Part shown: positions 1 to 64,000 of the stretch, piece after piece
Layout of the letters: every line of letters begins with the position of its first letter
Position numbering within the stretch: the first letter of the stretch is position 1
Origin: Bradyrhizobium genosp. L
GTDB taxonomy: Bacteria > Pseudomonadota > Alphaproteobacteria > Rhizobiales > Xanthobacteraceae
Assembly: GCF_015624485.1 (NCBI RefSeq)
Contig: NZ_CP061378.1
Location: 6,510,001-6,574,000 of the forward strand
DNA: 64,000 bases
Direction of reading: 5' to 3'
Notes under the pieces: generated by a model
Database searches by the model: none
What the model saw: the letters and a program-made list of their open reading frames with translations, nothing else
Told to the model about the DNA's origin: nothing
Position numbers and translations under genes: made by a program

Positions 1-1074
1 ATAGGCCGACAGCACCATGTTGCGCGCCTCGGGCCAGGCGATGGTGCCGGTCGCCGCGAACGGCAGCGGCGCGTTGCGGTCCCAGTGCGGCAGCTTCTTC
101 TTTTTGAACCAGCCCGCCTTCAGCGCGTAGTAACGATGCGACAGCTTCGGATAGGCCGCGCGCACCGAGGCGACCAGCGCATCCACCACCTCGCGCTCGA
201 CGCGGTTGTTGAGATGGCGGGCGTCGGCGACGTCCTGGAATCCGCGCCAGCGGTCGGAGATCTCCTTGTCCTTGGCGAGCGTGTTGGTGACCAGCGCAAA
301 GGTGCGCTCATTGTCCTTGAAGGTCTTGGCCAGCGCCTGCGCCGCCGCCTTGCGCTTGTCGCCCGCCTTGTCCTGCAACAGGTTCAGCGTCGGCTCGATC
401 GCGAGCTCCTTGCCGGCGAGCTTGAAGCGCAGGCCGGAGATGGTCTGGTCGAACAGCCGATTCCAGGCCGCATAGCCGCTCTGCGCCTTCTCGTGAAACA
501 GCTGCTCGACGCGATCCTCGAGCTGGTACGGCTTGTCCTTGCGCAGGTCCTCGATCCACGGCCGGTAATGACCGAGCGCGGGCTCGGCCATCGCGCGCTC
601 GATCACATCATCGTCAACGCGATTGAGCTCGAGCGAGAAGAACAGCAGGTGGACCGAGGCCGCGGTCAGCCGCTCGGACACGTCGCCGTAGAATTTCGAG
701 ATCGCGGGATCGACGCTGTCGCCGGCATGAACGAGGCCGGCATAGGAGCCGAGCCGGCCGGCGAGGTCGTCGATCGCCTCGTAGCGCCTGATCGCCTCGG
801 CCAGCCATTTGCCGCCGGCTTCGCCGGCGGTATTTTCGGCCAGCTTGCCCTTGTAGTCGGTCTCAAACGCGACGCAATCTGCATCCATCTTCGCCAAGTC
901 GCGCGCGACATCCGGCGCGTCGATGCCGGCGTAGAGATCCGCCAGATTCCATTCGGGCAGCTTGCCCGTCTTGCCGGCCGCGTTGCTCGCCGGCTTTCCG
1001 GTGGCCGGTCTGCGTTGCACGGATTGCTTGCGGAGGGCGGGCTTGTTGACAGCGGATTTGGAGCGCGAGGTCAT
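1..1074 (-). CDS. pepF: M3 family oligoendopeptidase (PepF-like), 3' end outside window
   Basis: Reading the minus strand from an ATG at 1074 gives 358 codons that stay open to the left edge, so the C-terminal part is missing. The N-terminus is a low-complexity Lys/Ala/Arg stretch followed by the typical start of the PepF/M3 family (LPEWNLADLYAGID, then a helical lobe with FKDNERTFALVTNTLAKDKE near the right edge of the visible part). M3 oligoendopeptidases are cytoplasmic zinc peptidases that cut short peptides. The HEXXH zinc motif lies in the missing C-terminal part, so catalytic competence cannot be judged. The gene is divergent from the regulator at 1217, with 142 bp between starts. Confidence 0.85.
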   Translation of the reverse strand, partial: MTSRSKSAVNKPALRKQSVQRRPATGKPASNAAGKTGKLPEWNLADLYAGIDAPDVARDLAKMDADCVAFETDYKGKLAENTAGEAGGKWLAEAIRRYEAIDDLAGRLGSYAGLVHAGDSVDPAISKFYGDVSERLTAASVHLLFFSLELNRVDDDVIERAMAEPALGHYRPWIEDLRKDKPYQLEDRVEQLFHEKAQSGYAAWNRLFDQTISGLRFKLAGKELAIEPTLNLLQDKAGDKRKAAAQALAKTFKDNERTFALVTNTLAKDKEISDRWRGFQDVADARHLNNRVEREVVDALVASVRAAYPKLSHRYYALKAGWFKKKKLPHWDRNAPLPFAATGTIAWPEARNMVLSAY

Positions 1075-1216
1075 CTTGTTCAGAACCTTACTTCGGTCGG
1101 AAAGACTGCGGCGGCGGGGAAATCAAAGCGGAATTGCAACATTTAAGAGTGCGTTAATCGGCTTCGGCGACAGTGCCCCGATTCGAGACAAATAATCGTA
1201 GCGTGCGGGGAAAACC

Positions 1217-2704
<1,488 letters not shown>

Positions 2705-3013
2705 ATCTTGTGGCCAAAAGGCCGCAACGCGGGAACCATTTGAACCGTGTCCTGGCGGTGACAGACAAAGGCCGTACTGCGTGGCAAAAACGCACAGGCT
2801 GAATGAAATCAGGTGTTTCGAAGTCAGTTTGTCGTGAGTTGCCCCGCATGGCGCTGGCTGCATGTGAGGGGCGTATGTATCGTCTGCGTTGGTTGCGTGC
2901 AGGCGTACGTCTAGATCAAGAAGGCCGGCGCTCTCGCGCAGACTGTGAAACCAAACACTGACTTGAACCGTTCCAGAACACGGTGACGGGTATTTCACCC
3001 AGGGGGTGCGACG
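2705..3013. other. Intergenic stretch upstream of the L,D-transpeptidase gene
   Basis: These 309 bp separate the NtrC-type regulator from the L,D-transpeptidase gene. No convincing small gene, strong terminator or recognised operator was seen. The G-rich run just before 3014 (AGGGGGTGCGACG then ATG) is the ribosome-binding site of the next gene, and a promoter for it must lie here. Confidence 0.4.
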
Positions 3014-5302
3014 ATGCGTGACTGTTCGAACAACCGTCGGGGCTATGACCGCGTATTGATGACGATCGCGGCAACTTTCCTCGCGGTGTCCGCATCATCG
3101 GCCAACGCACAGGACACATCACGCAGCAGCGCTGCCGAACTCGCGATCGACGCCGCGATCCCGCGCCCCGAACCCGCCAACGTGCCGCCGCCCACCGCAA
3201 GCGATTTCAAGGCCGACACGACCGCCGCGCTGCCCGCGAAGCCGGCTGATGCCAAGCCGGCCGACGTGCAGGCGACCGAAGCCAAGCCGGTCGATGCCAA
3301 GACGACCGATGCCAAGACGACCGATGCCAAGACGATCGAAGCCAAGCCGGCCGAGCCGAGCGCGACGGCCAAGGCCGCCGAGCCGAAGCCCGCCGATGTT
3401 GCCACCGCGCCCGCCGACGGCAAACCTGCCGATACGCCGAAGACCGACACTGCGGTCGCGCCGCCTGCGGCTGTGCCCGCCCCGGCGACGGCCGCGGCCC
3501 CCGCAGCGGCTCCGGCGCCCGCGACCGCCGCTGCTCCGGCAGCCGAGCCGGTGAAGGCCGCGAGCAGTGTCCCCACCGAGGATCAGCCTGTCGCCGACAA
3601 GCTGCGCGATCTGTTCGCCGGCAAGACGCTGCGCAGCTTCGACCGCAAGGTCGAGCGCGCGGCGGCCGAGAAATTCTATTCGGCCCGCGACTACGCGCCG
3701 GTGTTCACGCAAGCCGGCAAGCTGACCGACGCCGGCAAGGGCGTGATCGCACGGCTGAAGGATGCCGCCTCCGATGGCCTCGATCCGGCCGAATATCCGG
3801 TGCCGGATTTCACCGCGGCGACCTCGCCGGACGCGCTGGCCGATGCCGAGCTCAAGCTCGCCGCCAGCATGCTGGAATATGCGCGCCAGGCGCAGAGCGG
3901 CCGCATGCACTGGTCGCAGGTGTCGGCCGACATCCTCTATCCGGAGCATCCGATCGATCCGGCCGAAGTGTTCGCCAATGTCACCACGGCCAAGGACGCA
4001 TCCGCCGCGCTCGACAGCTACAACCCGCCGCAGAAGCTCTACAAGGAGCTGAAGAAGAAGCTCGCCGAGCTGCGCGGCCAGGGCGACGGCCCGGTCATCA
4101 CGATCGCCGACGGCCCCGCACTGAAATACGTGCCCGCGCGCGGCAAGAAGCAGGCCGCGGTCGAGATGGACGATCCGCGCGTGCCGGATCTGCGCAACAA
4201 GCTCGGCGTCACCGAGGATGCCAGCAGCACCAAATATGACGCGACGGTCGCGCGCGCGGTGGAGAAGTTCCAGAGCAGCGTCGATATGAAGCCATCAGGC
4301 GTGCTCGACGAGCGCACGGTCAAGGCGCTGAACAACCCGAAGCGCGACCGGCAGATCGACACCGTGCTCGTCAACATGGAGCGCTGGCGCTGGCTGCCGC
4401 GCCAGCTTGGCGCCGGCAATATTGGCAATGCCTATGTCATCCTCAACATCCCCGACTACACGTTGAAGGTGATGCAGAACGGCGCGCAGGTCTGGACCAC
4501 GCGCGTCGTGACCGGCAAGCCCGGCCAGCATGCCACGCCGCTTTTGACCGAGACGATGAAGTACATCACGGTCAACCCGACCTGGAACGTGCCGCCGTCG
4601 ATCATCTACAACGAGTATCTGCCGGCGTTGCAGCAGGATCCGACGGTGCTGCAGCGGATGGGGCTGAAGCTCGAGCGCAACCGCGACGGCTCGGTGCACA
4701 TCTCGCAGCCGCCGGGTGAAGCCAACGCGCTCGGCCGCATCCGCTTCAACTTCCCGAACAAGTTCCTGGTCTATCAGCACGACACGCCGGACAAGTACCT
4801 GTTCGCCAAGGAAGAGCGCGCCTACAGCCACGGCTGCATGCGCGTGCAGAACCCGGACCAGTACGCCTCCGTGCTGCTCAACATCACCGAGCCGAACCAG
4901 CACTACACGCCGGAGCGGATCCGCAGCATGTACGGCACGAGCGAGGTCGACCTGAAATTCCCGACCCCGATCCCGGTCAACATCACCTATCAGACCGCGT
5001 TCGTGGACGATGCCGGCAAGCTGCAATTCCGCAAGGACGTCTACGGCCGCGACGCCACCATGCTGTCGCTGCTCAAGAACACCCACGGCAAGGATCTCGA
5101 GGCCGTGGTCGCGCATGCGCAGCCGAGCTACGCGCGTCCGCCGGCCGGCAGCCTGCCCTCCAGCGTCTACGCCAGCGACAGCAGCGGCGGGCCCTCCGGG
5201 CCGGGCTTCTTCGAGCGTCTGTTCGGGGGTGGATTCAACCAGCCGGCGCCGCAGCCGACCCGTCGCGGCCAGCCGCAGCCCCGCCGCGTGATCACCCGTT
5301 AA
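3014..5302 (+). CDS. Secreted L,D-transpeptidase (YcbB/LdtD-like, YkuD domain)
   Basis: The 762-aa protein begins with an N-terminal signal peptide (cleavage near ASSANA). Residues about 60-190 form an Ala/Pro/Lys-rich linker built of short DAK/AKPAD-type repeats. A peptidoglycan-binding-like domain lies at about 386-443. The YkuD catalytic domain carries SHGCMRVQ with catalytic Cys608. These enzymes make 3-3 cross-links in murein or attach proteins to it, in the periplasm. The size and order (linker, scaffold, PG-binding, YkuD) match the large LdtD/YcbB group. A good ribosome-binding site (GGGGG) precedes the ATG. The next gene downstream also acts on murein. Confidence 0.92.
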   Translation: MRDCSNNRRGYDRVLMTIAATFLAVSASSANAQDTSRSSAAELAIDAAIPRPEPANVPPPTASDFKADTTAALPAKPADAKPADVQATEAKPVDAKTTDAKTTDAKTIEAKPAEPSATAKAAEPKPADVATAPADGKPADTPKTDTAVAPPAAVPAPATAAAPAAAPAPATAAAPAAEPVKAASSVPTEDQPVADKLRDLFAGKTLRSFDRKVERAAAEKFYSARDYAPVFTQAGKLTDAGKGVIARLKDAASDGLDPAEYPVPDFTAATSPDALADAELKLAASMLEYARQAQSGRMHWSQVSADILYPEHPIDPAEVFANVTTAKDASAALDSYNPPQKLYKELKKKLAELRGQGDGPVITIADGPALKYVPARGKKQAAVEMDDPRVPDLRNKLGVTEDASSTKYDATVARAVEKFQSSVDMKPSGVLDERTVKALNNPKRDRQIDTVLVNMERWRWLPRQLGAGNIGNAYVILNIPDYTLKVMQNGAQVWTTRVVTGKPGQHATPLLTETMKYITVNPTWNVPPSIIYNEYLPALQQDPTVLQRMGLKLERNRDGSVHISQPPGEANALGRIRFNFPNKFLVYQHDTPDKYLFAKEERAYSHGCMRVQNPDQYASVLLNITEPNQHYTPERIRSMYGTSEVDLKFPTPIPVNITYQTAFVDDAGKLQFRKDVYGRDATMLSLLKNTHGKDLEAVVAHAQPSYARPPAGSLPSSVYASDSSGGPSGPGFFERLFGGGFNQPAPQPTRRGQPQPRRVITR

Positions 5303-5343
5303 TTCCGCCGACGGGCGATTTGGGTAAATTTTGAAGTGAAATC

Positions 5344-5372
5344 AACGATCTCGTCCGACGGACGAGATCGTT
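5344..5372 (+). terminator. Hairpin after the L,D-transpeptidase gene
   Basis: A perfect 13-bp stem (AACGATCTCGTCC at 5344-5356, loop GAC, complement at 5360-5372) lies 41 bp after the stop codon. Only a short T run follows (TTTACGTTAACC), so it may terminate weakly or act as an mRNA-end stabiliser. Confidence 0.55.
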
Positions 5373-5566
5373 TACGTTAACCATTATCCATCACGGCCGC
5401 GGCAGCCGGCTCTTTTTTGCCACACTCCACCTTTTAGTTAAGGCTAACTTGGGGGCGGGTCGGTAAACTTCGGTTAACCCTCCCGCTTTAAGAAAGCGTT
5501 CACCGTCTTTCGCAGGGGGTCTGCGATGACGCCGACCGAACGCTCGTCGACTTGGGTGGGCTCATA

Positions 5567-7147
5567 GTGCTGGCTGTCCTCGCACGCCGCTTCAATTCGC
5601 TATCGTTGCCGAAGGCCGGATACCAAGTCGGCCTGACGTCGCTATTGCTGCTGGCGCAAGCCGGAACGGTGCACGATGCGAGCGCGCTGAACGAGACCCG
5701 CACCCTCTCCTTCCACCACACCCATTCCAACGAAGATCTCACGGTCACCTTCAAGCGCGATGGCCGCTACGACGAAGCCGCGCTGAAGCAGCTCAATCAC
5801 TATCTGCGCGACTGGCGCAACCAGGATGAGACGGTGATGGACCGTCATTTGTTCGACATCCTCTGGGAAGTCTATCGCGACGTCGGCGGCAAGCAGCCGA
5901 TCCAGATCATCTCGTCGTACCGTTCCCCCTCCACCAACGCCATGCTGCGTCGCCGCTCCTCGGGCGTGGCGCGCCACAGCCAGCACATGCTGGGGCATGC
6001 GATGGACTTCTTCATCCCGGGCGTGCCGCTGGAGCAGATCCGCTTCGCCGGTCTGCGGCTACAGCGCGGCGGCGTCGGCTTCTATCCGACCTCCGGCTCG
6101 CCGTTCGTCCATCTCGACACCGGCAGCATCCGGCACTGGCCGCGCATGACGCATGACCAGTTGGCGCGGGTGTTCCCGGATGGCCGCACCGTCCATATCC
6201 CGACCGACGGCACGCCGCTGAAGGGCTACCAGCTCGCCAAGGCCGACATCGAACGCCGCGGCAATGGCGACGACGCCGCGACGATCAGCAAGCCAAGCGT
6301 GTTCGCCAAGCTGTTTGGCAGCAAGTCCAATGAGGACGACGAGGAAGCCGGCGCCAGCGTGAACGACACGCCCGCGGCCAACCCCGTGGTTGCGGCCGCC
6401 ATTCCGGCCAAATCCGCCGATCCCGTTCCGATGCCGCGCGCAAAGCCGCAGATCGCAGCTGCGATCCAGCTCGCCGCGGCCGATGCCCAGCTCATCCCGG
6501 CTCCGAAGGCCAAGCCGCAGGTCCAGGACGCCGACCGCAGCGCGAAGCCGCAGTCGCCGACCGACATCATCAACGCCCGCGGCTTCTGGGGTGACGATGC
6601 GGCTACGCCGAAGCAGGCGTCGGCGGCCCAGGTCGCGGCGCTGAAGGCCCGCGAGGCGGTTGCTGCCGCCGATCCGCAGACCACGGCGACCGCGACGGAA
6701 AACTTCAACAAGGCGCTCGCCTACGCGCCGGCGTCATCCTCGCCGGTCGACCGCGCCAATATCGTCGCGGCATCCGCGCCGATCCCGCACAGCGTGCGCC
6801 CGACCCGCAATGCTGCCGCTGCCGCCACCGAGATCAACACCGTCGTCGCCAAGGGCGCGCCGGGCCAGGGCGTGATCACCACGTCGGCGCGGATTTCGGC
6901 CGCCAAGGGCAACGACGTCTGGATGCGCGTCGTGATGCTGGCGCCGAGCGCGAGCAGCGGCATGCTGACCACGGTGCTCGGCGATACCGACATGAGCCTG
7001 ATGCGCGCGCATTTCATCAAGCCGCTCGCCGCCGTCGCGATGACCTTCTCGGAAGATCCGATGATGGGCATGACCTGCGACCGCTTCTCGGGCTCGGCCA
7101 CCGCAACGCTGCAGACCCAGCCGTTCCTCACCGCCTCGCTGCGCTGA
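5567..7147 (+). CDS. DUF882 / peptidase M15-like (YcbK/MepK-type) murein hydrolase
   Basis: After an N-terminal hydrophobic segment, a domain at about 50-190 shows the DUF882/M15 signature: SSYRSPSTNAMLRRRS, the metal ligands in SQHMLGHAMDFF, and FVHLDTG. Family members are periplasmic zinc peptidases that cut murein peptide cross-links. The rest (about 200-526) is an Ala/Pro/Lys-rich tail with no recognised domain, longer than usual for the family. The start is uncertain. GTG at 5567 is preferred (GGTGGG about 8 nt upstream), TTG at 5552 is possible, and no in-frame ATG exists upstream before the TAA at 5489. A 13-codon frame (5526-5567) with a good ribosome-binding site overlaps the GTG. 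Confidence 0.82.
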   Translation: MLAVLARRFNSLSLPKAGYQVGLTSLLLLAQAGTVHDASALNETRTLSFHHTHSNEDLTVTFKRDGRYDEAALKQLNHYLRDWRNQDETVMDRHLFDILWEVYRDVGGKQPIQIISSYRSPSTNAMLRRRSSGVARHSQHMLGHAMDFFIPGVPLEQIRFAGLRLQRGGVGFYPTSGSPFVHLDTGSIRHWPRMTHDQLARVFPDGRTVHIPTDGTPLKGYQLAKADIERRGNGDDAATISKPSVFAKLFGSKSNEDDEEAGASVNDTPAANPVVAAAIPAKSADPVPMPRAKPQIAAAIQLAAADAQLIPAPKAKPQVQDADRSAKPQSPTDIINARGFWGDDAATPKQASAAQVAALKAREAVAAADPQTTATATENFNKALAYAPASSSPVDRANIVAASAPIPHSVRPTRNAAAAATEINTVVAKGAPGQGVITTSARISAAKGNDVWMRVVMLAPSASSGMLTTVLGDTDMSLMRAHFIKPLAAVAMTFSEDPMMGMTCDRFSGSATATLQTQPFLTASLR

Positions 7148-7194
7148 GCCGCAAGCGCGATTCGGAGTCCTGCTCTTCCACTCCGTCATCCGGA

Positions 7195-7330
7195 GAGGAC
7201 GTGAGGCTATCTCCTCGTCCCCTGCTGTCATCGCCCGGCTCGACCGGGCGACCCAGTATGCCGCGGCTCCTCGGCTCAAGCACTGCTGTCTCTGGAATAC
7301 CGGGTCACCCGCATGCGCGGGTGACGACAC
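7195..7330. repeat. Palindromic intergenic repeat (two hairpins)
   Basis: The 324-bp gap between 7147 and 7472 carries two strong hairpins: TCGCCCGG/CCGGGCGA at 7231-7251 and GTCACCCGC/GCGGGTGAC at 7304-7325. The arrangement GTCATCGCCCGG...CCGGGTCACCC resembles dispersed Bradyrhizobium repeats found between genes. The rest of the gap, including the region just downstream of gapR, shows no gene. Confidence 0.6.
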
Positions 7331-7471
7331 CGACGATCTGCATGATTTCGGAATAATGGAAGAATATTACTGAGTTGCCCGACGTGTCAAGTCGCCCGTG
7401 TCGAGCACCGGCAGCCGCCGGGCTCCTTTGCATGGGGTTGTTTTTCGATATTTTGGCAGTCAGTCGTCCCT

Positions 7472-7741
7472 TCAGAGCATCCCCAGCGCCTGCATGTAGG
7501 TTTCCAGGATGGTTTCCTGCTCCTGGCGCTCATTGGCATCCTGCTTGCGCAGGCGCACGATGGTGCGCAGCGCCTTGACGTCGAAGCCGTTGCCTTTGGC
7601 CTCCGCGTAGACGTCGCGGATATCGTCCGAGATCGTCTTCTTCTCTTCTTCCAGCCGCTCGATGCGCTCGATGATGGACTTGAGCTGGTCCTTGGCGAAA
7701 CGGGTTGCGGGCTCTTCCTGGACGGCGGCGGACGTGGCCAT
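7472..7741 (-). CDS. gapR: GapR family DNA-binding protein (DUF2312)
   Basis: This 89-aa protein has the whole DUF2312/GapR pattern: an N-terminal helix with [20 protein letters not shown], a coiled coil, then [20 protein letters not shown]. GapR, characterised in Caulobacter, is a nucleoid-associated protein that binds overtwisted AT-rich DNA ahead of replication and transcription. The ATG at 7741 is chosen because AGGAG lies about 9 nt before it. An upstream ATG at 7762 would add seven residues without a comparable site. The gene stands alone. Confidence 0.92.
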
Positions 7742-7949
7742 CGCGTACTCCTGAACTGGCATTGCTGTGTGACGCGAATACGCGTCATGCGCACCGCTTG
7801 CTGCGGGCGACCCTCGATTTTGCGGCGCGTTCCGTCAAGGAAACATCGCGCTCATCCACAGCGCGCCCACAGGAGATGCGGACGGTGTTCATGCGGGCGT
7901 CGTGATTCCGGGGCGATGCGCAGCGTCGAACCCGGAATCACCACTGCGC

Positions 7950-8252
7950 TCAATGTCCGCTCGGCGCCTTCTTCATCGCGGCGAGTTGTTCCGGCGTCGC
8001 GCTGCCCTGGTACTTCGCCTTCCACTCCTCATAGGGCATGCCGTAGACCGCCTCGCGGCTCTCGTCCTTGCTGACGGCAATGCCCTTGGTGTCGGCCGCT
8101 TCCTTCATCCAGTTGGACAGGCAGTTGCGGCAGAAGCCGGCCAGATTCATCAGGTCGATGTTCTGCACGTCGGTCCTCTCGCGCAAATGGCCGACCAGGC
8201 GCCGGAACACCGCGGCCTCGAGTTCTGTTCTGGTTTTGTCGTCAATGGTCAT
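7950..8252 (-). CDS. DUF1244 domain protein
   Basis: About 100 aa that match DUF1244 along their length, with the cysteine pair in NLAGFCRNCLSNWMKEAA and the conserved VYGMPYEEWKAKYQ. The family is widespread in Proteobacteria and has no established function that I know of. The CxxC pair suggests metal or redox chemistry (inference). ATG at 8252 is preferred because GGGA lies about 8 nt upstream. ATG at 8261 would sit directly on that site. Confidence 0.85.
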   Translation of the reverse strand: MTIDDKTRTELEAAVFRRLVGHLRERTDVQNIDLMNLAGFCRNCLSNWMKEAADTKGIAVSKDESREAVYGMPYEEWKAKYQGSATPEQLAAMKKAPSGH

Positions 8253-8449
8253 CGCCGTCATCCCGCTGTGTCTTCCTCACCATATTGATATCAGTTGGGA
8301 ATTGTCACAGTTTTTGCCATATCGCCGCGCAGAACGCCCTCTCGGCTGCAGCCCGCAACGGTCCAGCAGCATGCCAGATGCGCGCCCGCCCGTTGACAGT
8401 GACAGCCGGAACACGCGAAATCGCCAATGATCTGATATAGCCTCCCCGC

Positions 8450-9058
8450 ATGAATCCAGCAGATTCCCTCACTTCAAGCTCCCGAATCACTCGCCTGACG
8501 ATGGCCGGCATCCTGCCGGTGCTGGCGGTTGTCGTGGCATGCCTGTGGACGAGCCCGGCGGCTGCCGATTTCCGGCTCTGCAACAACACATCGAGCCGGG
8601 TCGGCATCGCGCTGGGCTACAAGGACGCCGAGGGCTGGACCACCGAGGGCTGGTGGAACGTGTCGTCACGCAGCTGTGAGACATTGCTGCGCGGCAATCT
8701 CGTGGCGCGCTACTATTACATCTATGCGCTCGACTATGATCGCGGCGGTGAATGGTCCGGCCAGGCCTTCATGTGCTCGCGCGACAAGGAATTCACCATC
8801 AAGGGCACGGAGAATTGCCTCGCGCGCGGTTTCGACCGCACCGGCTTCTTCGAGGTCGACACCGGCGAGCAGCGTGCATGGACCGTCCAATTGACCGAAG
8901 CCAACGAACAACAGCCGCAGAAAGTGCCGGGAATGCCGGGCGGCGTCGGCCCGGGAAGCCCGGGAACGATGCCGGGCCTGCCAAACCCGCCGCCGGGCGC
9001 AGCGCCTCCGGGCGCGTCTGGTCTGCCACCAGCCGCAACGCCCGGGAACAAACCATGA
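8450..9058 (+). CDS. DUF1036 domain secreted/membrane protein
   Basis: The 202-aa protein has an N-terminal signal or anchor segment (ILPVLAVVVACLWTSPAAA). It is followed by the DUF1036 domain beginning DFRLCNNTSSRVGIALGYKD, with paired cysteines (SSRSCETLL, AFMCSRDKEF, TENCLARGF). The C-terminal 45 residues are Gly/Pro-rich low complexity. Its function is unknown. The stop overlaps the start of the pyruvate kinase gene by 4 nt (ATGA), so the two are probably co-transcribed and translationally coupled, which is typical for this pair in rhizobia as far as I recall. Confidence 0.88.
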   Translation: MNPADSLTSSSRITRLTMAGILPVLAVVVACLWTSPAAADFRLCNNTSSRVGIALGYKDAEGWTTEGWWNVSSRSCETLLRGNLVARYYYIYALDYDRGGEWSGQAFMCSRDKEFTIKGTENCLARGFDRTGFFEVDTGEQRAWTVQLTEANEQQPQKVPGMPGGVGPGSPGTMPGLPNPPPGAAPPGASGLPPAATPGNKP

Positions 9059-10494
9059 GACGACTGCGCCGTATCAAGATTCTCGCAACCCTCGGCCCGG
9101 CCTCGTCCGACAGCGCGATGATTCGCAAGTTGTTCGAGGCAGGTGCCGACGTGTTCCGCATCAACATGAGCCACACCCCGCATGACAAGATGCGGGAGCT
9201 GGTGAAAACCATCCGCAACGTCGAATCGAGCTACGGCCGGCCGATCGGCATCCTGGTCGATCTGCAGGGGCCGAAGCTCCGGCTCGGCGCCTTCGAGGGC
9301 GGCTCGACCCAGCTCAACAACGGCCAGACCTTCATTTTGGATTCCGACAAGACGCCCGGCAACAACAGCCGCGTGCTGCTGCCGCATCCCGAGATTCTCG
9401 CAGCGCTGCGGCCCGGCCACGCGCTGCTGCTCGACGATGGCAAGGTGCGGCTGATCGCCGAGGAAACCTCGCCGGAGCGCGCGGTGACGCGGGTCGTGAT
9501 CGGCGGCAAGATGTCGGACCGCAAGGGCGTCAGCCTGCCCGACACCGACCTGCCCGTCTCGGCAATGACGCCGAAGGACCGCGCCGATCTGGAAGCCGCG
9601 CTGCCCGAGGGCATCGACTGGGTCGCGCTGTCCTTCGTGCAGCGCGCCGAGGATGTCGTCGAGGCCAAGAAGATGATCCGCGGCCGCGCCGCCGTGATGG
9701 CCAAGATCGAAAAGCCGCAGGCGATCGACCGCCTCGGCGACATCATCGATGCGTCGGACGCACTGATGGTGGCGCGCGGCGATCTCGGTGTCGAGCTGCC
9801 GCTGGAGCGGGTGCCGAGCCTGCAGAAGCAGATGACGCGGATGGCCCGCCGCGCCGGCAAGCCGGTGGTGGTCGCAACCCAGATGCTGGAATCGATGATC
9901 CAGTCGCCGGTGCCGACCCGCGCCGAGGTCTCAGACGTCGCCACCGCCGTCTATGAGGGCGCCGACGCCATCATGCTTTCGGCGGAGTCCGCCGCCGGCA
10001 AATTCCCGGTCGAAGCGGTCTCGACCATGAACCGGATCGGCGAGGAAGTGGAGCGCGACCCGACCTATCGCGGCGTGATCAATGCCTCGCGCGTCGATCC
10101 TGAAGCGACCGTGGGCGACGCCATTGCAGACGCGGCGCGGCAGATCGCCGAGACGCTCGATCTCTCGGCGATCATCTGCTGGACCTCGTCGGGCTCGACC
10201 GCGTTCCGCGTGGCGCGTGAGCGGCCCAAGGTGCCCGTGGTCGCGATCACGCCCAATATCGCCACCGGCCGCAAGCTGTCGGTGGTGTGGGGCGTGCATT
10301 GCGTGGTCGCCGAGGACGCCCACGATCTCGACGACATGGTCAATCGCGCCGGCTCGATCGCGTTCAGGGACGGTTTTGCCAAGGCCGGCCAGCGCGTCAT
10401 CATCGTCGCCGGCGTGCCGCTGCGCGCGCCCGGCACCACCAACATGCTGCGCATCGCCTCGGTCGGCCCGAACGGCGACGCGGAGATCATCTGA
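9055..10494 (+). CDS. pyk: Pyruvate kinase
   Basis: 479 aa, the usual length. The N-terminus has RIKILATLGPASSD and FRINMSHT, the barrel contains VDLQGPKLR, and the catalytic lysine region MAKIEKPQAIDRL is followed by the signature DALMVARGDLGVELP and the ATQMLESM motif. The C-terminal allosteric domain is present (SAIICWTSSGSTAFRVARERP). The enzyme converts phosphoenolpyruvate and ADP to pyruvate and ATP in glycolysis. The ATG overlaps the preceding stop (ATGA). The frame stays open upstream, but the family alignment starts here. Confidence 0.96.
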   Translation: MRRLRRIKILATLGPASSDSAMIRKLFEAGADVFRINMSHTPHDKMRELVKTIRNVESSYGRPIGILVDLQGPKLRLGAFEGGSTQLNNGQTFILDSDKTPGNNSRVLLPHPEILAALRPGHALLLDDGKVRLIAEETSPERAVTRVVIGGKMSDRKGVSLPDTDLPVSAMTPKDRADLEAALPEGIDWVALSFVQRAEDVVEAKKMIRGRAAVMAKIEKPQAIDRLGDIIDASDALMVARGDLGVELPLERVPSLQKQMTRMARRAGKPVVVATQMLESMIQSPVPTRAEVSDVATAVYEGADAIMLSAESAAGKFPVEAVSTMNRIGEEVERDPTYRGVINASRVDPEATVGDAIADAARQIAETLDLSAIICWTSSGSTAFRVARERPKVPVVAITPNIATGRKLSVVWGVHCVVAEDAHDLDDMVNRAGSIAFRDGFAKAGQRVIIVAGVPLRAPGTTNMLRIASVGPNGDAEII

Positions 10495-10539
10495 GCGCGC
10501 CGGACCACGCTCAGCGTGACCCGGAACGCGCAACCACGA

Positions 10540-10968
10540 TCAGCTCTGCAGGTTCGCCTCGAGCGTGATCTTGGTGTTGAGCAGCTTCGATATCGGACAG
10601 CCGGCCTTGGCCTTGCCGGCCAGTTCCTGCAACGTCGCATCGGTGGCGCCGGGGATCTTCGCCGCCAGCGTCAGGTGCACCGCGGTGATGGCAAAGCCGT
10701 CGCCGACCTTCTCCAGCGTCACGTCGGCCTTGGTCTCCATGTGCTCCGCGGTGAGCTTGGCTTCGCCCAGGATCAATGACAGCGCCATCGTGAAGCAGGC
10801 GGCGTGCGCCGCGCCGATCAGCTCTTCGGGGTTCGAACCGGGCTTGCCCTCGAAGCGGCTGGCGAAGCCATAGGGGTAATCGCTGAGCGCGCCGCTCTTG
10901 GTCGAGATCGCGCCCTTGCCGTCCTTGATGCCGCCCTGCCATTTGGCCGAGCCATGGGTCGTCGTCAT
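10540..10968 (-). CDS. osmC: OsmC family peroxiredoxin
   Basis: 142 aa with both redox cysteines of the OsmC/Ohr fold: HAACFTMALS (first) and KAKAGCPISKLL (second). The N-terminus GSAKWQGGIKDGKGAISTKSG is typical of OsmC rather than Ohr. These enzymes reduce organic hydroperoxides in the cytoplasm. GGAG lies about 7 nt upstream of the ATG. The gene converges with pyk with only 45 bp between stops. Confidence 0.9.
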   Translation of the reverse strand: MTTTHGSAKWQGGIKDGKGAISTKSGALSDYPYGFASRFEGKPGSNPEELIGAAHAACFTMALSLILGEAKLTAEHMETKADVTLEKVGDGFAITAVHLTLAAKIPGATDATLQELAGKAKAGCPISKLLNTKITLEANLQS

Positions 10969-11040
10969 GCGTCACTCCGTGCGGTTGGTTGAACCCCGCC
11001 TACAACGCTACAACGCCAACGCGACAGAATCCGTTCGATC

Positions 11041-11715
11041 TCAGGCGCCGACCAGCGCCTTCGCCGGCGTCGTCGCCTGCACCACGAGGCCGCGGGCGCG
11101 GGCATCCATCACGCCGACTGCGCGCAGGCCGAGCAAGGTCACGGTCTGCACCGCATCGCGCGATTTGGCGGGATCGTCGAGATTGGCCGGCGCCAGCGGG
11201 CCGACCAGCGCCTCGTGCAGCGCGCCGAGCAAGGCGGTGGCCGCGAGCGCGGTATCCTGCGCCGGCAAATGGCCGGCACGCACCGCGGCGTCGATCCGCG
11301 CCGCGAGCTCGCCGGAAATGTCGCGGCGGCTGGCGAGCCGCGAGGCGGTGACGTCGACGTCGACGGGTTCAGCCAAGATGCCCCAGGCGAGCTTGCGTTG
11401 CGACAGCACGTGGACCGCGATCGTCGTCACCGCGGCAGCCAGCGCCGATGACGGGCCGGGTGCGGCATCGGCGGCGCGGCGGATAGCGGTCAGTTCGTCG
11501 CGCGAAACTTCCGTGATCAGCTCCGAGATCAGCTCGGCCTTGGAAGGGAAATAGCGATAGACGGTGCCGGCCGCGACATTGGCGCGCACCGCGACCGGCG
11601 CGATCTGCACCGCGGCCATGCCGCCGTCGGCCGCGGCATCCCGCGCCGCCGTCAGAATGGCGCTGCGCCGCGCGGCGAGCCGTTTCACAACCTGATGCGT
11701 GCGCCGATAAACCAT
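11041..11715 (-). CDS. TetR family transcriptional regulator
   Basis: 224 aa. The N-terminal helix-turn-helix has the TetR pattern (ILTAARDAAADGGMAAVQIAPVA then AAGTVYRYFPSKAELI). The C-terminal ligand domain is typical in length. ATG at 11715 is chosen because GGGGGA lies about 9 nt upstream, although the frame is open to 11805. It is divergent from the membrane protein gene at 12079. Its ligand and targets cannot be read from the sequence. Confidence 0.88.
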   Translation of the reverse strand: MVYRRTHQVVKRLAARRSAILTAARDAAADGGMAAVQIAPVAVRANVAAGTVYRYFPSKAELISELITEVSRDELTAIRRAADAAPGPSSALAAAVTTIAVHVLSQRKLAWGILAEPVDVDVTASRLASRRDISGELAARIDAAVRAGHLPAQDTALAATALLGALHEALVGPLAPANLDDPAKSRDAVQTVTLLGLRAVGVMDARARGLVVQATTPAKALVGA

Positions 11716-12078
11716 GGCGTGACCGTCCCCCACCGGTGCGTCCCGCTGGCGCCCACCAGCGGAGAACACACGCGTCTTCAATGTTTTGTGCGATTGATCC
11801 CGCAACCGCTCGAAGAAGTGAACAACTATTCAGACCGATTGACAAGGTGGAATTGTAAGGATTTTGCGACACCCGCGTGGCGGCGCCGATGCTCTCCCCG
11901 CCATCCCGCGCGTGGTGAAGGTGAGATGGTGAATCGCAACCTAACGCGATCGCTCGATATCGAGACGTTGGCCCCGGGCGCGCGCATTTACCCGAATTTA
12001 TCGGAAGCCATGGTCCAGTGGCCGGCACCATCGCGCCCGATGGCGCTTGTGGATATCAGAAAGCGCGAACGCATCCTC
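11716..12078. promoter_or_regulatory. Divergent control region between TetR and membrane protein genes
   Basis: This 363-bp region has a clear A+T-rich patch at about 11815-11875. It includes TTGACA at 11839-11844, a possible -35 box for the plus strand, but no well-placed -10 box is obvious. Part of the region could be coding, because the downstream frame stays open through it (ATG at 11926 has GGTGAG just upstream). No hairpin or repeat was seen. Confidence 0.35.
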
Positions 12079-13569
12079 ATGTCACTCTCGATCACCAGCA
12101 GCGTCAGCCATCGGAGCACCGCGCGCGGACTGGTGCCGCTGTGCGCCGGTGTCGGCGCCTATCTGTTCTACCTCGCAGCCGGCGAGATCCTGCTGCGCGA
12201 TTCCGACACGATGTGGCAGATCAAGGTCGGGCAGTGGATCCTCGCCCATGGCGCGATGCCCACCACCGACGTGTTCTCGTTCACGCGCTTCGGCGAAGCC
12301 TGGATCTCGAGCTCGTGGCTCTCGCAGGTGGTGTTTGCCACCGTGTATGGCGGCGACTGGGCCGGGCCGGTGATCCTGTCGTCGATCGCGATCGGCGTCA
12401 CGGTTGTGATCTTCCTCAATCTGCTGAGCCCCTATTTCGATCCCGCGCGCGCGATCCTGATCACGGCGCTGGCGCTGCTGCTCTCGACCATCCACTTCCT
12501 GGCACGGCCGCATGTGCTGGCATTGCCGGTGGAGCTTGCGTTCATCGGCGGCCTGATGGCGGCCGCCGACCGCCGCACCTCACCGTCTTGGTTGCTGCTG
12601 CCGCTGATGACGCTGTGGGCCAATCTGCATGGTGGCTTCGTACTGGGCCTCGCGTTGATCGGACCGATCGGGATCGAGGCGCTGTGGGGCACCGAGCCTG
12701 CCCGTCGCCGTCAACTCGTGCTGCGCTGGGGATTGTTCGGCCTCGCCGCGCTCGCCGCGAGCTGCGTGACGCCCTATGGCTGGAACAGCCTGCTCGGCGC
12801 GACGAAAATCCTCAGCCTCGGCAAGCTGCTCAACTTGATCGGCGAGTGGAAGCCGGTCGATTTCGGCACATTCAACTTCTTCGAGGCCACGCTGCTCGGC
12901 CTGATCGGCCTCATCCTCTATCGCCGGCTCACCCTGTCGCTGCCGCGGATCCTGCTGCTGCTCGGCCTGATCTGGATGGCGCTGAGCCATGTCCGCAACA
13001 TCGAGGTGTTCGCCTTCGTCGCGCCGCTGGTGCTGGCCAAGCCGATCGCCGAGCAATGGGGAACCGCAGGCAGCGCCGCCGCGCGTTTCGAGGAGACCCG
13101 CTCGGCGCCGATCGTCACGATGCTGGCGGCGATCGCCATTCTGATCGGTGCAACGGTGACCACGACGATGTTTGTCGCCCAGCATAGCTTCAAATTCCTG
13201 CCGAGCTTCGAGCCCACCGCCGCCGTCGACATGCTGCAGCAGCGCCACGCCGAGCGCGTGTTCTCGACCGCGCCGTTCGGCGGCTACATGGTGAGCCGCG
13301 ACATGAAGGTGTTCATCGACGGCCGCGCCGAGCTCTACGGCGAGAAATTCGTACTCGACTATTACGACGCGCTCGACGCCCGCGACGTCGGCCAGCTGCT
13401 CGCGCTGCTCGACAAATACCGGATCGACGCCACGCTGCTGAGCTCGGACTCTCCCGCCGGAAATGCGCTAGATCACCTCAAGGGCTGGAAGCGGATCTAC
13501 AGGGACGACATTGCGGTAATCCACGTCCGCTCGGACGATGCGAAAGCGGATCCGACACACGCGAACTAG
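12079..13569 (+). CDS. Polytopic inner-membrane protein of unknown function
   Basis: About 496 aa with roughly ten predicted membrane segments (for example VPLCAGVGAYLFYLAAG, AILITALALLLSTIHFLA, LLGLIGLILYR), followed by a soluble C-terminal domain of about 110 aa (FSTAPFGGYMVSRDMKVFIDG, ELYGEKFVLDYYDALD). The overall plan, a membrane domain plus a periplasmic tail with an early acidic DSDTMWQIKVGQWIL, resembles GT-C-like glycosyltransferases, but I do not recognise a named family. The start is uncertain. ATG at 12079 fits the first membrane helix, and upstream in-frame ATGs at 12041 and 11926 are possible. Confidence 0.7.
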   Translation: MSLSITSSVSHRSTARGLVPLCAGVGAYLFYLAAGEILLRDSDTMWQIKVGQWILAHGAMPTTDVFSFTRFGEAWISSSWLSQVVFATVYGGDWAGPVILSSIAIGVTVVIFLNLLSPYFDPARAILITALALLLSTIHFLARPHVLALPVELAFIGGLMAAADRRTSPSWLLLPLMTLWANLHGGFVLGLALIGPIGIEALWGTEPARRRQLVLRWGLFGLAALAASCVTPYGWNSLLGATKILSLGKLLNLIGEWKPVDFGTFNFFEATLLGLIGLILYRRLTLSLPRILLLLGLIWMALSHVRNIEVFAFVAPLVLAKPIAEQWGTAGSAAARFEETRSAPIVTMLAAIAILIGATVTTTMFVAQHSFKFLPSFEPTAAVDMLQQRHAERVFSTAPFGGYMVSRDMKVFIDGRAELYGEKFVLDYYDALDARDVGQLLALLDKYRIDATLLSSDSPAGNALDHLKGWKRIYRDDIAVIHVRSDDAKADPTHAN

Positions 13570-13610
13570 CCGGTCCCGTCGTCCTGAGGTCGACTAGGAA
13601 GCCTCGGGCT

Positions 13611-13713
13611 AGAGCATTTTCGGTTCTGATTGAATCAGAACCGAAGCTCTAGCTTTTTGTTTTGACGCGTTTTCTTCACGCGAACCGGTATCCACTTCGC
13701 TCGAAAACGCTCT
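13611..13713. repeat. About 100-bp palindromic intergenic repeat
   Basis: The element begins AGAGCATTTTCGG and ends CGAAAACGCTCT, so the ends are inverted repeats. It contains an internal near-perfect palindrome (GGTTCTGATT-G-AATCAGAACC at 13622-13642). It fills the convergent gap between the membrane protein and the binding protein gene and could act as a transcription stop for either. This kind of element recurs in rhizobial genomes (recall). Confidence 0.65.
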
Positions 13714-13719
13714 AATCCC

Positions 13720-14925
13720 TCAATTCCCAGTCTGCAGCTCGCCGAAGCGGTCCCAGCTCTTGCCGTTGAAGCGCATGAACTGCATCTGGTCGACCGGGAT
13801 GTGATCGGTCGGCGAGGTGTTGAGCCGGATGCCCGGCAGCAGCATCGGCAGCTCCAGGTTCTTGATCGCGAACGCCTGCTTCAGGATGTTCTCGCTGGAG
13901 AGATCGTCGCCACAGGCCTTCAGCACCGCCTCCATCGCCATCGCGCTGTTGTAGGCGTTGACATAGTTGGTGTCGCGCTGGTCGCCGTCGGGCACGTATT
14001 TGGTCATGAACGCGTGCCAGTCCTTCATGCCGGGATCGTCCTTCCACGCCGGATCGTCGGGATCCTTCACATAGGCCGTGGAGATGATGCCGGTGCCGGC
14101 CTCCACGCCCGCAGGCTCCATCACGGTCGAGATCCAGACCGCGGTGTTGGACAGGAAGGTCAGCGGACGCCAGCCGATCTCGAAGGCCTTGCGGATCGAC
14201 TGCGCCGCGAATTTCGGCGTCGCAGCGATCACGAAGACGTCGGCGCCGGAGGCCTTCAGCTTGACGATCTGCGAGTCGATGGTCGGGTCCGTGATCTCAT
14301 AGGTCGCGACGGTGACGACGGCATCGTATTTCTCGCCGAGCGCATCCTTGAGGCCCGCCAGGTAGTCGCGTCCGTAATCGTCGTTCTGCGCGATCACGGC
14401 GAATCGCGCATTCGGGTTCTTCGCCAGCGCGTAGCGCGCATAGAGCCGCGCCTCGTAGCGGAACGGGGCCTGCACGCCCATCGCCACCTGCGGAAACTGC
14501 GTGACGTCGCCGAATTTCGAGGCACCCGAGCCGAGGAACAGCTGCGGGATGTTCTTGCCTTGCAGGTATTTTGCGATCGCGGTGTTGTGCGCGGTGCCGA
14601 TCGAGGAGAAGATCACCGCCACCTCGTCGCTCTCGACCAGGCGGCGCGTCTGCTCCACCGTCTTCGGCGGCGCATAGGAATCATCGAGCGAGATGAAGTT
14701 CACCTTGCGCCCGTTGATGCCGCCGCGCTCGTTCAGCATCCTGAAATAGCCGACCTCGCCCCGGCCCAGCGCGCCGAACGCCGACACCGGGCCGCTGTAC
14801 GGCATGGTCTGGCCGATCCTGATCTCGGTCGCGGTGACGCCGCGCATCTCGGCTGAACCCGATGCCGCCGGCCAAGCCAAAACCGCAAGCGCGCAAAGAG
14901 CGCCAACGCCCCCGACGAAACGCAT
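13720..14925 (-). CDS. Branched-chain amino acid-type ABC transporter substrate-binding protein
   Basis: 401 aa with a signal peptide (MRFVGGVGALCALAVLAW, cleavage near GSAEM) followed by a periplasmic-binding fold of the LivJ type (TEIRIGQTMPYSGPVSAFG, FRMLNERGGINGRKVNFISLDDSYAPPKTVEQTRRLVE). The ATG at 14925 has GGGGGAGG 8 nt upstream, and an in-frame extension to 15024 lacks this. No permease or ATPase genes are adjacent, so it is an orphan binding protein that must work with a transporter encoded elsewhere. Its substrate may be an amino acid, amide or aromatic acid. Confidence 0.9.
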   Translation of the reverse strand: MRFVGGVGALCALAVLAWPAASGSAEMRGVTATEIRIGQTMPYSGPVSAFGALGRGEVGYFRMLNERGGINGRKVNFISLDDSYAPPKTVEQTRRLVESDEVAVIFSSIGTAHNTAIAKYLQGKNIPQLFLGSGASKFGDVTQFPQVAMGVQAPFRYEARLYARYALAKNPNARFAVIAQNDDYGRDYLAGLKDALGEKYDAVVTVATYEITDPTIDSQIVKLKASGADVFVIAATPKFAAQSIRKAFEIGWRPLTFLSNTAVWISTVMEPAGVEAGTGIISTAYVKDPDDPAWKDDPGMKDWHAFMTKYVPDGDQRDTNYVNAYNSAMAMEAVLKACGDDLSSENILKQAFAIKNLELPMLLPGIRLNTSPTDHIPVDQMQFMRFNGKSWDRFGELQTGN

Positions 14926-15099
14926 CGACACGACCTCCCCCTTTTTCGGCACCTTCGAACTGTGGCCGTTTGGAGCGTCGATTAACCCGCTCCGGGATGA
15001 GCAAACCATGCCATGCTTGCACAAGGGACGCCATTCCCAATTGCCTCGCGTCGCAACAACCGCAACGCAGTCTCGCCGAGCGCATAGAGATCCCCGCGC

Positions 15100-15981
15100 C
15101 TAGCTGTAGTAGTCAAATTCGCTTAGCTCGGTGTCCAATGCGGCGGCGCACGTATAGAGAAAATCTTCGGTCACCCTCGGCGTGGCTTCGATCAGTTGGC
15201 CCTTCAAATCGGGCACGTAGAGTGGCATCTCCCTGCCAAAGCCGATGATGATCCCGAAGCGATTGCACAACCCGCCAGCCTGCGGGCTCGTGTTACCGCT
15301 TGCTCCATCCACGATCTCTGCGATCCGGTCCCGCGGGCAAAATGTGCGTCCGCAAGCCGGACAAGTCCGGCGAATTTTCGATGTTGCAAGCCAACCTCTT
15401 CCATCATCATACCCGAGGTCGTTCCCGCAGCTGCACTCCGTGCCTATCTGTCGCGCGACGCCATAATTGTCGGTGCGTGGATTGATGAAGTCATCGGATA
15501 TCTCCAGAAGGAGACTGTGGCGAAACTGACGGTTACCCTCGTATACCGACTCGGAGAGCGTCTGCATCGGATACGTTGCGCGCTGATCCCCTTCCCATCG
15601 AATCAGCGTGTAGGGATTTGCAAGCGCAGACAGAGCCTCTCCAGTTGGAGGAATCGAAAATGGCATCCATGGCGTTCGACGCGAAGCGGCCTGAGCTTGG
15701 CCCGGAGCCTTTCGAGCTCCAGCCAATAATCGTCCCCAAAATCCCGGGCGCGGCTCGGGCGCCCGCCGCTGCTCGACGGAGTGCTCTCCATATGCTGACT
15801 TTGTCAGAAAGCTTGCGGCCGATTGCGATACTCGATCGGTTGCCTTCTGCACCGAAGCGGCTTCTGGACAAACAATATATCCCTTCTCGCACCACACTTC
15901 GATCAAAGCGACGATCCGCTCTGGCTCAGGACGGACGGTGTTGTCTCGGGGAATCAAATAGTGTGAATAATTCACGCCCAT
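15100..15981 (-). CDS. Unrecognised protein with a zinc-ribbon-like cysteine cluster
   Basis: 293 aa with no signal peptide or membrane segment. It starts GVNYSHYLIPRDNTVRPEPE and carries four cysteines arranged like a zinc ribbon (C183, C185, C207, C210, plus C215). A flexible Pro/Ala/Arg stretch lies at about 70-105. I do not know a function. Proteins with this opening occur scattered through Proteobacteria, from memory. G+C appears lower than in the neighbours. ATG at 15981 has GGAG about 9 nt upstream, and an in-frame ATG at 16074 would add 31 residues that look non-coding. The gene is isolated. Confidence 0.7.
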   Translation of the reverse strand: MGVNYSHYLIPRDNTVRPEPERIVALIEVWCEKGYIVCPEAASVQKATDRVSQSAASFLTKSAYGEHSVEQRRAPEPRPGFWGRLLAGARKAPGQAQAASRRTPWMPFSIPPTGEALSALANPYTLIRWEGDQRATYPMQTLSESVYEGNRQFRHSLLLEISDDFINPRTDNYGVARQIGTECSCGNDLGYDDGRGWLATSKIRRTCPACGRTFCPRDRIAEIVDGASGNTSPQAGGLCNRFGIIIGFGREMPLYVPDLKGQLIEATPRVTEDFLYTCAAALDTELSEFDYYS

Positions 15982-16098
15982 GGGCCGCTCCGGCTCTGCC
16001 TTTGGGTCGGCACGATCCGTACCTGCGCAACAGCACTCGAAGCTTGTCATGCCCCCGCAAGGTGCGCCACTCACAACGGTGATGCGTACAACAGGCGG

Positions 16099-16518
16099 CT
16101 ACTTCGATCCGCTGCCCCGCTCCTTCGCCGGAATCACGAACTTCAATCCCGACCAGACCGCATCGACCGCGCAGACCTTGATATCGACGAGGCCGGCTGC
16201 GAGCCCGATCTCACGCACCGCCGTGTCGCTGAGATCGGTCGCAACACCCGAGCTCTTCTTCGGCCACGACACCCAGATCATGCCGTCCGGTGCGATCGCC
16301 TGCCGATAGCTGCGCAGTTTGCCGGCAAGCCCGTCCGACTCGGCCGCGAACAGATGCACGGCGTCGAGCGGGCCCTTCGCGGTCTTCGCCATCCGCAGGT
16401 CAGCCGGCAGCTCACCGACGATCTCGCGATAGGGCACCGACAACCCGTCCACAAAAATACAAAAGCCCGGCTTGAGGCCGAGCTTTTGCACAACTGGTTT
16501 GCCGGAAGCCTCGGCCAT
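16099..16518 (-). CDS. DUF3052 domain protein
   Basis: 139 aa matching DUF3052-type proteins: KLGLKPGFCIFVDGLSVPYREIV near the N-terminus, then LFAAESDGLAGKLRSYRQAIAPDGMIWVSWPKK, and a C-terminal VWSGLKFVIPAKER. The function is unknown. The fold is small and soluble. The ATG lies only 12 nt after the ftsH stop on the same strand, so it is probably co-transcribed with ftsH. Confidence 0.8.
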   Translation of the reverse strand: MAEASGKPVVQKLGLKPGFCIFVDGLSVPYREIVGELPADLRMAKTAKGPLDAVHLFAAESDGLAGKLRSYRQAIAPDGMIWVSWPKKSSGVATDLSDTAVREIGLAAGLVDIKVCAVDAVWSGLKFVIPAKERGSGSK

Positions 16519-16530
16519 GGCGATCTTGGC

Positions 16531-18453
<1,923 letters not shown>

Positions 18454-18712
18454 GGTCTTCCTTCGGTGGTCGCGCGGATCGCGGCCTCTCTCATCCTTTG
18501 GGCAGGCTCTGTGGGAATCCCCAGGGAATCCATCCCGTCGATGGCATACAATCTAGGTGCCACTGGGGTCGATGCCAAGGGAACCACACATGACTATTTA
18601 CCGCATCCTAGCGCGATTCCCGGTCAAATAATGACGCAAAATCCGGTGTTTTTCGGGGGTGGTTAAGCCTCCCTGCGGGAATATTACAATCATTGAAACA
18701 ATCGAACCGCGC

Positions 18713-19735
18713 TCAGCTGGAACGCGTGCGGCGCGGTGGCGCCGGTTCGACCCTGATGCGGCCGCCGGAAAGGCCGATGACGGCCCCGGCAAGGGTCTGT
18801 TTCAGCTTGCCTTCGCGTTCCCCGAGGGCCCGGTCCAGCGCAACGAGCAGGGTTTCGACCTTGCCGAGTTCAGCGGGCCCTTCATGTCCGCTGCGGTCGA
18901 TCGCGCGCTTGAGCAGGCGGAGCCGGATCTCCTCGGGCATCGCGGCAAACAGCGCGGCGTCGAAGCCGGCGCGCCCGACGTCGGCGTCCTTCAACGCGAG
19001 GTAGTTCTCGGCGCCGTCGACCAGCACCTCCACCGCAGCATTGGCGCGCGCAAGCCGGGTGGCGAGCCGCGCCAGGCTCCTCGCATCGCCGCCCTCCTCC
19101 GCGAGAGCAGGCATCAGCGCGCGCAGCCGCGGACGGGTGAACGCCAGATCGCGATTGGTTGGATCGTCGGCAAAATCGATCCGCGCCTTGTTCAGCGTCG
19201 CGACCAGCCGCGCCTTGGGCATCTCGAGCAGCGGCCGCACCAGCAAGATCTCGTCGCGCGCGCTTTCGCGCGCCATCGCCGACAGGCCCGCGATGCCGCT
19301 GCCGCGCAGCATCCGCATCAGAAGCGTCTCGGCCTGGTCGTCGCGGGTATGCGCGGTCAGGATGTGGCTGGCGCCATGCTTGCGCGCGGCCTGCGTCAGC
19401 AAGCGATAGCGCGCCTCGCGCGCAGCCGCCGGCAATCCGGCCTTCGGCTTGGGCCCGCGCCAGCGCAAGGTGTGATGCGGCAGATCGAGGCTCTGTGCCA
19501 GCCGCTTGACATCGCGGGCTTCGCGGGCCGCTTCCGGGCGCAGGCCGTGGTCGATGGTGACGGCAATCAGCCGCGGCCCGCGCGCGATGGCGCGGCGCCA
19601 GCGCGCGGCGAGCCACAACAGCGCGACTGAATCGGGACCGCCGGAGACCGCAAGCACGATCGCCGGCGCGGACGCCAGGCCCGCGAACAGGCGTTTGGCG
19701 TCCCTTGCAGGGATGGCGGATCGGTCGTCGGGCAT
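18713..19735 (-). CDS. tilS: tRNA(Ile)-lysidine synthase
   Basis: 340 aa. The PP-loop ATP-binding signature LAVSGGPDSVALL lies near residue 30, followed by VTIDHGLRPEAAREA and HTRDDQAETLLMRMLRGSG, which are diagnostic of TilS. The enzyme attaches lysine to C34 of tRNA-Ile(CAU) so that it reads AUA codons, and it is essential in most bacteria. The length fits the shorter alphaproteobacterial form. It lies 52 nt downstream of cpoB and upstream of ftsH. Confidence 0.94.
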   Translation of the reverse strand: MPDDRSAIPARDAKRLFAGLASAPAIVLAVSGGPDSVALLWLAARWRRAIARGPRLIAVTIDHGLRPEAAREARDVKRLAQSLDLPHHTLRWRGPKPKAGLPAAAREARYRLLTQAARKHGASHILTAHTRDDQAETLLMRMLRGSGIAGLSAMARESARDEILLVRPLLEMPKARLVATLNKARIDFADDPTNRDLAFTRPRLRALMPALAEEGGDARSLARLATRLARANAAVEVLVDGAENYLALKDADVGRAGFDAALFAAMPEEIRLRLLKRAIDRSGHEGPAELGKVETLLVALDRALGEREGKLKQTLAGAVIGLSGGRIRVEPAPPRRTRSS

Positions 19736-19787
19736 TGCTCGAACCAGCGTGTCGCGGAAGGCCGGAGGCGACCTTCCATCGGCTGGT

Positions 19788-20822
19788 TTAGCATTTCACC
19801 CGCTTTTGCTCACGGTCGACGGCGGACTTCACGCCGCCGGATGCGCGCGGGTACTTGCGCGTCACCTCGCCGAAGGCGGCGCAGGCGGCTTCCTTTTCCT
19901 TCAGTGCCGCCAGCGACTGGCCGAGCCGCAGCAGCGCGTCCGGCGCCTTGGACGACTTGTCGAACTTGGTGGTGACGCCGAGGAAGGTTTCTGCCGCATC
20001 GCGATATTGCTGGCGCTGGAAATAGCTTTCGCCGAGCCAGTATTGCGCATCCGCGACCAGCGGATCGCTTGGATATTTCGTGGCAAAATTCTTCATCGTC
20101 TCTTCGGCAAGCGCGTAGTCCTTGCGCTGCATGTAGCCGATACCGAGATCGAACTCGTCCTTTGGCGTCGCCGACGGCGGCAAGGTGGTCAGGGCTGCGT
20201 TGGCACCGGGACCGGGGCCACGCTGCGGGCTGGTGTTGCCGAGGTCGAGCGGCTCGCCCGCCCCGCGGCCACCGGGCGCGCCGACCGCGGCATCGCTCTG
20301 CATCGGCATCTGGCCGCCGCCGAGCGCCCGCGGCGCGCCGGGGGCGTTCGGGTTCTGGTTGGGATCGAAGGCATCGTTGCGGCCGCGGCGGCCGGGCGCG
20401 GCTTGCGGCGCCGGCTCCTGCACGATCGGCGCGGGAGCCGCGATCTGCTGTTGCTGGTCATAGCCGCCCGGCTGCCGTCCATAGCCCTGCTGCGGCTGCT
20501 GATAGCCGCCCTGTGCTTGCGGATAGGCCGGTTGCGGATAGGCCTGGGGCTGCGCCGGCGGCGTCGCCGCAACGTTGGGCGGGGCGGGCTGCCCGGGCGC
20601 GCCGGGCGGCTGCCCGCCAAGCTGGCGCAGCCGCTCCTCGAGCTGACGGTTACGGTACTGCAGCTCCTCGTTCTGCCCGGTCAGCTGCCGCAGCTGGTTC
20701 TCGAGCCGCTCGATCCGCATCTCGGCGTCGGAATCGTCGGATTGTGCAAAGGCCGGAACGGAAACGACGAACATCGCCGCGATCACAGCGGCGGAGGAAA
20801 GGAGATTGAGCCTGGATGACAT
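19788..20822 (-). CDS. cpoB: Tol-Pal system protein CpoB/YbgF
   Basis: 344 aa. A signal peptide (LLSSAAVIAAMFVVSVPAFA) is followed by a trimerising coiled coil (MRIERLENQLRQLTGQNEEL), a long Pro/Gln/Gly-rich linker (about 80-210), and C-terminal TPR repeats (EFDLGIGYMQRKDYALAEE, AQYWLGESYFQRQQYRDAAE). CpoB links the Tol-Pal machine to murein synthesis in the periplasm. ATG at 20822 gives a clean signal peptide, and the frame extends to 20903. The linker is unusually long and low in complexity. Confidence 0.92.
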   Translation of the reverse strand: MSSRLNLLSSAAVIAAMFVVSVPAFAQSDDSDAEMRIERLENQLRQLTGQNEELQYRNRQLEERLRQLGGQPPGAPGQPAPPNVAATPPAQPQAYPQPAYPQAQGGYQQPQQGYGRQPGGYDQQQQIAAPAPIVQEPAPQAAPGRRGRNDAFDPNQNPNAPGAPRALGGGQMPMQSDAAVGAPGGRGAGEPLDLGNTSPQRGPGPGANAALTTLPPSATPKDEFDLGIGYMQRKDYALAEETMKNFATKYPSDPLVADAQYWLGESYFQRQQYRDAAETFLGVTTKFDKSSKAPDALLRLGQSLAALKEKEAACAAFGEVTRKYPRASGGVKSAVDREQKRVKC

Positions 20823-21000
20823 TTTGCCCTGACGACGAGATCGACGTGAAAAGCTGCTGACATTGGCGGATGGAGTACGCCAGAATTGTGACTGGCGCTT
20901 CAAATCCGCAACAATACCGGACGACTACGTGCCGGCGTCGAAACAAGCAAGTGCCGTTGGGTGGACGCTTCGTTCATCAAGCTGACGGAGCGATGACGGC

Positions 21001-21032
21001 AAAACAAAACCGGCGCCCAAAGGGCGCCGGTT
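21001..21032 (-). terminator. Rho-independent terminator after pal
   Basis: An 11-bp stem (AACCGGCGCCC, loop AAA, complement; 21008-21032) is followed on the minus strand by TTGTTTT. It lies 25 bp after the pal stop codon and upstream of cpoB, so it should end or attenuate pal transcripts before cpoB. Confidence 0.85.
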
Positions 21033-21057
21033 GAAACGTTCCAGCTTCAAGAAGCGC

Positions 21058-21537
21058 TCAGGAGCTTGCGTTCAGCACCGTGACGGCGCGACGGTTCTGC
21101 GACCAGCAGGAGATGTCGTTGCAGACCGCCACCGGGCGCTCCTTGCCGTAGGAGATGGTGCGCATGCGGCTCGGGTCGATGCCGCGCGAGGCGAGATAGG
21201 CGCGCACCGACTGGGCGCGGCGGGCGCCGAGCGCGATGTTGTATTCGCGGGTGCCGCGCTCGTCGGCATGGCCTTCGATGGTGAAGGAGTAGCGGTTATA
21301 GGTCTGCAGCCACTGCGCCTGCTTGTCCAGCGTCGCGGTCGCCTGCGGGCTGAGATCGGTCTGATCGCTCTCGAAGAACACGCGGTCGCCGACATTGACC
21401 ACGAAATCCTGCTGGCTGCCCGGGGTCGCGGCATTCGCCATCGCGTCGGAGCCCAGCCCATTCTTGTTGGCGCACGCGCCCATCGACAGCGCCACGGCCA
21501 GAACCGCGACCAACTTCATACCCTGGAGATATTTCAT
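21058..21537 (-). CDS. pal: Peptidoglycan-associated lipoprotein Pal
   Basis: 159 aa. The lipoprotein signal peptide ends in a lipobox (LSMGACAN). The OmpA-like domain carries the Pal signature FTIEGHADERGTREYNIALG and ends SQNRRAVTVL. Pal is anchored in the outer membrane, binds meso-DAP murein and is moved by the TolQRA motor. GGAGG lies 8 nt before the ATG at 21537, and the frame extends further upstream without such a site. A terminator follows at 21001-21032. Confidence 0.95.
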   Translation of the reverse strand: MKYLQGMKLVAVLAVALSMGACANKNGLGSDAMANAATPGSQQDFVVNVGDRVFFESDQTDLSPQATATLDKQAQWLQTYNRYSFTIEGHADERGTREYNIALGARRAQSVRAYLASRGIDPSRMRTISYGKERPVAVCNDISCWSQNRRAVTVLNASS

Positions 21538-21799
21538 TCCCGGAGCCTCCACGCTCGCGCTCTTCGTACTACCCAATCGGTCTACAGGGCGATGGTTAAG
21601 CGAACGTTCCGTCAACCTTGACGGGACCTTGCCGGACCCCATCAAATGCCAGCCAATGGCGAAAAGCGCCCCCGATGGTTAATGGGTTGTAAATGTGGCG
21701 TGACGGTGAAGGCAAGCGCCGATCGGCGGGAAAACTGAGCCGTAACTCAGCCGGATCCAGCCGATTCAGGCCCTCAAGTCAACGGTCCCGCCCTACGCC

Positions 21800-22534
21800 T
21801 CAGCTGCTGGGCACGATCGAGGGGCGTTCGACTGATGTCACGACCTCGGCAGGATAGATTCGGTGCCCGTCCGAGCGTTCGAACAGCATCCGTCGTTCGA
21901 ACGCACTCGAGCGCATGATCGGGAACCGGTTCAAGACCTGCTCGCGCAGGGTCCGGAACCCGGACGCCATCAGGGCGACCTTCTTCAGCACGTTCGGGAA
22001 TGCACGCGGCTCGGCGATCGTCTCGTGCAGGAACACCCGCCGATAGAACGCCTGATGCTCGGCACGAACCACCGCAAGCCCGGTGTCAGCATTGAAATGC
22101 TCGCAGGCCAGATAGGCGAGCCGCAACGACAGATAGGGCAACTCGGGATAGCGCTGCGCCTTGTCGGGGTCGGCGACGAAGCGCGCCGGATCGATGAAGA
22201 CCTCGCCCTCGTCGAGACGGGGATGCAGCACATCGCCGAACAGCTCGGTCGCATAGGACATCCGCAATTCCGGCGTCAGCACATGCAGACGCAGCGAGCT
22301 GCAGAGCTCTCCGTCGACGTAGATTCCGAACACCCAGGCGTTGGGCGCGTCATCGTAGCGATCGCTGACGCGCCGCGAATCCGACGGCAGGATCAATCCG
22401 CCGTGCAGGTAGGCGCGATAGCGCATCTGGTAGAGTTGATCTTTGTCTTCGGGAGTTTCGATAAGACGGTAGTCGATACGATCAAACAGCCCGGCGCCGC
22501 GGATCACCGGCGGATTGCGCTCGGCCTTTGCCAT
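21800..22534 (-). CDS. FeeM-like N-acyl amino acid synthase / autoinducer-synthase-like acyltransferase
   Basis: 244 aa, cytoplasmic. The pattern at the N-terminus (IDYRLIETPEDKDQLYQMRYRAYLHGG, here given as family context, with DRYDDAPNAWVFGIYVDGEL and SSLRLHVLTPE) fits the LuxI-related acyltransferase fold used by FeeM-type N-acyl amino acid synthases. Such enzymes transfer an acyl chain from acyl-ACP to an amino acid or similar acceptor. The C-terminal half (RFPIMRSSAFERRMLF) is not informative. The gene is 141 bp downstream of a GGDEF/EAL gene and upstream of pal. The assignment rests on pattern recognition only, and a generic GNAT is the alternative. Confidence 0.6.
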   Translation of the reverse strand: MAKAERNPPVIRGAGLFDRIDYRLIETPEDKDQLYQMRYRAYLHGGLILPSDSRRVSDRYDDAPNAWVFGIYVDGELCSSLRLHVLTPELRMSYATELFGDVLHPRLDEGEVFIDPARFVADPDKAQRYPELPYLSLRLAYLACEHFNADTGLAVVRAEHQAFYRRVFLHETIAEPRAFPNVLKKVALMASGFRTLREQVLNRFPIMRSSAFERRMLFERSDGHRIYPAEVVTSVERPSIVPSS

Positions 22535-22675
22535 TATTTTCTACCCTACACTACCCGAGCAACTACAACGAGCGTGAACATTAACGAGTCCTTAACGAAA
22601 TTGCAAAGCCTTCGAATTGTTAGGGTTAACCCTCCTGACCTTCCGAAACCGAAGCGGCAGGCCGGCCCTTGATGA

Positions 22676-24997
22676 CTATCTAGAAGCGATCACGGCGAGG
22701 TGGTCGTCCGACCGGCGATGGCCGTGCGACGCGTTCAGCAATTGGCGAATTCTGCTGGCAGGAACGGGCCTGCTGAACAGATAGCCCTGCGCTTCGGTGA
22801 CCGCGCCGTCGGCACTGATCAGCTCGAGTTGCTCGTTGGTTTCGATGCCCTCGACCACCACGGACATGCCGAGATCGGCCGACAGCCGGGCCACGCCGCG
22901 CAGCAGCGTCAGCGGGCGGTCGCTGTCGATCCCCTCGAGGAACGACCGGTCGATTTTGACCTTCTGCAACGGGAAGTTGTGGAGATAGCTGAGCGACGAA
23001 TATCCCGTGCCGAAATCGTCGAGCGAGATCCGCACCCCGAGCGTTCGCAGCTGCGACAGTACGTCGTGGGTCAGCTGGGTGTCGTGCAGCAGCGAGGACT
23101 CGGTGATCTCGATCTCGAGCCGGTGCGCCGGCAGGCCCGACACTTCGAGCGCGTAGCGCACCTCGCTCAGCACGTCGCGCTGATGGAACTGCTGCGGCGA
23201 GAAGTTGACGGCGACGCTGACCGCCTCCGGCCACTTCATGCATTCCATGCAGGCCTTGCGCAGGATCCAGCGGCCGAGATCGACGATCAGGCCCATGTCC
23301 TCGGCGACCGGAATGATGTCGACCGGCGAGACCGTGCCGCGCGCCGGATGGTTCCAGCGCAGCAGCGCCTCGCAGGTCGAGACCTTGCCGGACTTCAGGT
23401 TGATCAGCGGCTGATAGAACAGCTCGAACTCCTCGTTGGCCAGCGCCTTGCGCAGGTCGAGCTCGAGGATGCGGCGCGCCTCGACGGTCTGCGCCATCTC
23501 GTCGCGGAAGAAGCAGAAGGTGCCGCGGCCGTCGGCCTTGGCACGGTAGAGCGCCATGTCGGCGTTCTTGAGAAGGGTGTCGGCGCTGACGCCCGGCGCG
23601 GTCACCGCTATGCCGACGCTGGCGCCGATCTCGACCAGGTGATTGTCGATCTTGTAGCGCTCGCTGAGGCGCGCGACGATGCGGCGGGCCAGGCCTGCGG
23701 CGTCCTCGTGCGACTGGATGTTCTGCTGGAACACGACGAACTCGTCGCCGCCGAACCGCGCGACGAAATCCTCGGGCCGCAGCATTTCCCGCAACCGCCC
23801 GGCGACGGCGCACAACAGCTGGTCGCCGCAGGGATGACCGAGCGTGTCGTTGACCTGCTTGAACTGGTCGAGGTCGACGAACAGCAGCGCGGACAATTGA
23901 TCGCGGCCATGCGCCAGCAGCAGCCCGATCTCGTCGCGGAAATTGACCCGGTTGGGCAGCTGGGTCAGCTCGTCGTAGCGCGCGAGATGGCTGATCTTGG
24001 CCTCGGCGGAGCGCCGCTCGGTGATGTCCTCGAGCAGCACCACGGCACCGCCGTCGGCCATCGGCTGGAAGGTCCAGGACAGGAACCGGTTCCGGGTCGG
24101 ATCGGGATCGGAGGTGACGATGTCGCGCGCCCGCGGATCCTCGATCTCGTCGAGGATCACCCTGCCGCTGGCCAGCGAGATCGATCCGGACGTGACGCAG
24201 GCGGCGATGACGTCCGAGGCACTGCCGCCGCTGGTTGCGATGCCCTGCGGCAGCGCCATCATCTCGCTGAAGCGGTGGTTCATCACCGCAAGCCGCGCGT
24301 CCTGGCCGAACATGCACAGCCCGTGCGGCATGTTGTTGAGCGCGGTGTCGAACTGGCCGGCGAGCGCGGCCTCGCGTTCGCGCGCCACGATCGCGCGCAT
24401 GAAGATCCGGTGCAGGTTCGCCGAAATGCCGATCAATGCCAGTAGGAAGGCTGCGCTGATCACCGACATCGCGAGATAATAGGGCGTGCCGATCCACGCC
24501 AGCGCGAGCACGGTCGGGCCGAACACCAGCGTGATCTGGAGCTGGAAGATCCATTGCCGGCCATAGGCCCTGCCCGCGCCGCCTGCGGCAATGCCGGTCG
24601 TGACCGACAGGCAGATCATGTGGGCGACGGCGTCGTTGGAGGCGAGCAGCGTGGTCGAGCACCAGGCGCCGATCGCCGCCGCCTGGACCATGGCGCCGAT
24701 CTGGTAGCGCGTCTGCCACCGCGCGGCCTCGCCGGCCGCCATCTGCGCCTTCTTGATCCGCGCCTGGTAGCGATGCAGGTCGAAGCCACGCACGGCGCCG
24801 GTCAGGATCAGGGAGCCGACGCACCACCAGATCACGTCCTGACCGGTCCGCAGCGCGGTCAGCGCCGCGGAGAGCGCGACGAAGATGATTCCCGCCATCA
24901 GCGGACCGGGCGCCTCGAACAGCGAATCGATCAACGCCGCGGAGATCGTCGGCGACGTCGACTGGTCCGGTTCTCCCGTCTGGCTGGCAAACTGCAT
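22676..24997 (-). CDS. Membrane-bound GGDEF/EAL cyclic-di-GMP protein with PAS-like domain
   Basis: 773 aa. About five or six membrane helices (about 30-200, for example LMAGIIFVALSAALTAL, GIAAGGAGRAYG) are followed by a PAS-like sensor (about 225-340). The GGDEF domain has an intact active site RFGGDEF and VDLDQFKQVNDTLGHPCGDQ. The EAL domain has the intact CEALLRWNHP, EDMGLIVDLG and DDFGTGYSSLSYL motifs. It can therefore make or break c-di-GMP, or both. It is encoded between tolB and the FeeM-like gene on the same strand. Confidence 0.93.
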   Translation of the reverse strand: MQFASQTGEPDQSTSPTISAALIDSLFEAPGPLMAGIIFVALSAALTALRTGQDVIWWCVGSLILTGAVRGFDLHRYQARIKKAQMAAGEAARWQTRYQIGAMVQAAAIGAWCSTTLLASNDAVAHMICLSVTTGIAAGGAGRAYGRQWIFQLQITLVFGPTVLALAWIGTPYYLAMSVISAAFLLALIGISANLHRIFMRAIVAREREAALAGQFDTALNNMPHGLCMFGQDARLAVMNHRFSEMMALPQGIATSGGSASDVIAACVTSGSISLASGRVILDEIEDPRARDIVTSDPDPTRNRFLSWTFQPMADGGAVVLLEDITERRSAEAKISHLARYDELTQLPNRVNFRDEIGLLLAHGRDQLSALLFVDLDQFKQVNDTLGHPCGDQLLCAVAGRLREMLRPEDFVARFGGDEFVVFQQNIQSHEDAAGLARRIVARLSERYKIDNHLVEIGASVGIAVTAPGVSADTLLKNADMALYRAKADGRGTFCFFRDEMAQTVEARRILELDLRKALANEEFELFYQPLINLKSGKVSTCEALLRWNHPARGTVSPVDIIPVAEDMGLIVDLGRWILRKACMECMKWPEAVSVAVNFSPQQFHQRDVLSEVRYALEVSGLPAHRLEIEITESSLLHDTQLTHDVLSQLRTLGVRISLDDFGTGYSSLSYLHNFPLQKVKIDRSFLEGIDSDRPLTLLRGVARLSADLGMSVVVEGIETNEQLELISADGAVTEAQGYLFSRPVPASRIRQLLNASHGHRRSDDHLAVIASR

Positions 24998-25178
24998 CGT
25001 GAGGGCGCGCGTCCTTTTCAGGTCGCACTCTTACCGATCGCAGATGAAGTCTTTCTGAGGGAATATCGTTAGCGAGTCCTTGCCGCGGCCCCGCAACACC
25101 GAGAATTCAGCATAGGAATCAGTACGCTAGGCAAGAGTTGCCCGACAGCCCCGGGTTTCCCCGGAGCTGATGGGTCCA

Positions 25179-26543
25179 TCACGACAGAAGCGGCGACCAA
25201 GCGGGGTCCGAAGCGAAGCCCGGCGTCGGCACCTTGAGCTCGTTGCGGCCGGAGACGTCGATGGTGAACAGCGACGGTCCGCCGCTGCCGCCGGGGTCGC
25301 GGAAGAACATCACGACGCGGCCGTTCGGCGCAAAAGTCGGGCCTTCATTGTGGAAGCCCGAGGTCAGGATGCGCTCGCCGGAGCCGTCCGGCTTCATGAT
25401 GCCGATCGCGAACTGCCCGCCGCCCTGCTTGGTGAAGGCGATGTAGTCGCCGCGCGGCGACCACACCGGCGTCGAATAGGTGCCGTCGCCGAACGAGATG
25501 CGCTGCGCTCCGCCGCCGCCCGCCGGCATCACGTAGATCTGCGGCTTGCCGCCGCGATCGGATTCGAAACACAGCCGCGAGCCATCCGGGGCGTAGGACG
25601 GCGAGGTGTCGATCGCCGGCGTGTCGGTCAGCCGCGTCATCGACTTGGAGCGCAAATCCATCACGAACAGGTTGGAGTTGCCGCCCTGCTGCAGGCTCAT
25701 GATGACGCGCTGGCCGTCCGGCGAGAAGCGCGGCGAGAACGACATGCCCGGGAAATTGCCTACGATCTCGCGCTGGCCGGTCTCGATGTTGAGCAGATAG
25801 ACCCGCGGGTCGCCCTGCCCGAACTCCATGTAGGTGATCTCCTGGGTCGACGGCGAGAAGCGCGGCGTCAGCACGAGGTCCGCGCCGCGGGTCAGATAGC
25901 GCACATTGGCGCCGTCCTGATCCATCAGCGCCAGCCGCTTGACGCGACGTTCGGCCGCACCGCTCTCGTCGACGAACACGATGCGGGTGTCGAAATAGCC
26001 CTTCTCGCCGGTCATCCGCTCATAGATCTGGTCGGAGATGATGTGGGCGATGCGGCGCCAGTAGTCGGCCGACGTGTCGTAGGACTGGCCGGCAAGCTGC
26101 TGGCCGGTGTTGACGTCCCAGAGCCGGAATTCCGCCTTCACCCGCCCACTGCCCTGGCGCGTCATACGGCCGACCACCAGCGCCTGCGCGTTGATGCTCT
26201 TCCAGTTGTTCAGGTTCGGCGGCGCGTCGATGTTGATCGACTTTTCGAGATAGGCTGCCTGGTCGATCGGCGCGAACAATCCACTGCGCTTGAGGTTGTT
26301 GGTGATCACCTGCGTCACGCCGGCGCCGACCTCGGTGTCGCCAGGCGTGCCGGCGGCGAAATTCGGGATCGCGATCGGGATCGGCGCGAAGTCGCCCTCT
26401 GGAATTGGAATCCGCTTGGGGCCCTGCGCTAGCGCCATGCGCATCGGCGCCGCGGCAACGGCGCCAAGCCCGGCCATTCCGGCGATCATCTGTCGGCGGT
26501 CGAGGCGAAATGTCATTGCAGGCAAATCACTCTTGTCGGTCAT
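25179..26543 (-). CDS. tolB: Tol-Pal translocation protein TolB
   Basis: 454 aa. The N-terminal TolB domain ([37 protein letters not shown]) precedes a six-bladed beta-propeller with repeated SPDG/APDG motifs ([38 protein letters not shown]). TolB is periplasmic and connects Pal with TolA. The signal region contains a twin arginine ([19 protein letters not shown]), unusual for TolB. The start at 26543 is one of two options (ATG 26516 also in frame). Gap to the tolA stop is 45 nt. Confidence 0.95.
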
Positions 26544-26588
26544 TGTCGGTCGACTTCATTTGCTATTGGCCAAGCGCCCCGGTCGTCC

Positions 26589-27521
26589 TCAGGTCTTTCG
26601 CTCTGTGAACACCGGCGCAAAATACTTCCATTCCTCGAAGAAGGCCGCCGGCAGCTTGTACGGCTGGCATTCGATGATCGCCCGCAGCGCGCTCTCCTGG
26701 TAAACCCGCAGATAAGGCGTCGCCGGCGTACCTTCCGGCACCGGCGCGGCTTCGAGCGTCCCGTCGCGCTTCAGCTTGATCTCGAAGACAGCCTCGGTCT
26801 GCTGCGCCTCGATACCGCCATAGGGTTTCTTCCAGCAGCGTTCGACCTGCTGCTTGAACATCGCGCCCCAGGTCGCGGAATTGTCAGCCTGCTTGCCCTT
26901 CGAGGTGCCGAGCGCGGCGTTGGCGTTCAGCGTGTCGCCGGTGATCGAGGCACGGGTCGGATCGCGCTTGTCGAGCAGGGCTGCGATCTTGCTCTGGTCG
27001 AAGGTGCGCTCCTTAGGCTTCTGCTCGGGCGGCGGCTTGGCGGCCTGCTGTACCGGCTTCGGCGGGGGCTTCTTCTCTTCCTTCTTGAGCGCCTCGTTGA
27101 TCGGATCGGGCTTCACCGGATCGGGCTTCTTCTCGACCGGCTTCGGCTCTTCCTTTGGCTTGTTCTCGACCTTCTTCGGCGGATCCGGCTTCTTGTCTTC
27201 GGGCTTCTCGACTTTCGGGCTCGGGGCCGGCGCCGTGTCGGTCACGACCGGCGGCTTCTTGTCATCGATCTTGCCCACGGCGTCGTCGACCGGCTTGGCC
27301 TCGGCGACCTTCTCGACCAGCGGCTTGGGATTGTCTTTCTTGCCGTCCTTCTGGCCGGCCATGACGTGAGATAGCTGATCGGCAGAGATCACGTCGACGG
27401 CGACCGTCTCCTCCTCCGGCATCACGAAGGCCTTGGTCGAAAACGTCACGAGCCCCCATCCGAGCACGAGCACGTGCAGGGCAATCGACGCCGCCAGAGT
27501 CTTGTCGACCTTGACCTTCAA
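26589..27521 (-). CDS. tolA: Cell envelope protein TolA
   Basis: 310 aa. A single N-terminal membrane helix (LAASIALHVLVLGWGLVTF, with the SxxxH motif of TolA/TonB helices) is followed by a long Lys/Pro/Glu-rich rod (about 60-180). The C-terminal domain is TolA/TonB-like (MFKQQVERCWKKPYGGIEA, FEIKLKRDGTLE). TolA transmits force from the TolQR motor to TolB and Pal. The rod is proline-rich like TonB rather than alanine-rich as in enteric TolA. It lies between tolR and tolB, 38 nt after tolR. Confidence 0.93.
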   Translation of the reverse strand: MKVKVDKTLAASIALHVLVLGWGLVTFSTKAFVMPEEETVAVDVISADQLSHVMAGQKDGKKDNPKPLVEKVAEAKPVDDAVGKIDDKKPPVVTDTAPAPSPKVEKPEDKKPDPPKKVENKPKEEPKPVEKKPDPVKPDPINEALKKEEKKPPPKPVQQAAKPPPEQKPKERTFDQSKIAALLDKRDPTRASITGDTLNANAALGTSKGKQADNSATWGAMFKQQVERCWKKPYGGIEAQQTEAVFEIKLKRDGTLEAAPVPEGTPATPYLRVYQESALRAIIECQPYKLPAAFFEEWKYFAPVFTERKT

Positions 27522-27559
27522 CTCAGATGTCCCCGTGCCGCTTGCCGCACATGGTGGTG

Positions 27560-28030
27560 CTATCCACTTTCCGGAATGATGACGATGTTCGCCTTGTACC
27601 CAGCAGCCCGGATCTCCCCGAGCAATTTCATCATGTCAGTGTAACAAACGTCCTTATCTCCGCGCAGATAGACCACGCGTTCAGCTTCCGAACGGGTCTC
27701 CCCGATTGCCTTGATCTTGGGCAAAAGGTCCGCGGCCGCGATCGGCGCATCGGCGAGATAGAGCTCGACATTCGAATTGCAGCTGCCGCCGGTGCGCTTG
27801 ACCGACAGCGTCAAGGGCGGCTGGTTCGACGAGATCGACTTGCCGCCTGAGGCAACCGGCAGGTCGATGTCGATCGTCGACGTCATCAGCGGCGCCGCCA
27901 CCATGAAGATGATGAGCAGCACCAGCATCACGTCGACCATCGGCGTGACGTTGATCTCGGCCATCACCGGCTTGCGGCCGCCGCGGCCGCGCCGACCGCC
28001 ACCGCCGGACCCGGCCATGCTCATCGCCAT
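27560..28030 (-). CDS. tolR: Biopolymer transport protein TolR (ExbD family)
   Basis: 156 aa. A Gly/Arg-rich N-terminus is followed by the ExbD/TolR signature MAEINVTPMVDVMLVLLIIF, whose Asp (VTPMVDV) is the proton-carrying residue. The periplasmic domain follows, with VYLRGDKDVCYTDMMKLLGEI. TolR forms the inner-membrane proton channel and motor with TolQ. A 49-bp hairpin repeat lies between tolQ and this gene. Confidence 0.95.
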   Translation of the reverse strand: MAMSMAGSGGGGRRGRGGRKPVMAEINVTPMVDVMLVLLIIFMVAAPLMTSTIDIDLPVASGGKSISSNQPPLTLSVKRTGGSCNSNVELYLADAPIAAADLLPKIKAIGETRSEAERVVYLRGDKDVCYTDMMKLLGEIRAAGYKANIVIIPESG

Positions 28031-28071
28031 GATCGTGCGCTCACGAAGCTGACCATCACACTCACTTTTTT

Positions 28072-28120
28072 GAGCATGATCTTTTCGGAAAACCGGTGCC
28101 CACTTTTCCGGATCATGCTC
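28072..28120. repeat. Hairpin repeat inside the tol operon
   Basis: Inverted ends GAGCATGATC (28072-28081) and GATCATGCTC (28111-28120) enclose a complementary core (TTTTCGGAAAA and TTTTCCG). A second copy of the same family occurs at 32801-32848. Here it lies one base beyond the tolQ stop and upstream of tolR, within one transcription unit, where it could affect mRNA stability or the tolQ:tolR ratio. Confidence 0.8.
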
Positions 28121-28121
28121 C

Positions 28122-28835
28122 TCAACCCCGCTCGTCGATCTGACGCGACAGGATGGCGGAGAACTCGTCGGCGAAACCTTCCAGGCGCTGGGCCTGCCGG
28201 TTCACCTCCGAGGTGAACTTATTGTAGAAAATTGTCGCCGGAATTGCGGCGATCAGGCCGATCGCGGTGGCAAACAGCGCTTCCGCGATACCCGGCGCCA
28301 CCACCGCCAGGGAGGTGTTTTTCGAGGCCGCAATCGACTGGAAGCTCGACATGATGCCCCAGACGGTGCCGAACAGGCCGACAAAGGGGCCGGCCGAGCC
28401 GACGGTCGCCAGCACCAGGAGCCGCCGTTCCAGCCGCTCCACCTCGCGGGCGATCGAGACGTTCATGACCTTGTCGATCCGGGCCTGCAGGCCGGCAAAG
28501 GAGCGTGACTGGCTCTCGAAGGAGCGTTTCCACTCCCGCATCGCGGCGACGAAACAGGCCGCCATCGACTGGGTCGGCTTCGCCGACAACGCCCGATACA
28601 GCTCCTCGATCGACTGTCCCGACCAGAACGCCTGCTCGAAGCGGTCCATGGCGCGCTTGGTGCGGGCGTACAGCAGGACCTTGTCGATCGCGATCGCCCA
28701 GACCCAGACCGAGCAGGACAAAAGTCCCAGCATGACGCATTTGACGACCCAATGGGCCTGCAAAAACAGCGCGATCAGCGACACATCGCTCGATGCCAGC
28801 GGCAGCGTCGACTGAGCCACGTCGGCGGGATTCAT
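28122..28835 (-). CDS. tolQ: Tol-Pal motor protein TolQ (ExbB/MotA family)
   Basis: 237 aa with three membrane segments (VVKCVMLGLLSCSVWVWAIA, LVLATVGSAGPFVGLFGTVW, and VAPGIAEALFATAIGLIAAIP). It has the family signature GLFGTVWGIMSSF. TolQ makes the pentameric stator around TolR in the inner membrane. ATG at 28835 is chosen because AGAGGA lies 8 nt before it, and a TTG two codons earlier is possible. It is the first gene of the tol operon. No ybgC gene lies upstream, where a non-coding repeat region begins. Confidence 0.95.
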   Translation of the reverse strand: MNPADVAQSTLPLASSDVSLIALFLQAHWVVKCVMLGLLSCSVWVWAIAIDKVLLYARTKRAMDRFEQAFWSGQSIEELYRALSAKPTQSMAACFVAAMREWKRSFESQSRSFAGLQARIDKVMNVSIAREVERLERRLLVLATVGSAGPFVGLFGTVWGIMSSFQSIAASKNTSLAVVAPGIAEALFATAIGLIAAIPATIFYNKFTSEVNRQAQRLEGFADEFSAILSRQIDERG

Positions 28836-29184
28836 CGGCAATATCCTCTCAACGCAAGTGTCCCATCAGGCGGGCCGCAATCCGGCCCCGGTTCCACGGC
28901 CGCGCACGAGGCGCGGCAAAAACTGCGCGAGAGCCTGTCACATCTGTCGCATGGGGGGCCCGTCCAAAGCCGAGCCTTGCTTCCCCTGCCAACATGTCAA
29001 AACGAGGGCTTTTCGCGCGGCATTCCGACCCTAACCAAACGCTAATCATGGTTAAGACGAGGTTACCACAGGGAAATTCCGGGGCTTGAATTGCCGGACG
29101 GTGAACGGGTTGCAGGGTTCCCCGGGGGCGGCCAGGTCTCCGACGGCGCCCGCTGAAGGCATGAGCGGTGCCGCGCTCTCCGCC
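28836..29184. promoter_or_regulatory. Upstream region of tolQ
   Basis: No gene is visible in this stretch between tolQ and the repeat at 29185. It should hold the tolQRAB promoter, transcribed toward the minus strand. A moderately A+T-rich section at about 29035-29085 (TAACCAAACGCTAATCATGG) is the best place for it. No operator could be recognised. Confidence 0.4.
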
Positions 29185-29306
29185 GTCATCCCGGCGAAAG
29201 CCGGGATCCATAACCACAGGGTTGGATTGTTGAAGTCGGCTGCGGCCCAAGCGTCCCGCAACAATTGCCATTTGGGGTTATGGGTCCCGGCCTTCGCCGG
29301 GACGAC
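29185..29306. repeat. MITE-like palindromic repeat
   Basis: The element is a long imperfect inverted repeat. The left arm begins GTCATCCCGGCGAAAGCC and continues GGGATCCATAACC. The right arm reads GGTTATGGGTCCC then GGCCTTCGCCGGGACGAC. About 60 bp separate the arms and include a second inner inverted pair (GGATTGTTG and CAACAATT). There is no coding capacity. This family is dispersed in Bradyrhizobium and relatives, from memory. Confidence 0.75.
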
Positions 29307-29417
29307 ACCGAATATGTGGCACCGCCGGTGAGTCATACGATCGGGTGAGGCGGGGACATTAAACAACTGGAGTTGGGGTCGACGTCAAGAGCTATTTCCG
29401 ATAATGCGAATCAACTT

Positions 29418-29507
29418 TGTCGGGCAGGCAAAGGAGCGCAGCGACGTGCCCAGCATCTACGCCGTGCTCGCGATGGTGGGCACGCTGCGCTTTGCCCACC
29501 CTGCGCA
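29418..29507. repeat. Degenerate copy of the GTGGGCAAAGC-type inverted repeat
   Basis: The right arm (ATGGTGGGCACGCTGCGCTT then TGCCCACCCTGC) matches one arm of the element at 51894-51974, and the left arm (GGGCAGGCAAAGGAGCGCAG then CGACGTGCCCAGCAT) is its degenerated partner. It ends 8 bp before the crcB stop codon, so it lies downstream of crcB on the minus strand. Confidence 0.6.
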
Positions 29508-29515
29508 GCTTCGGC

Positions 29516-29902
29516 TCAGCTCAGACTCCGCACGATCGCAAGTCCCGAGAACAGGCCCGCGACCGACAGCGCCACCGAGCCCAGCACGTAGAGCACCGCC
29601 AAGCCGAGCTCGCCGCGCTCGTAGAGCAGCGCGGTGTCGAGCGAGAAGGCGGAGAAGGTGGTGTAGCCGCCGAGGATGCCGGTCATCAGGAACAGCCGCC
29701 AGGGCTGCGAGGCCTCGCCCTTGAAGGCGAGGTAGCCGGCGATCAGGCCCATCACGGTCGAGCCCGTGATGTTGATGATGAAGGTGCCCCAGGGAAACGC
29801 GGTGCCAAACGCCCGCGCGCAGATGTTGTTGATCAGCAGGCGCAGGCTCGCGCCGAGACCGCCGCCGACGAAGACGAGGAGATAGCTTGTGAGTTGCCCC
29901 AT
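29516..29902 (-). CDS. crcB: Fluoride exporter CrcB/Fluc
   Basis: 128 aa with four membrane helices. Family motifs are GGGLGASLR at the N-terminus, FPWGTFIINITGSTVMG in the second helix (the central Asn), and LMTGILGGYTTFSAFSLD, the fluoride pore with its conserved Phe and Ser/Thr residues. CrcB proteins form dual-topology dimers that let fluoride out of the cytoplasm. ATG at 29902 fits the family length, and ATG at 29920 would add six residues. I looked for a fluoride riboswitch upstream and saw only the sodB terminator. Confidence 0.92.
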   Translation of the reverse strand: MGQLTSYLLVFVGGGLGASLRLLINNICARAFGTAFPWGTFIINITGSTVMGLIAGYLAFKGEASQPWRLFLMTGILGGYTTFSAFSLDTALLYERGELGLAVLYVLGSVALSVAGLFSGLAIVRSLS

Positions 29903-29940
29903 TGGGGCTTTGTGCCGCATGGCCGCGGCGCTCGCAAGGA

Positions 29941-29974
29941 AACAAAAAGGGCAGCAGACGGAGCTGCTGCCCTT
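29941..29974 (-). terminator. Rho-independent terminator after sodB
   Basis: An 11-bp stem (AAGGGCAGCAG, loop of 6, complement; 29947-29974) is followed on the minus strand by TTTGTTT. It begins 25 bp after the sodB stop and separates sodB from crcB. Confidence 0.88.
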
Positions 29975-29998
29975 ATGAATCTTTTTGCCGGAGTGCGA

Positions 29999-30598
29999 TC
30001 AGCCGGCCTTGCCGAACAGCTCGTCGACATAATCCCAGTTGACCAGGCTGTCGACGAACGCCTTGAGATAATCCGGACGACGGTTGCGGTAGTCGATGTA
30101 GTAGGAGTGCTCCCAAACGTCGACGCCGAGGATCGGCACCGCGCCGTGCACCAGCGGGTTCTCGCCGTTCGGGGTCTTGGCGATCTCGAGCTTGCCGCCC
30201 TTGATCTGGAGCCAGGCCCAGCCGGAGCCGAACTGGCCGACGCCGGCGGCGGCGAAGTCGGTCTTGAACTTCTCGAAGCCGCCGAGATCCTCGTTGATCT
30301 TCTTTTCCAGACGGCCGGGCAGCTTGCTGCCGCCGCCATTCGGCTTCATCCACTTCCAGAAGTGGAGGTGGTTGTAATGCTGGCCGGCATTGTTGAAGAC
30401 GGCGGCGTTCTTGCCGAACGAGCCTTTCACGATCTCCTCGAGGGACTTGCCTTCGAATTCGGTCCCCTTGATCGCGTTGTTGCCGTTGGTGACGTAGGCC
30501 TGGTGATGCTTGTCGTGGTGAAACTCCAGCGTTTCCTTAGACATGTAGGGCGCAAGGGCGTCATGGGCGTAGGGCAGATCGGGTAGCGTGAAGGTCAT
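29999..30598 (-). CDS. sodB: Superoxide dismutase, Fe/Mn family
   Basis: 199 aa, the normal length. The metal ligands are in ETLEFHHDKHHQAYV, NNAGQHYNHLHFW, and the signature DVWEHSYYIDYRN. The Gln in NAGQHYNH is at the position that in iron enzymes holds the active-site Gln, which favours an Fe-type enzyme (inference). It converts superoxide to peroxide and oxygen. No signal peptide, so cytoplasmic. It is monocistronic, ending at the terminator at 29941-29974. Confidence 0.95.
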   Translation of the reverse strand: MTFTLPDLPYAHDALAPYMSKETLEFHHDKHHQAYVTNGNNAIKGTEFEGKSLEEIVKGSFGKNAAVFNNAGQHYNHLHFWKWMKPNGGGSKLPGRLEKKINEDLGGFEKFKTDFAAAGVGQFGSGWAWLQIKGGKLEIAKTPNGENPLVHGAVPILGVDVWEHSYYIDYRNRRPDYLKAFVDSLVNWDYVDELFGKAG

Positions 30599-30725
30599 GG
30601 GGTAATGTCCAACAGAGGGTGGGAGACTACACTTAACGGGTCCCCCTTATAGAAGGTTCCACGGCGGAGAAACACCGCATTTTCGGATCGCGTATGACAG
30701 ACCGGCAGGACTGAGGACGGACAGA

Positions 30726-31256
30726 ATGAGCATCGAAATCGACATCCTCAACGGCGATGCGTCATGGCAGCAGGCCGAGCCGCTGCATCGGGCGGTATGG
30801 CCCCGCGATGTCACCGCAAGGCAGCCGTGGGCGCACATCGAATGGGCCAATGCCGATCTGCGCGTACTGATCGACGCGCCCGATGGCAGCGGACTGGCGT
30901 GCCATGTCGGTATCTACTTCCGGACCGTCATCTGGAACGGCCACAAGGTGCATATCGGCGGCATCGGCGGGGTCTCGACCCGCACGGATTGCCGCAAGCG
31001 CGGCTATGCCAGCCTGGCGATCGACGCGGCCATCCACACCATGCGCGCCAACGAAGCAGTGAAATTTGCTCTGCTGGTCTGCGAGCCGCATAATTTCGCC
31101 TTCTACGAGGCGCGCGGCTGGCATGCTTTCACCGGCGAGATGTTTTGCGCGCAACCCTCCGGGCAGATCCGCTTCGAGGCGATGGCGCCCTTCGTCTACG
31201 ACATCGTCCGCGCGCCGCGCCAGGGCAAGATCGACCTATGCGGCCTGCCGTGGTGA
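30726..31256 (+). CDS. GNAT family N-acetyltransferase
   Basis: 176 aa. The acetyl-CoA binding motif A is seen in IGGIGGVSTRTDCRKRGYAS (the R-x-x-G-x-A-type loop), followed by the beta-5 strand VKFALLVCEPHNFAFYEARGW. The C-terminus is short and polar. The substrate cannot be inferred. GAGGAC lies before the ATG. It is divergent from sodB and about 160 bp upstream of a MATE transporter gene. Confidence 0.82.
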   Translation: MSIEIDILNGDASWQQAEPLHRAVWPRDVTARQPWAHIEWANADLRVLIDAPDGSGLACHVGIYFRTVIWNGHKVHIGGIGGVSTRTDCRKRGYASLAIDAAIHTMRANEAVKFALLVCEPHNFAFYEARGWHAFTGEMFCAQPSGQIRFEAMAPFVYDIVRAPRQGKIDLCGLPW

Positions 31257-31416
31257 TCATGCACCGGCGGGGGTGGCTTGCGGTGGGCTGGCACCGTAAC
31301 ATGTTGGGCATCATTTATTGATTGCGGGCTTGATCCATTGACGTCGAATTGCAGCCGCATCAGCAGTGCGCTCCCTCTCCCGCTTGCGGGGGAGGCGAAG
31401 CAAGAGTTCGCACCAC

Positions 31417-32802
31417 ATGACCATTGAAGCTGCGATCGACGATGTCCGTCCCGCCGCGACCGCGCCGACCGCGCAGGTCGATGCGCTGCTGACGGCGCCG
31501 ATCCTGCCGACGCTGCTCAAGCTGGCGCTGCCCAACACCATCGCAATGTTCGGCTCGACATTGGTCGCGGTCGCCGAGACCTCCTATATCGGCCGGCTCG
31601 GCACCGAGCCGCTGGCCGGCATCGCGCTGGTGTTTCCGTTCGCGATGCTGACCCAGATGATGTCGGCCGGCGCGATGGGCGGCGGCGTGTCGTCAGCAAT
31701 CAGCCGTGCGCTCGGCGCCGGCGACCGCGACCGCGCCGCCGATCTGGCGCTGCATGCGGCGATCATCGGCGCCTGCGCCGGATTGTTCTTCACCGTCATG
31801 ATGCTCGGCTTCGGGCACGTCTTTTATGCACTGCTCGGCGGACGCGGCGGCGTGCTCGAGCAATCCCTGCATTATTCGCAGGTGCTGTTCTCCGGCGCGG
31901 TCTCGATCTGGCTGGTCAACACGCTCGCCTCCGTGGTGCGCGGCACCGGCGACATGCGAATCCCCTCGCTGACGCTGATCACGGTCTCGATCGTCCAGGT
32001 CGCGGTCGGCGGCGCGCTCGGCCTCGGCCTGTTCGGCGCACCGCAGCTCGGCATGCGCGGCGTCGCCTCCGGCCAGCTCACCGCCTATACGCTGGGCGCG
32101 ATTTTCCTCGCCTGGTATCTCGCCAGCGGCCGCAGCCGCCTGACGCTGGATTTCTCCGCCTTCCGTTTCCAGCGCGCGATGTTGCTCGACATCCTCAAAG
32201 TGGGCGCGATCTCCTGCCTGTCGCCGCTGCAGAGCGTGCTGACGATCCTGATCTTCACAAAAATCCTCGCTGGCTTCGGCACCGAGACGCTGGCCGGCTA
32301 CGGCATGGGCTCGCGGCTGGAATTTCTGCTGATCCCGATCGCCTTCGCGGTCGGCGTCGCCTCGGTGCCGATGGTCGGCATGGCCGTTGGCGCCGGTCTC
32401 GTGGCGCGGGCGCGCAAGGTGGCGTGGACTGCCGGCACCGTCGCCGGGCTCGCGGTCGGGCTGGTCGGGCTCGTGGTCGCGCTGAAGCCTGTGCTGTGGA
32501 TCGCGCTGTTCACCCGCGATCCCGGCGTGACCGCGGCGGCCTCGTCCTATTTCGCATTGGCCGGCCCCGCCTTCGGCTTCTTCGGCGTCGGCGTCTGCCT
32601 TTACTTCTCGTCGCAAGGCGCGGCCAAGGTCGGCGGCCCGGTGCTGGCCGGCACCATCCGCCTTGCGGTGGTCGGCATCGGCGGCTTATGGCTCGCCGCC
32701 GCGGGCGCGCCAGCCTGGACGCTGTTCGCGCTGGTCGGCGGTGCCATGGTGGCGTTCGGTCTCGCCACGATCATCTCGGTTCGGCTGACCCGTTGGGGCT
32801 AG
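31417..32802 (+). CDS. MATE family efflux transporter
   Basis: 461 aa with about 12 membrane helices arranged as two MatE repeats. The first begins LLKLALPNTIAMFGSTLVAV and has ETSYIGRLGTEPLAGIALVF. The second begins near AMLLDILKVGAISCLSPLQS and has TETLAGYGMGSRLEFLLIP. These antiporters expel cationic drugs or secondary metabolites. ATG at 31417 gives the usual length, and an upstream in-frame ATG at 31366 lies in a Ser/Arg-rich non-conserved stretch. The stop codon TAG lies inside the start of the repeat at 32801. Confidence 0.93.
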   Translation: MTIEAAIDDVRPAATAPTAQVDALLTAPILPTLLKLALPNTIAMFGSTLVAVAETSYIGRLGTEPLAGIALVFPFAMLTQMMSAGAMGGGVSSAISRALGAGDRDRAADLALHAAIIGACAGLFFTVMMLGFGHVFYALLGGRGGVLEQSLHYSQVLFSGAVSIWLVNTLASVVRGTGDMRIPSLTLITVSIVQVAVGGALGLGLFGAPQLGMRGVASGQLTAYTLGAIFLAWYLASGRSRLTLDFSAFRFQRAMLLDILKVGAISCLSPLQSVLTILIFTKILAGFGTETLAGYGMGSRLEFLLIPIAFAVGVASVPMVGMAVGAGLVARARKVAWTAGTVAGLAVGLVGLVVALKPVLWIALFTRDPGVTAAASSYFALAGPAFGFFGVGVCLYFSSQGAAKVGGPVLAGTIRLAVVGIGGLWLAAAGAPAWTLFALVGGAMVAFGLATIISVRLTRWG

Positions 32803-32848
32803 CATGATCCGGAAAAGTGCGAAGCGGTTTTCCGAAAATGATCATGCT
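32801..32848. repeat. Hairpin repeat overlapping the MATE stop codon
   Basis: Inverted ends AGCATGATC (32801-32809) and GATCATGCT (32840-32848) enclose GGAAAA and TTTTCC arms. It is the same family as the element at 28072-28120. The last two bases of the upstream TAG codon are the first two bases of the repeat, so the reading frame ends in the element. It may also serve as a terminator. Confidence 0.8.
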
Positions 32849-33016
32849 TAAACAACCGAGGCGCGACAAGGCGTCGCGCACCGGATCGTTGCCGGGACGT
32901 GACCTGTCCGGTTACTTGCAGCAAAATTTTCGAATCGCGCGCGCCTGATCGCGAGAATATGACATTGCGGACGCCGTTCGGCTTGATATGCAGGCCGACC
33001 TCCTGGGGAAGACATC

Positions 33017-33460
33017 ATGGCCTGCAGATCTGGATTTCTGATCGCAATCATTGCTGCGTTACTCGCTATGCCTCACGTGCACGCGCAAGGCGCGCCTGAG
33101 CCGACCGGCGTCTGGCAGACCCAGACCGGCGATGCGCGCGTCAGGATCACGAAATGCGGCGGCGGCATCTGCGGCGTGATCGTGTCGTTGCGCGAGCCGA
33201 TCGACCCTGCGACCGGCAAACCGCAGGTCGACAACAAGAACCCCAATCCGGCGCTGGCCAACCGGCCGATGATCGGGCTGCCGCTGTTTTCAGGCATGCA
33301 TCCGGCCGCCGCCGGCAAATGGTCGGGCCAGATCTACAACGCCGATGACGGCGGCACCTACGCCAGCAGCATCACGCTCACCGGCGACAGCTCGCTGCGC
33401 GTCGAAGGCTGCGTCGGCGCGCTGTGCGGTGGCGAGACCTGGACGCGGGTGGGACGGTAA
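33017..33460 (+). CDS. DUF2147 secreted protein
   Basis: 147 aa. A signal peptide (FLIAIIAALLAMPHVHAQ) is followed by a DUF2147 domain: GVWQTQTGDARVRITKCGGG, a central loop with NPNPALANRPMIGLPLF, and the ending SLRVEGCVGALCGGETWTRV. The family is periplasmic, with a lipocalin-like beta-barrel fold and no settled function. GGGGAAG lies before the ATG. Confidence 0.88.
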   Translation: MACRSGFLIAIIAALLAMPHVHAQGAPEPTGVWQTQTGDARVRITKCGGGICGVIVSLREPIDPATGKPQVDNKNPNPALANRPMIGLPLFSGMHPAAAGKWSGQIYNADDGGTYASSITLTGDSSLRVEGCVGALCGGETWTRVGR

Positions 33461-33470
33461 GACCTTTCTA

Positions 33471-33562
33471 TCCTCCCCGCTGCGGGCGCGCGGAGAACCC
33501 CCTCACCCGGAACGCATCTGCGATGCGTTCCGACCTCTCCCCGCAAGCGGGGCGAGGTGAAG
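33471..33562. repeat. Intergenic palindromic repeat (CTCCCCGC...GCGGGG type)
   Basis: The gap between the DUF2147 and DUF3095 genes carries nested inverted repeats: GGAACGCATC-TGC-GATGCGTTCC and CTCCCCGC-AA-GCGGGGCGAG. They are of the kind found throughout Bradyrhizobium intergenic DNA (recall). The element separates two convergent genes and could stop transcription from either side. Confidence 0.65.
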
Positions 33563-33569
33563 AAAGCAA

Positions 33570-34718
33570 CTACACCGCCCGCGTCTTCAACACCGTCGCC
33601 GCCGAGGCGTAACCACCCCGCGCGCCGTCGATGAAATGGACGTGATCGGCGCGCATCACCGAGGGCGTGAAGCAGGTCATCATCGCCGCATCCTGCTCGT
33701 GCAGGCCGTAACGCACGATGCCCTGCGCCGCAGCGGCCGCCAGCCGCTGCTCGAGTTCGGCGGCGAGCTCGCTCGTGCAATCCAGGATCATGCGCAGGCC
33801 GTCGTCGAACTTGCGGAAGTCCGAGTTCTCGACGAGCTGCCGCACATAGGTCTTTGGCACGAATTTGCCGATCGGGATGTTGAACCGCATCAAGGTGTAG
33901 GCCCACAGCGTGAATCCGAGCACCGCGGCGCGCCGCAGCGCCAGCGAACCGCCGCGCCGCGCGCGTGCCTCGAACTCCATGCCCTGCGGCGGCCAGCGCA
34001 ATGGCGGGCCGTCTGCGGGGACCGGGCGCCCGGCCTCCGGGCTTTTCTCGACCAGCGCGACGACGTCCTCGATCGCCTTGCGGAAGGCTTGCGGGTCGGC
34101 GCCCGCGGCCGGCATCACCAGCACCGAGAGGATGACGCCGCGCGCGGACGGCATCACCTCGAAACGGCAGGACAGGCCGGACAAATCGGGCTGCGTGCCC
34201 TCGGGCGCGGGATCGACGGCAAATTCGCCGCGCTTCATCGCGGCGTCGGCATAAGCGAGCCCGCCGCCGGAGAACATCGCATAGGACAAATTGGCCGACG
34301 GCCCGAAGCGCGCGACGCGCACGTCGGCGCCGGCGTCGCGGATCGCCTTGACCGGCAGCAGCGCCACCCGCATCTCGAGGTCGAGGTCGGCGCGCACCCA
34401 GCGCGCAGTCGCCGCCAGCGCTTCGCGCGTTCTGTCCAGGTCGGCGGGCGCGAGCGCAAAGCTCGCGCCGTCGCCGCCGAACACGAAGGGGAATTCGCGT
34501 CCATCGAGCGCATTGGTGACCGCGGCGACGACCGCGGCGCCGGCCATGTTGACCGCCTTGTAGCGCTGCGCCGCGATCGCCTTGGTCGATTCCACGATGT
34601 CGGCGACGCCGACGCTCCAGTCATCGGGCAGCGGCGCATAGAGCGCGGGGTCCATCAGGCGCGCAAAGCTGCGAAACACCGGGATGCCGCCGTAGAAGAT
34701 CTCGCTGCCGCCAGCCAT
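33570..34718 (-). CDS. DUF3095 protein (adenylate cyclase-related)
   Basis: 382 aa, cytoplasmic. It opens with FYGGIPVFRSFARLMDPALY and WSVGVADIVESTKAIAAQRY, in which the Asp of VADI and the later FVFGGDGASFAL recall the metal-binding elements of class III cyclases. DUF3095 proteins are annotated as cyclase-related, but activity has not, to my knowledge, been shown. ATG at 34718 begins at the conserved part, and a 41-residue upstream extension to 34841 looks non-coding. It converges with DUF2147 and is divergent from DUF2278. Confidence 0.8.
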   Translation of the reverse strand: MAGGSEIFYGGIPVFRSFARLMDPALYAPLPDDWSVGVADIVESTKAIAAQRYKAVNMAGAAVVAAVTNALDGREFPFVFGGDGASFALAPADLDRTREALAATARWVRADLDLEMRVALLPVKAIRDAGADVRVARFGPSANLSYAMFSGGGLAYADAAMKRGEFAVDPAPEGTQPDLSGLSCRFEVMPSARGVILSVLVMPAAGADPQAFRKAIEDVVALVEKSPEAGRPVPADGPPLRWPPQGMEFEARARRGGSLALRRAAVLGFTLWAYTLMRFNIPIGKFVPKTYVRQLVENSDFRKFDDGLRMILDCTSELAAELEQRLAAAAAQGIVRYGLHEQDAAMMTCFTPSVMRADHVHFIDGARGGYASAATVLKTRAV

Positions 34719-34906
34719 CGCACCGCCGCGCCGTTTCCGCCTCGGGAAATCCTGTAGCAGATACGGGGCGAATTGGGACCGGGTTTTGCGATGCAGCCCG
34801 GATGGAGCCGACAAACCCGCATCGAATGTGGGCCATTTCACGCGCCCGTCTCATCCCAGGTTGTACACTTTCCGGAATGCCCGCTTGAACCGGAAAGGAC
34901 CGCGCC

Positions 34907-35572
34907 GTGACCCTCGCCTATGGATACGTCAAGACCAAGGTGACCTCCGAACCCAGACTGAAGCCGTCGCGCCACGGGCACGAGACGCAGTATCATCTGC
35001 ACTGCAATCTCGACGTCGACGGCGAGCAGTGGGACGTCGCGGTCAACGTCGGCACCAATGATGCGGACGACCTCTTGAAATACAAGCTGGTGTTCGACTT
35101 CCGCCATCCGATCATCCAGACCCTTGCGGCGGCGAGCGCCGGCTCGCAGGACCTGACCGGGCAGAAGAGGTTGCCGGCGCTGGATTTCCTGCGCAGCAAC
35201 CTGCTCGACAACACCGGCAAATGGCGCGACAGCGACGTGATGGACGGCTCCGACGACACCGAGCCTGCCGCCTCGCTGAAGCGGCTGTTGTCGCGCGCGC
35301 ATCAGGAGAAGCGCGACGTCTACATCTTCGGCCGCTTCTACGCGCAGGGCGACGGCCTGCACGACGTCCACCTCAACCAGGGCTCGACCAAGGGTTTCAT
35401 CCATCGCCCCGGCGACGATTCCAACGACCACAACGATATCTGGCAGGACGGCGCCGTGCTGGTCGATCTCGGCGAGCCTGAATGGGCAGCCTACGTCTCG
35501 GCCTTCACCCAGCAGCTGGTGCCGACCGACGATCTCGGCAATCCGACCGCGGACGCGACGACGATCGGGTGA
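34907..35572 (+). CDS. DUF2278 family protein (YukJ-like)
   Basis: 221 aa, starting at GTG with AAAGGA about 8 nt upstream. The sequence fits DUF2278: YGYVKTKVTSEPR at the start, YHLHCNLDVDGEQWDVAVNV, and a late segment with DVHLNQGSTKGFIHRPGDD and WQDGAVLVDLGE. The function of the family is unknown. No signal peptide. It is divergent from the DUF3095 gene with 188 bp between starts. Confidence 0.85.
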   Translation: MTLAYGYVKTKVTSEPRLKPSRHGHETQYHLHCNLDVDGEQWDVAVNVGTNDADDLLKYKLVFDFRHPIIQTLAAASAGSQDLTGQKRLPALDFLRSNLLDNTGKWRDSDVMDGSDDTEPAASLKRLLSRAHQEKRDVYIFGRFYAQGDGLHDVHLNQGSTKGFIHRPGDDSNDHNDIWQDGAVLVDLGEPEWAAYVSAFTQQLVPTDDLGNPTADATTIG

Positions 35573-35599
35573 GCGCGGCGTAGGCCGCCACCAGCTATC

Positions 35600-35704
35600 C
35601 GTCATCCTGAGGAGCCGCGAAGCGGCGTCTCGAAGGATGCACGGCCCGGCTGGTGGCCGTCGATCCTTCGAGACGCGCGCAAGGGCGCGCTCCTCAGGAT
35701 GACG
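35600..35704. repeat. Palindromic intergenic repeat, about 105 bp
   Basis: The ends are inverted (GTCATCCTGAGGAG and CTCCTCAGGATGAC), with a second inverted pair inside (CGTCTCGAAGGAT and ATCCTTCGAGACG). It fills the gap between the DUF2278 gene and htpG, both ending here. This element is one of the most frequent repeats in Bradyrhizobium, as I recall it. Confidence 0.8.
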
Positions 35705-35730
35705 GAGATGGAATGGGTGCCGGGCGACAG

Positions 35731-37593
35731 CTACCCCTTCACCACGCCGCGCAGCACGAGTTGGTTGATGCGGCCGGCGAAGGCGGCCGGATCGTCCGGC
35801 ATTTCGCCGTCGAGGATCTGCGCCTGCTCGAACAGCAAGAGCGAGATGTCCTTGGCTTCATCCTTGCTCTCGGCCAGCGCTGCGACCAGGGGGTGGCGCA
35901 GATTGATCTCCAGCACCGGCTTGGTGAGTTCGCCGCGGTTCTGCTGTGCCAGCATCCGCTCCAGCGCGCGGTCGCGCGCATCGCCGCCGGCAACGAGGCA
36001 GGACGCGCTCGCGGTCAGCCGCTGCGAGACGCGGACGTCCGAGACGCGCGTGCCGAGCGCATCCTTGATGACGGCGATGGTGGTCGCGGCGTCCGCGGCA
36101 GGCTCGTCCTTCTGCTCGGCCTTGTCGTCGGTGAGCGGGATCAGGCTGAAATCGATGTCGCCCTGGCTCAGCGACTTCAGCGGCTTGCCGCCGAAGTCGA
36201 GCGGCACTGATGCCCAGAACGCGTCGACGGGATCGGTGAGCAGCAGCACCTCGATGCCGCGGGCGCGCGCCGATTCCAGCTTCGGGTTCGACTTCAGCCG
36301 CTCGATGGTCTCGCCGACCAGGTAGTAGATATCGGTCTGGTTCGGCTTGAGATCGTCGACATATTGCTTCAGCGTGCGGTTCTCGCCCGCGGTGGTGCTG
36401 AAGCGCGCCAGCGCCAAGAGCTTCTCGCGGCGCTCGAAATCCTCGTACAGGCCTTCCTTGATCACCGGGCCGAACGCGGCCCAGATCTTGGCAAAGGCGT
36501 CCGGCTCCTTCTCGCCGAGCGCCTCCAGCTCGCCGATGACGCGGGTGGTGACGGCCTTGCGGATCTGCGCGAGCTGCGGGTTGTTCTGCAGCATCTCGCG
36601 CGAGATGTTGAGCGGCAGATCCTCGCTGTCGATCACGCCGCGGATGAAGCGCAGATAGGCCGGCAGCAGCTCGGCGTCGTCGGCGATGAAGACGCGGCGG
36701 ACGTAGAGCTTGACCTTGCCCTTGCGCTCGACCTGGAACAGGTCGAACGGCTTCTCCGACGGCGCGAACAGCAGCACGGCGTAGGACTGCCGGCCCTCGG
36801 CGCGGTAATGCAACGTCATCGCCGGCTCGTCGAAGGCGCCGGCGATCTGCTTGTAGGCCTGCTTGTAGTCGTCGGCCGTCAGCTCGGATTTCGAGCGCTG
36901 CCACAGCGCACTCGCCGAATTGATCTGGCGCGGCTCGCCCTCTTCCGGCACCAGCAGGATCGGAAACTGGATGTTGTCGGAATATTCGCGGACGATGCGC
37001 TCGATTTCGTAGGCCTCGAGATATTTCGCCGCATCCGGCTTCAGATGCAGCACGATTTCGGTGCCGCGCACGACGCACTTGGCCGCTTCCTCGTCCGCCG
37101 GCGCGATCTCGAAGCCGCTGCCGCCGGCCGAGGTCCACACCCAGACCTCGTCGGAGCCGGCGCGGCGGCTAGTAACGACAATCTTTTCTGCCACCATGAA
37201 GGCGGCATAGAAGCCAACGCCGAACTGGCCGATCAGATTGGCGCCGTCCTTGGCCTCGGTCAGCTTCGACAGGAACGATTTGGTGCCGGAACGCGCGATG
37301 GTGCCGAGATTATCGATCAGCTCCTGGCGGTCCATGCCGATGCCGGTGTCGGTCACGGCCAGCGTGTTGGCCTTCTTGTCGGGCGCGATCCTGATCTCGG
37401 GCGGGGCGCCGTCGCCGATCAGCGCGGGATGGGCGATCGCCTCGTAGCGCAGCTTGTCGCAGGCATCGGAGGCATTCGAGATCAGTTCGCGCAGGAAGAT
37501 ATCCGTCTCGGAATAGACCGAGTGCACCATCAGGTGCAGCAATTCGGCGACCTCGGCCTGGAACGGCTGGGACATGGCAGCAGTGGTGGTCAT
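35731..37593 (-). CDS. htpG: Molecular chaperone HtpG (Hsp90)
   Basis: 620 aa. The GHKL ATPase has [36 protein letters not shown] and the lid with [14 protein letters not shown]. The middle domain contains the catalytic-loop Arg region ([13 protein letters not shown]). The C-terminal dimerisation domain is present. HtpG refolds and remodels client proteins in the cytoplasm. It is monocistronic and converges with DUF2278 across a repeat. Confidence 0.97.
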
Positions 37594-37692
37594 GCGGGAA
37601 ACTCGGGCAATCCAGGGTGGCGGGAAAGGCCTGATATAGCGCGGTCACGCGCCATGGCAAGATTTCGGAGCGGCCCGGGGAGTGAAACCCGC

Positions 37693-38502
37693 TCAACCGT
37701 CCGAAATCGCCGCGAGATAGCGCCGCACCGAGCGATCGAACGCCTCCTTGGCGTCGGAGGCGATGTTCTTGCCCCACCAGGCGCCGTAGATCCGATCGAA
37801 GGCGAGCGGCGCGACCATGCGCGCGATGCCGCGCACGGCCGCGGCATCGAGCGGAATGTAGTTCGGATAGGAGTACATGAAGCTCACCGAGCGGCGGTCC
37901 ATCGCCACCATCGCGATATCGCCGGTCAGCAGCGCACCGCGGCCCTCGGCGCCGCCGCGCCAATGCAGCACCGTGCCGCCGGCAAAATGGCCGCCGGTGC
38001 GCAACAGCAGGATGTCGTCGGAAATCGGACAGCTGTCGCCCTGCCACGGCACGATCGCGGAATGCGGCCGCGTCACCCATTGCGCGTCGTCACCGTGCAG
38101 ATAGACCGGCGCGTTGTCGAACGCCGCGCTCCAGTCGGCGACCGCGCCATAATAATGCGGATGCGAGATCGCGATCGCCCTCAGGCCGCCGAGCGACCTT
38201 ACATGCGCGATCGCCTCGGCCGTCGCCAGCGGCACGCAGTCCCACATCACGCAGCCGCCGCGATCGGGCACCAGCAGCGCCCGCTGACCGATCGCGAACG
38301 ACGGCTCCAGCCCAATTCCCGTCAGGCCGAGATCGTCGCGCCAGACGACCTTGTGTCGCGCTGCCAGTTGCTCGCGCGTCAACCACGCCTGCCCGTTCCA
38401 GTTCACATACTGCCGCTCGTCCTCGCAGATCGGGCAAGCCGCCGGCGACGCCGCGCTGTCAGGAAATTGCGCGCCGCATTGTTCGCAGGTCCACAGGGGC
38501 AT
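37693..38502 (-). CDS. Metallo-beta-lactamase-fold protein with N-terminal zinc ribbon, atypical active site
   Basis: 269 aa. The first 30 residues form a rubredoxin-like ribbon (WTCEQCGAQF and ACPICEDERQYV). The MBL fold follows, but the usual HxHxDH motif reads HPHYYG in AISHPHYYGAVADWS, so the Asp and the third His are replaced. Later ligand candidates are in RTGGHFAGGTVLHW and LLTGDIAMVA. The C-terminus ends AWWGKNIASDAKEAFDRSV. A changed metal site suggests one metal or a different reaction (inference). ATG at 38502 gives the ribbon its proper start, and the frame extends to 38568. Confidence 0.8.
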   Translation of the reverse strand: MPLWTCEQCGAQFPDSAASPAACPICEDERQYVNWNGQAWLTREQLAARHKVVWRDDLGLTGIGLEPSFAIGQRALLVPDRGGCVMWDCVPLATAEAIAHVRSLGGLRAIAISHPHYYGAVADWSAAFDNAPVYLHGDDAQWVTRPHSAIVPWQGDSCPISDDILLLRTGGHFAGGTVLHWRGGAEGRGALLTGDIAMVAMDRRSVSFMYSYPNYIPLDAAAVRGIARMVAPLAFDRIYGAWWGKNIASDAKEAFDRSVRRYLAAISDG

Positions 38503-38564
38503 CGTGACCCTCCACGACCAAGAGATAGCGCGAAACCAGCCGCCCGCCAGATCGCAACGCGGCT

Positions 38565-39158
38565 TCAATCGGCAGAAGGCGTCGAGGTCCGCAGTCCCGC
38601 GATCAGGATGTCGACCATGCGCCTGGCGGCCTGCATGCCCTCCGGCCCGGCGCCCAGACTGGCCACGCCGGCCAGCGCGCGCAGCAGGTCGAAGGGGTCG
38701 AGATCGAGACGGATGTCGCCGCTCGCCACCGCGCGGTCGAGCAGATCACCCATCGCCCGCTTCATCTGCTCCGACGACGCCGAGTACAGTTCGGAGGTGC
38801 CGCCGACCAGCGAATTGAGCGCTTCCTGCATTCCGCGCTTGGCGGCCATGTAGTCCACGAACACCAGCAACCATTCACGCAAGGCCTCGACCGGCGAGAG
38901 CGTCCCGGCCAATCGCGTGGCGGCCTCGACCAACTGCTCGGTCTCATTGCGGTAGACCGCCTCGATCAGGGCGTCGCGGGTCGGAAAGTGGCGATAGAGG
39001 GTTCCAGCCCCGACGCCTGCGGTGCGCGCGATCTCGTCGAGGCTGGCGCCCGACCCCTTCTCGGCAAAGGCCGCCTTCGCGGTTTCGAGCAGGCGGACGC
39101 GATTGCGCTGGGCGTCGACGCGCGGCTTGCGAGCGGGAACGGCCTTCTTGTCGATCAC
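38565..39158 (-). CDS. TetR family transcriptional regulator
   Basis: 197 aa from a GTG start with AAGGGG about 10 nt upstream. The TetR helix-turn-helix is LLETAKAAFAEKGSGASLDE then VGAGTLYRHFPTRDALIEAV. The ligand domain is of the AcrR C-terminal type. It is divergent from the SDR gene at 39295, and the 136 bp between them contain two identical-core palindromes, which strongly suggests that it represses that gene and itself. Confidence 0.9.
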   Translation of the reverse strand: MIDKKAVPARKPRVDAQRNRVRLLETAKAAFAEKGSGASLDEIARTAGVGAGTLYRHFPTRDALIEAVYRNETEQLVEAATRLAGTLSPVEALREWLLVFVDYMAAKRGMQEALNSLVGGTSELYSASSEQMKRAMGDLLDRAVASGDIRLDLDPFDLLRALAGVASLGAGPEGMQAARRMVDILIAGLRTSTPSAD

Positions 39159-39181
39159 GCCAAAGAACCCCCTTGATAAAC

Positions 39182-39218
39182 GGAGAGTGTCTCCGTATCT
39201 AAAACGGAGACAGTCTCC
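39182..39218. promoter_or_regulatory. Twin palindromic operators between tetR and SDR genes
   Basis: Two copies of a 13-bp palindrome lie at 39182-39194 (GGAGA-GTG-TCTCC) and 39206-39218 (GGAGA-CAG-TCTCC). Both are preceded by AAAC. Their centres are 24 bp apart, a little over two helical turns. The site lies in the divergent gap of a TetR gene and an SDR gene, the usual position for TetR operators. Confidence 0.85.
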
Positions 39219-39294
39219 TCTTAAACCAAAAGCGGTTGGCAAACAATGGTTTGCCAGCACGGGAGAGCTGTGCTCGCACATCAAGGAGAATACC

Positions 39295-40263
39295 ATGGCC
39301 AATCATTTCGGGGCGACGTCCACCACCGACGAGGTGCTGGCGGGGATCGATCTCAGCGGAAAACGTGTGCTGGTCACCGGCGTCTCGGCCGGGCTCGGCG
39401 TCGAAACGGCGCGGGCGCTGGTGGCGCATGGCGCCCAGGTGGTCGGCGCGGCGCGCGATCTCGGCAAGGCCGAACGTGCGACCAGCGAGGTGCGCGCCGA
39501 GGCCACGAAGGGCGGTGGCCTCACACTGGTCGAGCTCGACCTCGCCTCGCTCAAAAGCGTGCGCGCCTGCGCGGATGCGCTGGTGGCGGACGGACGGCGC
39601 TTCGATGCCGTGATCGCCAATGCCGGCGTGATGCGATCGCCGTTCGGGCACACCGCCGACGGCTTCGAGACGCAGTTCGGTACCAATCATCTCGGCCATT
39701 TCGTCTTCGTGAACCGCATCGCAGATCTGATCGCGCCGGGTGGACGTCTCGTAAACGTCGCCTCGTCCGGCCACCGCTATTCGGATGTCGACCTCGACGA
39801 TCCCAATTTCGCGCGCACCCCTTATGAGCCGATGATCGCCTATGGTCGTTCCAAGACCGCGAACATCCTGTTTGCGGTGGAGTTCGACCGCCGCCACAAG
39901 GCGCGCGGCGTGCGGGCGACGGCGCTGCACCCGGGCGGGATCAGGACCGAACTGGGCCGCCACATGCAGCCCGATGAACTCGATCGGCTCGTCGCGCAGA
40001 TCAACGCGCAACAGGCAGCCGCAGGCCAGCCGCCCTTTCAATGGAAGACGGTCCCGCAGGGCGCCGCGACATCGGTCTGGGCGGCGTTCGTCGCACCGGT
40101 TGCGGACGTGGCCGGCCGCTATTGCGAGAACTGCCAGGTGTCCGACGTCACCGATGCACTAATCAGCCCGGTCAGCCCCGGCGTCAGACCCTATGCGCTC
40201 GATCCGGCGCACGCCAAGGCGTTGTGGGCCAAGAGCGAAGAGATGGTCGGCGAACGCTTCTGA
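39295..40263 (+). CDS. Short-chain dehydrogenase/reductase (classical/extended SDR)
   Basis: 322 aa. The Rossmann motif is VLVTGVSAGLGVETARALV, followed by AVIANAGVMRSPFG (NAG), VNVASSGHRYSD (Ser) and catalytic YGRSKTAN (Tyr-x-x-x-Lys). The overall sequence resembles retinol-dehydrogenase/oxidoreductase-type SDRs. Its substrate is unknown. AAGGAG is 8 nt before the ATG. It is under the twin operators at 39182-39218. Its 3' end overlaps the convergent AraC gene by 73 nt. Confidence 0.93.
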   Translation: MANHFGATSTTDEVLAGIDLSGKRVLVTGVSAGLGVETARALVAHGAQVVGAARDLGKAERATSEVRAEATKGGGLTLVELDLASLKSVRACADALVADGRRFDAVIANAGVMRSPFGHTADGFETQFGTNHLGHFVFVNRIADLIAPGGRLVNVASSGHRYSDVDLDDPNFARTPYEPMIAYGRSKTANILFAVEFDRRHKARGVRATALHPGGIRTELGRHMQPDELDRLVAQINAQQAAAGQPPFQWKTVPQGAATSVWAAFVAPVADVAGRYCENCQVSDVTDALISPVSPGVRPYALDPAHAKALWAKSEEMVGERF

Positions 40264-41291
40264 TCGCAGGCCACGGCCGGTGAGGATTTTTCATCGGCCG
40301 TGGCTGCGGCAAAAGCCGTTCGGTGCGTGCGTCGCAGCCCCGTCTGCATCTCCGCGGGTGCGATGCCGAATTTCCTTCGGAACGAGCGGTGGAAATACGA
40401 CAGGTCGTTGAAGCCGACCGTAAAGGCGATGTCGCTGACCTTGCGCGCCGCGCCAGTCTCGTGAAGCAGCAGCCTTCGTGCCAGCAACAGGCGCTGTTCC
40501 AGAACGAACTCCGAGAATGTCGTCCCTGACGACGCAAACAGCCGCTGCGCCTGACGGGCGCTGAGCGCATTCGCCCGTGCAACGGCTTCGATCGTCAGCT
40601 TGCCATTGTCGAGATTCTTCAGGACGTCGGCCTTCATCAGATCGAGCCTTGCCTTCGCCAGCCCGTCTCGTTCCTGCTTTTCGGCGCGGCCGCCCAGCGC
40701 AAGACCGACCAGATCGGCCAGATGATGCGCCGCAGCCTGCTGACCCCGTGCATCCAGCTCGCCGGCCATGTCGGTGCACAGCGCGGAATAGCGCTCGATC
40801 ATCGCGTTCAAGGCACGATCGAGCCCGAGCGGCCGCGCCAGCTGATCCTCCGCCAAAGGTGCGACCTGGAGCAGCAGACGCCGCGGAAACCGCGTCGTGG
40901 TAAATCCTCCGGAGCGCGTGAGATCCGCCGCGCCGACGATGTTCATTTCGGTGAGACAGATCTGCCCGCGCGCCAACTCGATTGCCGTGCCTGCCTGCGT
41001 CACCTGGACCTTGCCGCGGGTCGCGAAGATCAGCACCAAGTCGTCGCAGCCGTCGTCCAGCAGCGCGCGGGTGCGCGCGAACCGCGCCGAGCCGCCCTGC
41101 GGCGTCGCGATGACCACGGAATGCAGCTGGGTGAACTCGTTATGGCAATCGATGCGGTCGTCGCCGGCCGGCCCGACGTCGAGCCGGCAGAAGCCGCGGC
41201 AAATGCCCTCGCGCCACGCTTCATAGGCGGCCCCCCTGGCGAGCCCGTGATGGAAGATCGAGAAGCGGTTGGGCGCCTGTGTCTCGGACAT
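40191..41291 (-). CDS. AraC family transcriptional regulator
   Basis: 366 aa. An N-terminal cupin-like sensor region (about 30-190) is of the AraC_binding_2 type. The C-terminal AraC helix-turn-helix pair is at about 225-325: LTIEAVARANALSARQAQRLF, and the second signature VSDIAFTVGFNDLSYFHRSFRRKFGIAP. The C-terminal 40 residues overlap the 3' end of the convergent SDR gene. The ATG at 41291 lies 168 bp from the divergent ECF sigma start. The target is unknown. Confidence 0.9.
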   Translation of the reverse strand: MSETQAPNRFSIFHHGLARGAAYEAWREGICRGFCRLDVGPAGDDRIDCHNEFTQLHSVVIATPQGGSARFARTRALLDDGCDDLVLIFATRGKVQVTQAGTAIELARGQICLTEMNIVGAADLTRSGGFTTTRFPRRLLLQVAPLAEDQLARPLGLDRALNAMIERYSALCTDMAGELDARGQQAAAHHLADLVGLALGGRAEKQERDGLAKARLDLMKADVLKNLDNGKLTIEAVARANALSARQAQRLFASSGTTFSEFVLEQRLLLARRLLLHETGAARKVSDIAFTVGFNDLSYFHRSFRRKFGIAPAEMQTGLRRTHRTAFAAATADEKSSPAVACDQKRSPTISSLLAHNALACAGSSA

Positions 41292-41459
41292 GATCCGTGC
41301 TCCGAAAGCCCGATCGATCAGACGATGACCGATCGCTTTCCCTCCGGGGCGCGCATGTCGTTGCTGTCCCTACACTTGGCGCAACGGTCCACGACCCCGG
41401 CGGGGAGCCTGATACCACTCGCCCCATTGCTGGTAAAGCTATTCACGAGATGCAACCCA

Positions 41460-42062
41460 ATGATGCGTGACGATAAAGCCGGGAATAAAACGGCGCAGGC
41501 ATTTCGAGACGCGGCTCTGCCATACCTCGATGACGCCTATACCTTCGCGCGCGTGTTGATCCGCAACGAGGCGGATGCCGAACATGCCGTGCAGGAATGC
41601 TACGTGCGCGCGCGGCAACAGTTCGAGGGGTTTCGCGGCGGCGCCCTCAAATCATGGCTGCTCGCGATCCTCAGAACGGTGTGCCACGAAAAACTCGGCT
41701 GGCACGAGGGCGGAACTGCCCTGCTGAGAGGGCCCTGCACGGCGTCCGAGCGGATCACATCCGAGCGGCGCATGCCGACGATCCGGGACCTGATCGACGA
41801 TCTGCCGGCACCGCTGGGCGAAACCATTGCGCTGCGCGAATTCATCGGCCTGTCCTATCGCGAGATCGCCGAAGTCACCGGCGTGCCGGCTTCGACGGTG
41901 CTGTCGCGGATCGCGCAGGCGCGCGCGGTGCTGCTCACAGTGCGGAAGGCAGCAAGCAACGCCGGCGCGATCCGGCAGTCCGCCACGCCGTCGCCTGCGA
42001 CGGCGCGGCAGCCCGCCGGCGAGCGGTCCTATTGCGAACGGTCCGATGTCCAGCCCTTGTAG
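41460..42062 (+). CDS. ECF RNA polymerase sigma factor
   Basis: 200 aa. Region 2 is visible in LPYLDDAYTFARVLIRNEAD then HAVQECYVRARQQFEGFR. Region 4 is at ETIALREFIGLSYREIAEVTG with VPASTVLSRIAQARAVL, the typical sigma-70 region 4 helix-turn-helix. ATG at 41460 (or 41463) has ACGAG about 9 nt upstream. No anti-sigma gene with the usual overlap follows. Instead the end overlaps the convergent sugar-binding gene by 34 nt. Confidence 0.9.
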   Translation: MMRDDKAGNKTAQAFRDAALPYLDDAYTFARVLIRNEADAEHAVQECYVRARQQFEGFRGGALKSWLLAILRTVCHEKLGWHEGGTALLRGPCTASERITSERRMPTIRDLIDDLPAPLGETIALREFIGLSYREIAEVTGVPASTVLSRIAQARAVLLTVRKAASNAGAIRQSATPSPATARQPAGERSYCERSDVQPL

Positions 42063-42976
42063 TCGCCGATATTGTCGCGCGTCACGAGCTTCGACGGCAA
42101 CAGCTCGACGGTCGATGCAGGTTTCTGGCCGCTGAGCAGGCCGACGCCGATCTGCACCGCGCGGCGCGCCATGAAGAACGGATCCTGCGAGGCGGAAGCC
42201 TGAATCTGCGGCGAGGCGGGATCCTTGAGCGCGGCCTCGATGTCGGGCGCGCCGTCGACCGCGGTGATGACGATGCCGGTGCGGCCCTGCTGGCGTGCCG
42301 CGAGGTCGGTGCCGATCGCCTGCGGATCGTTGATGGCGAAGATGGCGTCGATCTTGGCGAAGCGGGTCAGATAGCCCTGCGCCACGGTGAGGCCGCCTTC
42401 GCGCGAACCCTTGCCGTCCTGGTCGCTGGACAGCACCTTGATGCCGGGGGCCTTGCCGAACGTGTTCTTGCAGCCGACCACGCGGTCGATCACCGCGGAA
42501 ACCTGCGGCCCGTTCTCGATGATCACGTCGCCCTTGCCGCCCAGCTTGTCGACGATGTACTGGCAGGAGATCTCGCCGGCCTGGACGTTGTTGGTGGTGA
42601 CCGTGGCATCGGCGCCCTCGGCCGCGGTGTCGACGGCAACGACGATGATGCCGGCGGTCTGCGCCTTCTTGATCGCCGGCCCGATCGCCTTGGGATCGCC
42701 GGGGTTGAGCAGGATCAGATCGACGCCGGCGGCGATGAAATTGTCGATCTGGGTGACCTGCTTGCCGAGGTCGTATTCGAACCCCACCGTCGTGATCTTG
42801 ACGTTGGGATTGGTTTTCTTCGCCTCGAACTCGGCGCCCTTCGACAGTGCGACGAAGAACGGGTTTCCCAGCGAGCCCAGCGAGATGCCGATCGACTTGA
42901 GTTCCTTGGCGAAGCATGGGGCGGAGCTCAGGACCAGCGCCATGGCCGCGCTGGCAAACGAGATCGTCTTCAACAT
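42029..42976 (-). CDS. rbsB: Sugar ABC transporter substrate-binding protein (RbsB-like)
   Basis: 315 aa with a signal peptide (LKTISFASAAMALVLSSAP, cleavage near CFAKE) and the periplasmic-binding fold of the ribose/galactose family: SIGISLGSLGNPFFVALSKG, VGFEYDLGKQVTQIDNFIAAG, IVVAVDTAAEGADATVTTNN. GGGAGG lies before ATG at 42976. It is the last gene of a xylB-rbsA-rbsC-rbsB operon on the minus strand. The likely ligand is a pentose or polyol because the operon encodes a xylulokinase-type kinase. Confidence 0.93.
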   Translation of the reverse strand: MLKTISFASAAMALVLSSAPCFAKELKSIGISLGSLGNPFFVALSKGAEFEAKKTNPNVKITTVGFEYDLGKQVTQIDNFIAAGVDLILLNPGDPKAIGPAIKKAQTAGIIVVAVDTAAEGADATVTTNNVQAGEISCQYIVDKLGGKGDVIIENGPQVSAVIDRVVGCKNTFGKAPGIKVLSSDQDGKGSREGGLTVAQGYLTRFAKIDAIFAINDPQAIGTDLAARQQGRTGIVITAVDGAPDIEAALKDPASPQIQASASQDPFFMARRAVQIGVGLLSGQKPASTVELLPSKLVTRDNIGDYKGWTSDRSQ

Positions 42977-43040
42977 TGGCGTCCTCCCTGGTCTGTTCAA
43001 AGCTCCGGCACGGCGACCAGTGACCGCGCAAGATTTGTTT

Positions 43041-44073
43041 TCAGGTGCGGGCCGAGCCCTGTAGCCGGTAGCGGTCGAGCGCCACCGCGCCGATGATCAC
43101 CAAGCCCTTGATCACGTATTGCCAGACGTCGGACACGCCGGTGAGGATCAGGCCGTTCGACAGCACGGCGATGATCAGCGCGCCGACCAACGTGCCCCAG
43201 ATCGAGCCGATGCCGCCGACAAAGGATGTGCCGCCGAGGATCACGGCGGTGATCGCGTCGAGCTCGTAGGACTGGCCGAGTTGCAGGCCGTTGGCGGCGT
43301 AGAGCCGCGCCGCCTGCATCGCGCCACCGAGGCCCGCGAGCAGGCCCGACACGCCATAGACGAAGATCAAGACCGCCCAGACCTTGATGCCGGCGAGCCG
43401 CGCTGCGCTCTCATTGCCGCCGACCGCATAGATGTGCACGCCGAGCACGGTACGGCGCAGCACCAGCCAGGAGACGAGGATCACCAGCAACGCGATCACC
43501 CAGAGCCAGGGGATCGTCAGCAAGCCGGGAATGAGCGTCAGCGAGCCGTTGCCGATGAAGGCATAGGGGATCGACGCATTGAACACCGTGGTGTCGGCGC
43601 CGAGCAGCCGCGCCACGCCGCGCACCGCGGTGAGCGAGCCGAGCGTGACGATGAAGGGCGGCAGGCGCAACAGCGCGATCAGGCCGCCATTGACGATGCC
43701 GAAGGCCGCGCCCGTCAGCACCGAGGCCGGTAACCACAACGCGCCGAGATCGGGCAGCTTGGAGATGATCAGTCCGGCCATGGCCGAGGCCGCCAGGATC
43801 GAGCCGACCGAGAGGTCGATGCCGCCGGTGAGGATCACGAAGGTCATGCCGGCCGCCAGCACGGTGTTGACGGCGGCCTGCTGCACCACGATGCCGAGAT
43901 TCTGCGCGGTGAAGAAACGGCCGTCCGAGAAATAGTGAAAGCCGCCGCACAGCAGCAGCAGCACCGGCAGCATGCCGGCGGCGCGGATCGCCAGCCTGAT
44001 GCGCTGACGCCTGGTCTCCTGCATCGCGGCCAATCCGCTTGCGGTGGCGGTGTTCACCTGCGTGGATCCTTGA

Positions 44074-44081
<8 letters not shown>
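43041..44081 (-). CDS. rbsC: Sugar ABC transporter permease (RbsC-like)
   Basis: 346 aa with about ten membrane helices. The Rbs/BPD_transp_2 family pattern is seen in [39 protein letters not shown] and [17 protein letters not shown] (the EAA-like loop). The C-terminus is [20 protein letters not shown]. Its start overlaps the end of the ATPase gene by 8 nt, so the two are co-translated. It transports sugar with RbsA and RbsB. Confidence 0.94.
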
Positions 44082-45593
<1,512 letters not shown>

Positions 45594-45597
<4 letters not shown>

Positions 45598-47072
45598 CTT
45601 GCCTCCCTCGCACGATGCGTTTCCGATCCGCGGCGCGGCCGGTACAGCTCGCGCCATGCAGGAAGCCTCGCGGCATAGGCGTCGGCGAGACCACGCTTGG
45701 GCTCGAAGGTCTCGACGCGCGGCGGTGCCGTGCAGACGGCTGCGATCGGCTCGCCGGTGACGGCAAGACGCCCCAATCTCGCCGCGCCGAACGCCGCGCC
45801 GACGTCGCTGTCGGCAACGCGGTTGATCGGCATGTCGAGAACGTTCGCCAGCACCGAGAGCCAGAAGCCCGATCGCGCGCCACCGCCGATCGCATCGGCC
45901 TCGGTCACGACAAGGCCGGCGCTCGCGAGCGCATCGCGGCAATCGGCAAGCGCGAAGGCGACGCCTTCGAGCACGGCCTGCACGACCGCGGCGCGATCCG
46001 TGCCATGGCTCAGGCCATCGAGCATGCCGCGCACATCGGGGTCGTCATGCGGCGTGCGCTCGCCGGCAAGATACGGCAGGAAGCTGACAGGCGACGGCGC
46101 CTGCGGATGCGCGCCAAGGGGCGCCAGCAACTCGGCTTCCGGGGCGCCGAGCAGCCGCGCGATCCAGCCGAGGCAGGATGCCGCCGAGAGGATTGCGCCG
46201 CCCTGCAGCCACATCGCCGGGATTGCGTGCGCGAAGATATGCACGGCGCGCTCGGGATTGGCCGCAATCCTCTCGGTCGGCGCAAACAGCGCGCCCGACG
46301 TGCCAAGCGAGATGAACGCGGTTCCCGGCCGGATCGCGCCGATGCCGATGGCGCCGGCCGGATTGTCGCCCGCGCCACCCGCAATCATCGGCTGTTTGGC
46401 CATGCCCCAGCGCTGCGCGAGCTCGCGGGTCAGCCGCGCCGCGGGCGCAAAGCCCTCGACCAGACGCGGCATCTGCCTGCGCGAGAGGCCGGTTGCGGCA
46501 AGGCCGTCATCCGACCAGTCGCGCCTGAGGACATCGAGCCATAGCGATCCCGAGGCATCGGAGACGTCCTCGATCGCCTCGCCCGACATGACGAGGCGCA
46601 GATAGGCCTTCGGCAGCAGCACGAGCCGCGTCGCCGCAAAGTTCTCCGGCTCGTGCGTTGCGACCCAGAGCAGCTTCGGCGCGGTGAAACCGGGCATCGC
46701 CTTGTTGCCCGTCGTCGCACGCAAGGCGGGCCAGCGCGCTTCGAGCTCGCGGCACTCGGCGGCGGAGCGGCCGTCGTTCCAGAGAATGCAGGGCCGCAGC
46801 GGACGGAGGTCGGCGTCGAGCAGCGTCGCGCCGTGCATCTGACCGGAGAGGCCGATGCCCACAACCTCGGCCAATTCACGGGGGTGATCCGCCTTCAGCG
46901 CGTCCAATGTCGCGAACGTCGCCTCGACCCACAGCCGCGGATCCTGCTCGGAGAAGCCCGGGCGCGGCGAGGCCGTCGACAGCGCGTGACTTCTGCTGGC
47001 GATGACGCGCTGTGCGCCATCAACCAGGATGGTCTTGACCGCCGAGGTGCCGAGATCGATGCCGAGAAACAT
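45594..47072 (-). CDS. xylB: Xylulokinase-type FGGY carbohydrate kinase
   Basis: 492 aa. The FGGY kinase pattern begins [20 protein letters not shown], and the second domain has [20 protein letters not shown]. XylB-type features are [20 protein letters not shown] and [16 protein letters not shown]. It phosphorylates a ketopentose or polyol such as xylulose after uptake. It is the first gene of the operon, with AAGGAG a few bases before the ATG. No isomerase or dehydrogenase gene is in the operon. Confidence 0.93.
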
Positions 47073-47193
47073 GATGCTCCTTGCCGGTCGTCGATGTCGG
47101 CGCGCTGCTGCCGAGGCCGTTGGTGGCCAACAGGACCGGATCGTTTCCCCTAGCCTGCCCTTATCCTTTGGCAGACATTTATTTTTTTAATTT

Positions 47194-47206
47194 ACTATAT
47201 TATAGT
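47194..47206. promoter_or_regulatory. Candidate ROK operator in the xylB/regulator gap
   Basis: A 13-bp palindrome ACTATA-T-TATAGT lies in a strongly A+T-rich 35-bp stretch (47176-47206) between xylB and the ROK regulator gene. The stretch also contains a run of seven T and ATTTACTATATTATAG, which could double as a -10 region. An AT-rich dyad fits ROK-family operators (established for XylR/NagC-type proteins). Confidence 0.6.
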
Positions 47207-47333
47207 CGGGTCGCAACGAGAAAATGGCTCGCACGAGGATGACGCCAAATGGCATACCGAGTTCCAGCGCGATCGGAACCCGATCGCGGCGGAAGCCAGA
47301 AGTGGCAGCGATGGCTTGATTGGAGATGACGGC

Positions 47334-48584
47334 TTGTCAGGAAAGGGCAGCAATTCGGTCAAGCTTCGCCACTACAATGAGCGCTTCGTGCTCGATGCCG
47401 TCCGCCGCCTCAAGGAAGCGTCCAAATCCGATCTTGCGCGCGCCGCACACCTCACGCCGGCTGCCGTGGCCGGCATCGTCGATGGACTGGAACAGGCAGG
47501 ATTCGTAAAGCAGGTCGGGAAGAGGTTCGGGCAGCGCGGATCGCCGTCCGTGCTCTACCGGCTGATGCCGGAGCGCATCTATAGTGTCGGCATCAAGATC
47601 GGCCGTCGCGCGCTGGAGGCGGTGCTGGTCGACTTTGCCGGCGAGTTGCGCGCCCGCGAGTCGCACGAATACCGCTATCCGGACCCCGAATTGGTCCGCA
47701 AGGCGGGCAACGCCGCGCTCGCCAATTTCGACGCGCTGGTGAACGCTCTCGACGACGCCTCCATCGTCGGCGTCGGCATCGCTTCGCCCTACTTCCTGGG
47801 CGGCTGGCATGAGGAGCTCGGCTTTCCGGCCGACCTTGGCGACCGCTGGGACGCGATCGAGCTGATGACGCATTTCGCGACGCCGGCGAAGACGCCGGTG
47901 TTCATCGAGAACGACGCCACGTCTGCCGCGCTGGCCGAGTTGGTCCACGGTGCCGGCGCGCGCTTCCGCGATTTCATGCACATCTCGATCGACACCTTCG
48001 TCGGCGGCGGCCTGGTGCAAGACGGCAAGGTGCAGACCGGCCCGCACGGAAACAGCGCCGCGCTCGGCCCGTTGCCGGTCTCGCCGTCGCGCCTCGATTC
48101 GGCAATCGTCAAACCGGGGCGCTACCCGAGCTTGATTCACCGAGCCTCGATCTACGTGCTGGTCAATCATCTGAAGTCGCGCGGCATCGAGATCACGCGG
48201 GTGCGGGAGCTGGACCCCATGCCTTCAGGCGCGCGCGAGCCGCTCGACGAATGGATCGAGGATTGCGCCAACGCGCTGGCCGAGGCGATCATCGCCATCG
48301 CCTCGGTGATCGACATCGAAGCGATCGTGCTCGACAGCATTTTGCCGCGGCCGATTCATCTGGAGTTGCTGGCGAAGGTGCAAAGCCTGTTCAGCCGCGT
48401 GCGCGCCACCGGCATCGTCGCGCCGGAGATCGTGCCGGGCCAGTTCGGCCCTGAGGCCTCGCCGCTCGGCGCCGCGATGCTGCCGTTCACGGCGCTGCTT
48501 GCCCCGGACAGCAGTGTGCTGATGATCGGCAAGGACCGGACGAAGCTGCTGGGCAAGCTCTCAGCGCTGGCCGGCCAGGGCTGA
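47334..48584 (+). CDS. ROK family transcriptional regulator (XylR-type)
   Basis: About 416 aa. The N-terminal winged helix is NERFVLDAVRRLKEASKSDL, then RAAHLTPAAVAGIVDGLEQA. The ROK sugar-kinase-like domain has VGVGIASPYFLGG and VFIENDATSAALAELVHGAG. The usual ROK zinc-binding CxCGxxGC motif is absent (here VQTGPHGNSAALGPLPVSP). The start is uncertain: TTG at 47334 has GGAG 8 nt upstream, and TTG at 47316 is in frame. It is divergent from the xylB operon and presumably represses it. Confidence 0.87.
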   Translation: MSGKGSNSVKLRHYNERFVLDAVRRLKEASKSDLARAAHLTPAAVAGIVDGLEQAGFVKQVGKRFGQRGSPSVLYRLMPERIYSVGIKIGRRALEAVLVDFAGELRARESHEYRYPDPELVRKAGNAALANFDALVNALDDASIVGVGIASPYFLGGWHEELGFPADLGDRWDAIELMTHFATPAKTPVFIENDATSAALAELVHGAGARFRDFMHISIDTFVGGGLVQDGKVQTGPHGNSAALGPLPVSPSRLDSAIVKPGRYPSLIHRASIYVLVNHLKSRGIEITRVRELDPMPSGAREPLDEWIEDCANALAEAIIAIASVIDIEAIVLDSILPRPIHLELLAKVQSLFSRVRATGIVAPEIVPGQFGPEASPLGAAMLPFTALLAPDSSVLMIGKDRTKLLGKLSALAGQG

Positions 48585-48656
48585 GCAGATATCCACTGGC
48601 TCGCTAGCACCTTTCCGCGCAGCCCACGTCAGGGGCGCACCGGCAGACGGACCCCG

Positions 48657-49754
48657 CTACTGCGCATATGCCTGCTGCACCGCCTTGGGATCGGTGATGC
48701 CGTTGGCGATCAGGAGTTCGAGCAGCACGCGGGCCTTTTGCGGGTTGAGGTCGAGCGCGACCGCAAAGCCGAGCTTGTCGTCCTCGACCTCGACGTTGCG
48801 ATTGACATAACCCGATCCGACGCGGCTCGAACGCACCACCACGACGCCCTGCTTCGCCGCCGCCGCGAGCGCATCGATCGCGCCCTTGGAGGAATTGCCG
48901 TCGCCGACGCCGGCCAGCACGATGCCCTTGGCGCCGCGCTTCACCGCATCCTCGACCTCGGCGGCGTCCATGTTGGCGTGCGAATAGACGATGTCGACCC
49001 GCGGCAGCGGCGGCGCATCCGGCAGCTTGTACTTCGCTCCCTTGGCCGGGGCCCCCGCCAGGAAGCGCAGCGAGCCGGTGTCGACATAGCCGACCGGGCC
49101 GGCATCGGGCGAGCGGAAGGTCTGCACGCTGGTGGTGTTGGTCTTCTGCACCCAGCGCGCGCCGTGGATGGTGTCGTTGAGCACGACCAGCACGCCGCGG
49201 CCGCGCGATTCCGGCGCGGAGGCGACCCGCATCGCATCGTACAGATTGGCCGGTCCGTCGGCGCCGATCGCGGTCGACGGCCGCATCGAGCCGACCAGCA
49301 CGATCGGAATCTCGGTGTCGAGCACGTTTTGCAGGAAGAACGCGGTCTCCTCCATCGTGTCGGTGCCGTGCGTGATCACGACGCCATCGACCTCCTTGTT
49401 CTCGATCGCAGCGCGGATGCGCTTGACGAGGTCGAACCAGACCTTGTCGTTCATGTCCTGCGAGCCGATCGAGGAGATCTGCTCCGCCGAGATGGTGGCG
49501 AGCTTGTCGATGCCCGGGATCGCCGCGATCAGGTTCGCCGCGCTGATCTTGCCGGAATCGTAGGCGTTGCCGGCCCGTGCGTTGGCCTGCCCCGCAATGG
49601 TGCCGCCGGTGCCGAGCACCAGCACCCGGGCCAGGGTGGCATTGGTCGCGGTCTGTGCGGATGCGGGCGGCGCGAGCAGCCCGATCATCAATGCGAGAGC
49701 GAGACCGATGAAAGCCCGTGCGGAGCCGATTGAATGAAACGAGTGCTGCGCCAT
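48657..49754 (-). CDS. ansB: Periplasmic type II L-asparaginase
   Basis: 365 aa. A signal peptide (ARAFIGLALALMIGLLAPPASA) is followed by the two catalytic-triad motifs of bacterial asparaginases: VLVLGTGGTIAGQANA (first Thr) and VVITHGTDTMEETAFFL (second Thr and Asp). Substrate-binding residues occur in VGSMRPSTAIGADGPANL. The enzyme hydrolyses asparagine (and glutamine) to release ammonia in the periplasm. ATG at 49754 has GGGGGA upstream. It is divergent from the acyl-CoA dehydrogenase gene. Confidence 0.93.
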   Translation of the reverse strand: MAQHSFHSIGSARAFIGLALALMIGLLAPPASAQTATNATLARVLVLGTGGTIAGQANARAGNAYDSGKISAANLIAAIPGIDKLATISAEQISSIGSQDMNDKVWFDLVKRIRAAIENKEVDGVVITHGTDTMEETAFFLQNVLDTEIPIVLVGSMRPSTAIGADGPANLYDAMRVASAPESRGRGVLVVLNDTIHGARWVQKTNTTSVQTFRSPDAGPVGYVDTGSLRFLAGAPAKGAKYKLPDAPPLPRVDIVYSHANMDAAEVEDAVKRGAKGIVLAGVGDGNSSKGAIDALAAAAKQGVVVVRSSRVGSGYVNRNVEVEDDKLGFAVALDLNPQKARVLLELLIANGITDPKAVQQAYAQ

Positions 49755-50006
49755 CTCTGTCCCCCAACGACAAATTGCCCGCCCACAACCCTTGGTTTTA
49801 TCCAACAGAAAATAGACAAACTTGCGGCAGGCGTTGCGGACCGATGGAGTGTCGCCTTTCGCGCCGGCTTTTCAAGAGCCTTCCGGCGTCTCGTGCCGCA
49901 CGATCTCTTTTCGGTTCTCACTTGACATCGCCGAAGGGCGGCGCGACCATTTTCGAAGAATATTCGAATTATGGACGAGCCGATCCGAGCCAATCATAGG
50001 TGGGCC

Positions 50007-51179
50007 ATGGATTTCCAGCTTCCCGACCAGCTCCAGGTTCTGCAAAGCCGGATCCGCGACTTCGTGCGCACCGAGCTGCAACCGCATGATGCGGCGATCG
50101 AAGCGACCGGACGCGTGCCGGACAGCGCGATGGCCGCCCTGCGCCGGATGGGATTATTCGGCACCAACACGCCAAGGGAATTCGGCGGCCTCGGCCTGTC
50201 GATGCTCGGCAGCTGCATCGCGATCGAGGAACTCGCGAAGGCGCACACCGCCTTCTACTATCTGAGCGGGGTGAACGTGCACATCGGATCGAAGGCGATC
50301 GAGTTTTTCGCCAGGCCGCAGGTCCGTGACCGCTGGCTGCCCGAGCTCGCCAGCGGACGGGTGATCGCGGCCTTCGCGCTGACCGAGCCGAATGCCGGCT
50401 CCGATGCGGCACGGATCGAGACCCGGGCGCGGCGCGACGGCGATCATTATGTACTCGACGGATGCAAGACCTACATCACCAACGCGCCGGTCGCCGGCGT
50501 CTTTACCGTGTTCGCCACGCTCGATCCGTCCGCCGGTGCCAAAGGCATCGCGGCCTTCGTTGTGGACGCGAAAACGCCGGGGCTTTCGATCGGCCGTGTG
50601 GTCGAGATGGCCGCCGGGCGCGGCTCGGAACATGCCGAGGTCAAGTTGGAGCACTGCCGTGTGCCGCGCGACAATCTGCTCGGACAAGAGGGCGAAGGCT
50701 TTGCCATCGCGATGCGCTGCCTGGATGCCGGGCGCACGCATTGGGGCGCCTATTGCGTCGGCGCCGCGAGCCAGCTGCTCGCCTATGCCCTCGACCACGT
50801 CTCGCAGCGCGAGGCGTTCGGGCGCAAGCTGCGCGACCACCAGGGCATCGAATGGCAGATCGCCGACATGGCAGCCGCGCTGCATGCCGCGCGGCTCGTC
50901 GCCTATGAGGCGGCCTGGCGTTACGACCACGGCGACGCGGCCGCCCGCACCGCGGCCGCAGCGCTGTCCAAATATACCGGCGCCGAGATGGTGCAGCGCA
51001 TCGCCGACACCACCCTGCAACTGTTCGGTGGTGTTGGTTATTCCAGGGACCTGCCGATCGAGCGGATCTGGCGGGAAACCCGCGTCGTGCGCATCCTGGA
51101 TGGCACGTCCGAGATCATGCGGCAGGTCATCGCCCGTCACGCGTTCCGCGATCATGAACGGCGGAACGCGCCGACCTGA
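50007..51179 (+). CDS. Acyl-CoA dehydrogenase family protein
   Basis: 390 aa. The N-terminal helical domain (FQLPDQLQVLQSRIRDFVRT) and middle domain (AFALTEPNAGSDAARIETRA, YVLDGCKTYITNAP) are followed by the C-terminal four-helix bundle with RIADTTLQLFGGVGYSRDLP and the ending RILDGTSEIMRQVIARHAFR. These enzymes oxidise acyl-CoA to enoyl-CoA with FAD. Substrate chain length is not determinable. GGTGGG precedes ATG at 50007. It is probably regulated by the TetR gene 85 nt downstream. Confidence 0.93.
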   Translation: MDFQLPDQLQVLQSRIRDFVRTELQPHDAAIEATGRVPDSAMAALRRMGLFGTNTPREFGGLGLSMLGSCIAIEELAKAHTAFYYLSGVNVHIGSKAIEFFARPQVRDRWLPELASGRVIAAFALTEPNAGSDAARIETRARRDGDHYVLDGCKTYITNAPVAGVFTVFATLDPSAGAKGIAAFVVDAKTPGLSIGRVVEMAAGRGSEHAEVKLEHCRVPRDNLLGQEGEGFAIAMRCLDAGRTHWGAYCVGAASQLLAYALDHVSQREAFGRKLRDHQGIEWQIADMAAALHAARLVAYEAAWRYDHGDAAARTAAAALSKYTGAEMVQRIADTTLQLFGGVGYSRDLPIERIWRETRVVRILDGTSEIMRQVIARHAFRDHERRNAPT

Positions 51180-51264
51180 CGTGACGCCGTTGTATATCGC
51201 CGCAATAGCCCTTGTGTTCGCATTCCGCAGCCTTACTGTTTTTGCGGAATGCGGGGAGACGCAA

Positions 51265-51876
51265 GTGGCTTCGGGGACACTCAAGCTCAAGCAACAACGC
51301 AGCCGCGAGCGGCGGGAACAGATTCTGGGCGCGGCAACGAAGCTGTTCGGCGAACGGGGCATCGATCGCACCTCGCTCACCGACATCGCCGCCGCGGCCA
51401 AGGTGCCGCTGTCGAGCATCTACGACTATTTCGAGGACAAGCGCGCGCTGGTGCTGGAAGTGCCGGAGGACAATTTCGAAGCGCTGTACCAGAAGACCGA
51501 GCCGCGGCTGGCCAAGGGTGCCGATCCCGTCGAGCAGCTGCGCATCATCTTCCTCACCAACTTCGAATATATCAGCGAGAACCCGAGCTGGGGCCGGGTG
51601 TTCTTCCTGGAGATATGGCCGAGCGTCACCGCCGCCGAACCGCGGGTCAAGAAGGCCGTCGACAGATACGCGCTGCGCTACGTGCAGCTGATCAAGCGGG
51701 CAGTTCGCGCCGGCAGCTATCGCCGCAATCTCGATCCCTATGTTGCGATGTCGCTGATGATGGGCGGCATGTGCCAGCTGACCGCGGTCTGGCTGCTCTA
51801 CGGCCGCAAATACGATCTGGTGAAGAAGGGCAAGGCGCTGTTCTCCACGCTGCATTACAGCTTCGTCCCGCGCTAG
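51265..51876 (+). CDS. TetR family transcriptional regulator
   Basis: 203 aa from GTG with GGGGAGA about 5 nt upstream. The N-terminal helix-turn-helix is EQILGAATKLFGERGIDRTS then VPLSSIYDYFEDKRALVLEV. The rest is a TetR_C domain. It follows the acyl-CoA dehydrogenase gene at 85 nt, so it may be co-transcribed and control fatty-acid genes (inference). The frame is open far upstream but overlaps the dehydrogenase. Confidence 0.9.
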   Translation: MASGTLKLKQQRSRERREQILGAATKLFGERGIDRTSLTDIAAAAKVPLSSIYDYFEDKRALVLEVPEDNFEALYQKTEPRLAKGADPVEQLRIIFLTNFEYISENPSWGRVFFLEIWPSVTAAEPRVKKAVDRYALRYVQLIKRAVRAGSYRRNLDPYVAMSLMMGGMCQLTAVWLLYGRKYDLVKKGKALFSTLHYSFVPR

Positions 51877-51893
51877 CGTGACGCAGTCGATTC

Positions 51894-51974
51894 GTAGGGC
51901 GGGCAAAGCGCAAGCGTGCCCACCATCGCGAGCACGGCGTGAATGGTGGGCACGCTTCGCTTTGCCCACCCTAC
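51894..51974. repeat. GTAGGGCGGGCAAAGC inverted repeat
   Basis: Two arms of about 32 bp (GTAGGGCGGGCAAAGCGCAA... and its near complement ending GCTTTGCCCACCCTAC) enclose a 16-bp loop. The arms pair almost perfectly. A degenerate copy lies at 29418-29507. It occupies the space between the TetR gene and opgC. This element is a well-known dispersed repeat in Bradyrhizobium, from memory. Confidence 0.85.
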
Positions 51975-52126
51975 GGCTTCTACGCGACCGGCAAGAACGA
52001 TTTGATGAAAATTCGTCGCGCCCGCGATACGAGCGCCCTCTACACAGCCGTCAATATCCTGTTCTAGTATGATGCCGTGGAGGCTCGCGGACCGGACGAC
52101 GCGGGCTGCAAGGGGGGAGCGAATCG

Positions 52127-53281
52127 ATGGACGTCAAGGCTGTCCTGCCGCCGCGCGGGCGCGACTATCGACTGGATCTGCTGCGCGGGTTCGCCAATTG
52201 GGCTATCTATCTCGATCACATCCCGAACAACGCGGTGAACTGGATCACGCAGAAGAATTTCGGCTTCAGCGACGCTGCCGATCTGTTCGTCTTCATCTCC
52301 GGCTACACGGCGTCCTTTGTCTATGCGCGGATGATGATCGAGCGCGGCACCGTGATCGGCGCCACCCGGCTGATCAAGCGCTCCTGGCAGATCTATGTCG
52401 CGCACGTCATGCTGTTCGTGATCTACATCGCCGAGATCGGCTATCTCGCCCAGCGCTACCACGATCCCAATCTGCAGAACGAGTTCAACGTCGCCGGCTT
52501 CATGCAGAACCCGGCCGAGACGCTCTATCAAGGCCTGATCCTGGCGTTCAAGCCGGTCAACATGGACGTGCTGCCGCTCTACATCGCGCTGATGGTGGTC
52601 TATCCGCTGGTGCTGTGGGCGATGCTCCGCAAGCTCAATCTGACGCTGGCGGCGTCGTTCCTGCTGTACCTCGCCGCGCGGCATTTCGGCTGGAACCTGC
52701 CGGCCTATCCGGACGGCTCATGGTACTTCAATCCGTTCTGCTGGCAGTTCCTGTTCGTGTTCGGCGGCTGGTTCGCGCTCGGCGGCGCATCCGAATCGAT
52801 CTCCTTCATCCGCTCGCGCGCCTTTCTCTGGCTCGGCGGGGCCTACCTCTTGTTCGCGCTGGTGATGACACTGGCCGGGCGCTTCCCCGAGCTCGCCCAT
52901 GCGATGCCGGCCTGGCTCTATGATGCGTTCAATCCGAACGACAAGACCAATCTCGCGCCCTATCGCGTACTGCATTTCGTGGTGCTCGCCTTCTTCGTCA
53001 CGCGCTTTCTGCCGAAGGACTGGCCTGGATACGAACGGCCGATCTTCCAGCCGATCATCAAATGCGGTCAGCAGTCGCTCGAGGTGTTCTGCTCGGGCGT
53101 CTTCCTCGCCGTGGTCGCGCATGTGGTGCTGGTCGAGGTCTCCGGCAGCCTGTGGATGCAGATCGTGGTCAGCGCGGTCGGCATCGTGCTGATGACCGTG
53201 CTGGCCTACTACCGCTCGTGGTCGAAGAAGGTCGACAAGGCGCCGGCGAAGCTCCCGCCGAAACCGGCGCCGGCGGCGTAG
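52127..53281 (+). CDS. opgC: OpgC domain membrane acyltransferase
   Basis: 384 aa with about ten membrane helices. It opens with the OpgC pattern RDYRLDLLRGFANWAIYLDH, followed by AADLFVFISGYTASFVYARM. The C-terminus is a charged Lys/Pro-rich tail. OpgC proteins substitute osmoregulated periplasmic glucans with succinyl or related groups, acting in the inner membrane. GGGGGAG precedes the ATG. It is monocistronic and converges with the RiPP cluster. Confidence 0.93.
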   Translation: MDVKAVLPPRGRDYRLDLLRGFANWAIYLDHIPNNAVNWITQKNFGFSDAADLFVFISGYTASFVYARMMIERGTVIGATRLIKRSWQIYVAHVMLFVIYIAEIGYLAQRYHDPNLQNEFNVAGFMQNPAETLYQGLILAFKPVNMDVLPLYIALMVVYPLVLWAMLRKLNLTLAASFLLYLAARHFGWNLPAYPDGSWYFNPFCWQFLFVFGGWFALGGASESISFIRSRAFLWLGGAYLLFALVMTLAGRFPELAHAMPAWLYDAFNPNDKTNLAPYRVLHFVVLAFFVTRFLPKDWPGYERPIFQPIIKCGQQSLEVFCSGVFLAVVAHVVLVEVSGSLWMQIVVSAVGIVLMTVLAYYRSWSKKVDKAPAKLPPKPAPAA

Positions 53282-53319
53282 ACCACATTTATCCGATCTC
53301 GGTCGGCCGCGACGCGCTT

Positions 53320-53877
53320 TCACTGGCCCCGGGGGGAGACGGCCGCATCCGCGCCGAATTTCTGCGTAGCGTATCGAATGCCGACGTTTTTTAGCCGTGT
53401 TTCGCATTCCGTTAGATCGGACACACCTCGCAACTGTGTTTGCCACTCGCGCAGTGCTTGCCTCATGCAATAGTGCTCTACGCCGACAGCGGTGACCGCG
53501 CTTCGCGAAACGAATTCACCGCTGGCCACGCGGACAAACGAGTGCGCATCGAACGCATAGACGGTCGGTCGAAACCTTTGCACTTGGCGCAGATCGTGGT
53601 GTGCCATGAAAACCACCGCCTGCTTGGCGGCATCGACCTCGACTCCACATTGAGACAGTCGTGCCATTGCATCGCAATCGAGCACGACGCTGATCCGGTC
53701 AATTCGCGGGAAAAGATGAAGAGTCATACCGACCCCGTCGGCTGCATAAAGCAGCTGATCGGCAACCAGGCCAGGCTCGGGCCGATTCGAGCTGACCGAA
53801 TAATCCTCGCTGCGATAGAAGATGCGGGGACTGAACGTCATAGCGAGATTTGGACGATCTGCCCGGTAGACCAACAC
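53320..53877 (-). CDS. Unrecognised protein at the 3' end of the RiPP cluster
   Basis: 185 aa, soluble, with no recognised domain. It begins MLVYRADRPNLAMTFSPRIF and contains TLHLFPRIDRISVVLDCDAM, AVVFMAHHDLRQVQRF and HYCMRQALREWQTQL. The start GTG at 53877 is chosen because GGAG lies about 7 nt upstream, and the preceding oxygenase stop TGA is separated from it by one base (TGACGTG), so the two are translationally coupled. It could be a partner, second tailoring enzyme or immunity factor. Nothing in the sequence decides this. Confidence 0.7.
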   Translation of the reverse strand: MLVYRADRPNLAMTFSPRIFYRSEDYSVSSNRPEPGLVADQLLYAADGVGMTLHLFPRIDRISVVLDCDAMARLSQCGVEVDAAKQAVVFMAHHDLRQVQRFRPTVYAFDAHSFVRVASGEFVSRSAVTAVGVEHYCMRQALREWQTQLRGVSDLTECETRLKNVGIRYATQKFGADAAVSPRGQ

Positions 53878-53878
53878 G

Positions 53879-54703
53879 TCAAGCTCCGCCGGACGAAGGC
53901 AGGGCGAATTCGCCAAGCAGCGTGATCGTCACGTCGCGCTCGATTTTGTCCTCCGTCGTACTGTCGTGAATCACATTCTCCGTTGGCGCAATGTAGGCCT
54001 CTCCAGGACGAACGGTCAGCTTCAACACCGGATAGTCCGGAAATTCCGCCATGAACACGTCGCCGACGTCGATACTGTTTCCAGTGACGCGTGGATCCGC
54101 GACTCCCGCCTCCATGAGGGTGTTCCGCATTTGCAGCAGTGTCAGATTGATGAAGAGGAGGAAACGATCTTCCCTGCCTGCATTCAGGCAAAGCCGATTT
54201 GGCGCGAGATGACGGGACGCGATCGGCTGCCCATAGAAGCTGTCGACATGCAGTCCAATCAACTGCGAGGTACGCGGATCGTAGGTCGAAGTCGGCAACC
54301 CGATCCGCCGCGAGTTTGGCCCGAGAAGACGGGGCGGGGCTCGTGCTCCCACGCTCAAAAGTGTTGCAAACCGGATGATCGCCGGTTCGATCGACGCCGG
54401 GTCGCTGAACAACTCCGTCCTACCGATCGCGGCAACCAGTTCGTCCGGGACACGAACGACCGCGACAGAGCTTCCCTTCATAAATCCAGCGGTATCCCCC
54501 TCGACTCGGCTCAGTTCGCCCGGTTGCAGCGGTGTCCACGGCTTGCGCGGAATTCTCGTGCCATGTTCGTAATCGTCGGCATCCGCCACGACGGTACCGT
54601 CGCTTCGCGCAACCCTTGCCGCGACGGCTTCGCCGGTTACGTCGAAGATCTGCACGCCGGCGACGAGTTGCCGACCATCAAACGACGTTGCGCGCGTGTC
54701 CAT
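53879..54703 (-). CDS. 2-oxoglutarate/Fe(II) oxygenase of the RiPP cluster (YhhC-like)
   Basis: 274 aa from ATG at 54703, with a TTG at 54739 in frame upstream. The iron-ligand set of a 2OG oxygenase is present: H152-x-D154 in GLHVDSFYGQP, distal H246 in AYIAPTENVIHDS, and R256 ten residues later as the co-substrate ligand. It overlaps the radical SAM gene end by 26 nt. The likely role is to hydroxylate residues of the peptide made by the neighbouring maturase. NCBI has a family of cyclophane-peptide oxygenases, YhhC, that this resembles in context (recalled, not searched). Confidence 0.72.
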   Translation of the reverse strand: MDTRATSFDGRQLVAGVQIFDVTGEAVAARVARSDGTVVADADDYEHGTRIPRKPWTPLQPGELSRVEGDTAGFMKGSSVAVVRVPDELVAAIGRTELFSDPASIEPAIIRFATLLSVGARAPPRLLGPNSRRIGLPTSTYDPRTSQLIGLHVDSFYGQPIASRHLAPNRLCLNAGREDRFLLFINLTLLQMRNTLMEAGVADPRVTGNSIDVGDVFMAEFPDYPVLKLTVRPGEAYIAPTENVIHDSTTEDKIERDVTITLLGEFALPSSGGA

Positions 54704-55859
54704 TCCGGGCAAATCCGTTCGAGCCGTCAGCAAGTCCAAGGCCGCCTTCGACCGCGATATGTTTCATGAGAGCCGAAACCACGGCCTGCTTCTGATGCCG
54801 GCAATGCCCGCTCTCGGTGCCGTCGAACCGGCCGGTCTCGAAGAATTTGCTGGAGGGAGCACCTCCGTAGCAGGCGAACCAGTATGGACAACTGGTCCGG
54901 CAGGAATCGACCCCCCTCCTGATCTCCTCATTCACCTGCTTGAAGACCGCGTTGGCCTCCATGGCGTCGAAAGAATCGGACATCACGTTTCCCATGATGA
55001 AATCGGAGTAGCGGGGGGCGGACGCGGATCTGAGCTCCGGACAGAACGTCGAGAAGGCGCCCGAGCGATCCACCGTAATGACATCGTAGGGCGCGTTCGT
55101 GCTGTTTCGCCCGGCATGGATGTTGGAAATGCCTTCGCGATTCCTGATCGCGCGATAGGCGTCGCTGATCTCGCGAATGTTGAACAGGGATTTGCTCTTG
55201 CTGATGCGCTGCAGGAACCGGATGAAGAACCGCTCCATCCGTTCGAACGAATGAAGCGTCGAGTTCAGGTGAACGCCGAGCGTCGTCTCTGCGTTAAACG
55301 CGACATTTACGATATCCTCCCGCTCAAAGAACTCGAAAATTTCGTCGGGATAGTCGAGCGAATGGTCGGAGACGACCGCGATCGCCGAAAATCCAATATC
55401 GGCAGACCGAAGATGCGCGATGCCGGCCATCGTTCGCGCATGCGTCCCTCGTCCCGAACGATCCTTGCGGTGGAAATCGTGCACGAAGGCTGGCCCATCC
55501 AGGCTCACGCCGATCCGGATGTCGCGACGCCGAACGAAATCGGTCCATTTGCGGTTGATCAGCGTCCCGTTGGTCTGGATCGCGAAGCGGAACTCCCTGC
55601 CGAAGGGACGGTTCTCTGCAACCGCGAGCTCGAATGCCTGCTCGTACATTGCAAGAGGGGCGGCCAGCGGCTCACCGGCGTGCCAGAGGAACGTGATCGG
55701 ATCGATCGTTCGCCGGCTCTCGAAGGCCCTGCGGAAGATCGCCGAAAGCACCTCGTTTGACATCCGCTGAGAGCTCGCGCGGTCCGGCAAGTAGCAGTAA
55801 CTGCAATCGATGTTGCAGAATGGCGTTCCCTGAACGACAACGAGCGTACCGCCGAACAT
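54678..55859 (-). CDS. Radical SAM/SPASM peptide maturase (cyclophane-forming type, YhhB-like)
   Basis: 393 aa from ATG at 55859. A TTG at 55898 in frame would add 13. The radical SAM cluster is CX3CX2C in TPFCNIDCSYCYL (C15, C19, C22). The C-terminal SPASM-like part has C273, C320, C324, C330 and C353, with the pattern SCRTSCPYWFACYGGAPSSK seen in cyclophane- and other cross-link-forming maturases. It is co-oriented with a short precursor gene and an oxygenase gene. It probably joins an aromatic ring to a neighbouring side chain in the precursor C-terminus (inference). Confidence 0.85.
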   Translation of the reverse strand: MFGGTLVVVQGTPFCNIDCSYCYLPDRASSQRMSNEVLSAIFRRAFESRRTIDPITFLWHAGEPLAAPLAMYEQAFELAVAENRPFGREFRFAIQTNGTLINRKWTDFVRRRDIRIGVSLDGPAFVHDFHRKDRSGRGTHARTMAGIAHLRSADIGFSAIAVVSDHSLDYPDEIFEFFEREDIVNVAFNAETTLGVHLNSTLHSFERMERFFIRFLQRISKSKSLFNIREISDAYRAIRNREGISNIHAGRNSTNAPYDVITVDRSGAFSTFCPELRSASAPRYSDFIMGNVMSDSFDAMEANAVFKQVNEEIRRGVDSCRTSCPYWFACYGGAPSSKFFETGRFDGTESGHCRHQKQAVVSALMKHIAVEGGLGLADGSNGFARNGHARNVV

Positions 55860-55962
55860 GCGCGTGTGCCCACTTTCGCCGCCGACGGGCGCTGTCAAGC
55901 CGTTACGAACGCCGGTGTTCGGCTGTTACGGAGGAAGCTATCCCGAAGGTGAGGCGCTCGAC

Positions 55963-56157
55963 CTACAGGGCCGGGCCCTTGTGGAATCGCGACCAATCCT
56001 GAAACCACTCATGGATCACCGGGCTGTCGGTGTCGCGCCTGCCGGCCCCGAGAAACTTGGCGTCGCACGACTGCGCAAATTCTGCGTTGACGCCGAGCGC
56101 CTGTTGCGCCGCCGCCAACTGAGATTGCACATCTGCATCGCGTTCCGATTTGGTCAT
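55963..56157 (-). CDS. RiPP precursor peptide, 64 aa
   Basis: A 64-codon gene with AAGGAG 7 nt upstream of its ATG. Residues 1-46 form a charged, helical leader (TKSERDADVQSQLAAAQQAL). The C-terminus, about residues 47-64, is rich in aromatics: HEWFQDWSRFHKGPAL, with W51, F52, W55, F58. Three successive aromatic-x-x triads (W-F-Q, W-S-R, F-H-K) fit the substrate pattern of cyclophane-forming radical SAM enzymes. It lies 103 bp upstream of the maturase ATG. The short size, leader-core layout and genomic position support a precursor role. Confidence 0.8.
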   Translation of the reverse strand: MTKSERDADVQSQLAAAQQALGVNAEFAQSCDAKFLGAGRRDTDSPVIHEWFQDWSRFHKGPAL

Positions 56158-56295
56158 GATCAATCTCCTTCTGAAAGAAGAAAAGCGACCACGACAAAAA
56201 TGCAATGTCAAGTAGCATTCGGCAAGGGTGACTAACTTTGCTTGATCAACAATTTCTGATGCGCTCATTGCGCATGCGAGCGAAGCGCGCTTCGC

Positions 56296-57585
56296 CTATC
56301 TTGCCAGCGGCTTTCCGGCCGTCTCCGGCGCCAGCTTGATCAGCGGCAGGCCGATCAGATAGATCAGCGACAACAGCGAGATCGCCAGCGGGAAGCTTCC
56401 GGTGCGGGCGGCAAGCGCGCCGATCAAGGTCGGGCCGGCGGCGCCGAGCACGCGGCCCATGCTGAAGGCGAAACCGGAGCCCGAGCCGCGCAGCGCACTG
56501 GGAAACATCTCCGGCAGCCAGATCGTGAACAGTCCGAACACGCCGTTGGTGAAAAAGCCGAGCACCGGCAAGAGCACCATGAACAGCGTCAGGCTGTCGA
56601 GCCACGCGATCGCGACCTGATAGCAGACCACGACCGAAACCACGCCGCCGATGAAGAACAGGACCGCGGTGCGTCGCCGGCTGCCGAGCCAGCCGGTGAT
56701 CGACGGCACCAGGAAGCAACCGATCAGCGTGCCGACATTGGTGATCAGGCCGGCCACCGCCCCCATCTCCTGCGCATGTGCTGGTGTCGCGCCCGCGGCG
56801 ACCAGCTTGGTCGCGATCACGGTCGGCGCCCAGAAATTCGAGGACCACAGGCCGAAGATGATGCAGGCCATCAGGAGCGCCGCGGCCCAGGTGGTGCGCG
56901 CCTGGTCGCCGGCAAACAATTCCGTGACCGAAGGCCGCTCACGCGACGCATGGTTCGCGGGCTCGGGAATATTACTGCGCAGATACGCGATTAGCAGCGC
57001 CGGCAGGATGCCGAGCAGGAACATGCCGCGCCAGCCGAGGGTGTTGCCGATCGCAAGCGTGACGGCGGCGGCCAGGAACAGCCCGGTCGGCGTCGCCGTA
57101 TGCAGCCATCCGGCGAGCCGCACCCGCGTATTCTCGGGCACGGACTCCTGCAGCAGCGGGGTGCCCGCGGCCCACTCGCCGCCGATGCCGAAGCCGGCGA
57201 CGAAGCGAAACAGCGCGAACATCACGATCCCGGTCGCAAGCCCGCACAATGCCGTGAACAAGGAGTAGACCAGCACCGTCCAGCACATGATCCTGACGCG
57301 GCCGTAACGATCGGCGGCCCAGCCCCAGACCATCGAGCAGGCCCAGCCCAGCATGAAGATCGAGAATAACAGCCCGCCATAGATACCGATATTGGCCTTG
57401 CTCGGCTCGATCCCGCTCGCCGGCAGCAGCTCGCTCAGCGCGCCGACCAGGATGTAGCCGTACATCGAAGAATCGAAGCCATCGAGCATCCAGCCGAACC
57501 AGGTCGCCCAAAACACTTTTCGCGGCGACGCGGCGTCAGGTACCGCGGCTGGCGGCGCAACGGCATCGACGATGCTCTCGGTCAT
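56296..57585 (-). CDS. MFS transporter
   Basis: 429 aa with about 12 membrane helices in two halves. Conserved MFS elements are WAADRYGRVRIM (motif A, loop 2-3), FRFVAGFGIGGEWAAGTPLL (helix 5) and the second half. It resembles the SP/SHS-type acid and sugar carriers. GAGGAAAC precedes the ATG. It lies upstream of the precursor gene on the same strand (138 bp), so it could be co-transcribed with the RiPP cluster or be unrelated. Substrate unknown. Confidence 0.85.
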   Translation of the reverse strand: MTESIVDAVAPPAAVPDAASPRKVFWATWFGWMLDGFDSSMYGYILVGALSELLPASGIEPSKANIGIYGGLLFSIFMLGWACSMVWGWAADRYGRVRIMCWTVLVYSLFTALCGLATGIVMFALFRFVAGFGIGGEWAAGTPLLQESVPENTRVRLAGWLHTATPTGLFLAAAVTLAIGNTLGWRGMFLLGILPALLIAYLRSNIPEPANHASRERPSVTELFAGDQARTTWAAALLMACIIFGLWSSNFWAPTVIATKLVAAGATPAHAQEMGAVAGLITNVGTLIGCFLVPSITGWLGSRRRTAVLFFIGGVVSVVVCYQVAIAWLDSLTLFMVLLPVLGFFTNGVFGLFTIWLPEMFPSALRGSGSGFAFSMGRVLGAAGPTLIGALAARTGSFPLAISLLSLIYLIGLPLIKLAPETAGKPLAR

Positions 57586-57731
57586 GTTTCCTCACACGTT
57601 TTTTGTGTGGGGACTATGGCGAGGTTTGCTCGGGGGGACATCTCCGGCAAACGGGACGGAGGTATCCGGCACGAGAATGGCGTGCGTCAGCGACGGGATC
57701 GTGCGGACGCCAGGAATGCAATGCGGCGGGA

Positions 57732-57920
57732 TCAGCTCCGCGCGGAGCGCCGGCCGACGTAGAACGCGATCACGACCAGCGGCACGGCAAGCGCGAGCCA
57801 GGAGGCTTGGTCCCAGATCCCGTCGCCGAGCAGGGCCGAGACCAGCCCGAAGGCGATCACGGCCGAGATCACAACCGGCGCCAGGAAGATTTGCGTGACC
57901 GAACGCTTTGTCGCGGACAT
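57732..57920 (-). CDS. Small membrane protein in the iron-uptake set
   Basis: 62 aa with two membrane helices (IFLAPVVISAVIAFGLVSAL and ASWLALAVPLVVIAFYVGRR). The ATG overlaps the PepSY gene stop (TGATG), so it is translationally coupled to it. Similar short proteins follow PepSY genes in other rhizobia as I recall, but no function is known. It is probably an accessory of the PepSY membrane protein. Confidence 0.75.
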   Translation of the reverse strand: MSATKRSVTQIFLAPVVISAVIAFGLVSALLGDGIWDQASWLALAVPLVVIAFYVGRRSARS

Positions 57921-59065
57921 CAGGATCGCTCCGCACCGACGACGAGCGGCGACGCCGCCGCAATTGACGCACGCGCCGGAGCCTTGCGCAGCTTCACCGC
58001 CCAGAGATAGACGCCGCTGCCGAGCACGATGATGGTCGCGAGATCGAGCAGCGCCCAGATGATCTTCAGCTGCAGCCCGCCATAGTCGCCGAAATGCAGC
58101 GGGCGCGAGACGAACAACGCCTGGACGTAGAGCGGCATGTCCCGCGTTTCGCCGAACGAGCCGTCGTCCGCATTGATCAGCACCGGCTTGAGCAGGCGCG
58201 AGGTGAGCGGCTGGTTGCCGCGGAGATAGACGCCGTAGTGATGACCGCCGGCAAATTGCGATCCCGGCATGGCGACGGACTGCACCTTCATGCCCGGCGC
58301 GTGCGCCAGCGCCGTGTCGATCGCGAGTTGAGCCGACGCCAGTTGCGCAGGCACCGCGGCGTTGCGCCAGGGCCCAAGCATCGCGACCAGCTCGGTGCGC
58401 TGCCAATGCTGCGCGATCTGTGTCGAGAGCGTGTTGATGACGCCGGTGACGCCGACGACGAGCGTCCATGCCAGGATCACGATGCCGAGCAGATTATGCA
58501 GGTCGAGCCAGTACAGGCGGCGGCGCGGCCGGATCGCGCCGAAATCCAACCGTCGCATGAACGGCCCGTAGACGACGACGCCGGAGACGATCGCGAGCAG
58601 GAAGCAGAGACCCATGGCGCCGAGAAACAGCATGCCCGGCTGGTCCAAAAACAGATCGGTGTGCAGGTCGAGCAGAAACTTGGTGACCGCGCCGCGGGCG
58701 GCCGCGCCGACGTGAAGGATCCGCCCCGAACGCGCGTCGATGCTGACGATGACGTCGGCTTTCGGCGCAGTGACGGTCGATGCCATGTAGACGTGCCAGA
58801 TCGGATCCTCGTCGTCGGCACCGACGATGGTGATAACCTGCTTTGGTTGCGCCGCGCGGGCGATCTCGAGGATACGGTCGAAACTCAGCAAGGGCGCCGC
58901 GCCTGCGGCCGGATCGGGCTCGATCGTGGCGCCCAACGCGGAATCGATCTCATCGTGGAAGATCAGCGGCAGCCCGGTGATGCATAGCAGCAGCAGGAAC
59001 AGCGTGCAGATCAGGCTGGTCCATTTGTGGACGCCCTTCCAGGCCCGGATCGAATGCGGCGTCAT
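57920..59065 (-). CDS. PepSY-associated membrane protein (iron uptake-linked)
   Basis: 381 aa with four membrane helices (WTSLICTLFLLLLCITGLPL, FLGAMGLCFLLAIVSGVVVY, LHNLLGIVILAWTLVVGVTG, and ALLDLATIIVLGSGVYLWAV) and PepSY domains between them (VIVSIDARSGRILHVGAAA). Conserved histidines are in KGVHKWTSL, LDLHTDLFL and YWLDLHNLLG. These proteins are thought to reduce ferric siderophores using haem at the inner membrane. The gene lies 22 nt after the TonB-dependent receptor. Confidence 0.9.
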   Translation of the reverse strand: MTPHSIRAWKGVHKWTSLICTLFLLLLCITGLPLIFHDEIDSALGATIEPDPAAGAAPLLSFDRILEIARAAQPKQVITIVGADDEDPIWHVYMASTVTAPKADVIVSIDARSGRILHVGAAARGAVTKFLLDLHTDLFLDQPGMLFLGAMGLCFLLAIVSGVVVYGPFMRRLDFGAIRPRRRLYWLDLHNLLGIVILAWTLVVGVTGVINTLSTQIAQHWQRTELVAMLGPWRNAAVPAQLASAQLAIDTALAHAPGMKVQSVAMPGSQFAGGHHYGVYLRGNQPLTSRLLKPVLINADDGSFGETRDMPLYVQALFVSRPLHFGDYGGLQLKIIWALLDLATIIVLGSGVYLWAVKLRKAPARASIAAASPLVVGAERS

Positions 59066-59087
59066 GCGGAGATGTCCTTCCTCGATC

Positions 59088-61445
59088 TCAATTCCAGGTG
59101 TAGCGAACGCTGCCGATCACGGTTCGCCCGGAGCCGAGGAAACAGGAGTTCGCCGTCGAGCACCAGGAGACGTAATACTTGTCGAACAGGTTGGTGGCAT
59201 TCACCGCGAGCGTGACGCCGCGCAGCCGACGGTCGAGATTGGACAGGTCGTAATGCACGGCCACATCGAACAGCGTGTAGCTCGGAATCGAAAGCGTGTT
59301 GGCGAGGTCGCCATAGGAATCGCCAATGTAGCGCACGCCGCCGCCGAAGCCGAAGCCCGTGAGCTGGCCCTGCTGAAAGGTGTAATCGGCCCATAGCGCC
59401 GCCTGATTCATCGGCTGGACGATGAGGTGCTTGTTGAGCTGGGAGGGCGTATTGGTCTTGGTCGTCAAGGTGTCGGTATAGGCGTAGGAGGCAAGCAGCT
59501 TGAGCCCTTCCGTCAAACTTACTTGTGCCTCGAACTCGCCACCACGCGATCGCGCCTCGCCGGTCTGATCGCTGAACCCCACAATGGCCGACGGCGTAAC
59601 GACGTTCTGCTGCGTTAGGTCGAACAGCGCTGCAGTCAGTAGCAAGTTCGTACCGGCGGCCTGGTATTTGACGCCGATCTCGGCCTGCTGGGCGGTGGTC
59701 GGGACGGGCGCACCGCCGGCCACTGTCACCCCCAACGTCGGCTGGAATGAGGTCGCATAGGCGATATAGGGCGCAATGCCGGAGTCGAAGATGTAGTTCA
59801 GGCCGGCACGACCGGTGAATGCCTGATCATTCTGGGTCGTCTGCTTGTTGGTCACGAAATTCATCGAGTCAGTCGTAACCCAGTCGCTGCGACCAGTCAG
59901 GGTCAGGCGCCACCGGCCGAGCGCGACCTGGTCCTGCAGGTAGAGACCGGTCTGGTCCTGCACCTGGCTGGAGTGATTGGTCGTCGTCGTTGGAAACGCA
60001 ATCGCAGCGCCATAGACCGTGTTGTAGAGATTGATCTGAGGTGCAGCGCCGACGGTCATGTTGATTTGACTGTCGATGTGGCGATAGTCGACGCCAAACA
60101 GCGCGGTGTGCGCGAGTGCGCCCGTGGTGAACCGCGCCTCGGCCTGATTGTCCAAGGTGACGGAACTCGCATCCTCCGGGAACGAGAAAGCAGCGCGATT
60201 GAGCGTGCTGAAGTCTCCCGAGGCCGTGTTGGGAAGGGCCGCCGAGCCGATCGCACCGCCGCCAGCGACAGCATAGGTGTTGGTCTCAAGGTCGAAGTAG
60301 CGGACGTTCTGCCGCACCGTCCAAACTTCGTTGAACGAGTGCTCAAACTGATAACCAACCCACGCCTGGGTACGATCGAAATGATCGAAGCCGGGTTCGC
60401 CAAGGAACTTGGTCAGGGGAATGCGGCCGTTGGGATTGGAATACAGCGTTCCTTGCGACGGGAAGAACTGCAACGCCAGACCGGTGATGTCGCGCTGATA
60501 GCCGCTCAGGAAGGTGAAAGTGGTGTCGAGATCAGGCTTGTAGGTAAAGGATGGTGCAATCGCGCCGCGAAAGTCGTTGACGAAATCGGTCTGCGTGCCG
60601 CCGTCGTGGATGGTACCGGCAATGCGCCAGAACAGATCGCCCTTCTGATTGACCGCACCGACGCCGCCGACGTCGAAATTGGCCTGCACCTTGCCCCAGT
60701 TGTCGGCAAGCAATTCGAACGAGTTGAGCGGCGAAGCCGTGGGCAGGCGGCTAACCATGTTGACGAAGCCGCCGGGAGGGGCCTGTCCATAGAGCGATGA
60801 GCCGGGCCCGCGCAGCACCTCGACCCGTTCCAGAAGTGCGAGATCGAGTTTTGGCTGGCCGAACGAAGCCGCACCGTAGGGCAGCCGCATGCCATCGAGG
60901 AAGAGCTGTGCCTGGAAGCCGCGGATGAATATTGATTCAAACCGCGTGTCGTTCGGGCTGTTGGTGACGATGCCCGGCGTATAGCCGACCGCCTGCACCA
61001 CCGAGCGCGCACCCTGGTCGCGGATCTGGTCGGTGCCGATCACTGAAACCGACTGCGGCACTTCGAGGATCGGCGTGTTGGTCTTGGTGCCGGCGAGCGT
61101 CCGATGCGGGACGTAGCCCTGGATCGGGCCGTTACCCTGCTGGAACGTGCCGCGGCTGGCCGCGGTCTCGACATGCGGTGCGCTCTGCGGGCCGCGCGGT
61201 CCCGGCGCGACTCGCGGCCTGGCCGTGCGCGCCGCGCGAGCGGTACGCGGTGCCGTTCCGCGCGATTGCGCCCGCTGCTTCGGCGCATCGACCGTCACCG
61301 GAGGAAGCGTCGCTGCGCCCTGCCCGCTCGGCAATGTCTGCGCGGCCGCCGCTGTCGCATATCCCGCCAACGCCACGCTCAAACACACGATGACTGGAGT
61401 CTTCGCTCCGTTGCCCTGAAGTCCCACATCCACGCCCCATGCCAC
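59088..61445 (-). CDS. TonB-dependent siderophore receptor (FhuA/FoxA type)
   Basis: 785 aa. A signal peptide (VIVCLSVALAGYATAAAAQ) is followed by an unusual Arg/Pro/Ala-rich stretch (about 50-100), with a possible TonB box at ATLPPVTVDAPK. The plug domain has ILEVPQSVSVIGTDQIRDQG and FIRGFQAQLFLDGMRLPYG with LRGPGSSLYGQAPPGG. The 22-strand barrel ends in an aromatic-terminated TVIGSVRYTWN. GTG start. It takes up ferric siderophores, powered by a TonB system encoded elsewhere. It is the first gene of an operon with the PepSY protein. Confidence 0.95.
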   Translation of the reverse strand: MAWGVDVGLQGNGAKTPVIVCLSVALAGYATAAAAQTLPSGQGAATLPPVTVDAPKQRAQSRGTAPRTARAARTARPRVAPGPRGPQSAPHVETAASRGTFQQGNGPIQGYVPHRTLAGTKTNTPILEVPQSVSVIGTDQIRDQGARSVVQAVGYTPGIVTNSPNDTRFESIFIRGFQAQLFLDGMRLPYGAASFGQPKLDLALLERVEVLRGPGSSLYGQAPPGGFVNMVSRLPTASPLNSFELLADNWGKVQANFDVGGVGAVNQKGDLFWRIAGTIHDGGTQTDFVNDFRGAIAPSFTYKPDLDTTFTFLSGYQRDITGLALQFFPSQGTLYSNPNGRIPLTKFLGEPGFDHFDRTQAWVGYQFEHSFNEVWTVRQNVRYFDLETNTYAVAGGGAIGSAALPNTASGDFSTLNRAAFSFPEDASSVTLDNQAEARFTTGALAHTALFGVDYRHIDSQINMTVGAAPQINLYNTVYGAAIAFPTTTTNHSSQVQDQTGLYLQDQVALGRWRLTLTGRSDWVTTDSMNFVTNKQTTQNDQAFTGRAGLNYIFDSGIAPYIAYATSFQPTLGVTVAGGAPVPTTAQQAEIGVKYQAAGTNLLLTAALFDLTQQNVVTPSAIVGFSDQTGEARSRGGEFEAQVSLTEGLKLLASYAYTDTLTTKTNTPSQLNKHLIVQPMNQAALWADYTFQQGQLTGFGFGGGVRYIGDSYGDLANTLSIPSYTLFDVAVHYDLSNLDRRLRGVTLAVNATNLFDKYYVSWCSTANSCFLGSGRTVIGSVRYTWN

Positions 61446-61825
61446 TGATCGCTCAGCCGTAACGACGGGGCTCCGTTGTGGAAAGCATGCGCGCAGGTTG
61501 TGTTGATAGAACTTATCTTAGACCCGTTCCAACATGTCGCGATGACGCCAGCAATGAGCGCGAACTCGCCATCGGCTTTGCCTGGATGACCGCGATCGCG
61601 CACGATATAGCCGATCGGATATAACGTCAGCAGGACACGCATCCAGGACGAGCCGGGTTCCATCCGACACGACAACGGCTCGCAGCCGTCGGGCGGACTG
61701 TTACCGGATCACTCAGCGGGATCGGATCAGGCCCTCGCTTACGCCGCCGGAACACCTTAGGTTTAAGCCGGGCGCGGCGACCACGTTCGGGCTGTCGTCT
61801 GCCTCACTGCGGAGCGGACTGCGAC
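61446..61825. promoter_or_regulatory. Divergent control region between TonB receptor and GlxA-type genes
   Basis: 380 bp separate the two divergent genes. No open frame of interest was found. A weak dyad GATA-GAACT-TATC at 61505-61517 was the only imperfect inverted repeat near the receptor start. It matches neither a typical Fur/Irr site nor a RirA box, so the iron control of the operon is not visible here. Confidence 0.35.
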
Positions 61826-62872
61826 ATGACGATGCAAGAGCCGAGAATAGATCCGGCAGCGCCCGTTCCTGCCACCGATTTGAGCAGCCCGCAGCGTCAT
61901 GTGGTCGTCATCGTCTATCCCAACATCATGGCAATGGATGTTTGCGGACCGATGGAGGCTTTCTCCATGGCGAATATCCTGTCCAACCGCACGCTGTACC
62001 GGCTTTCGGTCGCCGCGGTCACCGCCGATCCGGTCACGACGTCGCTCGGGTTCAGCATCATGCCGAACCACCGGCTTGCCGACCTGGACGGCCCGATCGA
62101 CACCCTGCTGGTGGCGGGCGGCTACGGCCATGTCGACGCCTTGCGCGACCCGGTGCTGACCGGCTGGCTGCGCGACGCAGCGCCGCGCGCGCGTCGCCAT
62201 GGTTCCATCTGCACCGGCGCCTTTCTGCTCGCGGCGTCGGATCTGCTCCATCGCAAGCGCGCCACCACCCATTGGGCGCTGGCGCCGGCCTTCGCCAAGA
62301 ATTACCCGTCGACCACGCTGGAGGTCGATCGCATCTTCGTGCGGGACGGCCAGACCTATACCTCCGCCGGCATCACCGCCGGCATCGACCTGGCGCTCGC
62401 GCTGATCGAGGAGGATCACGGGCGGACGTTTGCCTTGCGGGTGGCCCGCAGCCTGGTCGTGTTTCTCAAGCGCCCCGGCGGGCAATCGCAGTTCAGCGCG
62501 CATTTGCAGGCCCAGTTCAGCGTGGTTCCCGCGATCCGCAGGGCGCAGGAATGGGCACTGGCGCATCTCGCCGACGACCTCAGCGCCAAGGCGCTGGCGG
62601 CTCATGTCGGGATGAGCGAGCGCAATTTCCGCCGGCTGTTCGTCGACGAGTTGCGCGAGACGCCGCGCGAATTTGTCGAGCGGATCCGGCTCGACGAGGC
62701 CAGGCGGCAGATCGAGGACACTGATTTGCCCGCTCAGGCTGTCGCAAAACGGTGCGGCTTCGGGACGGTGTACAGCCTGCGACGCGCCTTCGTGCGCCAG
62801 TTCGGCGTGACGCCGCAATGGTATCGGACGCACTTTCAGAACGAACCTGCGGCCGACAGCGACGCGGCTTGA
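61826..62872 (+). CDS. GlxA family transcriptional regulator (DJ-1/PfpI domain plus AraC HTH)
   Basis: 348 aa. The N-terminal DJ-1/PfpI-like domain includes DTLLVAGGYGHVDALRDPVL and HGSICTGAFLLAASDLLH, where the Cys follows the nucleophile-elbow position. The C-terminal AraC domain is RAQEWALAHLADDLSAKALA and AVAKRCGFGTVYSLRRAFVR. GlxA-type regulators control metabolism of nitrogen compounds. It is divergent from the TonB receptor, which may or may not be its target. GGAG lies about 11 nt before the ATG. Confidence 0.92.
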   Translation: MTMQEPRIDPAAPVPATDLSSPQRHVVVIVYPNIMAMDVCGPMEAFSMANILSNRTLYRLSVAAVTADPVTTSLGFSIMPNHRLADLDGPIDTLLVAGGYGHVDALRDPVLTGWLRDAAPRARRHGSICTGAFLLAASDLLHRKRATTHWALAPAFAKNYPSTTLEVDRIFVRDGQTYTSAGITAGIDLALALIEEDHGRTFALRVARSLVVFLKRPGGQSQFSAHLQAQFSVVPAIRRAQEWALAHLADDLSAKALAAHVGMSERNFRRLFVDELRETPREFVERIRLDEARRQIEDTDLPAQAVAKRCGFGTVYSLRRAFVRQFGVTPQWYRTHFQNEPAADSDAA

Positions 62873-63013
62873 GCCGCAAGCGGGCTTTGGCCGGATTTCC
62901 TCCATCTTTGGCCAGGAATGCACGGGCGGCTTGATGGCCGCGTGATGCGTTTTGCGATTTAATCGCGGACATCGTCCGCGCATACGGCGTTGTCGAGAGG
63001 AGCGCAGGTTTGG

Positions 63014-63658
63014 ATGCGCACCAGTGGAATGTTGGAATTATTTTCATTCGTCGATCGTTCTGCAGTGCCCGCGGTGCTCGACCATTTCTCTGCCGGCGTC
63101 GCTTTGCTCGATCGCAAGTTGAATGTGCAGTTCGCCAACAGGGCCCTCCGGGCCATGGCGAATGACGGAGCGCTGGCGCTGCGCGGCCGCACCCTTTCCA
63201 GCTCGTCGCCATCCCATGCACGCAAGCTCGATCGCATGACGCGCTCGGCGCTGCTCGGCGCGCCCGACGGCACCATGGCGATTCCGCATCCGCATGACGG
63301 CCGCCTCATCACCGTCCTGGTCACGGCGACACGCAACCGCGAATTCGACAGCTACGCCGCCCCTGCGCTCGCCGACAGCGCCGCGATCGTCTTCTCCTTC
63401 GATCCGGCCCGGCCGTCCGCGCTGCCGCCGGCATGGCTGATGGACGCCTATGACCTGACGATGGCCGAAGCCCAGGTGGCGCTGCAGGCCTCGCTCGGCC
63501 GCTCGGTCTCGGCCATCGGACTGCGGCTCAAGATCTCGCCGAACACGGTGAAGACCCACCTGCGGCACGTCTTCGCCAAGACCGGCGTTCACGGCCAGGT
63601 CGAACTGGTGGGGCTGATCGCAGCGCTGCGCGCGGTTCGGGGGGATGGAGAGAATTGA
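63014..63658 (+). CDS. LuxR-type helix-turn-helix regulator with PAS-like N-terminus
   Basis: 214 aa. The N-terminal part (VPAVLDHFSAGVALLDRKLN then VQFANRALRAMA) looks like a short PAS fold. The C-terminal LuxR helix-turn-helix is LTMAEAQVALQASLGRSVSA then ISPNTVKTHLRHVFAKTGVH. ATG at 63014 is chosen, with AGGAG 11 nt before. TTG at 62990 is in frame. Target unknown. It ends 44 bp before a terminator shared with the tRNA gene on the other strand. Confidence 0.88.
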   Translation: MRTSGMLELFSFVDRSAVPAVLDHFSAGVALLDRKLNVQFANRALRAMANDGALALRGRTLSSSSPSHARKLDRMTRSALLGAPDGTMAIPHPHDGRLITVLVTATRNREFDSYAAPALADSAAIVFSFDPARPSALPPAWLMDAYDLTMAEAQVALQASLGRSVSAIGLRLKISPNTVKTHLRHVFAKTGVHGQVELVGLIAALRAVRGDGEN

Positions 63659-63702
63659 GCGAGGCCATGGATTTCTGACATCGGACGAAGAAGTCCATGC
63701 AC

Positions 63703-63731
63703 AAAAAAGCCCGCCGAAAGGCGGGCTTTTT
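63703..63731. terminator. Bidirectional rho-independent terminator
   Basis: A 7-bp G+C stem (GCCCGCC-GAAA-GGCGGGC, 63709-63726) is flanked by AAAAAA on the left and TTTTT on the right. It therefore has T runs on both strands and can stop the LuxR-type gene from the left and the tRNA gene from the right. Confidence 0.92.
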
Positions 63732-63753
63732 CATCTCTGCCGGTTGAGAGATT

Positions 63754-63830
<77 letters not shown>

Positions 63831-64000
63831 TTAAACCGTTGTGCGCCTTGCAGAAAGAGGGCCTGAGCCGGTCGGCCAACGCGTCAAAACGGCGCCGATC
63901 GATCCGTCCGGGGGCTTCCTGAGAAGGCGACCCGGGCCGAAGCCGTTCGGGTGCGAGGCGTATGTATCAACGCAAGCTTGGTTTGGAAAGCCCCGCGGGC

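Follow-up and report, generated by a model that had tools for sequence, protein, structure and literature searches.

A putative triceptide-type RiPP gene cluster with a MicC-type oxygenase and an unusual fourth gene in Bradyrhizobium genosp. L

Four consecutive minus-strand genes (A to D) in the window, the 64,000-nucleotide stretch of Bradyrhizobium genosp. L DNA analyzed here, probably form a horizontally acquired triceptide-type RiPP cluster, in which B would install rings in precursor A, C would hydroxylate the peptide, and D would act on it or assist. The co-occurrence of a precursor, a GrrM/OscB-family maturase, and a MicC-type oxygenase bears out the cluster type named in the original prediction, which had been made from the DNA letters. 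The overall type, a triceptide RiPP, is known; its core sequence and fourth gene are unusual. The cluster combines a member of a well-defined family of cyclophane maturases with an oxygenase for which NCBIfam has no matching family, and the set of four genes is small enough to be rebuilt in E. coli. With it, one could test directly if Asp, Arg, and Lys are tolerated by GrrM/OscB enzymes at the linked position, how MicC-type oxygenases act on cyclophanes, and if DUF6886-like proteins have a part in peptide maturation.

Gene layout and insertion

All four predicted open reading frames were present. Gene A (55963..56157, minus strand) encodes the 64-aa precursor peptide and is backed by its open frame, a good ribosome-binding site (AGAAGGAG, 7 bases ahead of the ATG), and two relatives. 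The maturase gene B (54678..55898, minus strand) starts at TTG 55898 or ATG 55859 and ends at 54678. The oxygenase gene C (53879..54703, minus strand) yields 274 aa from ATG 54703, with TTG 54739 as a possible alternative start, and ends at 53879. The last gene, D (53320..53877, minus strand), encodes a 185-aa orphan from a GTG start, or 198 aa from an alternative TTG at 53916. The genes had been described as following each other with overlaps or one-base gaps, which holds for B, C, and D (a 26-base overlap of B and C, given the ATG 54703 start, and a single base between C and D) but not for A and B, which are separated by 64 bases with the TTG start of B or 103 bases with its ATG start.

Comparison with the junctions of relatives, together with low GC content, revealed that A to D fill one 3.0-kb insert (53282..56295) flanked by an OpgC-like gene (52127-53281) and an MFS gene (56296-57585). 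This junction was compared in the three relatives whose MFS orthologue is at least 80% identical. In one of them (G036), both flanking genes have counterparts of 92-93% identity, with 61 bases between the two stop codons; in the second (G238), other sequence of about 0.8 kb, containing an open frame, lies between them; in the third (G018), the OpgC-like gene was not found beside the MFS gene. The GC content of the insert (3,014 bases) was 59.3%, below every value from 220 other overlapping stretches of the window (65.3%, sd 1.6), and GC3 was 0.62-0.75 in A to D versus 0.87-0.88 in the two flanking genes. The earlier hint of transfer, drawn from an apparently lower G+C of these genes, was thus strengthened by both the base composition and the absence of the insert in G036, and the cluster appears to have been acquired as a block. 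Because all four genes share this low-GC insert, at a place where the flanks are only 61 bases apart in G036, D probably came with the rest. The different open frame at the OpgC-like/MFS junction of G238 (L126, about 4895-5600), which we take to be AlaX-like, indicates that this site may be a hot spot for gene gain.

Of 265 congeneric genomes, this one alone had A and D. Two weak matches to A (G254 and G255) were rejected as precursors; they lie inside a presumably TetR-like frame, with no B or C match in the 9.5 kb covered. Relatives of C occurred in 3 of the 265 genomes, the other two at 32-35% identity, and a GrrM match over the cut-off was present in 21, two of which (G000 and G178) also carry C. 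No protease or exporter was recognizable within the insert. Beside the MFS gene, the window holds at 57920-61445 what we take, from the translations, to be a PepSY-like membrane gene and a TonB-dependent receptor gene.

The fourth gene

A fourth gene beyond a plain A-B-C locus had been anticipated, and D indeed follows C after one base. It matched Pfam PF21820 (DUF6886) weakly, with E-values of 3.4e-4 to 4.2e-4 and 20.4-20.7 bits against a cut-off of 27, over positions 23-160 of 164, and an hhalign comparison with three DUF6886 proteins gave an E-value of 9.2e-5 and a probability of 59. An E-value below 1e-3 with a score under the cut-off suggests that D is only remotely kin to DUF6886. The LYLFPR segment of true members aligns with LHLFPR of D, whereas many residues invariant in the three aligned members are missing from D. 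A search of 5.8 billion proteins returned, at its sensitivity, no homologue apart from D itself, and there was none in the 264 other congeneric genomes or in 72,556 plasmid records, from which A was likewise absent; no relative of D or DUF6886 in viral contigs passed tblastn. A literature search on DUF6886 found no paper. Folded alone, D gave an unusable model (pLDDT 38.6). When the insert was shuffled 500 times, 83 of the shuffles had an ORF of 185 codons or more in one of the six frames, so that length alone is no proof of D.

These results bear on the strongest alternative, in which D is an unrelated neighbor outside the pathway, for example a self-protection gene or a stand-alone gene carried along. 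When 1,246 ORFs from the surroundings of C in 36 loci were searched with D by phmmer, D itself was the sole significant match, and DUF6886 matches were few (a single one per genome, in 1 of 60 relatives and in 3 of 150 members of the phylum, with genome G670 in both sets), both of which favor this alternative, while the place of D within the insert, a single base behind C, argues against it; we give it somewhat less than an even chance. In the preferred reading of a four-gene RiPP pathway, D would sit in a slot near where some related clusters have a glycosyltransferase-like gene or a second hydroxylase. A bolder version of that reading, which we hold to be rather unlikely as a whole, makes D a DUF6886-derived RiPP tailoring enzyme acting on a hydroxyl set by C, places it in a variable slot taken elsewhere by glycosyltransferase-like or sulfotransferase genes, and has B shifted to Asp, Arg, and Lys at i+2, so that the product would be a tricyclic peptide with charged bridges.

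The maturase and the precursor core

The profile matches of B place it in the GrrM/OscB family of cyclophane-forming maturases. It scored 378.6 bits against NCBIfam TIGR04261 (GrrM/OscB; cut-off 310), covering profile positions 1-361 of 363, and also matched Pfam PF04055. The cluster motif C28-x3-C32-x2-C35 and five further cysteines (286, 333, 337, 343, and 366, numbered from the TTG) agree with the radical SAM/SPASM maturase, with CX3CX2C and SPASM-like cysteines, that had been proposed, and the family is one of peptide maturases rather than a non-peptide radical SAM family. Scores against AmcB (NF041718; 294 bits, cut-off 425) and YhhB (NF041707; 118.9 bits, cut-off 445) were below the cut-offs, and those against DynA, DarW, and DarE (139.2, 116.8, and 90.8 bits) were far below theirs. 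Among the best 25 of 58 matched families, only the GrrM/OscB cut-off was exceeded. YhhA/B/C-type cyclophane loci combine a precursor, a radical SAM maturase, and a 2OG oxygenase, and the original prediction had drawn its analogy from them. The window differs from such loci in that B is far below the YhhB cut-off and no NCBIfam family matches C at E<=1. Since B exceeds the GrrM/OscB cut-off and falls below that of YhhB, the YhhB label is, as judged by profile scores, wrong; the analogy was mistaken in family and right in kind. Literature searches on GrrM and YhhC found no paper.

The C-terminal core of A reads W51-FQD-WSR-FHK-GPAL and is preceded by a leader with an E-F-A-Q-S-C-D-x-K-F block. 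A protein search retrieved two metagenomic relatives, P0123 (77% identity, full length) and P0124 (52% identity over 95% of A), and in all three proteins the 11 residues WFQDWSRFHKG are identical, as is E-F-A-Q-S-C-D of the leader. Conservation of the 64-aa frame next to homologous maturases had been set as a test of the original prediction; the identical core in these two proteins speaks for conservation of the frame itself. Against NCBIfam and Pfam, A had nothing at E<=1, and a search of 5,321 small ORFs with a profile built from the three A sequences gave no further precursor. The segment FQD-WSR-FHK constitutes a phased run of three aromatic-x-x units, a tandem core, with W51 out of phase. 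As composition alone gave a shuffle p of only 0.025 for such a run, conservation and context carry the argument for the core.

Our sample of GrrM-like loci comprised 31 cases, 20 from congeneric genomes and 11 from loci fetched with C; scores over the GrrM cut-off were shown for all 20 of the former and 5 of the latter. Just upstream of the maturase, 15 of the 31 loci had an ORF in which aromatic-x-x units recur in phase three or more times, versus 38 of 1,754 other small ORFs of the same loci, a comparison that is only approximate because the best of several ORFs was taken per locus, one positive (L075) looks like chance, and the run counted in L010 is out of phase with its core, a WNN-FDK array. 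There was no run of three in the other 16, which include two loci scored as misses, L081 (only about 0.1 kb of sequence ahead of the maturase) and L018 (maturase in pieces). Clear cores were seen in L022 (WDN-FDR-YYK-FFN), L026 (WNN-FPN-YFK-FAS-FAN), and L077 (FPN repeats). Like triceptide OscB/GrrM loci, the window has a TIGR04261 maturase, a short precursor directly upstream, and a tandem aromatic-x-x core; unlike them, it has D, R, and K at the i+2 positions of the core with no Asn in any triad, and it adds a MicC-type oxygenase and a DUF6886-like gene. Asn at i+2 was present in 13 of 13 other tabulated runs (L075 and L089 excluded, the run of L010 chosen by eye) and absent from that of the window; a run of two in L036 likewise lacks it. 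Several Bradyrhizobium GrrM loci have precursors with a signal peptide, whereas none is evident in A, as judged by eye.

Some further features of these loci were noted. Four congeneric GrrM loci (L073, L077, L082, and L080) have precursors with long FPN or FxN/FNQ repeats, and that of L080 (G178) also has a MicC-type oxygenase. A basic i+2 residue was considered as a marker of oxygenase loci and dropped, such units occurring, by eye, both with and without C. In Leptolyngbya sp. PCC 7375 (L018:1545-6506), the match to the GrrM-like gene is broken into three parts, two of which are separated by a 587-aa ORF.

A review (PMC11002830) reports that OscB and its kin form i/i+2 aromatic-to-C-beta cyclophanes, with OscB linking Trp C7 to C-beta of Asn or Asp and Phe C4 to C-beta of Asn, XncB linking Trp to Arg or Asn, and YhhB linking Tyr or His to Arg. 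In our model, B would bind the conserved leader of A and join the aromatic ring of each core unit to the beta-carbon two residues on, with F52-D54, W55-R57, and F58-K60 as the likeliest sites of up to three i/i+2 cyclophanes; an alternative register would give a W51-Q53 ring. C would then hydroxylate one or more core residues, and D could act on or assist the oxidized peptide, either as a further step or as a helper. Given that no triad of the core has Asn at i+2, B may act on fewer than three units. The second alternative takes up this point: B might make only one or two rings, or another linkage (for instance W51-Q53 plus W55-R57, or a bond of the ether or C-N type), and C might perform a non-hydroxylating oxidation such as desaturation. 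Related radical SAM/SPASM enzymes do make other linkages, DarE forming one ether and one C-C link according to PMC9055067; B also scores with DynA, DarW, and DarE, under their cut-offs; and W51 stands outside the phase of the run. Against this, GrrM/OscB is the sole family whose cut-off B exceeds among those best 25, and the F52-W55-F58 phasing matches the tandem units of sister loci, which leaves the alternative improbable. A relic without a product, finally, is very improbable, since the occurrence of the set in 1 of 265 congeneric genomes and a scan that found no sigma-70-like promoter (a weak test, shuffles averaging 0.7) are outweighed by four open frames, intact catalytic motifs, a good ribosome-binding site, and a core unchanged in two metagenomic relatives.

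The oxygenase and its genomic contexts

Sequence homology groups C with the MicC-type Fe(II)/2OG oxygenases, and peptide oxidation is its putative activity. MicC, an alpha-ketoglutarate-dependent non-heme iron oxygenase (PDB 9vkm), was the single PDB sequence relative of C, with a profile E-value of 1.3e-60 over positions 5-278 of 282, and it shares with C near full-length homology and the HxD and IHD motifs; in a single-sequence comparison (E 3.2e-21), about 120 C-terminal residues align well, whereas the N-terminal part aligns weakly. A protein search found 172 homologues, and in 49 aligned sequences selected from the best 120, H152-x-D154 and H246 were invariant, as were R170 and R180, the latter also present in MicC. 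The predicted 2OG oxygenase identity is therefore upheld by the homology to MicC and the intact HxD...H motif. Regarding the proposed H-x-D...H...R pattern, the HxD and the second His (H246) stood, while no invariant Arg directly follows that His. The model of C had a pLDDT of 94.4, and its structural matches listed by Foldseek and VIA-align were mostly Fe/2OG oxygenases, with 9vkm absent among those listed (the database copy ends in April 2026). Among 385 genomes of the class, C was found in its own genome, along with two weak matches (E 1.6e-8 and 4.1e-7), and plasmid records yielded five distant relatives. A literature search on MicC returned, among the matches listed, no paper on this enzyme, its pathway, or its reaction. 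A midpoint-rooted tree of 52 sequences, displayed without support values, plays no part in the argument.

The contexts of C relatives were surveyed in 33 loci of named genomes, all from one peptide pattern. In 24 of them, the retrieved region contained a B-like radical SAM gene at a distance of up to 7 kb, on the opposite strand in three (L015, L016, and L025). Ten radical SAM enzymes from C loci were scanned, five of which exceeded the GrrM/OscB cut-off; the other five were nearer to AmcB, XyeB, or YhhB/FxsB, or unclassified, with none over a cut-off among the matches listed. The neighbors of C were scanned for 23 of these 33 loci, of which 15 have a radical SAM gene and 8 do not. A possible partner enzyme, oxidizing or decorating, was found beside C in 7 of the 15: GT9-like glycosyltransferases in L023 (above the Pfam cut-off), L034 (slightly below it), and L031 (by NCBIfam, far below the cut-off), aKG-HExxH hydroxylases in L022 and L030, and 2OG-FeII_Oxy_3 proteins in L019, L022, and L026. 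The remaining eight had weak, unrelated, or no families there, such as MFS (L010), ROK (L021), pentapeptide repeats (L033), and a weak GTPase match (L004). These contexts suggest, without proving it, that C installs a hydroxyl for use by other enzymes.

The 9 loci without a B-like gene include six cyanobacterial ones (L008, L009, L011, L012, L013, and L017), in which a TPR-sulfotransferase follows C, no radical SAM gene was detectable, and the protein before C ends in repeated Cys/His units (for example, CSHCTHCTHCTH); the C match lies at about 7000-7800 in each. These six possibly represent another kind of RiPP. For two loci without a radical SAM gene, L024 and L035, the scan of genes beside C added nothing. 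With 9 of 33 loci lacking a B-like gene and six in a sulfotransferase context, C-type enzymes are not tied to cyclophanes, and the survey suggests that MicC-type oxygenases are common to several peptide systems with changing partner genes. Two arrangements from the fetched loci are worth recording. In Bradyrhizobium huanghuaihaiense (L023:5716-8697), a radical SAM gene (over no cut-off among the matches listed), a MicC-type oxygenase, and a GT9-like glycosyltransferase follow each other in overlapping order, and a Thermosynechococcaceae MAG (L014:5741-10113) carries two radical SAM/oxygenase pairs in tandem.
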